NCBI GenBank assembly: GCA_013054445.1
Contig: JAAMPI010000433.1
Location: 1 to 38,063, forward strand
Source of the DNA: Cudoniella acicularis
Lineage: Eukaryota; Ascomycota; Leotiomycetes; Helotiales; Helotiaceae
Length of the DNA: 38,063 nt
Direction of reading: 5' to 3'
Of this stretch, positions 1 through 38,063 are shown piece after piece. Position 1 is the stretch's first letter. Each line of letters opens with the position of its first letter. The notes under the pieces are model-generated. The model was not told the origin of the DNA. It ran no database searches and worked only from the letters and a program-made list of their open reading frames with translations. Position numbers and translations under genes: made by a program.

Positions 1-493
1 TAGGGAAGCTAAGGGGTTTGACAGCGAGCTGTATTGCTCTCACCGATGAGGCATATGAGGTTTATGAGATATGGGAAATTATCTCAGTTAGATATTTTTA
101 CACGAATTTAATTCAATCAAAAATTCGTAATTGCTCACATATCTTTCTTAGGATACTTTTTCTGTTTAATTACCTTTCTCCCTCTTTCTGAAACATATCT
201 CACCGTGACACTTCAACCTTGCTATATATTGCTGACAATAAAGTTATTTATAAGAATAAGAAAATTGGATACAAAATAATCTTTCTATACTACGAGCGAA
301 GTATACATAGCAGGTGATATATTTCTTACCTCTCTTATGATTTCCTTTCTAAAATAACGCAAATAGAAAGCCTGTAGCTCAACAAGAACTCCGAAACATT
401 TCAAAATAAGTAAATAACTGTACATTTAAAAGACTACTCAGAGAAAGTTTATGATATAAAAGGATCTATTATATCACACTCTATCTATCCCTT
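1..493. other. AT-rich intergenic stretch, no gene seen
   Basis: This AT-rich sequence lies downstream of the RTA1-like gene, which runs towards it. I see no coding frame with protein-like composition, no tRNA-like B box and no clear repeat. It probably holds the 3' untranslated region of the RTA1-like gene and spacer. Confidence 0.5.
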
Positions 494-1870
494 TTACCCC
501 AGTCTCCAGACCCCTATAGCAAAGTATTCATCTTTTGAAAGTGTTGCTATTAACTTGAATCGGCGCGCGAACGCCATATCTCCACCAAACCACCTACAAA
601 AAGCCAAACCCACAACACTCAAACAAAAAAAAGGAGCAGGCAAACCCCCCCTCGCATTCTCATACCTGACCGCATACCCGGAGGGCGCTACGTCCTGCAT
701 GGTCACCATACCAGGACGCACAGCCACGGTTGGCATTCCGAGCGCGAAACGCACGCTCGCTCCTTCTGAGAGTTCGATATCGTCATAGAGGGGTGGTGAA
801 TCTCTGGTGAGGTCTAGGTTTGAGATGCTGGTTGATGAGGTAGTTGATGAAGTGGAGGGTCTTTTGCCTGGGTTGTTGGAAGAGGAGGATGAGTTTTGGG
901 AGGAAGAGGAGGGCCAGAAGCCTTGGAAGGAGAGACCGGGGTGGAAGAGGGTGAGGAGGAGGATGGTGAGTGTTGCTGTGGTGCTTTCTAGGATTATGAA
1001 GGGTGCTTCGGTGTTGGTTGGTGGGGTTTTGAGGCTTGGTGAGAGGGAGATGATGAGATAGATTGTTCGGGTGGTTATGAAGAGGGCTGAAATACAGAGA
1101 GCGGCGAGGAAGAGTTTGAAGAGGGGTGTTGAGGTTGGTGATGATGGTGGGAAAGATGAGTTGCTTTGGTGGATTTGGAAGGCAAAATATGCGCCGAGGA
1201 GAGCGAAGAGTATCAGGGTTAGGAGGTGCAGGGAGAGGCCTGTTAGGAGGATGTTGGTGCCAGTCTGGCTCTATTTTTTGCTTAGCATGTCGACGAACTG
1301 AGGTGGTGGTGGGGAAAGGCCTACGGTCCCTGCGTTGGTAGAAGTGCTGGCTATGATCCCGCCATTGAGCTGGAATATAAGGGTGATAAAGGTACAAGAA
1401 AAGAAGAGGCGTGTGTACGTCCTAGCCTTGAACTGACTTCTTTCTTCACCGTAAAGGGCGGCTACATTCCCAAAACACAAGTATATTGCTACACTTAAAA
1501 AGCTTGGAGCAATTACAAGGGTAATGAGTTGCAATGAGAAAGCAGCTGAGGAGAAAGGCTTATTGTGAAGTAGGATTCGACCGACATAACCAACGATTTC
1601 GAGGATAAGACCCAGGGAAAATAGGATTGTGAAGGTATATGTGCGGGTTTTGATGCCGAGAGCAATTTGAGCGATGAGAAGGGTTGAAAAGATGGAAAGG
1701 AAGAAAGCGTTTGCTGGGATGGAGGGAAGGTAGGCGGTTTGAGCGAGGGTTAGGTCGCAGGTTGATAGGGTGCAGAGGGAGGGGTTGAGGAGGAGGGTGG
1801 TGTTTCCATGGGGTGTTGGGAAGAGAGATGTGAGTGCTGTGGAGTTTGACATTTTGAATGAAACTGCCAA
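494..1870 (-). CDS. RTA1-like 7-transmembrane protein
   Basis: Membrane protein of the fungal RTA1 family (lipid-translocating exporter/resistance to 7-aminocholesterol type), expected in the plasma or an internal membrane. Exon 1 is 1325–1870 and exon 2 is 494–1270, joined across a 54-nt intron (1271–1324) with GTAGGC donor, GCTAAGC branch point and AAATAG acceptor. The spliced product is about 440 residues. Family marks are EIVGYVGR after the second hydrophobic segment, APSFLSVAIY in the next, and the GG-I-A-S … TGTNILLTGLSLH stretch that the splice restores. Seven hydrophobic segments can be counted, followed by a Ser/Asn-rich tail. A second Met at 1852 (MSNSTALTS) is an equally good start. 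The last 80 or so residues are less family-like, so an extra 3' intron or earlier stop is possible. The intron length is a multiple of three and ends in an in-frame TAG, so retention gives a truncated protein. Confidence 0.85.
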
Positions 1871-1942
1871 AGGAGAGAGAGTATAGAAAACTTCTGCTGG
1901 GGGAAATTGTAGGAGCAGGATTCAACGTATGGAAATGGGATC

Positions 1943-2188
1943 TTAGCTTTTATTACAAACACTCAAGTCTATCGCAAGCAAATATACTGCTCCATTGCGT
2001 ATGCAATTCAACATCACTTGATCCATTAGTTTTACAGCCCCAAAATGTTTCGTGTCGTCGGCATGTCGTGGAGTGAAAAGAGGTGTCGGAAACGAATACG
2101 AGAGAAGTTCCGAGGGATTCGTATGCTCTGCATGCCAAGCCTTGGTTGACACCATTAACACCAGTAGGAGAAGTCTAAATACATACAT
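1943..2188 (-). CDS. Possible small secreted protein (weak)
   Basis: An 81-residue reading frame starts with MYVFRLLLLVLMVSTKAWHA, which has the layout of a signal peptide with a possible cleavage after WHA. The mature part would be about 60 residues with two cysteines and no family I recognise. It lies upstream of the RTA1-like gene on the same strand and could instead be leader sequence of that gene, or chance. The hydrophobic start is the only support. Confidence 0.22.
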   Translation of the reverse strand: MYVFRLLLLVLMVSTKAWHAEHTNPSELLSYSFPTPLFTPRHADDTKHFGAVKLMDQVMLNCIRNGAVYLLAIDLSVCNKS

Positions 2189-2710
2189 CGAAGAACGCAA
2201 AACGAAACAAGGCGAGGATGACGATGATTTTGAATGAGAGTTGAGGAATAGGCAGCAATGTTTGTTTTGGTTGGGAGACCCTTGTCAATTTATGGCGTGG
2301 ATCTTTGGTGGAGTAATGGATGAGGTGTACTCTTTGGCTTCGACTTTGAAATAGATCGCACAGGCTAGCTACTATGCTAGTGGCCTTCGGCTAAATTTTA
2401 GAAATGAAATCCCCGATGAGAACGAAGTATCCGAATTAAGTGAAGCAAACAAGCCCAAAAAGCTGCTCATAGAGTAAAGCTTGAGGAAGCGAGCCGAACG
2501 CTGCTTACAGAGCCCTTTTTGTGACCTTAAGTACTCAGTTATTCCAACCTTCAGCTTTACGTAGGTATCATCATATCAATATATGATAAATTCTATGTGA
2601 TCCAAATTTCCAATATTCCCTTTCCTAGCTTTTGATCCCATGAATCCTGTCCCTCCTCGCCATCAATACCGACATCAATATCAAATTTACCCAACCAAAC
2701 TTCGCCCAAC
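2189..2710. other. Intergenic spacer
   Basis: Spacer between the weak small ORF and the 3' end of the MFS gene, which runs towards it. It should hold the 3' untranslated region of the transporter and part of the RTA1-like promoter. I see no protein-like frame and no repeat. Confidence 0.4.
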
Positions 2711-4610
2711 TCAAACACGCTGCCAAGACCAAAGACCCTTCGTCGCCTGCACCACACTCTGCGTCGTACTAACTCGACTCGCATGCCTCTCAAGTTGAGG
2801 CCTAGCAACCGCATCATTATCTCTTATTTCACGCTCTCTCTCTTCCTTACTCAACGCCATCTCTTCCAACTCTCTGACTTTCCATGCCCTCAGGAACCAC
2901 GCGCAGATAGCTGCACCGATGTACATGAAGCCAGTGAAGATTTGAGGGTGTAGGTAGATGTCGCCGGTGGTGGTACGTAGTTCCAAGGCGATGGGCTCGG
3001 AAAATGTACAGGGGAGGACGAGGACGAGCCAGACGATTGAGAGGGCTGAGGGGAGGATCTTGATGCCTACTACTTCGGCACCGACGGGGCCGATGGTTGC
3101 CCAGAATCTGTGGGTGTGTTTGTGAGATTTTGATGGCTGATGGGGTAAGGAGAGGTTGGGACTTACGTTCCGGCGACTGTGCCGACGATCAATGCGAAGA
3201 ATATCAGAACGCCATGCTTTTTGCAAAAATCCACTGAATGACGTTAGTATGTTGTCTGACATGTGAAGGGAGAGGAATAGGAGTACAGGATCTAGAAACC
3301 AGATGAAAAGCATGAAATCTGATACTTACAATAACAAGACAAAATAACCCAGCCAAGAAAGTGCAAGTACCAGCCATATTGATGCGGCCAAAGGCATCAC
3401 TGAAATATCCAACAAAAGGTCTTCCGAGACCTGTATCTTCAGTCAGCACCATTTCAATCGAGTTGTGATCAATTAATTACCTTGTCCAAGATTCAAGATG
3501 GCCCCGATAATGGAGCCCTGCTTTGCGGTAAGACCAATACTCCTGGCATAATTTGGCAAGGAAAACAAAAGCACGATATAGCCCAGCATGCTGAAGAAAC
3601 CCCATCCAAGCAAAAGGAGAAACTCCATGCGTTTGAAGAGCTTGACGTCGAAAGCGATTTGGACAGAACCGACTGCTTTATTGCGCTGGGAAGGGTTAGT
3701 ATGTGTTTTGGCTGGATGTACCAAGGCTCTAAAGCAAAGATAGGCATTCTGAGGCTATTGCGCCCGACAAATTGGTAATGAAGACTCCAAGAACGAAATG
3801 TATTTGGATTGAAGTAAGATGAAGGGAAATGCATAGTGATTATGTGAAAAGAGACCCACATCTCGGACAATCAGAGTGCAGATGACGTTCACACCACATG
3901 AAATAATTGCCAGTACTCGGAATGCCCATCCCAAGCCAATGGACTGGATCATGGCATTTGTTCCCAAAGAATATACGAGGCCACCGATCCCACTTCCGGC
4001 GGCTGCAATGCTGTTTGCAAATGATCTCTTCTTGGAAAACCACTGTGGCACAATACCAACACTAGCCACGAAGAGAAATCCCATTCCGAATCCAAAGGCC
4101 AGGCCTTGGGATAAGAGCAGGTGCCAGATTTGGTTTGCCCATGATGCGCCCAGGAGTCCGGCTGTTTGAAGAGCTACTCCAATGAGAAGAGCAACTCTTG
4201 TGCCGAACTGTCTCACACATATTGTTGCCAATGGAGAGACAACTAAGGCCATTGAAACAGACAGACCACCAATAAAGGCATATTCGAGAGCAGTAGCCCC
4301 TGGGAATGTGTTGGCCTGTAAATAATGGGCAAGGAAGACTCCGTAAGACTTGCAAAGATCAGCTATACTCAGTATGACGACCGAACAAGGAACATAATTA
4401 GACACGACCTACACTGTTCAGACCCCAGGTATGACCATTAATCAGGGACACACATGCCACACAGATCCAACCATACCCTCCATCTGGTGGTACATCCGCA
4501 ATCTTGACCTCCGCTTGTGTTTGTTCCAAGTTATTGGTACCGACATATTTCTCGGAATCAACCGATACAGCTCCATCATGGCGGTTTTCGTCCAAACTTT
4601 GTGCCCACAT
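2711..4610 (-). CDS. MFS monocarboxylate-type transporter, possibly frameshifted
   Basis: Major facilitator of the fungal monocarboxylate-porter-like group (SLC16/MCH type), a plasma-membrane permease with 12 expected helices; the substrate cannot be read from sequence. Exons by splice signals and family conservation: 4413–4610, 3860–4348, 3481–3685, 3330–3430, a short fifth exon ending at 3167, and 2711–3107. Family marks are DVPPDGGYGWICV before helix 1, SYGVFLAHYL after the first splice, LLLLGWGFFSMLGYIVLLFS, the NLGQGLGRPFVGYFSDAFGR loop and FWATIGPVGAEVVG. The fifth exon is odd. The consensus acceptor at 3234 (TACTAAC branch, TTCAG) opens WIFAKS but then runs into a stop. The frame continuing HGVLIFFALIVGTVAG is reached only with an acceptor after AAAAAG at 3217, or if one base is missing in the T5/A5 runs. 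With the 3217 acceptor the product is 479 residues. Start chosen at 4610, the first Met of the exon. Confidence 0.8.
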
Positions 4611-5883
4611 GACTGGCTTTTGTTGCTGAGTTCAAGAAGATATTTTTCAATAAAAAGAGGAAAAGATGAGAGGATGAGCAGAGAGAGCAGACAAGTGAGG
4701 GCAGAGATGTTCTGGCACTTCTGTCATGTGCAGAAACTCCAAAATAGAATGACAAACGGAAGCAGGAAATGTGCATGGAGCATCGGCTCATCGAGTCAGC
4801 AAAAGGGCGTTTTCGCCGTAATCTTCAATACCTACCCTACCCCGCGAAAAATTTCGGGGTTCTGCGCTATCGGGCAACTTGAACCAACTGGTGCCGTAAA
4901 GCCGAATATGTCATTTGATGGGTATAACTTACCTAATGGTTTTACGGCGTAACGGCCAGGCCTAGACGTAGTTATTCCCGGCCGTGGAGTTGTTGATAGC
5001 ACATGAGGAGGCATCTTGCTGTTTGCACGGCGCATTGCATGTGAGGGTTCTGAGTTCGGAGCGAGGTCGCGATATTAGATGAAGAATATGATAGAAGAAA
5101 GGGTGAGGTGAGAAAAAGAAAGTATCACCAAGACATGCGCTGGTTCTGCCTGAAGCCGCGGGTACTGCCGTCCGTTAGTGAAATCTGACTCTGCTGTGCT
5201 GGCTGCTGTCGCAGCTGCAAGGGTCGAGGCTTCAGGCTTCACATCACGTGCCTTCGTGACTCGTGACTCGTGACTCGTGACTCGTGACTCTTCTACTCTT
5301 TCAGTCCAGTCCCATCTCTCGCCTTCCATCCCATGTCTCTCTCCGCAAATAATTAGTCAAGGCGTGCGAGGGCTTCTTGCAACAGCATTGAATGCAAACA
5401 GAAAAGAGGGGCCGGTATGCACCAGATTTACCTTGAAACTTGCCATCTGGGTTGTTGTGCGCTGTCCGGCCTTCATTGGAGTTGAGCGGCTCTTGGCTGC
5501 TTCGGGCGGTTACTTGGCCAACTGGTAGGCCGAGCTTCTGTTGACTTTATTTTCTGGCGCGCCTCACAGTTCGCAGTGCAACCCAACGCAGCGCAAACGG
5601 AGAGGACAAGGTAATACTGAGTCACTGCCCGTTGCACTGTTTACCTATACCACCACGTTGTATCACCTGCATCTTCCAAATTGATTTCTTCATAAACACC
5701 CATTTACCATTTCTACTTCCCAACACTCTCTGCGACTCGAATTGTGCCGTCGCAAAACTCCAAACTCTGCAGATTGCTTCTTCGCTAGTACCCCCAAACC
5801 CACCCCACGGCCACAACGACCTTTACAACCACCAATATCGAGTCTCAACAGTCAATTGCTACAGCACACCTCGATCCCCAACG
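4611..5883. promoter_or_regulatory. Divergent promoter region, MFS (–) and LIM (+)
   Basis: About 1.27 kb separates two divergent start codons. No gene-like frame is seen. It includes a CACGTG box at about 5246 and a 7-nt tandem repeat. The pyrimidine-rich, CA-rich 5640–5880 segment looks like the 5' leader of the LIM gene. Confidence 0.4.
5254..5288. repeat. Heptamer tandem repeat (TCGTGAC)5
   Basis: Five perfect copies of TCGTGAC lie directly one after another, followed by a partial TC. The array is in the divergent promoter region. It is likely a microsatellite; a binding-site cluster is possible because each unit contains GTGAC/GTCAC. Confidence 0.9.
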
Positions 5884-8522
5884 ATGCTGCTCCGAGGGAA
5901 GTCCAAAGAGAGGACTCGGAAAGTCACGCCACCAGGCCCAGTGTACATGTCAAATGAACAATTTGGTAAGCATTCTTCCTGTTCAGACTTGATCAAGTCC
6001 ATCACATTCCTCACTGTGCCACGTACTCACACTGACCATCACCAGCTGAATATCTCGCCGACTTGAGAAACAATCGCGTTGCACGACCCAGCGGCGCAAG
6101 ACCATTGCCAGCTGGCAACCGTCGCGAATCACAGCAAGCAGCTTCAATAGCTTCACAAACGACACCGCTGTCGACACCACAGACCAGCGAATTTCCAAAC
6201 TCACCGACCACAGAATATGGCCCGCGATCTTCAAGCGCTCTATCTCACAGGCGTGGACAATCTTCCCTTTCTACCTATGGCTCCGTAACATCGCGGACCG
6301 GTCGACAACTTGCCCAACCACCAAGTCAAACATCAACACCACCCCTAAAGCCATCCGAAGTTGTTCCAACTGCAACTTATATCGAACGAGGCCAAAGATG
6401 GATGGAAAAGGAAGAGGCTGTAGCCCTGCGAGAGGCGATGGAAGATATGGATTTGAAAAAGAAGGAAGAAGAGGAGGCCCGAATTCATGCCGCTGCTCAA
6501 AACGAAGCATCCGAGCTGGTCTTTCAACACCAGAATCCCAGTGCAGTTCAGCCCGATGCCCCTTACAGATACACAGAGCACCTCCGAAAGAATAGCTACG
6601 CTCATGCAAGAACACAAAGCGTTGGTCGATACGGTGGAATGGGTATTGCAACCGGCTTGGCTCGTGATATTGCTCCACGGTCAGTCTCTGGGAGTTCGAG
6701 TGGCAGCGGAGGGATGCCACGCAGTCGGGTATCCAGTGGCTCTTCGGACGACTTTCAATTCGATCGAAAAATGAGCCCTGAAGCTGGAGGAGCACGACAC
6801 TCGCTGGACACAACGAGAGAGATAGGCGGCCCGAGAGCAAATCCTAAATCGTATGGCAGCGTCTCTGGTGCTTCGAAATTTACGGGAGGCTCCAGACGGA
6901 AAAGCAGTGGCAAGAGAAACATTAGTGGGGAGATTGCCGGTACTTTTACCGGTGAACAGATATGGGAGGAACCCGAAGAGTCCTCGCCCCGTGGTCGTGC
7001 TGAGAAAGACCAAGACATGCCAGCTCCACTAAGAATCAAGCCTCGGAACCCTCTTAACCGTGTGCAATTTGACATCAGCCCACGGTCCAGCAGCACCCCT
7101 CCCGAACAAACGAAGTTCTCCAAGACCGAGATTCATCAGAACCCTCCAACACAGTCCAGAAATCCACTTTACACTGCCAATCCTCCACCGCCGGCTCAGA
7201 AGTCAGAGGCGAAGCCAGCTGAACCAGAAGATCCTGCTTCGGCACTCGCTATGAAAGATGGTCTTGAGATCCGCAGTGAGGAGATCAGACAGGCAACAAG
7301 CATGCGCTTGAAAGACCGCAGTCCCAAATTGCCGACGCCCACAGTTGTCAGTGACAAACCTGGCCGGCCGATCGTAAGCTTTGATACAAATTGGAAGCCG
7401 AAGGAGGCTGATATAAAGCCAGAAGTGCGAAGAAGATCCCCCTTCGACCGTAGTGCCACCGGTCAGAGGACGAGCGTACCTGTTCGCTCAAATTCGAAGG
7501 ATGTCGTACCCCCTATCCCGACAATTCACATTCCTGACACACCCTCAATCCAAGTAACTCCATCGCCCGTCCCTACTATAAATCTCCCTGACTCCCAACC
7601 GTCTGTCCCTACTATCAATGTATCAGATGCTCCCCCAATTCCTACCATAAACTTCCCAGATACTCCCGAAATCTCTATTTCAGCTCCTAATGTACCTACC
7701 ATCAACGTTTCGTCAAGCACATCACGGTCTGGAAGTCAAAGACCACTCCCAGATCCAAAGACTGCCGCCGGGCGACCTCGGCCAAACGGGCACGTAATAG
7801 CCGCTTCCAGAGGACACTGGTCACCGGCTGCAGCAGGCAAGAGAGCCACAGCGACATGCCACCAATGCCAATTACCAATCGAAGGTCGTGTAGTTGGATT
7901 ACATGGCAAGCCAGAGCACTTCCACCCTCAATGCTTCATTTGCTTCACATGTGGAACGGGCCTAGAATCTTTGGAAATTCGATCCGAACCAGACTCGAAG
8001 CGTGCAGAACGAATCGACAGGATCAAGCGAAGAGCTCGAGGGGAGAATATTCCTGAGGTTGAAGGCCAAACTTATGCTGAGGATGGGGACGAGAGATTGC
8101 GATTCTACTGTCATCTCGACTGGCACGAAAGCTTTGCCCCGAAATGTAAGCATTGCAAGACACCCATTATTGGAGAGCACACCATTGCGCTTGGCGAACA
8201 TTGGCATTATGGACACTTTTTCTGTGCCGAATGTGGTGATCCTTTTGAGAAAGGTCAGACTCATATTGAGAAGGATGGGTATGCTTGGTGTCTGAACTGT
8301 CAGACGAAGAGAACAGAAAGACGAGCGCCAAAGTGCAAGAAATGCAAGAAACCAGTCATCGGACAATACGTTCAAGCATTAGGTGGAGAGTGGCACAATG
8401 AGTGCTTCCGTTGCCACGAATGCCATGATGGATTCAACGATGGATGTTTCTATCCGAAGCAGGTTGGAGATGAGACGGTTGTGTTGTGCATTAAGTGTTT
8501 GGAGGTGCAATTGAAAGCTTGA
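5884..8522 (+). CDS. Paxillin-like protein with three C-terminal LIM domains
   Basis: Predicted 852-residue LIM protein resembling fungal paxillin-like proteins (Pxl1 type), which act as adaptors at sites of polarised growth and cytokinesis. Exon 1 is 5884–5965 and exon 2 is 6046–8522. The 80-nt intron (GTAAGC … CACCAG) restores NEQF|AEYLADLRNNR, followed by RPSGARPLP. The first 600 residues are low-complexity, Ser/Pro-rich and probably disordered, with a charged helical stretch (EEAVALREAMEDMDLKKKEE) and, at about 515–585, five degenerate PTI(N/H)-x-x-D repeats. Three LIM zinc-binding modules follow at about 632–720, 728–785 and 791–848, each with paired CxxC and H/C/D ligands (CHQC…HFHPQC, CKHC…HWHYGHFFC, CKKC…EWHNEC). 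LIM1 carries about 45 extra residues, charged and Arg-rich, between its two zinc loops. The start is the Met just before LLRGKSKERTRK; no better upstream Met lies in frame. Confidence 0.9.
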
Positions 8523-9642
8523 TGAAATGGGGCAATATCTGAAAAGCCGCTCTTTTAGTTGCTTTCCTTATACTGGTCACTCTTTATGCTAATACGAGAC
8601 TCTGAGAACATGAGATCATGCCATTCATTTGAGCGTTTTCTCCTATGTTTGGTAACATCTTGCATTGGGTGTTAGGTCATTTTAAGGGGCGTCTGTTTTT
8701 GTGAGAGTTTTTGGTGCAATAGGGTGGGGTTTTAGGGGAGCGAGGCAAAAAACAATTCATATTTGTACCTTATTATTACATTATCTGTTCTGTTGTGAGT
8801 GCTTTCGGGGCATTAAATTTCTATCCTCGCATCTATGCTATATATATTATTATCTTTAGTTTGAAACGCAAAGCCTTTTGCCTCTTTATTACTATGCTAA
8901 TATTTTAGGAGTTATTTGTTACAAGTCCGATCTAGTTTCCTCAGAGAGCTAGATTAGAGATTTTTTTTCTGGCTTGCTGAAAAGATCTAGAATCTCACCT
9001 CACCTAAAATCCGACAGTCTAATCCTTCCTTACTCTGTCGAAAGCCAAGCAGGCACGGTGCGCTTGAAAACACCTCCCTTGTCACTTGTACCTTCAGAAA
9101 TTTTCCAAATAAAGTAATCGACTCGAAGCCGGTCGGCAACAGCCCCTCTTCCCACTCTCTCGAGCCCCACCCATCCACCCATCCACCCATCACAGCCAAG
9201 CACACCACCAAACCCCTGCATCATGTCCAGGGTCAGCTCAAAATGACGCACTTCATACCCCGCCAGATCGATTCCGTGGAAAAACATATTTTATTCGTTA
9301 TTAATACAGCGATTTTTTTGACATGTAAGCAACCCGCAGGGCGTTCGGTGTGATGGTTAAGCATGGTAACCAATATTCCTGCCTGCCTGGTCTGGATATT
9401 GCCTCTTTTCGTGCTTCGGATATTATTATTGGAAATGATGTTTCCGAGGAGAGTGAGTGGTGTGGTAAGGTATTTAATCTTGTGCTTGTCGCACCATTCG
9501 ATATTTTGATTGCTTGATAAAATCTACACTACGCCCTTCAATTGAATCACTTGCTCTGCATCCGTTCAATTCACACCTAAAATTTTAAATTCAAAACAAA
9601 TCTCTATCTCCATCCTCTTTAACCCCCTAAAAATAAAGCAAA
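8523..9642. other. Intergenic: LIM 3' region and hydratase promoter
   Basis: An AT-rich 3' region of the LIM gene is followed by the promoter and leader of the hydratase gene. It contains about three tandem copies of ATCCACCC near 9172–9192. A minus-strand frame at 9030–9287 has no family resemblance and was not accepted. No RNA gene seen. Confidence 0.4.
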
Positions 9643-10729
9643 ATGTTTTCCTCCAACTCCGAAAGAGAAGCAGCAATCCAAACCTACGGCTGGACGCCCG
9701 TCCCCCACGACCTCGACTTACTTCTAAAACAACATTCCGAAGCTCCAAGCGGCGCTGCTGCACCCATCATCTCCGTATCTTCGATTCCCTTACCTCCTTC
9801 TGAATTAGCGAAAAAGGTGCATGAGTATGCGAAGAAGGAGTTGCCAGTTGAGACGTATAATCATTGTTTGAGGGTTTATTATTTTGGTGAGTGGGTTTGG
9901 TATTTTATTTTTTTGTCTGAAGATTTAATGAATCTGTATATTATTGATTACGCCGTTGCTATTGTGGGGTTCAATTGATAAATGAGGTGAAGTGAAGTGA
10001 AGTAAGCTGATTAAAAGTGAAAAATTCAGGACAAGCAATTCTCCAGCATGTATTCCCGAGCTGGAAAACCGATACCTTTGATGAGATGTATTTCCTCACT
10101 TGCCTGTTACACGACATCGGAACGACAGACAAGAACATCACCTCAACACTAATGTCATTCGGTTTGTCCATTCCCTTCACCTACCCCTCCATCATCCATC
10201 CCCTCCCCTAACACAAACCTAGAATTCGCCGGCGCCCTCCTCTCCCACACCCTCCTAACCTCCCTCTCTTCCCCACCCCCACAAACTGAAAACATCACCG
10301 AATCCATAATCCGACACCAAGACATCGGGACTGAAGGAACACAAACGCGTATTTCAGCTTTGACGCAATTAGCTACTATATACGATAACATGGGATTGCG
10401 GGAGGAGTTGGTTGCGAGGGGGACGATTGAGGAGGTTGTTGGGAAGTGGCCCAGGAGGGGGTGGAGTGGGTGTTTTGCGAGGACGTTGAGGAGAGAGAAT
10501 GGGTTGAAGGGGTGGAGTAATTCTAGGAGGCTGGGTGTGAGTTTTTTCCCTCCCTTTCTTTATTTTCTTGGTTTTGAGGATTTTCTTTGGTATTTTTTTG
10601 AGAGGAAAGCGAGAAAATATCTGATACGTGTGTGGTATGATACGCTGACGCATTTTGCTGTAGGAGAATGCATTTCCCGAGGGTGTCGAGAATAACAAGT
10701 TAATGGCACCTTATGATGCTGCTACTTGA
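9643..10729 (+). CDS. Cyanamide hydratase-like HD-domain protein
   Basis: HD-superfamily metal-dependent enzyme resembling fungal cyanamide hydratase (cyanamide + water to urea); the natural substrate in fungi is uncertain, so it may be a general nitrile/cyanamide detoxifier. Exons are 9643–9886, 10030–10161, 10223–10536 and 10664–10729, giving 251 residues, close to the roughly 245 of the known family. Introns are 143, 61 and 127 nt with GTGAGT, GTTTGT and GTGAGT donors. HD marks: NHCLRVYYFGQAI (first metal His), LTCLLHDIGTTDKN (HD pair), FEFAGALLSH, and ESIIRHQDIGTEG (later His ligands). The final exon, ENAFPEGVENNKLMAPYD, is typical of the family's C-terminus. No signal peptide, so probably cytosolic. 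The gene is convergent with the permease, with no evident shared regulation. Confidence 0.88.
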
Positions 10730-11477
10730 AGGAGTCTGTAAAATTTCTTGGTATTCTGGAAGGGAAAAAGGTGCTAGCTGTGCAACGGGGAGGACCAAAA
10801 AATTCATGCGGTGGAAAAGGCTTTCGGAATAGCTGACTGTTGATCTTTAATACGGCAAGGAAGAAAGGGCTTTAAGGTCTACTCCGGTCTTTCTTCCCAG
10901 ACGTATCACCTGAAAACTACTCGCCTGGGCTTTTCTTCTTCTTCTTGAAACAGAATGATAATAATAGTACTATAATGTAATCAAACAGCCGCCAGACTCT
11001 TCAATTCAAATCAAGTTAACGACGTGAAAAACTAATAGCGATCTCAGAAATGGGTTCCAAAGAAGCGGTTCCTTCCTCGCAATTAAGCCAGAAGGCCCCA
11101 TGCATCACACTGCCTATCATCGTAGATCGAGGTAACTTTTCTGGGAGAGGCAAAGGCAGACAACGTGAACGCCATGGAAGGGAGAGAAAGAAAAAATATG
11201 TGAAGAGGATTTTGGGTGGGAGTTTTTATGCAGCTGGAGACATCGGGGGGAGTTGTGAGTTTGTCATATGTGAGAGTTCGGTGAATTCGGAGAACTTGGT
11301 TGTTGTATCAAGGGTATATCATCCCTCCATTATCTTTATTTAAAGGTTTTACTTGTTGTCTGTCCGGGTTCTTGTTCAAACCGAGATATACATGTAGCTC
11401 AAGCTTCGGAAAAGGACCCAACCCAAACTCCTTTGAGTCCTTTTTCTTATCCCAAAAACACCAAAAACACCATGAAC
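10730..11477. other. Convergent intergenic region
   Basis: This is the 3' side of both the hydratase (+) and the permease (–), so it should hold both polyadenylation regions. A 97-codon plus frame at 11050–11343 is basic and low-complexity with no family resemblance, and was not accepted. Confidence 0.4.
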
Positions 11478-13318
11478 TCAAAGACCATTACTCGCACAGG
11501 TAAAAACACCACCAACATTTCCAGCATGATAGCTATCAATGATACTTTGAACACTAGTATACGTACCAGCGCCAAGGAAGAAAACCCCAATAATGATTAT
11601 GACAATGTTCAAAGCGAGCATCGAGTATCCGTAGACTGACTGTTCCTTGAGCCATGTTACGCCGCCGTCAACTCTCCTCATCCGAATGTAGGCTACGCCC
11701 CAGAATATGAAGCCGAAGAAAGAGTCGAAGAGTGAAGACATTAGTGATAGTAGGTCGGAGAAGAAGGGAATGACTTCGGCGATGATGAATGCACCACTGA
11801 AAAGAACAAAGGTTAGTATAGAAGTAAGGTATAAAGGAAATGATCACTTACATCCAAGTACATGCAAGAATACCTGCCCATGCAGCCCAACCAACGACAG
11901 TATGGCTAGACTTATGTCTCGTTCCCTCAAAAATGCGGAAGAAGATGAACCTAGCCGAGACCGAGGCATACAGAACCCCCAAGAAGATCAAAGTCGGAAT
12001 CATGAAAGAAAACGAGACCTTCTTGTAGATCCCGTTGCCCAAAGAACCGAAAGCGGGGGAAGTGTTGTATTGATTTCCAGTGTAGGCGTAAACGACAGAT
12101 CCGACACAGCCAAAGACAATAACCTCAGCGATCGTAACGGCCCAGAGAGCCTTGGGGAAATCCCTAGGGTTTTTCATCTCGGCGATGAAGCTGGGGAGGG
12201 TGATTTGTCCAATGAATGTGTAGCTGATGTTCAAGAAAGCGCTCATTCCCATGACGAAAGTCGTGCCTGCGACAGGGATTGCTGTGACGATGGGAGGGCC
12301 GCCGTGCATACCAGTTACTGGGTTGACATAGTTGGGATCGGGGTTGTAGTTGGCTGGGTGCGCTTCGATTCCTGCGAAGATTGAGGCGAGCAAGACAGAA
12401 ATGAAAGTGAAGAACGCAGAGACTGTTGCTAGTCTAGCTAATGCTGAAAATGTTCTTGGAAGAGAGCAGATCCAGCAGATAATTGTGGCAATAACTGCGA
12501 AGACGATGGTGCATTGGCTGTGATTGGTGATAGTGTTCAAGTATTTGGCACTGACGAGCACATGTAAACCCTGTTCAGGTTAGTGAGAGCCCATAGGCAG
12601 AAAGAGCTCTCAAATCTACCTGAATAAAAGTGTTGTTCAAGATGAACATGACTGCTGTTGCGTACCATGCCCAGGTTTTACCCCAGAAAAGCATCTGTCC
12701 GATATCACAAACATCTCGAACTTCCGGGTGTCTGAGACAAAATTCCCAGACAACAAGGGAAGTGTATAAGACAAGTCCAGCTACTACGACTGTTAAGATC
12801 AAGCTTGGAACAAGCCCCAGGACGGAGTAGCTGTATGGGAATGACATGATGGCTAAGCAGATGTATTCGGAGAAAAGGAGTGCAGCAGTCTATAAGTCCT
12901 GTATTAGCCTCTGTCCAAAAACCAATAAAACCAGGCTCGAATAGTTTCCAGTTCAGGGGAGGAAGTGGATATAGCTTCTTTGCCGACTCTCAACAGTAAA
13001 AAAAAAGGAAGGGATTGTACTTGCCTTTGGCCAACTACATGTTCTGTACTGGATATCATTTCCAGACTCCAATTCAATTTGCTTTCCCAAAATATCAGAT
13101 CCATCATCCACGCTTCCCACGTCAGTACCCCTCAAATGAGGGAGGACAGGGGCAATTCTTGCCCCAACGGGCTTTTCGCTGGCTCCATAATTGTTTCGAC
13201 CCCCGGTTTCTGCATCGAAATCGCCGCCGCTACCAATGCCAGAGTCGGTTTTGGAATCATCAAAGATTGGTTTATTTGAGTTTAGGCCCGAAGGAGAATT
13301 GTCTTTTCCTAACGCCAT
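11478..13318 (-). CDS. Neutral amino-acid permease, AAAP family (Mtr-like)
   Basis: Predicted 533-residue amino-acid/auxin permease-family transporter similar to Neurospora Mtr, an H+-coupled importer of neutral amino acids at the plasma membrane. Exons are 13025–13318, 12620–12889, 11852–12570 and 11478–11796; all phases agree. The hydrophilic N-terminus (about 95 residues, Gly/Ser/Asp-rich) leads into YRTCSWPKTAALLFSEYICL and the first helix, then MSFPYSYSVLGLVPSL. Other marks are VRDVCDIGQMLFWG, FIGQITLPSFIAEMKNPRDF and the C-terminal GGVTWLKEQSVYGYSMLALN. About 10–11 hydrophobic helices can be counted. The first intron (12890–13024, 135 nt) starts with GCAAGT rather than GT; no GT nearby keeps the frame. 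The other introns (49 and 55 nt) are ordinary GT–AG. The start is the first Met of the exon, with good coding character directly after it. Confidence 0.9.
12890..13024 (-). other. GC–AG intron in the permease gene
   Basis: On the minus strand the exon ends TGGCCAAAG and the intron begins GCAAGTAC and ends CTTATAG. Joining AAG to ACT gives the family-conserved SWPK|TAALLFSEY. A GT donor two codons downstream would break the frame. GC–AG introns are a known minor class that otherwise match the GT–AG consensus, as this one does (AAG|GCAAGT). Confidence 0.8.
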
Positions 13319-14288
13319 TTTCGCGATGGATAATGGACAATTGGGCTGTAGGGAATGGGGTGAGAATTGAGTGGTTGGAACAAGAGCATGTAAGCAGTGA
13401 GCACTGAATCTCTCAATTAAATCGATATATACGCGTGCCGTGGAGTCGGTCGCTCGTTGACGGTTGCCTGTTGGATTGATAGTTGTCGTGAAACCAGTAG
13501 ATTCGATTTCTGAGGGAGAAGGATAAGAAAGGCGGCAAAAATGTGGGAAATGCTTACTAGCACCCTTCTGTAATACCTACGTAAGGCTTGGTCCCGAGCA
13601 CTAAACTTTCGGGTCCTCAGTAATAGTATGCTCAAAAGCACCTATCAGGGTGCAACGGTGCGGGTTCTAAGCTCCAGTTGGCAGTTGGTAAAGACCGTCA
13701 TCAAAACTAATGCTAGTAAATTGCCAGGAAGCATGTCGAGGATCCTAGTGCTGGTTGGAGGATATCCCCGAGGAACGGCACGGCGCCTCATTTTGCATCA
13801 TTACTATTTCGAAATAACTTTTCACCCCTGTAATTGCGATATTCGAAAGAACAGGGCTTGAAGCTTGAGCCCATACAAGCTTGTGGCTCAAAAGCCGGTA
13901 TGGGGAAAGATCTCCCTTCTGCATCTGCATTAACAGGGTTCTGTGTGCCGGCCGCGCCATGTCTTTGAAGTTCGGTTCCCAAGTTGTAATTACGTATTTT
14001 ATGACGAGAAATTGTGAAGAAGCAACCGCGGTGTAAATATCGTTTTCAGGTCAAATTCAAAACGAGGCTTTCTTTCTTTCCGATTCGAAGGTGGGAGGCT
14101 TCCCACCAAAAGTGTGGGGTAGTGGCACGTGATGATCAGGATGCCGAATTTCGAGACTTTGTTACTAGTTCTCAGGAATACATTTCTGCTGTTGTATAAA
14201 GTAATACGAATTTATCTTGGGGTGTATATAGTTTTGTGTGCTCGAAGGAAGACTATTGTTTGATAATACAATATTTTCATCATTTCTT
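13319..14288. other. Intergenic: permease promoter and left flank of HNH units
   Basis: Nearly 1 kb without a convincing gene. The right part is AT-rich and leads to the AGTATT that borders the first HNH unit. A CACGTGATG box lies near 14127. Several short frames here lack protein-like composition. Confidence 0.4.
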
Positions 14289-14295
14289 GAGTATT

Positions 14296-16061
14296 CTATG
14301 AGATGGTTAGTAGGCCTCCGGTTTTATGCTATGCCTCTTTGGGCTATACTTTTCATCACAGCCTTTATCTTCGCTATCTGCTGTGACGTAGCCGTTGTTG
14401 CCTCAGGTAACAAGAAGTGCATTTAGCTAGTTTTGCTGTGAAACCTGAATCTATGGCTTTCCACCTACTCCTTCTACCGCCTTGTGTCTCTATCGTTGTC
14501 GTAGATCTCTTTATCATCCCAAGATGGCCACAGCGGATCCGCCACCCTTTCTAGCACAACGACGCCCACCTAAGCCCCCCCGCGAACTGGGTTACCGACA
14601 AGATATCTGCTTCCTCCATCCCGGATATCACACATCCAATCTGCTTCTAAACCTTCCACGCGTAGATAGCACAGTAGCAGCAGTGGATGCTACTCCTGCC
14701 TACGGTGTACATCATAGGACAGCTCTTCTAGCATGTCAGATCATCGCCGGTAACGCTTTTGACAATAGCCGTTTCGCGGTCGATAGGGAGGGTCGACAGC
14801 CAGTCCAGGTACCGCTAGACGGAGTCTTGACAGACAGCAAGTATTATTTCATCGTTGACGGCTCTGGTAAAGTGTTCCCCTCTTTCTTCCCTTCTAACAA
14901 TCCTCGCTAAATCTTATAGATCTATATCCTATTGTTCCCAGCTTCCAAGATTGGCAGTTTCCCCATGATCGCATCCCCGATTTCTGGCCTCCAGCCGCCG
15001 CCTCCTCGGCCGATAGTTGTGGTATTACAAACATCGATTTTGCTCTCGATAGGGCCTATCTCGTACCGCAGAAGGAAAGAACTTGGTATGAGGACAATGA
15101 TATGTCGAGATACGGGGTGGGTCTACCTGATATTGACAACCAAGTAAATATCCTCTCTCTTAGAAAGGATATACACCACTATTTCGATAATCGATGGTTC
15201 GTTATTGTTCCTAAGATTACTAACGGCGAAACCGAAAGCGCGACTCCCTCTATCCAATTCATTACGCATATTATCTCGCGAGAAGCGGCGGGAATATGGC
15301 CAATATATCATAATACTCTTGTCGAATCCCTCCATGATGGTTCTGAAGCTTATCTTTTTGCCCGATTTGCTTGGGCTATCCTTTTCCGGGCCAAGTCCTT
15401 CGTCATCAAGGGTCGTCCACGTTATGTTATTCAGATCCATAAAGATGAGGAAGGCGAAATAGAGTACAAAGCAGAGCATTTGACTAGCATAATACTCAGT
15501 TCTAAGTACGGTAGTGGCGGATCATAGGCAGCAACCCTAAAGAAGAGGAAGTCCGAGCTAGGTAGCGCAGTAAACGACGAGGGAAATCCTATAGAATCGT
15601 CTAGTGAGGATAGCGATACTAGCATGGAGGAGATGGACGGCCTGTGGGATATGATAGATTAGGAAGGGAGAAGGCAGAGAAGACAAGATCCGTTAGATGA
15701 AACCGTCCCCGATGATAAGGTGTATCCAGCATCGGACGTTGAGGCGGACCTCAGGGAGGCTTTACGCAAGGGCACATTAGAGCAGTAGACAGAGGAGGAC
15801 CCTCAGGATGTAGAGAGGATATTGTGACTAAAGTAAATAATTACGCCCTGAAAGTCTAGACAAAATAATATATATTCAACTTCTGCGATAAAGTTAGTTT
15901 TTTTAGTACTATAGGGGAGTTATATCACGTTTCTTCTACCTAGGGATGAAAAAATTGTATATTATTTAAGTATTCAAGAAGACCCTGGTTAGCAGACCCT
16001 CAAAAACAGCGACCAAAGCCCCCGAAAATAGCAGCTCGTTAACCGTTATACTATATAATAG
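14296..16061 (+). mobile_element. Candidate HNH mobile unit 1
   Basis: This 1,766-bp unit starts CTATGAGATGGTTAGTAGG and ends AACCGTTATACTATATAATAG. It is bordered left (14290–14295) and right (16062–16067) by AGTATT. Its ends match those of unit 2, while the two internal genes are quite different. The terminal tetranucleotides CTAT/ATAG are inverted, and GGTTAG near the left end has an inverted relative, AACGGTTAA, near the right end. The cargo is a decayed HNH gene. No transposase or integrase is seen inside. The element reading is inference; a plain tandem duplication with diverged centres is the alternative. Confidence 0.5.
14524..15827 (+). pseudogene. HNH-nuclease-domain gene, probably decayed by stops
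   Basis: Fungal HNH_2-type protein. Exon 1 is 14524–14866 and exon 2 starts at 14920, after a 53-nt intron (GTAAAG … CTTATAG) that gives DGSG|DLYPIVPSF; the Met at 14524 opens MATADPPPFLAQRRPP. The N-terminal 120 residues are followed by the nuclease core: CGIT, AYLVPQKERTW, DNQVNILSLRKDIHHYFD and VIVPK. The first catalytic His of the usual AHLVP motif is Tyr here (TAT), one C-to-T step from His; the Asn and second His remain. The frame meets TAG at 15525 (316 residues), yet coding-like acidic sequence (KKRKSELGSAV, ESSSEDSDTSMEEMD) continues in the same frame through TAG at 15660 and 15786 to TGA at 15825. Each TAG is one C-to-T change from CAG, as repeat-induced point mutation would make. 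It may instead be a shorter functional protein ending at 15527. Confidence 0.65.
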
Positions 16062-16067
16062 AGTATT
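15921..16067. repeat. Right-end repeat, copy 1
   Basis: This segment aligns with 17439–17634. Both run from TATAT-ACG through TTGTATATTATTT, the AAAAACAGCG block and CGAAAAT to AACCGTTAYACTATATAATAG followed by AGTATT. Copy 1 lacks about 45 nt found in copy 2. The differences are largely transitions, as expected if both copies have taken C-to-T mutation. Confidence 0.85.
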
Positions 16068-16203
16068 CTATGAGACGGTTAGTGGGGCGCGCAAACTTTG
16101 TCTAGGTGCGCGGCCTCTTTGAGTTTAGCAGCGGCGATTACGCCATGCTATTTACCGTCTTCCCATTGTTAAACCTTCGCCTACCATCTACAAGCTATCC
16201 ACG

Positions 16204-17494
16204 ATGTCATCTTCTCCTGCTCATTCCAGCTCCTCAGACTCTGGCTCCTCACAACCCAACACCCCCCTACAGCTCAAAAACATCATCGAAGAGCACCACA
16301 AAGTCACTCTCCCACACTTCGCAGACGCTCTACCGCATTCCGCAGACGCTCTACAACACTCCGCAGACGCTCTACAACACTCCNCAGACGCTCTACTACA
16401 CTCCGCAGACGCTCAACTACACCCCGCAGACACTTCCTCCCCCTCCAACCTGCCCCAAATCTCCACCATGGCCCCAAAAGATCGCTCAGGAGGACGGGAT
16501 GTCCATATCTACGATATCAAAGACCCTAGTACAGTACTTGGTGGTCTACGGCTCACAAATGGCGTCACAAACGCCAACTTCTATTCAATGGTCGAGATTA
16601 TTTGCTTGTTTACAAGTAACTTCGAATTACAAGATAAAGGCAATACCAAAATCGAGAAGGATAATAACCCGCTTCGACCAGGAAACTATTATATTCACGC
16701 TACTAGTAAATTTTATATAATTACGTTTATTGTTCTTAACTAATTAGACTTTATTAACAGGTCCTTTCTCAGTTAATAGTGAGCCATGGTTACTTCGTAC
16801 AATATCCCTTACTACTGGAACTCGTGTTCAATCCTTTTGTGACGCTGTCCGTTCGCGGGATAGTCGATGTGTCATATCTGGGGAAAAGGTTGTTACGGCA
16901 CATCTTGACGAATGGACGGGCTTTGAGGCCGCTCATGTCTTTCCACTAGCCTATGAAGGCCACTGGACTCAGAATAACTACAATCGCTGGATTACAATTC
17001 CACCACAATCAGGAGGAACTATTAATTCAGTACAGAACGGCATATTACTTAGGTCTGATATTCACCAGCTATTTAATACTTATAAACTCTCAATTAACCC
17101 TAATGTATGGAAAGTATTATATTTTAATTAAAGATATAGTAGCTAATGAGTATCTTAGGACGATTATAAGATTGTGTACTTTACTATTGATGGAAAGAAT
17201 CTTGCTGGCAAACATCTGGACCAACAGTTTCGTGAGGACCCTCAACGACCTATTGATCAGCTTTTGCGATGGCACTTTAGGCAGGCTGTCCTAGCAAATA
17301 TGAGGGGCGCTGGCGAGCCTACGTTCGAGCATGACTTCCCGCCTGGCTCGGATATAGTTGGTGATATTCTCTGTGGTCCAAAGGCTGGAGAAAGGATGGA
17401 GTTTGAGCTCTTTAGTCGTCTAGCAGCTCAGGTTGAATTATATGACGACGTTTTCTTCTGCCTAGGCAAGAAAATTTGTATATTATTTGTCTAA
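16204..17494 (+). CDS. HNH-nuclease-domain protein, apparently intact
   Basis: Predicted 393-residue fungal HNH_2-type protein; a nuclease role is inferred from family, and its target is unknown. Exons are 16204–16705, 16761–17104 and 17159–17494, with introns of 55 and 54 nt (GTAAAT … TTAACAG and GTATGG … TCTTAG). An N-terminal Ser-rich leader and a 7-residue repeat (LQHSADA type, residues 36–77) precede the conserved start RDVHIYDIKDPSTVLGGLRL. The nuclease core reads RCVISGE, FEAAHVFPLAYEGHW, SVQNGILLRSDIHQLF, so the H–N–H residues are all present. The C-terminal part has DQLLRWHFRQAVLANMRGAG and EHDFPPGSD. The final 18 residues (YDDVFFCLGKKICILFV plus the stop) come from sequence shared with the non-coding end of unit 1, so the C-terminus may be element-derived. 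One N at 16384 lies in the repeat. Confidence 0.82.
16309..16434 (+). repeat. Six 21-nt tandem repeats coding for 7 residues
   Basis: Six in-frame copies of a 21-nt unit like CTACAACACTCCGCAGACGCT encode variants of L-x-H-S-A-D-A. The second to fifth are nearly identical at DNA level. An ambiguous base (N) at 16384 inside copy four suggests that the repeat was hard to assemble or varies between reads. Confidence 0.92.
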
Positions 17495-17634
17495 GTATTC
17501 ACAATTCACAATTGAACTATTAACATTTTTGGGTGTATATACAAGGGGACCTTGGTTAGTATATCCTTAAAAACAGCGGCCAAACCCCTCGAAAATCGCA
17601 GCCTGCTAACCGTTACACTATATAATAGAGTATT
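17439..17634. repeat. Right-end repeat, copy 2
   Basis: Partner of 15921–16067. Its first 56 nt overlap the end of the HNH coding sequence of unit 2; the rest is non-coding and ends in ACTATATAATAG plus AGTATT. Confidence 0.85.
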
Positions 17635-17803
17635 ACTTGCAATAACCTCACTCCTTACTATTAGTGCCCTTTTGGATTTCTGTCGCACATAATATATTTG
17701 AACTCTCCTCTAATCTACAATGTTAAATGCTTTGACTTCTGAAACATCAGTCTTTTCTAATGCTGAATACGATATATCAAAATCCCATCTTCAGAAAGTC
17801 TTC

Positions 17804-20244
17804 TCAAGATCTATTCGCTAGTTCTATTGCTTTAGCTGCAGCTTCTTCGAAATCATCAAAAGCATGTAATGGCAGGCCGGATTCCGCAATCTGTTCCATT
17901 TATTAGTAATTGTCAAAAAGCAGAGAAGGTCAAGCCAAACTCACAATCCTCTGCCCTTTCTCTTCATTTGTCCCACGAATCCTAACCACAACAGGCAGCC
18001 TCATATCCAACTCCTTAAAAGCTAACAAAACCCCATTAGCGATCATATCCCCCAAAGTCAATCCTCCAAAAATGTTCACAAAGATAACCTTAACTCTCTC
18101 ATCCTGAAGAATAACCTGGAAACTCTTCTTGACCGTTTCACTGGTCGCTTTTCCACCAGTATCCAAGAAGTTGGCGGCTTTGCCACCAGCGTCAGCCAGG
18201 GCATCAACTGTGTTCATAGCAAGGCCTGCTCCATTAACCAAAGTTCCAATGTTTCCATTTCCTGCGAGTTTGATATACACAATCCCGTCCTTTTCTGCTT
18301 CCACTTCTTGAGGGTGTTCGTCTTCGATTCGGCGGAATGCGTGGATGTCTTCCTGGCGTTTTGTGCTCCGGAATGCTGCGTCGTCGAAACCGAAGTTGGC
18401 ACCTACTACTTTAAGCTCTCCTAACCGCTCGACAAAGAGAGTTTCCAGAAGAAATGCCTCCTTTTTCATGTATAGATCGACCAGGCCATTGATCAACTTT
18501 GGCAACGACTCTTGGGAAGAGCTTCCGAGTTGTAAATGTTCGGCAATGGCTGGGACTAGGCTAGCATTAAATCCTTGCCTGTAATCGAAGGGGAACTTCT
18601 TTGCTTCTGCATGTGGATTTTCAGGATCGGTTGCTGGCGAAGCTATGATGCACGGTGAAAGGCTTTTTCGATCCACAGCTACAGCAAGCATCCGCCGCCG
18701 TCCCTTTCCAGAATATTCAGAAGCATTGATACCTCTCTCTCGAAGCAGATCAAGGGCGAGATCTTCTCTGATGTAGAGGTTTCGCTTCTGGGTCTGTAGT
18801 ATTGACTTGGATCCATGAGACTGGAGTGTAGGTCGAACTCCCCTCAGAGTATGCATTCCTCTGCGTTGCGAAGAACCAGTAGTGCTTGTACCGCTACTGG
18901 CCCTTCCCGATTGCCCAAAGAGTGTTTTCATAGCCTCTCCAAACTTTGTGGGGTGATTGACCATCGTCACACCTGCTTGCTCAAGTCGCTTGATTTTTGC
19001 TAACGCATCTGGTTCGCCTGGCAAAGCGAAAGCACCAGCATGTCCCATGACTCGTCCGGGGGCACAATTGATACCTCCAATGATCGCTGAAATTGGTCTG
19101 CAAAAAAAAATTGTTAGCACACTTGCCCCCAAAATTTAAAGAAAGCTAGCTTACTTTGGATTGGAACACCTCTTTCTGTATTCTGAGATCCATTCTGCAG
19201 CATCCATTTCAGCCGAGCCACCGATCTCCCCAATCAGCACAATGCCTTCAGTATCATCATCATTTTCAAAAATCTTGAGAGCATCGACAAAGTTGGTACC
19301 CGCGAGGACATCGCCTCCCATTCCTATGCACAGACTTTGGCCGAGGCCAGCTCTGGTTGTAGATGCCACAGCTACGTAATATTTAGCCAAACATACATCT
19401 CAAGAGAAGACGGATTTACCTTCATAGCTCAAAGTTCCAGACTTTGCAACAATACCTATACGACCTGGTATGAAACAGGGAAGTGGTTGAAATCCAATTC
19501 TGCATTTCCCAATCGCAGAAATGATTCCTGGAGCATTCGCACCCACCAGTCGAGATTTCGATTGCGTTTTCAGAATCGAATGTATCTATTCTCTTAATGA
19601 GAATTATTACAAAAATTTCAGAGGTGTTGCTTACTCTCAGTATGTCATGAATAGGAATATGCTCAGCGACCGCCACAATCAGTGGGACCTCGGCCTCAAT
19701 TGCTTCTTCAATCGCAGCGGGAGCTTGATGGGCTGCAACATAGATACCTGTAGCATCAGGCTTCAACTTCTCCATAGCCTATAGAGAAATACGGTCAGTA
19801 AAAATCAAGAAATAAACATGATTAATCATTTACCTCTCTCACTGTAGGCAGGACCGGTCGTCCGAGATGCTCGCCATTCTTCCCAGGCGTCACACCCCCA
19901 ACAATATTAGTGCCCCATTCTATACTCTCTTTTGCATTTGCAGTTGCCTGTTAACATAAATTCAGGTTCAATTTTGTTTAAATTCTTCTTTGGAAAACTC
20001 ACTTGTTTCCCTGAAAAGAAGATCAGTCACGGGCTTGCAACAGAAAGGGAGGGTAGAAAATACCAGTAAATCCTTGAAAAATAACCCTCGTATCCTTTCC
20101 GATCCTTAGATTCCCAATTGTATCCTCATACCCTCGTCTTCGAGCTGTCGTACTAAACGAAAGGGCACTTTTTCCTAAAATGTATTTCCTCATCGACGTT
20201 GTGCAATGCACGGGGTGACCCCGCATGACCTGTCGACGAATCAT
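17804..20244 (-). CDS. Succinyl-CoA synthetase-like alpha–beta fusion, mitochondrial
   Basis: Single 689-residue protein joining a succinate–CoA ligase alpha subunit to a shortened beta subunit. Exons are 20064–20244, 20003–20010 (8 nt), 19834–19947, 19635–19778, 19420–19585, 19155–19371, 17945–19097 and 17804–17890; phases agree throughout. The N-terminus (Arg/Ser-rich, to about 35) looks like a mitochondrial presequence. Alpha half: [10 protein letters not shown] (CoA site), [45 protein letters not shown] and GHAGA, with the phosphohistidine His at about 296. A linker of about 340–381 is again basic and Ser/Arg-rich. Beta half starts [20 protein letters not shown] and keeps [37 protein letters not shown] and IFVNIFGG. 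It lacks about 90 residues of the ATP-grasp N-lobe (no GGRGKG-type loop) and has LETLF where EINPL is usual. Catalysis by the beta half is therefore doubtful. It may be a regulatory paralogue; true subunits are likely elsewhere. Confidence 0.88.
20003..20010 (-). other. 8-nt micro-exon of the synthetase-like gene
   Basis: The minus-strand sequence TTTTCAG|GGAAACAA|GTGAGT gives an 8-nt exon. It supplies the last two bases of Gly plus Lys and Gln, completing the conserved CoA-site motif FTGKQ. Flanking introns are 53 nt (20011–20063) and 55 nt (19948–20002). Without this exon the frame is lost, so its inclusion is supported by both phase and motif. Confidence 0.85.
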
Positions 20245-20664
20245 TGCGTTCGTTCCCTAACCCAGTAAAATTTTCGGAGAACCATGAAGCAAATCTACAC
20301 TTGAGAATCTATCAGAGAGAAAAATGTATATAAATATTGGGGAAGTAAGAAACATCTGGATCAAGAGAAGTTGCCGAGAAGAGAGTGAAGGAAAGTAGCC
20401 GGGAATAAGGTGGTTTAGTAGTGGGGTTGGCACGTGCGGATAGTGGGGGAAATGGCCCTCGGCTTTTATAAAGGCTGTATGGTTGTGAGACTGAGACTTC
20501 AAGAGGGTTTAATAGCTTTGAGCTGAGCAGGCCTTAGGATTCCTTTTTCTTACATAGATGATAATCGAGTCGAGTCTAATAAAGATGGAGCGGAAAATTC
20601 AAAGAAGGTAATAATAGCCACTTGTCTGGAGATTGCGTCTCGAAAAGTTCTGTAGAAGACTGCA
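20245..20664. promoter_or_regulatory. Promoter region of the synthetase-like gene
   Basis: Spacer upstream of the minus-strand synthetase-like start. It contains a CACGTG box near 20431. No gene-like frame was accepted. Confidence 0.35.
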
Positions 20665-20907
20665 ATGGATTTGGAGAAGCTTACTACGAACTGGAACCTT
20701 GTTGAGTCAAATTTAAAGACTCAACATCTTCATGTGGTCATTGAGGCAGTTCGTGCTAACCTGGGGTCCAAGGCGAGAAGAAAAGCAGAGGACAGGAGAG
20801 ATGGAGCCACTTGTTGGAACAGTCAATGTAGAGGGTGTTTATCTTCCTGTGATTTCAGGTTGCGGCGCTTTGTTGTTCCGGGCCGGCGGCCGCTTCCTGA
20901 CCTCTAG
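20665..20907 (+). pseudogene. Possible gene remnant upstream of the kinase
   Basis: The frame opens MDLEKLTTNWNLVESNLK, with helical, protein-like composition up to ARRKAEDRR (about 46 codons). It then becomes Cys/Arg-rich noise. From 20799 a neighbouring frame reads MEPLVGTVNVEGVYLPVISG and looks more protein-like until TAG, which suggests a one-base shift or a missed splice. I recognise no family. It may be the true N-terminus of the kinase gene, a separate short gene, or debris. Confidence 0.3.
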
Positions 20908-20915
20908 TTAGTATT

Positions 20916-22007
20916 TTGCCCAAGTTCAACGATGAGGAATGGAACTGTAAAAGTCCTCTGGTTAGTAAGATTTCGCCTTTTCTTCCATGTTATAACCTCT
21001 TCGTCTTCCTTATCTTCATGTTCCTTCGCGACTGGATCTCCAGACAAAACCCGTGGAGCACCCTCCTGCGATGGTATTTGACACTCTACGCTCGTGTGTT
21101 CAGCGTAATACCGTGGCTATGGAGCAATCAACAAGGAGCAGGTCCTATAGATAACTTCAACGAGGGAGAATCGAATGTTGGAGAGGTAGGCAGTGCCATC
21201 TTTCTGTACTTTCACGCTAATTAATGTTGTTTTTAGAGCGCATTTGCCAGAGAAACGAAACGCCCCATCTATGATTCTGTACGACAGTCAAAGGGGGAGC
21301 TTATTGGAGGCGGGGCATCCGGAATTATCGAACGACTATCCACTGGTGAGATAGTCAAATCACCATGGCCTGGACGCAGAGCCGAAGACTGCTGCAGAGA
21401 TATGGCGACTGAGTTCCAGATATACACGCGACTAGGCCCTCACCCCCGCTTAGTTCATATCATTAATTGGGATCCGAAGGAGTGCGTTCTAACGATGGAG
21501 TACATGGACAACGGCAATTTAAAGGATTTTATTCTTGCCAAGAACGATTCGATTTCGATACCACGACGACTTCAGTGGGCACGAGAGGCAGCTGAGGGGC
21601 TCCAGATTCTACATGCCGCAAATGTGATCCACTGCGATCCCGGACCTAAGAACTTTTTTCTCGATAATAATCTTCATCTAAAGATTGCAGATTTCGCTGG
21701 CTCTTCTGTTGACGGCTATCAACCATCAGCCTGCGCTAATCAACGCTTCTTACCCCCGGATTTCGACTGGCGGCGCCAGCCCTTGGCACAAGATGACCTT
21801 TTTGGACTTGGCTCCCTCATTTACTTTATCATGACTGGACATTATCCATTTCATGAACTAGCAAGCGACGAAGTTGAGCTCAACTATAAGACCCACAAGT
21901 TCCCTGAGGTTAAAGGGATTAAGTGTGGGGATGTAATTACCCGGTGTTGGAACCTTCAAGCAGGCTCTGCCCAAGATGTACTTCAATCGCTACAAGATAT
22001 AGTGTGA
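20916..22007 (+). CDS. Fungal protein-kinase-domain protein
   Basis: Small protein kinase-like gene of a type common in Pezizomycotina; substrate unknown. The kinase domain lies in the exon 21237–22007: Gly-rich loop GELIGGGASGII, VAIK-type Lys in GEIVKSPWPG, catalytic loop VIHCDPGPKNFFLD (HxD with Lys and Asn), DFAGSS in place of DFG, then a short C-lobe ending QDIV. The DFAG form keeps the metal-binding Asp, so activity is possible. A 51-nt intron (21186–21236, GTAGGC … TTTTAG) joins it to an upstream exon that reads NFNEGESNVGE|SAFARETKRPIYDSVR. The 5' end is uncertain. The Met at 20916 keeps an open frame but includes a hydrophobic stretch (LPCYNLFVFLIFMFL) unlike a kinase N-terminus, perhaps an unspliced intron. 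Confidence 0.68.
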
Positions 22008-23440
22008 ATGAATTGTATCAAAACACTTCTCTAAGCTCCTTTTCTTATATTTATGTAAATTCCAACCTCTTCATCATCTCGTTCAACAAAACATCGCCAC
22101 TTTGTTCAAAACCTCTCACACGAACTGCGATATATAACTCCCCAACTAATACTTTCAACACACTAATGCGTTGGCTGGAGTTCACAAGATTTTGATCTGA
22201 GTGGGTTTGTCTAAGTAGGTCGCTGTCGCCCTTCGTAACCCTCATCACGGTGGTTTGGGCACTGGGCCCGGCTTTTGGTTTGGCCCATTTGTCTGTCTGG
22301 TGGATTTGCACATCGAACCCCCGAATTACGTGCATTGTTACATTCATTGAATGACCTGTCTGTCGTACTGCACGAGGCAGGGCACCCAGTGTACCTGGTC
22401 GTACTGACTAGTATCTCGCACATTCTGTTGACTGATCTTAGCACTTTCACTACCATTTTTAGCCTCTTAAAGGGTTCTATACTGCTCTGAGAATCTCTAT
22501 ATATTAATATGAGAAGTGGCGGTAACAGATGTTTACCGTTGCTGAAGCGTATAAATTGTCAAATCTCCGATAGCATATACTCTGTATTGTGGTTTGTGAG
22601 AAGACTTGAGGTTGTGACTGATCAAAGTTAACAGTTTTATTGTAAGATAAGCTTAAGTTACAGAGATAGAAAACCTTCCAACTAAATCGCTTCTAATATT
22701 GAATTTCAAGGAGCCACTAGCCGCTGGAGCCTAGATGAGCCTTCAGATCAGGTGCACTAGTGGTGGGTCGATTGTGCTTAGTCATACGTGGTATGGAGCA
22801 CTGCCCCGCATTGAATTTTGTATAGAGGTTCCAGTCACTCGCTTTAATAATTTATAATCTAAGAGCCTATAACTTATAGTACTCCTTACTTTGGATAGAA
22901 TTATATTATTTTCTTATAGAGGGTATACTCAAAAGCTTGTATGTTTTTAAATAAAAATATTAAGAGAAAGATTAATCCTATACTTGACTACAATGCTTAT
23001 GAAATTTTGAAATACAATTATGAGTAGTAATAGGAAGACCTTATATTGTCAAAATACAGTCGCGATTCACTAGAAAGACTAAGGATTTAGATAGACAAAG
23101 GAGGTTACGGAGTTAAGCTCTTCCGGCTCTTCAATGTATCCATTCCACGGAATAGTGTTATATAGTGTGGAAATGACTGTTTTGCTTTTATACAGGAAGA
23201 ATGATCCGCCCCCAGCAGTTTGCACCGCCTTCATAGACAGATTCTAACCCATTGAGTGAGAACTTCCCCTCGTCTTCAGGGGAGTGTTGGCTAGAGACAG
23301 CTACTGCTGCTCTTGAAATCATACCAAGTCCAGNCTGGACCACTGGTTTCCATCGTGAAAAAAAAAAGCCTCAACTCCCTTATGGAATGCCATGCAATGT
23401 CCAATCATCGCTTATGCATTGTTGTCGAAGAACGATCTCT
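22008..23440. other. AT-rich gene-poor region with one ambiguous base
   Basis: About 1.4 kb with no convincing gene. The segment 22840–23060 is strongly AT-rich with many TA steps, typical of old repeat sequence mutated by the fungal repeat-silencing process. A minus frame at 22051–22347 looks accidental. An N is present at 23334. Confidence 0.5.
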
Positions 23441-24001
23441 TCAGTCACTCCACACAGCAGCCTTGGCCCTCTCTGCCTCTTCCTTCGCTTTGACTGCGGC
23501 CTCTTTTTCTTGATTACGTCGCTTGATTTCTTTCTCCTTGATAGCTCGATCATAAGCCTTCTGTTCCTCGGTCTTCTTGGGAGCCTTTACACCTAGAGCT
23601 CCGGCAATCATTCTCTTGGCAACAGCATCCGTCTTCTCAGGCCTCACAATTCGTTCGCCTCTGGCAGCGCTCGTCCCATCCATGCCATATCCGTAAGGGC
23701 TAATAAAAGCATCGCTGCCTCGGAAGGAAGTCGGAGAAATGGGTGTAGGAGGAGGGGCAGAGGGGTAATCTGCAGATTGCTGCGGGGACAGAGGACGGTC
23801 TATATCTTCGCCCGAATCTTCAAGCTCTTCGTCTTCCCAAGAATCGGCCAAAACTTGCTGCTTCTTCTTGAAGGAGGCCGCTGATTTCGAAGGCTGCGGA
23901 TCCAGGCGCAATTTAGTGAGTGTGGACTCGAGAGCTATGAAGAAGTTAGTCCGAGCGTAAGTTAGGAACTCCTCAAGGGACGAACCTTTGGGTTCGGCCA
24001 T
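23441..24001 (-). CDS. Conserved-looking small acidic/coiled-coil protein, function unknown
   Basis: Uninterrupted 186-residue frame with strong coding character. The order is a short helical N-terminus (SLEEFLTYARTNFFIALEST), a basic patch (KSAASFKKKQQ), an acidic stretch (DSWEDEELEDSGEDID), a Pro/Ser-rich linker and a long charged C-terminal helix (EEQKAYDRAIKEKEIKRRNQ onward) that should form a coiled coil, ending KAAVWSD. There is no signal peptide or membrane segment, so it is likely cytosolic or nuclear. I believe similar proteins occur in other ascomycetes but cannot name a family. The start is the first Met in frame. Confidence 0.72.
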   Translation of the reverse strand: MAEPKGSSLEEFLTYARTNFFIALESTLTKLRLDPQPSKSAASFKKKQQVLADSWEDEELEDSGEDIDRPLSPQQSADYPSAPPPTPISPTSFRGSDAFISPYGYGMDGTSAARGERIVRPEKTDAVAKRMIAGALGVKAPKKTEEQKAYDRAIKEKEIKRRNQEKEAAVKAKEEAERAKAAVWSD

Positions 24002-24813
24002 TTTGAAAATCTCTTCAGCTCTTGAAACAAGGGTTGGCTACAGTGCGAGTCAGTCACGAGCCCTCTTTTGATAGTCAAAGAAGATTGCAGGTTCAAGCGA
24101 GGAGTGCTTACTTCTATTATTAGTAGGGACCTAGGTAAATTAATCGACTTTGGGGCGGCAGTGCTTGATACGGCCAAGAGGTATATACAAGTTTGGGACT
24201 AAAAGAGTGCTTTGGAGTCGTGAAGAAACTCCTTGGAGTAGGAGCCCTCAGGAGCGTGCATGACCCGTCTTTGTACGAATTGCGGAGTATGTGGGGATCC
24301 GCGTGGCTAATAATGGCGGTACGGGTTCCTGAACGACCTACCTTGATATAAAGGCAACCGTAATCGGGCTATTGGATGCCGCGGTTGAATCTGGGGCCAA
24401 AACCGATGGATCTGGAAGGTCATTCGCTACTCGCAAAGGTGAATTCAGATACTCGTGCTCGAGTCGAGTTGGTGATTTACCCAAGGGTACCATTCAAGCA
24501 AGACAAAAGGGTCTCACAACTAGAAGCCAGCTACACTAAGAACGCCACATGTGAAGTTTTAAGAGTGCATGATTTCAATGGTAGACTAAGTTCTTGTGGA
24601 CAAGAAGTCTATTCCTCAGTTCCCCAGTGAGCAATCATGCCGTGAGTGACGCCCCACACGCCATTGCAAAACAAAACAATCAATACCCCGCAAACTTCCC
24701 ATCCCATATCCCCATATGCAAGTATCGTCAAGCGTTATCACCCTCAACCCACCATCGGTATGTCTAAATCTCATGTGGTCGTCAAGTTCTCGCGTTTATC
24801 GTAGAGATCGTGT
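24002..24813. other. Intergenic region, no gene seen
   Basis: Sequence between the start of the coiled-coil gene and the 3' end of the SUMO gene, both minus. A plus frame at 24376–24630 lacks family resemblance. It probably contains the promoter of the coiled-coil gene and the SUMO 3' untranslated region. Confidence 0.4.
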
Positions 24814-25195
24814 TCAGTTCGTACCACCAATTTGCTCTTGGTGAACCTCCAGCGTGTCACCATCTTGCATGTCCAACTATTTGAAAGGACAAGGTCAGTC
24901 TTGGAGCTATCGGAAAAGAGGGTCGGTCGTATTCGATCTGGGGAAGCATGCTCACCGTATCAGGGCTATCGGTGGGTTGAACACGGCTACCATCGAAGAG
25001 GAAGCGAACAGAGGTGGGAGCCTTGCCCTGTCGCTCGCAGAAGGCATCCATAAGCTTCTTCAGAGCGGTTGTACGTTTGATTTTGAAGAAGACCTCGTTG
25101 TTGTTGTCCGTCACCTTAATGTTGAGATGCTCGCTCTGTGCACCCTCTGGCTTCTCCTGGGCGCCAGGGCTTCCGTTCTCATCAGATCCAGACAT
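24814..25195 (-). CDS. smt3: SUMO (Smt3-type ubiquitin-like modifier)
   Basis: Predicted 100-residue SUMO precursor, attached to lysines of target proteins by the E1/E2/E3 sumoylation machinery, mainly in the nucleus. Exon 1 is 24956–25195, exon 2 is 24814–24876, and the 79-nt intron has GTGAGC donor and AAATAG acceptor. The flexible N-terminus (SDENGSPGAQEKPEGAQSE) leads into the beta-grasp fold: LNIKVTDNNNEVFFKIKRTT, LKKLMDAFCERQGK, VRFLFDGSRVQPTDSPDT|LDMQDGDTLEV. It ends HQEQIGG-TN, so a SUMO protease must remove two residues to expose the GG used for conjugation. Length and motifs are normal. The short first intron-side reading without splicing lacks the GG, so the splice is required. Confidence 0.96.
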
Positions 25196-26560
25196 TTTGT
25201 GTTGTGGATGAAGGCGAGTGGGACGCTTTGCTATGGTGAAGAAGGCTATCGCGCGCGTCAGTGGAGATGCTCGAGGAGCGGTCGTGGAGATCTAATTTCA
25301 GCTTACAAAATGCACAATTAGTTGTCGACGCGAAATCTTCTGCTCTCTCGGTGCGTTGGAGGGAATCGAGTGTGAGGTGTTGGAAAGGAGTAGGTGGAAT
25401 GGTGGGGGAGGACTTAAATAATTCACGAGCCGATTTCGCGCTAAAAGCGAGGGTTCCAATGTTCTGGAAGGCTGAGATGGAAAATCAGCACCTAGGCACA
25501 GCACTGCCTAAAGATCTTGGTGGCAATTGTATGACAAAAAGGAAGCAAACTTCTGCAGCAGCCTGTCACATTTAGGACTTAGGAACTCGCTTGCTCTTAA
25601 GTGCACCTGATTTTCCAGTTCAAAATGGTAATTGAAGAGATCTTCCGCATTCCCAGCTTGAAAAGGAAAAAAAAAAGTTGATATTTTCTTAGGCCAAGGA
25701 AGATATTGATACAGATCCACCCTGTCATGCTCGTGCAGTATGTACTCCATAGATATTCCCAAGAACTACTTAAAAAAATCCAATTCACTAATGTATTTCA
25801 CAGTGCGCAATTCAAGGTCAGTTGATTCACAGCACGAGATCCAGAGTAGGATACCATCTTTCCATATCATCGAGCTAACATCACACAAGATTGCCTGGCG
25901 AAAAACTCATACAACGAGTCTAAATGCCGAGCGCAGGTGGACGCACTTTACGAGTGCTGTAACCAGTTTTACTCCCGCTCTGGGGACGACGCAAAATCTG
26001 TAAGCTGCCCACAGGCGGGTTTGCTGAGGTTGAAAATGAAACAGAGGGCGGAGGAGTCGACCAAGGCGCGGTGAAGGCGGCTCAACAAGGCGCTGCTGTA
26101 TGTAATAGAGATAGGGACTCGCCAGTGCTCGACTGAGACAGTCTTTTCAAAATCCAATCTGGGAGTCCGAGTTAAAGATGTGACCCTCCAAGTTTACTGC
26201 CCACCATCAGCCCAAAAGGTCAGGGAACGTGAACAGGAAGAGTCGAATTTTCTCTGGGCGATCATGAGCGCGCTGAGAGATCCTTTGGACCTGAATAAGC
26301 AATGATGGTTACTCCAGAGGAGGCTTATTCCGAGACTCTAATTAGATGGCCGTAGACATTATTTCCAAGAGGAAAGATTTTCAAATGGGCAGCCGAGCCG
26401 TGAAGTTTTATATGCTGCGTGGGCACGTGCCCTCCCTAGCGCCTTCGACGCGCTTCGCTCGCTCGGTTTATTTACAGCTTCATCTCGAGCTTCCGACTTC
26501 AATCAACGTTTTCTACTCCATGACATTTCATTGCGGAAGGAGCTGACGACATCTAATACC
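25196..26560. promoter_or_regulatory. Divergent promoter region, SUMO (–) and Nup84 (+)
   Basis: About 1.36 kb between two divergent housekeeping genes. No protein-like frame was accepted. It contains a perfect palindromic E-box (26421–26432). Confidence 0.4.
26421..26432. promoter_or_regulatory. Palindromic E-box GGGCACGTGCCC
   Basis: A 12-bp perfect palindrome with a CACGTG core lies about 130 bp upstream of the Nup84 start codon. CACGTG is the usual site of fungal bHLH factors (Cbf1/Pho4/SREBP-like). Occupancy is inference. Confidence 0.5.
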
Positions 26561-29500
26561 ATGGCGCCTCTTACAAGAAGCGGCACCAACGCTTTAGTTC
26601 CGCTGCCTGGGGCACTCCATCCGCCGCGGTCAACGCAGGTAAGTTAATGGTACTCATCATATTAATAGTATTGCTAACCATTCGCAATAGAATTACCGCG
26701 AAACTAGTTGGTCATTTGTTGGGGTATGTCCAGTGCATCTCTATAGAATTTAACTCGGCGCATTCAACTGACAAAGTGCAAAGGAGCCGGAAGCGCGATC
26801 CGAGCGTGAGCTATCCGAAGAGCCAGCCTCATCATTTGACGAAAATGCGGACATGATGTCTGATGAAGAGGAGGGGGAGGGTGGTTTGTATCCTTGGTGC
26901 TTGCGGTGGAGAATGATTTAATAACGTTGGCCAGGTTACGGCAAACAATTGCTATTAGAGAGTCCAGAAGACCATGAAGATATTTTACATCCCCTGCGTG
27001 AAGCCGCAAATCGAGTCGGTCGCGAGGTCGAGAAGTTTGCGGAGGTCCTGGACGGGTACAATCCTCTGAGAGCGACGGCGCAGGACGAGAAATATGAGAT
27101 GACCTTGGAATTGATTGAGCTATACCACGGAATTGCGATAGACACCTTGGAACGCTTACGAGAACAGCATAATGCAGAGCGACGAAAGAGAGATGGCCTA
27201 CGATGGAGGAAGAAGATGCGTGGTTTCAAAATCACAAATGAGATGGACGAGTTGGAGCTCGATGATGACGACGAAGGAAACACCGTCGCTCTTCCAGATG
27301 TGCAGACAACCTTAGAGGACCTTGAGCGCTGGGAACAAGAGGCTCAAACCTGGGACTTGTTGCAGCGGCTCGTCCACCTTCGATACCCACCACCTGGATC
27401 CGTGGCCAAGGAAAAAGATGCGTCGTCTCACAAGAGTTCAATCCATAAATACTCTACTGAACGTGAAATCTGGCAAAACTTTCTCGAGACGGATGATCTA
27501 GCACTGGAACGCAAGACTGTGCTCCAATGGTTGAAAGATACAGCCGAGGAATCTGGCGAAGATATTGATGTACTTGTTCAAGACCTCCAACAGAGTGCTG
27601 AGAGGGGTGATATTATAGCACATGGCTGGCTACATACGAAGGCGGCTATCAAGAACGAGAAACGTAAGCATGCTTGGACAAAAGATTTGGACCCTACATC
27701 TGCTGTTCTAAACCGAGGGTTCTTGAACACCGCAAAGACAGAGCCTCTCATAACACAGCTTGACCCCGATGCTGCAACAAGACAGAACCGAAAGCTGGAA
27801 AAGCAGGATAAGTATTTCGAGCGTGCTATTTGGTTGGGATGTTGGGAGATGCTGCGTCGTGGACGAAGCGCCAATGACATTCGAGAATGGTGTATAGAAC
27901 GCACCGAAATTTGGAGGGCTGTTTGTATGCCTGGCCTACCTGGTGAAGATATGGAGGAAGATCAAACCGCCGATCTAGCATCATGGCCTTTGTGGAGAAG
28001 GATGTGTTTTTCACTGGCTCATAATGGTGGAGGTGATGAGTACGAGCGTGCAGTCTATGGCGTTCTCAGTGGAGACATTTCAAGTGTTGAACCCGCTTGC
28101 CGAACGTGGGACGATTACGTTTTTGCAAATTATAACGCTTTGCTACGAACACAGTTTGACTACTACCTTCAGCAACTAAATCCTCAAGGATTCGCTTCTG
28201 CTGTCCCTTCCGGTCTCGGCATATTCGATGCTGTTCAGTTTCATGGAGCTCCCCAAAGCGCCGCCGGGGAACGCCTCATCGAAACGTTGAGAGCGGACCC
28301 ACGAACATCGAAGGAAGCACTACAGCCTATGAAAATGCTGCAGGGTGTTTTGATTGCCGATAAATTCAAGGATTTCATTCACCAGCAAGGGTTAGCGCTT
28401 TCCAAATTTGCCAACACTGGCGGACCTTCAAATTTAATTCCCGCTGACAAAGATCAACCAAATGACCTTGAACGGTACATTGCTCTAGATGACCATGATA
28501 GCCTCAGAGTTTTAACACATGTCTTGCTTGTGTTCATGAGTCTCGGGATAGATCTAGGTGGGGTATGGACACAGACAGCCGTGGAGAACGTTATCGTCTC
28601 ATACATTAGCTTCTTGCGACTTGCTGGCAAAGAAGAGCTAATTCCATTATATTGCTCTCAACTTACCGGGCCCAGGAGATATGCCATTCTGAGCCGGAAT
28701 CTTATCGACATTACTGATTATGAGCAGCGAGTCACACAAATCCGGTTAATGAGAGAACTTGGGCTCGACGTTCAACAGTTTGTCAGGATGCAAGCTCGTT
28801 ACTTGTTCCATGATTATCCTGACAAGGTCAGAGGATATCCTGCGTCGAGTAATTTCAAACTCTTTGACAGTCGGCCAAATTCCACAAACGTGACTGGAAT
28901 TGGGCGTAAGATCAAGGAAGATTTTTTTGGTGACGATGAGGATAAAGTCGAACGCGTTGATATGCTACTTATCAGAAGCTTTGAATGGTATATGCTTGTA
29001 GACGGCATGTGGAGCGAGACTTTCATAATCGGCACTATGCTATATCTGCGTTTTTTCAGTGAGTATTGATGTCTGGCCATTTTGTCCTAAACTAATTCAA
29101 GCAGAACACGTACATTTGAATGCTGCAAGAATGTTGGCATCAAGAGCTCCGAGTACAAGTATCGCGAAAGCCAAAACAAAAGCTATACTTGGTGAAACAC
29201 TTGATTTTGCTGGCCTTGAGAACGATGACGACGAAGATTTGACTGAGGTTCTCGATGGATCAGCAGAACGTAGAAAGATGTTGAGAAAACACCTCCTGGC
29301 AGAAGCGAAGAACTTTCGGGAGCTCGAGGCATTGGTGGAGTCTCTCGATTTTATTGAGACTGTTGGTAGTGTGGATTCTCTCCTCACGGAGTAAGTTAAT
29401 TCGAAGCACCAACCCCGTATGTCTGACTGATTGTTACTTCAGGAGAGAGACCGAGCCCAAATGGCAGAAAGACATGCGCTCAAACCTTGCCAAAGCGATC

Positions 29501-29971
29501 CATGCCAGCCGACCGTCAATTTCAACTCTATTCAATCGTTGGCTACTTACATTCCCAAATGGTATGTTGCATGATTGGCTTTGGATAATTCTCATCAAAT
29601 CTTTTACTAACTACTTTGGAACAGAAGAGGCAGAGGAAGAGTTTACGCTATTGAGAGAGGCATATATTCCGGAAACTATACTTGCCTACATAACTACGCT
29701 ACATATCTCAGGATGGGCCTTGACCCGTGACTTTCTAATGGATAGTATGGATCTAGCTGCAGTGATGGCCGAAGAGGATTCTGATTTGCTGCAACTATTC
29801 AAAAAGACAGGTAGAATGCAGGAACTAGTCGAAGCGTTTGCCGCGGCCAGCAAGAACCTCCTCTTCATCACCTCGAACAAGAAAACCACTGGATCGACGA
29901 GCAAGAAGCTCAGAGTTAAAGGATGGACGCCGGAGCTTTGGAGTGTGAAGAGGTCGGAGCGGATTGGCTGA
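26561..29971 (+). CDS. nup84: Nucleoporin Nup84/Nup107
   Basis: Predicted 1,028-residue member of the Nup84/Nup107 family, a scaffold subunit of the Y-shaped nuclear pore subcomplex. Exons are 26561–26638, 26691–26723, 26784–26883, 26935–29058, 29105–29390, 29443–29561 and 29625–29971, with introns of 46–63 nt and consistent phases. The N-terminus is short and ends in an acidic run (FDENADMMSDEEEGEGG). Then comes an all-helical body starting GKQLLLESPEDHEDILHPLR and including WLKDTAEESG, RGDIIAHGWLHTKAAIKNEK, AIWLGCWEMLRRG, WPLWRRMCFSLAHNGGGDEY, RTWDDYVFANYNALL and the domain ending ETILAYITTLHISGW. These match the helical-solenoid layout of the family, and the length is in the normal range. 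Exon 2 (33 nt) is small, but NYRETSWSFVG fits in frame. The start is the first Met, in context ACCATGG. Confidence 0.93.
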
Positions 29972-30693
29972 ACAAATCTGCATCGCATTCACGACACCCA
30001 GTAGTGGGGTCTTGTATCATAGCAGTAATAGGGGGGCATTAAGCGGCCGACTAAGATTTGGTCACCACGATGGCTGGACTTCCCAGTGTGAGGGATAATT
30101 GGATCCAGTTACACCACGATATGTAGAGTACAAGGGCAAGGGTGTCGAGTGGTCACAACGCTCCCTATGGCTGCGCCTGCGCCACTGGACATCCAACAGT
30201 CTTTCTGATGAGGACAGTTGCCTGCAATTGCATGAGGGTTCATAGCAATGAGCTTTGACATTTAGATTTTCACAATCCAAGGCCACAGAGCCAGTGACAC
30301 AGAAGGAAGATGAAGCGGTGAATGTAGACTTATTTATAGAGGCCTCCTAAGAGGGCGAATCCATTGTGAGGCTGGCAAGTTCATTGGACGTTGACGTTCA
30401 AGCGTTAGCGAAGTGAGAGCTGGATGCCCGCGTGCTATGTCGCAATACAACACCTCCAAGAAACAACAGATTTCGCCAATAATGGCGCCGACCACGACTC
30501 TCAGCCTCGATGATGGCAGCAGCTGCTGAAGCTGAAAGGCGCGCAATTCTTGTGACAATTCTGTTGCGTCGTTGGGCCAACTCCGCAAGAGCCAATTTGT
30601 CGCCAACGCGCCCACACCAGAGCTCCCAAACGCGACTACCGATGCCCGCTCGACGTCGATTTTAGTCTGCAGTTGGAAGCAGAGTCAGAACAG
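29972..30693. promoter_or_regulatory. Spacer and promoter of the AT-hook gene
   Basis: About 0.7 kb between two plus-strand genes, with the Nup84 3' untranslated region on the left and the promoter and leader of the AT-hook gene on the right. No RNA gene or repeat recognised. Confidence 0.4.
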
Positions 30694-33600
30694 ATGGCGC
30701 AGGCGTCTCGCCCCTCCTCGGGCCAGAATCCAGATCGTACTCCATCTGCCGCCCCCCTCCCTGCATCATCTCGTCCTGCCCCGCAAGATCACGGCCAGGC
30801 CAATTCGTCTGGAATTGGCAACCTCGAGCTCGTTGAGCTTGCCTCAAACCCCATCATCGAAGGTATTCTGGGCCCGAACAAGGACGGCCGTGTGCGGAAC
30901 CCGGTTCCAAGCAAGCTGAAGGGGAAGACGGACAACAAGCAAGGCAACTTTGGAGTTATGCACATGGGCATGAACCCTGGGGGAAAGAAGACTGAGGCTA
31001 TGGGCAGAGATGCGGCTGCAGAGCGAGATGCTGCAGCGCGGCGGACAAGTGAGAACACAGCATCGCGAGCAAAAGCAGCTCAGCAGGAAAAATACGTGCC
31101 GCCCAAGAAACGAGGACTCGAGACGACTCTGAACGAAGCAACGCGAATCACTAACCGCGGATCCCCTTTTGCCAGAGATGATAAACGGCAGGCAAGACCT
31201 TTAGCGCCTGACGAGACGAAATTCGAACAAGCTCGATTGTTGACATTGTTAAGGAGCATCAATCCTGTAACTGTCGTGGATCAGATATGCAAGGCAGTCG
31301 CATATTTTGGGGGAATACCAGGAGCACCACCGCCTGAGGATGGCATATTTCCCGAGAGCGCCAATACAAGAGAGACTGGGGCATTGTTCATAGGGTGGCT
31401 GGCAGAAATTTTCCCTGATCTTTCAGCGAGGAGTCCGGAGGTCCCCAAGGTGATAGATGCCGGGAAGAAGAAGAATCGCCCATCGAAGGGCCATAAAGAA
31501 ACATTGTCCACTGGAGGCGATGCTGGATTGTTGGGCGAGCCACCAAACTCCAAAAATGGGTATGGCTTCGGGCCAGCAATAGGTCCTCCTGCTTGGGGCC
31601 TGCCACAAAATCTAGCCGAGGTCAATCCTCAAGCGCCTAGTGTACCTGATGGACTACAGATGAAAGCTACTATTGAACAAAATAAGCAGCCTGAGGAGCT
31701 ACATTCACCTGCTACTCCAGTACAGCAACATCAAGAAGATCTTAGCAACGCATCTATGAGTAAGCGGAGAAGAGGAAGACCAAAAGGTTCTACCAATAAG
31801 AAGGGGAGCAAAATGGATGGTCAACCTGGAGGTGAGAATGGTATTGGTTCGAACGGCATGGAATTTGAGGGTCATGCCCAAACCTCGGGAGTACAACAAA
31901 TGCAGTCACCTGAGGTTGTTGTGCCTGTCAATAATACTTCGAGGCAAGAACAAGATCAATCTAGGTTTCAACCAGCTCTAAGAAATGATCCACCTGCACC
32001 AAAGCCAGTGCAAAATCTTCAGTATTCGGAACAATCATGGCAGAACAATACTCAAAAGAATCAGATACCCCAAGCCTCAATGATTACTCCTGATGAGCTC
32101 AGTCCGGAGGAGCGAGCTGTTCTCGAAGCGTTCAGAAATCATGGTGCCGAGCGAGTAAACCCTGTCCCTTCCCCCGTGGTTTCTACGAAAGGGCCATCAG
32201 AAGGAGGGCAAAAGCGGAAGCGGGCTCCCCCGAAACCCAAGCCAGTTCCAGCAGTTTCTTCAATTCCCGCAAATTCTACGAATGTTGGCAGCGTTGCAAA
32301 TGCTCAAAATACCACGAATGCTACTGCTACACCCATGCCAAACCCTATGCCTACCCCAAACTTTCCTGTTCAAGCACCCCAGCAAGTCCAAGATACCAAC
32401 TCTTTAAGCACCCTTAATCACGAAACTGCAATGGGTATCGCAAAAGATGCAATCCAATGGGCTCCAGTCGACACTACAACGACCACTGCCCCGCCTCCTC
32501 CTAAACGCCAACGACAGCGCAAGCCTAAAGTACCAAGTAGAAATGATACCCCATCTCAGAACCAAACTGCTTCCGCCGTCAGCAGTGCCACTCCCCCCAT
32601 ACCTCCAAGCACGATACCAGATTCTCAGGCTACTCAATCGCAACAAAGCGTTCCTGTGTCTCGCCCACCAGCAGAAGGTCTTGAGGCTCATTACGAGAGA
32701 TTCCAAAATCTTTCCCAACAATCGAATGGTCGAAGCCATACCCCAACTATGTCACAGCAGCAGCAGCAACAGCAGCAACAGCACGTGCGCCAGCAATCAA
32801 AACCCTCATCTGCGCCCCCTCAACAAGCTACCCCTCAAATACCACAACAAATGCAGCAACAAAAGTCCCAGCAGAGCAATCAGCAAAGTATGCAACGTGA
32901 TGATCAGAAAATGACGCAAGCAAGTGCAGCTCGACCTTCTTCAACGTACTACAATCCGCGTAGCCAAAGTTCCACCTCTTATACCCAACAATTTCCATCC
33001 CACCAACCGTCACAACTTTACAGTGGACATACGGCATCACCTCAGATGAGCAATACCAATTATAGAACTGCAAGTACGCATACAATGGCGCAGAACACGA
33101 TGGCTCAAGCATCTCCACAATTTTCAACGGCGGAAAATACATACAGAACCGCAAGTCCACATACCATCTCTCAGCCGTCCCCCTCATTTTCCCAAACCGA
33201 CACAAACTTCAGGACGACCAATGCCCATGCGATAGCCCAACCCTCGCCCTCCTTTTCTCAAGCAGAGAACACTTTTAGAACACCTAGCACACATGCCATG
33301 ACACAACCTACCACTTCATACTCCAATTCAAGGTCACATACTCAACAATCACAGGCGGCCCCTCAAAATCACTACAGTCAATTTTCAGATTCATCCTATA
33401 TTGATCTGCCGACTCTTGAATCACTTGGTCACAGCGGTACTAGCGGAACGGCAAGTTTAGGTGGCTATGGGCAAGGAATGGGAGTTGGCCTCACGGGTAC
33501 ATCCACTAACTCCCATTCCCGTTCCTCAGGGAGCAGCGCCTCTCTATATGGGACGACAAACTCAGCCCTTGGCAACGCCTTTGACACAGGTGCCAATGAT

Positions 33601-33756
33601 TTATTACGGGTTTCTCGGGGTTCTGTAGGTGGTTCTCACTCCAATGCACATACAGGGTATGGAACAGCAGCTACAGGCGGTGGGATGAACAGTGGATTTG
33701 ACGCGAGCGAGCACGAGATGCGGGAACGGCTTTTACGAGGATTGGGACGTCGATAA
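30694..33756 (+). CDS. AT-hook, Gln-rich nuclear protein
   Basis: Uninterrupted 1,020-residue frame. A basic N-terminal region with KYVPPKKRGLETTLNEATR precedes a compact conserved-looking segment, FEQARLLTLLRSINPVTVVD to FIGWLAEIFPD, at about 185–255. An AT-hook follows at about 357–370 (KRRRGRPKGSTNKK), then a second weak basic patch (KRKRAPPKPKP) and a third (PPKRQRQRKPKVPS). The C-terminal 450 residues are Gln/Ser/Pro-rich and disordered, with a polyQ run of about nine at 688 and four imperfect repeats of about 23 residues (TxYRTAS-HTxAQ…SPxFSQ) at 33040–33330. AT-hooks bind the minor groove of AT-rich DNA, so a chromatin or transcription role is inferred; I cannot assign an orthologue. 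The frame is open upstream to 30661, but the first ATG is at 30694. Confidence 0.85.
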   Translation: MAQASRPSSGQNPDRTPSAAPLPASSRPAPQDHGQANSSGIGNLELVELASNPIIEGILGPNKDGRVRNPVPSKLKGKTDNKQGNFGVMHMGMNPGGKKTEAMGRDAAAERDAAARRTSENTASRAKAAQQEKYVPPKKRGLETTLNEATRITNRGSPFARDDKRQARPLAPDETKFEQARLLTLLRSINPVTVVDQICKAVAYFGGIPGAPPPEDGIFPESANTRETGALFIGWLAEIFPDLSARSPEVPKVIDAGKKKNRPSKGHKETLSTGGDAGLLGEPPNSKNGYGFGPAIGPPAWGLPQNLAEVNPQAPSVPDGLQMKATIEQNKQPEELHSPATPVQQHQEDLSNASMSKRRRGRPKGSTNKKGSKMDGQPGGENGIGSNGMEFEGHAQTSGVQQMQSPEVVVPVNNTSRQEQDQSRFQPALRNDPPAPKPVQNLQYSEQSWQNNTQKNQIPQASMITPDELSPEERAVLEAFRNHGAERVNPVPSPVVSTKGPSEGGQKRKRAPPKPKPVPAVSSIPANSTNVGSVANAQNTTNATATPMPNPMPTPNFPVQAPQQVQDTNSLSTLNHETAMGIAKDAIQWAPVDTTTTTAPPPPKRQRQRKPKVPSRNDTPSQNQTASAVSSATPPIPPSTIPDSQATQSQQSVPVSRPPAEGLEAHYERFQNLSQQSNGRSHTPTMSQQQQQQQQQHVRQQSKPSSAPPQQATPQIPQQMQQQKSQQSNQQSMQRDDQKMTQASAARPSSTYYNPRSQSSTSYTQQFPSHQPSQLYSGHTASPQMSNTNYRTASTHTMAQNTMAQASPQFSTAENTYRTASPHTISQPSPSFSQTDTNFRTTNAHAIAQPSPSFSQAENTFRTPSTHAMTQPTTSYSNSRSHTQQSQAAPQNHYSQFSDSSYIDLPTLESLGHSGTSGTASLGGYGQGMGVGLTGTSTNSHSRSSGSSASLYGTTNSALGNAFDTGANDLLRVSRGSVGGSHSNAHTGYGTAATGGGMNSGFDASEHEMRERLLRGLGRR
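33040..33330 (+). repeat. Four imperfect ~69-nt coding repeats
   Basis: Inside the AT-hook gene, the protein repeats a module of roughly 23 residues: NxNYRTASTHTMAQ, ENTYRTASPHTISQPSPSFS, DTNFRTTNAHAIAQPSPSFS and ENTFRTPSTHAMTQ. Spacing is nearly constant. It is a diverged internal tandem duplication. Confidence 0.8.
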
Positions 33757-33990
33757 CGAGAGGAGTGGAGTAGGGAAGTTGAACTGAAATGGAAGAAAAA
33801 TGGATACCATTTTGGCTCTTCGTTTTCACACGAATTGAAATTTTGTCTTCTTGAATTTTCTAGCAAACACAGCGAGCGAGCGAGAGCGAAAGCGAAAAGA
33901 GCAACTACAGACCAGAGTGCACTACAGCGATGTTAAATAAACCACCCCTTCGTACTTATTGTACGTAATGATTTGTTTTTGGTATTTAAA

Positions 33991-34015
33991 GGCGTGGCGT
34001 GGCGTGGCGTGGCGT
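33991..34015. repeat. Pentamer repeat (GGCGT)5
   Basis: Five perfect copies of GGCGT in direct succession, in the 3' flank of the AT-hook gene. Confidence 0.9.
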
Positions 34016-34250
34016 GGGAGCGGCGTTGTGATTTTTGATGGCTGGGTGGATAGGATGGGACCTAAATGGACGGACGGCATGGGAATGGAAATGGGAATGG
34101 ATCAATTGGGAAATGGATGGGGCCTCTTAACTTTCTTAAGAGCAGCGGCGAACAAGTTACCTAGCTATATAACATACTGTAATGATTTTTGTGGACGAGA
34201 CGGGCCGGGACGGGACGCGATAGGATGGGATAGGAGGGTAGAAGATAAGA

Positions 34251-34272
34251 TGTATGTATGTATGTATGTATG
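34251..34272. repeat. Tetramer repeat (TGTA)n
   Basis: Five and a half copies of TGTA form a simple microsatellite. Confidence 0.9.
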
Positions 34273-34636
34273 GTTGTCATCTCCGAATGAGGTGTGTGGT
34301 GGGTGGGTAGATCGATAGTTGAAATAAATTTAGCAATCGTTCATTGCTTATTACCGCCGTATTGTTGCGTTATTGTGTGGTATGCTGTGATGTGATGTGT
34401 TGCTTGCTAACTTGTAAGATTATAAAGTAAGTGATATGTAAATATAAGGTTATATTTTCTTCTTCCTGAGTATATAATATTTATGAATTCTGGCAATTGA
34501 TCTATAAAGAGGATGTAGGTAAAGGTGACTGACTTCATTAAGGCATTGAGCGGGGTTTCTATACTATTTTTGTTTTAACAATTTGATACGACCGACTAAC
34601 AATGCCACCCAAGTCCGAGTTTCCCTTAAATTAAAC

Positions 34637-34691
34637 CTAGACTTAGACTCAGACTCACATCAAGGTCAAGCTTGACTTATACTAAGTCTAG
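34637..34691. repeat. 55-nt hairpin with nested palindrome
   Basis: CTAGACTTAG at 34637–34646 is perfectly inverted as CTAAGTCTAG at 34682–34691. Between them is the 12-nt palindrome GTCAAGCTTGAC (34665–34676). The stretch can fold into a hairpin and resembles a small transposon relic. Confidence 0.75.
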
Positions 34692-35850
34692 TTTTTTTCG
34701 TAGGTCTTACTATATATAAGATAATTAACCCTGGAGCCTCCTCCTATATGTTTCAGTTTTTCCTTATGCTTTTATTAGTTTTAGGTTTTACGAAAATTCA
34801 ATAAAACATTTTAGCTGTGTTTATATATTCTAGTTATCCTATGAACCGTGAGATAGTATTTAAGCGAAAACACGTAAAAAAAACACTTTAAAGTAGCGAA
34901 ATGACTGATAATTATTATAATTTTTAGACCAAATAAATATATAGTAGATTTTTAAAAGAATTAATATATTAAACTATATAAAGCTAGTTTATCTAAAAGT
35001 GTTTTAACGTTTAAGTATTTTCCTATGAAAACACGTGATACGCTAACTTGTAACGCGTGGGGTATATAAAAGGCTAAGGCATAGGATATATGAAGATAAA
35101 TATCAGGTTTTAAAATATTATATAATAGAATTTTAGAAGGAACATTGTTTTTATATTTTTATAATTTTTTATAATTATTGCTTTTTATATAATAATAAAA
35201 TAAAAAAAAAATACAAGTTAATATATACTAAATCTTAAATTCTTTGTATTTATCATATTGATGAAAAAGGTTAAAAATTATAACATTTAAATCGTGAGGG
35301 AGTATCAGTATTAGATGCGAACAACAGCGAGGAAGCGATAGGGAGGGAGGTTGTGAACACTGAAGTGTTTAACCATGCGAGGTGACGAGAGTTAAGGTAG
35401 AGTGAATGCTTGATAGCTGAGCTGACGGGATGCGAGATGCATAGGGGATAAAACCTAAACAATAATCTTTTCAAGATTGACATACGTGACGGGAACTACT
35501 TCGTTACATCACCAATAGCTATGTACCTAATATGACTTCAAGCACCGACGAGATAATACACAAAAGAGAGAGAGAGAGAGATGAAGAGTATAATGTGAAG
35601 ATAGACAATGGTGTATGTTTTATGCTCTGCTGACCTCCAGCCCGCCAACTCCATCGTAAAAGCCCATTCAAAACATTGTAAGATATCTATAAGTTGTGTG
35701 CCCAACCTTGCAATGCTCCACCCAAGATATAACCCCGCATAACGCCCCTAATTTGCCCAGTATCTTCCGAAGAAGAACACTTTGTACATGTAGATGATGA
35801 TTAAAATGATCGCTAGATAACGCCACCGAAATGCTGCATGTATGCATCGC

Positions 35851-37585
35851 TTAGTCTGATACGCCTCCCGAGGCTCCCATGCCCTCTTGTTGTTCTGTAT
35901 TAACATTCCGGCTCGGGACTGGCGTGTTGTTCGCCGCCCAATCATCCAGGCCATCTGATCCATCCTCTCGAATTAGTTCTAGTAGAACTTGAGTATTCCT
36001 CTTAATGTCTTGAGGCCTCTCAACTATCTTCCTTTCTAATATCAAGGCTTCTGCTGTAAACATCCAAATGTTGGAAAGATGTTGTAAATCTGGAAGGACT
36101 AATCGGAGTTGTTCTCGAGTCAAAGGACCCATCGGCGGACCAGCAGCAAGACTACTGTGGAAGACAAGGTTATCCGTAGAGTGTCGTCGTCGAGCAGCTA
36201 GGCAGGATGGTTTTACACAAAACCATTCGTTGCAACTCTCTGCAGCGTGACCGGAACCTTCGGAACTTGCCGCAGCGACAACGGGTGTGGTCTTCTTCCG
36301 ACCGAGATGCATAATTGAGGACATCTTCGATTTTGGCGGGGCTTCAACGGGACTCCGGGTGACAAAGCCGTACCAAGTATCCACAGCTGCTCGTCGAATG
36401 TTGTACCCCTTTGTTTCCCAGAATCGTTGGGCTTGGCGTAGACCTCCAATCGAAATAACGGTAGCATACACTTCATCGGCCGGTCGATCCTTCAGATAAC
36501 CCTTAATAGAACGTTCAATTCGTCCAGCGTAGGATGGTGGCCGCAATCGTCGTGAGAAAGAAGATATTACCAAAGGAAATACTTGATGGACTTTCAAAAG
36601 AGTCTGGTCATCATACATGGCCATAACCTGGCACTCGATAGGATTTAAAGTAAAAGCTTGATGTCGAAGTGGTATTCCACCGTGGGTGAGATGTTTGACG
36701 TGAAGTTCTCGGTATGATTCAAAAAAATGAAATATTGCAAAGACAAGGGGCATAAGTCGTTGTCGCATACGCCGGTGTTGTGGTTCGAACTCGATCCGCT
36801 GAGCTTCGGTAGTCCGTAAAAAGATTTCCTTTACTGCTTGTGCTGAAATCATGGTCGATAATTTTAATGCAACGTGTAGCCGATGCCATATGCCACACAG
36901 ATAGTGAAGGTTAATTTCGGCTGGATCCGGCAAGGGATATAAGCGTAATGCGTACGCTGGAATGCTGTGCGCGATGTGATGCCGCGCGACTGGGGATTCA
37001 TTAAGGGTAATCAAAGTGTGAAAAGTTTTTGATACCAGTCGAAGGTTAAGAATGGTGTGTATCGGAAGTGGTGAGATGATCTGTGCTTGAAGCTCATTGG
37101 GAAGGGACAAAAACAGGTCACTGAGAGTGAAGCTATTGAAATAGGGTTAGTCATGACAGATATGTATTTTGATATACAACATACTTTATAACAGCTAAAG
37201 GATCCTCGGCAAGAATCTCTTCATGATGCTCAACTATTGATGGTGATTTGTGAATGGTAGTGACCCTCGACCGTAGAGCACCAAATGAGCCTGTAAAACT
37301 GGGACGCCGTTGTGTCCGTAGAGTAGTCAAATCGTGCCCAAGTGATCTCTTTTTCTGCTCACTCGGTCGAAGGGCGAGGGTGGCATGCTCAGGATCAACA
37401 TGTCGTTGTCGTGGGTTCCCTAAAGGTAATGTGAAGGTAGGAGCCTGTAATGGCGGCGGCAGTTCAGGAAGATTCGGCGCTGCTGCTGGACCTGCTGAGG
37501 ACGAAGCCTCTGCATTCTCATTGAGTTGTCTTAATTTAGTGAAGTATCGCTCCGAGGCGAACTCAGTGAGGTGTAGAGGATCCAT
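35851..37585 (-). CDS. F-box domain protein
   Basis: Predicted 560-residue F-box protein, a likely substrate adaptor of an SCF ubiquitin ligase through Skp1. Exon 1 is 37185–37585 and exon 2 is 35851–37132, joined across a 52-nt intron (GTATGT … CAATAG, with a CTAAC branch point). The N-terminal 130 residues are low-complexity (PELPPPLQAPTFTLP, RSRVTTIHKS). The splice leads straight into the F-box at about 141–175: LSLPNELQAQIISPLPIHTI, LNLRLVSKTFHTLI. The remainder is helical without WD40 or LRR repeats, so the substrate-binding mode is unknown. It contains a Ser/Ala/Gly-rich loop (VVAAASSEGSGHAAES) and a Cys cluster (CNEWFCVKPSC). The start MDPLHLTEF is the first Met in frame. Confidence 0.85.
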
Positions 37586-38063
37586 GATGCTCTGCGCTTG
37601 GCCGTTATGCCATCCAGTCGCAGAAAGTAAATGAGGTGTGCTGGATGGAGCATATCAGTTCCGCCGGGGCGACACTCTTCGCAGGAGGGTCGTCTACGTC
37701 GCGCGAGTCGCAAGGAGAGACTTCAACACGTCGTCGCACAATCGATGCTCAAGCATCGTGATATTCGAGGAGGAAGGCCACGGCCCTGAGGAATCGAGGA
37801 CGCCAAAAGCCCGACTAGATAGAAGTTGTTGCGGCGTATAATGAATGGGATGTGTACTTCTGAGGAGAAAGAGTGTGACTTTCGGATTCGAGATTGTGAT
37901 AGTCGTTCAAGGTCGAATTGGGAGAGGAGCGACGGGAGCACAGTCAATTCAGGCGCTGGATTGCCGGACGGGGCTCAGTGGGCAATGCGAGGTGATTGAA
38001 GTTCGGGAAGAGCAGCGGCTTCAAGCGCGGTCGTGGGGGGGGAAATAAAGGGACGGCGGATGT
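37586..38063. other. Upstream region of the F-box gene
   Basis: Promoter and leader of the F-box gene up to the window edge. It is more GC-rich than the spacer on the other side of the gene. No gene seen; a gene entering from beyond the edge cannot be excluded. Confidence 0.35.

Follow-up and report, generated by a model that had tools for sequence, protein, structure and literature searches.

Starships are large mobile elements led by a captain gene, and sizes of 15-700 kb are given for them in the portion of the literature drawn on here (PMC12134995). Cryptons carry terminal direct repeats of 4 or 6 bp that are considered recombination substrates, and a circular intermediate has been proposed for them (PMC3212892, in the sections cited here). 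KolobokP elements combine a DDE transposase with a His-Me finger nuclease, which has been proposed to cut or nick DNA for mobility (PMC9587614, likewise in excerpt). The locus described below comes from Cudoniella acicularis and lies in a window of 38,063 nucleotides, the whole stretch of DNA that was analysed. Labels of the form Cn denote contigs of the host genome, and C1209 is the contig carrying the window.

Two tandem units with common ends

The motif AGTATT is found in the window at positions 14290, 16062 and 17629, and the features associated with it are the following.

Unit 1, 14290..16061, plus strand: class A element of 1772 bp, from the first AGTATT to the base before the next one, with boundaries matching those of the copy on C1072
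Left end of unit 1 (AGTATTCTATGAGATGGTTAGTAGG), 14290..14314, plus strand: the same end is present at C1072, C611, C1830, C1259 and others
Right end region of unit 1, up to AGTA, 15917..16065, plus strand: recognised in genome similarity searches
AGTATT junction common to both units, 16062..16067, plus strand: candidate recombination core with inverted arms CTATTATA / CTATGAGA, matching at 6 of 8 positions
Unit 2, 16062..17628, plus strand: class B element of 1567 bp, related to C1829 and C1671, with 87.7% identity to C1700 over 1467 bp
Left end of unit 2 (AGTATTCTATGAGACGGTTAGTGGG), 16062..16086, plus strand: recognised by the left-end pattern and the curated left ends
Right end region of unit 2, finishing ATAATAGAGTA, 17446..17632, plus strand: 79-90% identity at C1700, C45, C1671, C1829 and C1687
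AGTA at the outer right border, 17629..17632, plus strand: read from the sequence

An earlier note on this DNA had described tandem units with matching ends and an AGTATT border. This arrangement was confirmed, and the common ends are longer than first noted: the left ends share 92% identity over 26 nt (14289-14314 and 16061-16086) and the right ends 84% over 97 nt (15971-16067 and 17538-17634), with more short matches upstream. The units are also, as had been claimed, not simple tandem duplicates. Their termini align, whereas the interior of about 1.2 kb falls to about 40-60% identity per 100-column block and is not alignable, and both genes contain an HNH_2 domain. The statement that the units hold no transposase was equally borne out, so that a helper acting in trans would be needed. 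No tRNA and no Rfam feature was detected in the window.

A dispersed family in the host genome

A search of the host genome with the unit ends, which the earlier note had proposed, was carried out over 53.2 Mb in 1836 contigs. It revealed a dispersed family, the ends recurring at unlinked loci with different flanks, and these copies support the suggestion of a family of mobile elements whose ends are conserved while their HNH genes differ. The junction between units 1 and 2 matched 12 places including itself, and the 11 non-self matches include the right end of unit 2 and one left end (C999). The right end of unit 2 gave 12 matches, some of which are two pieces of one copy. Five compact copies with two ends, 1.4-1.8 kb long, are known, the two units of the window among them; the other three are listed here.

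C1072, 77504-79240: 88% identity with unit 1 across the whole unit (1.79 kb, aligned over 77497-79242), with matching boundaries
C1700, 5412-6991: compact copy
C1829, 12356-13733: compact copy

On C1259 both ends are present but separated by 4.35 kb; an HNH gene occupies the left part, and the right part holds minus-strand open reading frames that gave no Pfam match above the cut-off. At least seven further copies are partial (C611, C618, C1671 at a contig start, C1687 at a contig end, C1830, C45 and C1060), and left-type ends without an HNH gene occur at C986, C922, C999 and C1829. The right-end pattern with up to three mismatches matched 19 times, compared with five matches for the reversed-pattern control. 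For the left-end pattern, three mismatches gave 48 matches against 36 in the control, which is barely above background, and the signal resides in the ten matches with up to two mismatches. The family is thus real and dispersed, with fixed ends.

Borders and junctions of the elements

The earlier note had interpreted AGTATT as a target-site duplication. The patterns used to examine the borders excluded AGTATT on the left and AGTA on the right. Directly outside the left-pattern matches with up to two mismatches, AGTATT stands in seven of ten cases, two of them the window's own. Twelve left ends were then curated, each picked by pattern or BLAST, and other pattern matches lacking further similarity were dropped. 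In this set AGTATT is found at 11 of 12 ends, the exception being C986, AG precedes TA at all 12, and AGTA is present at 11. On the right side, ten of the 19 pattern matches are family members by BLAST and nine of these ten are followed by AGTA; the remaining nine matches were treated as chance. The curated right ends, a set that includes C618, C503, C785 and C394, carry AGTA in 14 of 16 cases (it is absent from C1072 and C618). Five extra, divergent ends of the C785 type (C230, C1638, C1123, C1296 and C1180), read in captain orientation, have AACT instead of TACT and hence no AGTA, which brings the overall count to 14 of 21 right ends.

These counts identify AGTATT as the left terminus of the element itself; what the two borders mostly share is AGTA. 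A 6-bp target-site duplication was rejected because AGTATT is fixed at the left ends of unlinked loci; the right ends hold only AGTA, followed by variable bases. The joined flanks of the window's elements and of C1700, taken as candidate empty sites, matched only themselves in the host genome.

Units abutting head to tail on a single AGTATT were found at three loci, C1209, C1829 and C922. At C1829 the new left end starts at 13734, immediately after the element, and at C922 the right end preceding a DUF3435-type gene adjoins a left end (6287/6289). Inverted-arm scores of at least 6 of 8 occur at 0.4% of window positions; the window junction scores 6, and the junctions at C1829:13734 and C922:6289 score 5 and 4. 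The recurrence of the shared middle border at C1829 and C922 fits site-specific integration with a regenerated core site.

The HNH_2 genes and their exchange

The genes carried by the two units are outlined below.

HNH_2 gene of unit 1 (class A), 14524..15527, plus strand: two exons in outline, the frame closed by TAG at 15525-15527
Exon 1 of the unit 2 gene, 16204..16705, plus strand: start, a 21-nt tandem repeat at 16307-16431, and DUF7881 (PF25324, E 2.4e-36)
Exon 2 of the unit 2 gene, 16761..17104, plus strand: HNH_2 at 16868-17098 (PF13391, E 1.1e-15)
Exon 3 of the unit 2 gene, 17159..17497, plus strand: its downstream part corresponds to a relic retained in the class A elements C1687 and C618

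The unit 2 gene thus joins DUF7881 to HNH_2 over three exons, its frame is open except at one N base, and its domain has H, N and H in the order expected of the motif. Its protein gave no PADLOC and no PDB match, and the C1259 exon no PADLOC match. The HNH_2 profile (PF13391, cut-off 21) scores 57.7 bits in unit 2 and 27.1 bits in unit 1, the latter for a partial open reading frame (15102-15527, E 3.8e-6). The unit 1 gene is probably decayed, judging from its reading frame, because further in-frame stops follow the TAG in the homologous sequence, three to four of them in the exon 2 frame of C1259. The position of the first HNH histidine is occupied by tyrosine in four of five class A copies and by histidine in C611.

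Across the genome, 20 HNH_2 loci were scored and 17 lie above the cut-off. At least one element end accompanies ten of the 17. Nine of these loci have ends of the HNH-unit type. The tenth is C394, where a right end resembling that of C785 (76% identity over 89 bp, E 2.7e-12) lies about 0.9 kb after the HNH match and no left end was seen. A first motif scan with the HNH-unit ends had left eight of the 17 loci with no end of their own, and the ends of C785 and C922 then recovered C394. Scan matches at C1671 and C1830 are elements already counted, and a match with five mismatches at C1063 was taken as chance. The other seven loci show no element ends within roughly 1.5 kb on each side.

Class A forms a clade in the HNH tree (97/97). 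Class B, C394 and the end-less loci C1063, C1745 and C1079 are joined by a branch with 96/91 support; long branches were flagged in the tree. The tail of the class B gene together with the right end lies within the class A elements C1687 (377 bp) and C618 (164 + 79 bp). Since these class A elements retain a class B tail, the simplest history would be that the HNH_2 gene was replaced at least once, between fixed ends, by an HNH_2 gene of another lineage.

Ratios of dN/dS were obtained from Nei-Gojobori counts with Jukes-Cantor correction, for class B codons from 97 on and for class A exon 2. They range from 0.24 to 0.42 in all six class B pairs and from 0.31 to 0.60 in all ten class A pairs, with every bootstrap upper bound below 1 (highest 0.98) and the pairs not independent of one another. 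The class B right end was taken as the final 180 columns of the alignment, roughly the first 45 of which still belong to the coding sequence. It shows 6-15% uncorrected divergence compared with dS of 0.13-0.47, and is lower in all six pairs. Of the 125 transitions between unit 1 and C1072, 66 fall at CpA/TpG sites, a fraction of 0.53 where a crude base rate would give 0.27. This bias resembles that of repeat-induced point mutation; it is weaker in other pairs, some of which show no excess.

The right end upstream of DUF3435-type genes

The genome contains 26 matches to the DUF3435 profile PF11917, none of them on the contig carrying the window. A right end related to that of the units was found at five loci, 403-616 bp before the apparent start of a DUF3435-type gene that points inward.

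C503: right-type end beginning at 7307, DUF3435 domain at 8588-9911, PF11917 match
C785: TACTCTATTTAACG at about 5892, domain from 7353, PF11917 match
C922: end, then an N-terminal region related to C785 and C1626, no PF11917 match
C1215: end, then an N-terminal region related to C503, no PF11917 match, the stretch holding the domain of C503 being absent
C1296: C785-type end at 7345, N-terminal match at 7748 (46%, E 8.7e-7), known by similarity and not by PF11917

The end at C503 is 82.6% identical to that of C1259 over 195 bp and 73-82% identical to the right ends of HNH units over 76-88 bp. The likeness is strong for C503 and C1215 and weaker for C785 and C922, and the HNH units and the five DUF3435-bearing elements have this captain-side terminus in common. 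The five loci give no rate, because it was the end itself that led to C503, C922, C1215 and C1296. Three loci were chosen from PF11917 alone, without regard to the end. Among these, C785 has it, C1626 lies on a contig that starts inside the expected end position, and C940 shows no end in 10700-12200, its PF11917 match beginning at profile position 86, so that the gene start is perhaps further up. An N-terminal match accompanies three of the seven C785-type ends (C785, C922 and C1296). In-frame stops interrupt the PF11917 genes of C503 and C785, and some matches elsewhere are free of them.

No left-type end was located on the DUF3435 elements in the regions searched (7 kb past the end at C503; to the contig end, except 7401-8740, at C785; C922, C1215 and C1296 in part), and none of the left-type ends without HNH could be linked to a captain. 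At C986 a piggyBac-like gene lies inside the left-type end. This transposase (PF13843, C986:12298-13276) was considered as the mobiliser and rejected, as the match ends near 13276 and does not reach the region that C986 shares with C922 and C1829; no right end was found upstream of it in 11000-12300, and the gene is read as a truncated neighbour.

Possible origin and mobility of the units

The units are probably miniature elements that lack a captain of their own and depend in trans on a DUF3435 recombinase for mobility, the HNH gene being a selected passenger or accessory. They would use the ends of an element with a tyrosine recombinase of the DUF3435 (Starship-captain) type that is encoded elsewhere in the genome. 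This recombinase would pair both ends and excise a small circle with the junction right end-AGTATT-left end, and the circle would recombine into chromosomal sites offering AGTA. After insertion the left border would read AGTATT and the right border AGTA followed by bases of the target. The core site would thereby be regenerated, and a second circle landing beside the first would build head-to-tail arrays sharing one core. The passenger nuclease gene would be retained by selection and would at least once have been swapped for a different HNH_2 gene. We infer the mobilisation in trans, the circular intermediate and the role of the HNH protein. A more speculative extension, with some chance of being right, is a eukaryotic cassette system. 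In it the fixed recombinase ends would form a slot that exchanges HNH genes, the nuclease would serve the element itself, by cleaving the AGTATT junction or by eliminating rival copies, and a Starship-type recombinase would integrate the units in trans.

The HNH protein might instead drive mobility and tandem growth itself, by nicking or cutting the end-to-end junction so that repair copies or inserts a unit. HNH_2 is the sole recognised protein of these compact units, its dN/dS is below 1, one HNH was swapped for another, and tandem units are present; the His-Me nuclease of KolobokP is a close published analogue (PMC9587614, as excerpted). Such a role appears unlikely, however, since the right end also precedes DUF3435-type genes on five contigs free of HNH_2 (C503, C785, C922, C1215 and C1296), the first HNH histidine is replaced in most class A copies, and seven HNH_2 loci are without ends over the distance scanned. 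These five DUF3435 loci also weigh against a non-autonomous Tc1/mariner-like element with a TA duplication, a short terminal inverted repeat (TTCTAT/CTCTAT) and HNH cargo. TA does stand at both borders in most copies, the inverted repeats align best with TA as the duplication, and ToxTA is a known cargo-bearing case with TA duplications (in the part of PMC12506042 cited). The constant AG before TA at the curated left ends would nevertheless be needless for an element inserting at TA, and this origin is decidedly unlikely. Ordinary segmental duplication without transposition, in which host HNH_2 genes were copied along with conserved UTR-like flanks, would suit a 17-locus family in which some members lack element ends, but is contradicted by copies ending at identical boundaries at unlinked loci. 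The related right end before DUF3435-type genes and the persistence of the ends while the interiors differ also oppose it, making it very improbable indeed.

Comparison with known systems

In the literature searched, which did not take in the main Starship surveys, no description of HNH-bearing captain-less miniature elements was recognised. KolobokP differs from the units in that it encodes its own DDE transposase, is bounded by long terminal direct repeats and, in the excerpted source, was found in animals. Cryptons, which are tyrosine-recombinase DNA transposons, resemble the units in their short terminal direct repeats and in the circular intermediate proposed for both. However, the recombinase tied to the ends of the units is of the DUF3435 type, the units carry no recombinase gene, and they have short terminal inverted repeats, whereas Cryptons are described without these in the sections cited (PMC3212892).

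A likeness to Starships lies in the right end of the units, which corresponds to the captain (5') end, with a DUF3435-type gene starting about 0.4-0.6 kb inside and pointing inward; short direct repeats, weak terminal inverted repeats and variable cargo are further common traits. Unlike Starships, the units measure 1.4-1.8 kb, hold a single HNH_2 gene without a captain on the same element, and stand head to tail on a shared core; the two in the window, at 1772 and 1567 bp, compare with at least 15 kb for a full Starship. The family offers a natural example of gene exchange inside fixed ends, and a concrete mobile setting for ten of the 17 HNH_2 loci of Cudoniella acicularis, members of a gene family of unclear role. 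If the proposed reading is true, the units would define a minimal substrate of DUF3435 recombinases, and units only about 1.5 kb long that lack a captain yet share its terminus would suggest that these recombinases can be parasitised in trans, much as MITEs parasitise DDE transposases.

Other genes and captain-type ends

The captain-type right end, which precedes DUF3435-type genes elsewhere in the Cudoniella acicularis genome, also borders other contents. On contig C394 (8329-9496), a right-type end of the kind found at the captain loci C785 and C922 (76% over 89 bp) lies downstream of a long-branch HNH_2 gene. Judging from this sequence, more than one captain-end subfamily may carry HNH genes. 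The right end on contig C1259 is 83% identical over 195 bp to the captain end of C503. Minus-strand ORFs begin just inside it (C1259:9818-12296), and possibly represent another gene transported between the same ends; a Pfam search with these ORFs gave no match above the cut-off. A DUF3435 relative at C1215:5181-6188 has fused N- and C-terminal parts and lacks the stretch holding the recombinase domain in C503. By its sequence it is an internally deleted captain, and captain-less units may have arisen through deletions of this kind.

Left ends of a third class, without HNH, occur at four loci and have in common a GC-rich terminal stretch some 170-750 bp long. They may be the distal ends of long elements.

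Third-class left ends (GC-rich terminal region, without HNH)
C986:13290-14045
C922:6289-7755
C1829:13734-14472
C999:41166-41337

Variation among HNH-bearing units and their flanks

In exon 1 of unit 2, a 21-nt tandem repeat (six copies, 16307-16431) encodes a seven-residue protein repeat. The N-terminus of the HNH protein therefore varies in length, as 6-116 nt gaps open at this place in the copies C1700, C1829, and C1671. Contig C1830 (9650-10311 and 11487-11690) has a class A left end ~1.2 kb from another HNH_2 gene, which has no ends and an open frame of 470 codons. A repeat that also occurs at C986:8347-9022 cuts off the class A copy near 9650.

The alignment of the unit 2 right end (17543-17645) with that of C1072 (79157-79257), which holds a close copy of unit 1, extends some 10 bp into both flanks, with a TTATT.CAAG-like sequence in the other orientation. 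At three loci (C1209, the contig of the window, C1072, and C1700), TTTCTT stands before the left end. Both similarities hint at a longer target preference.
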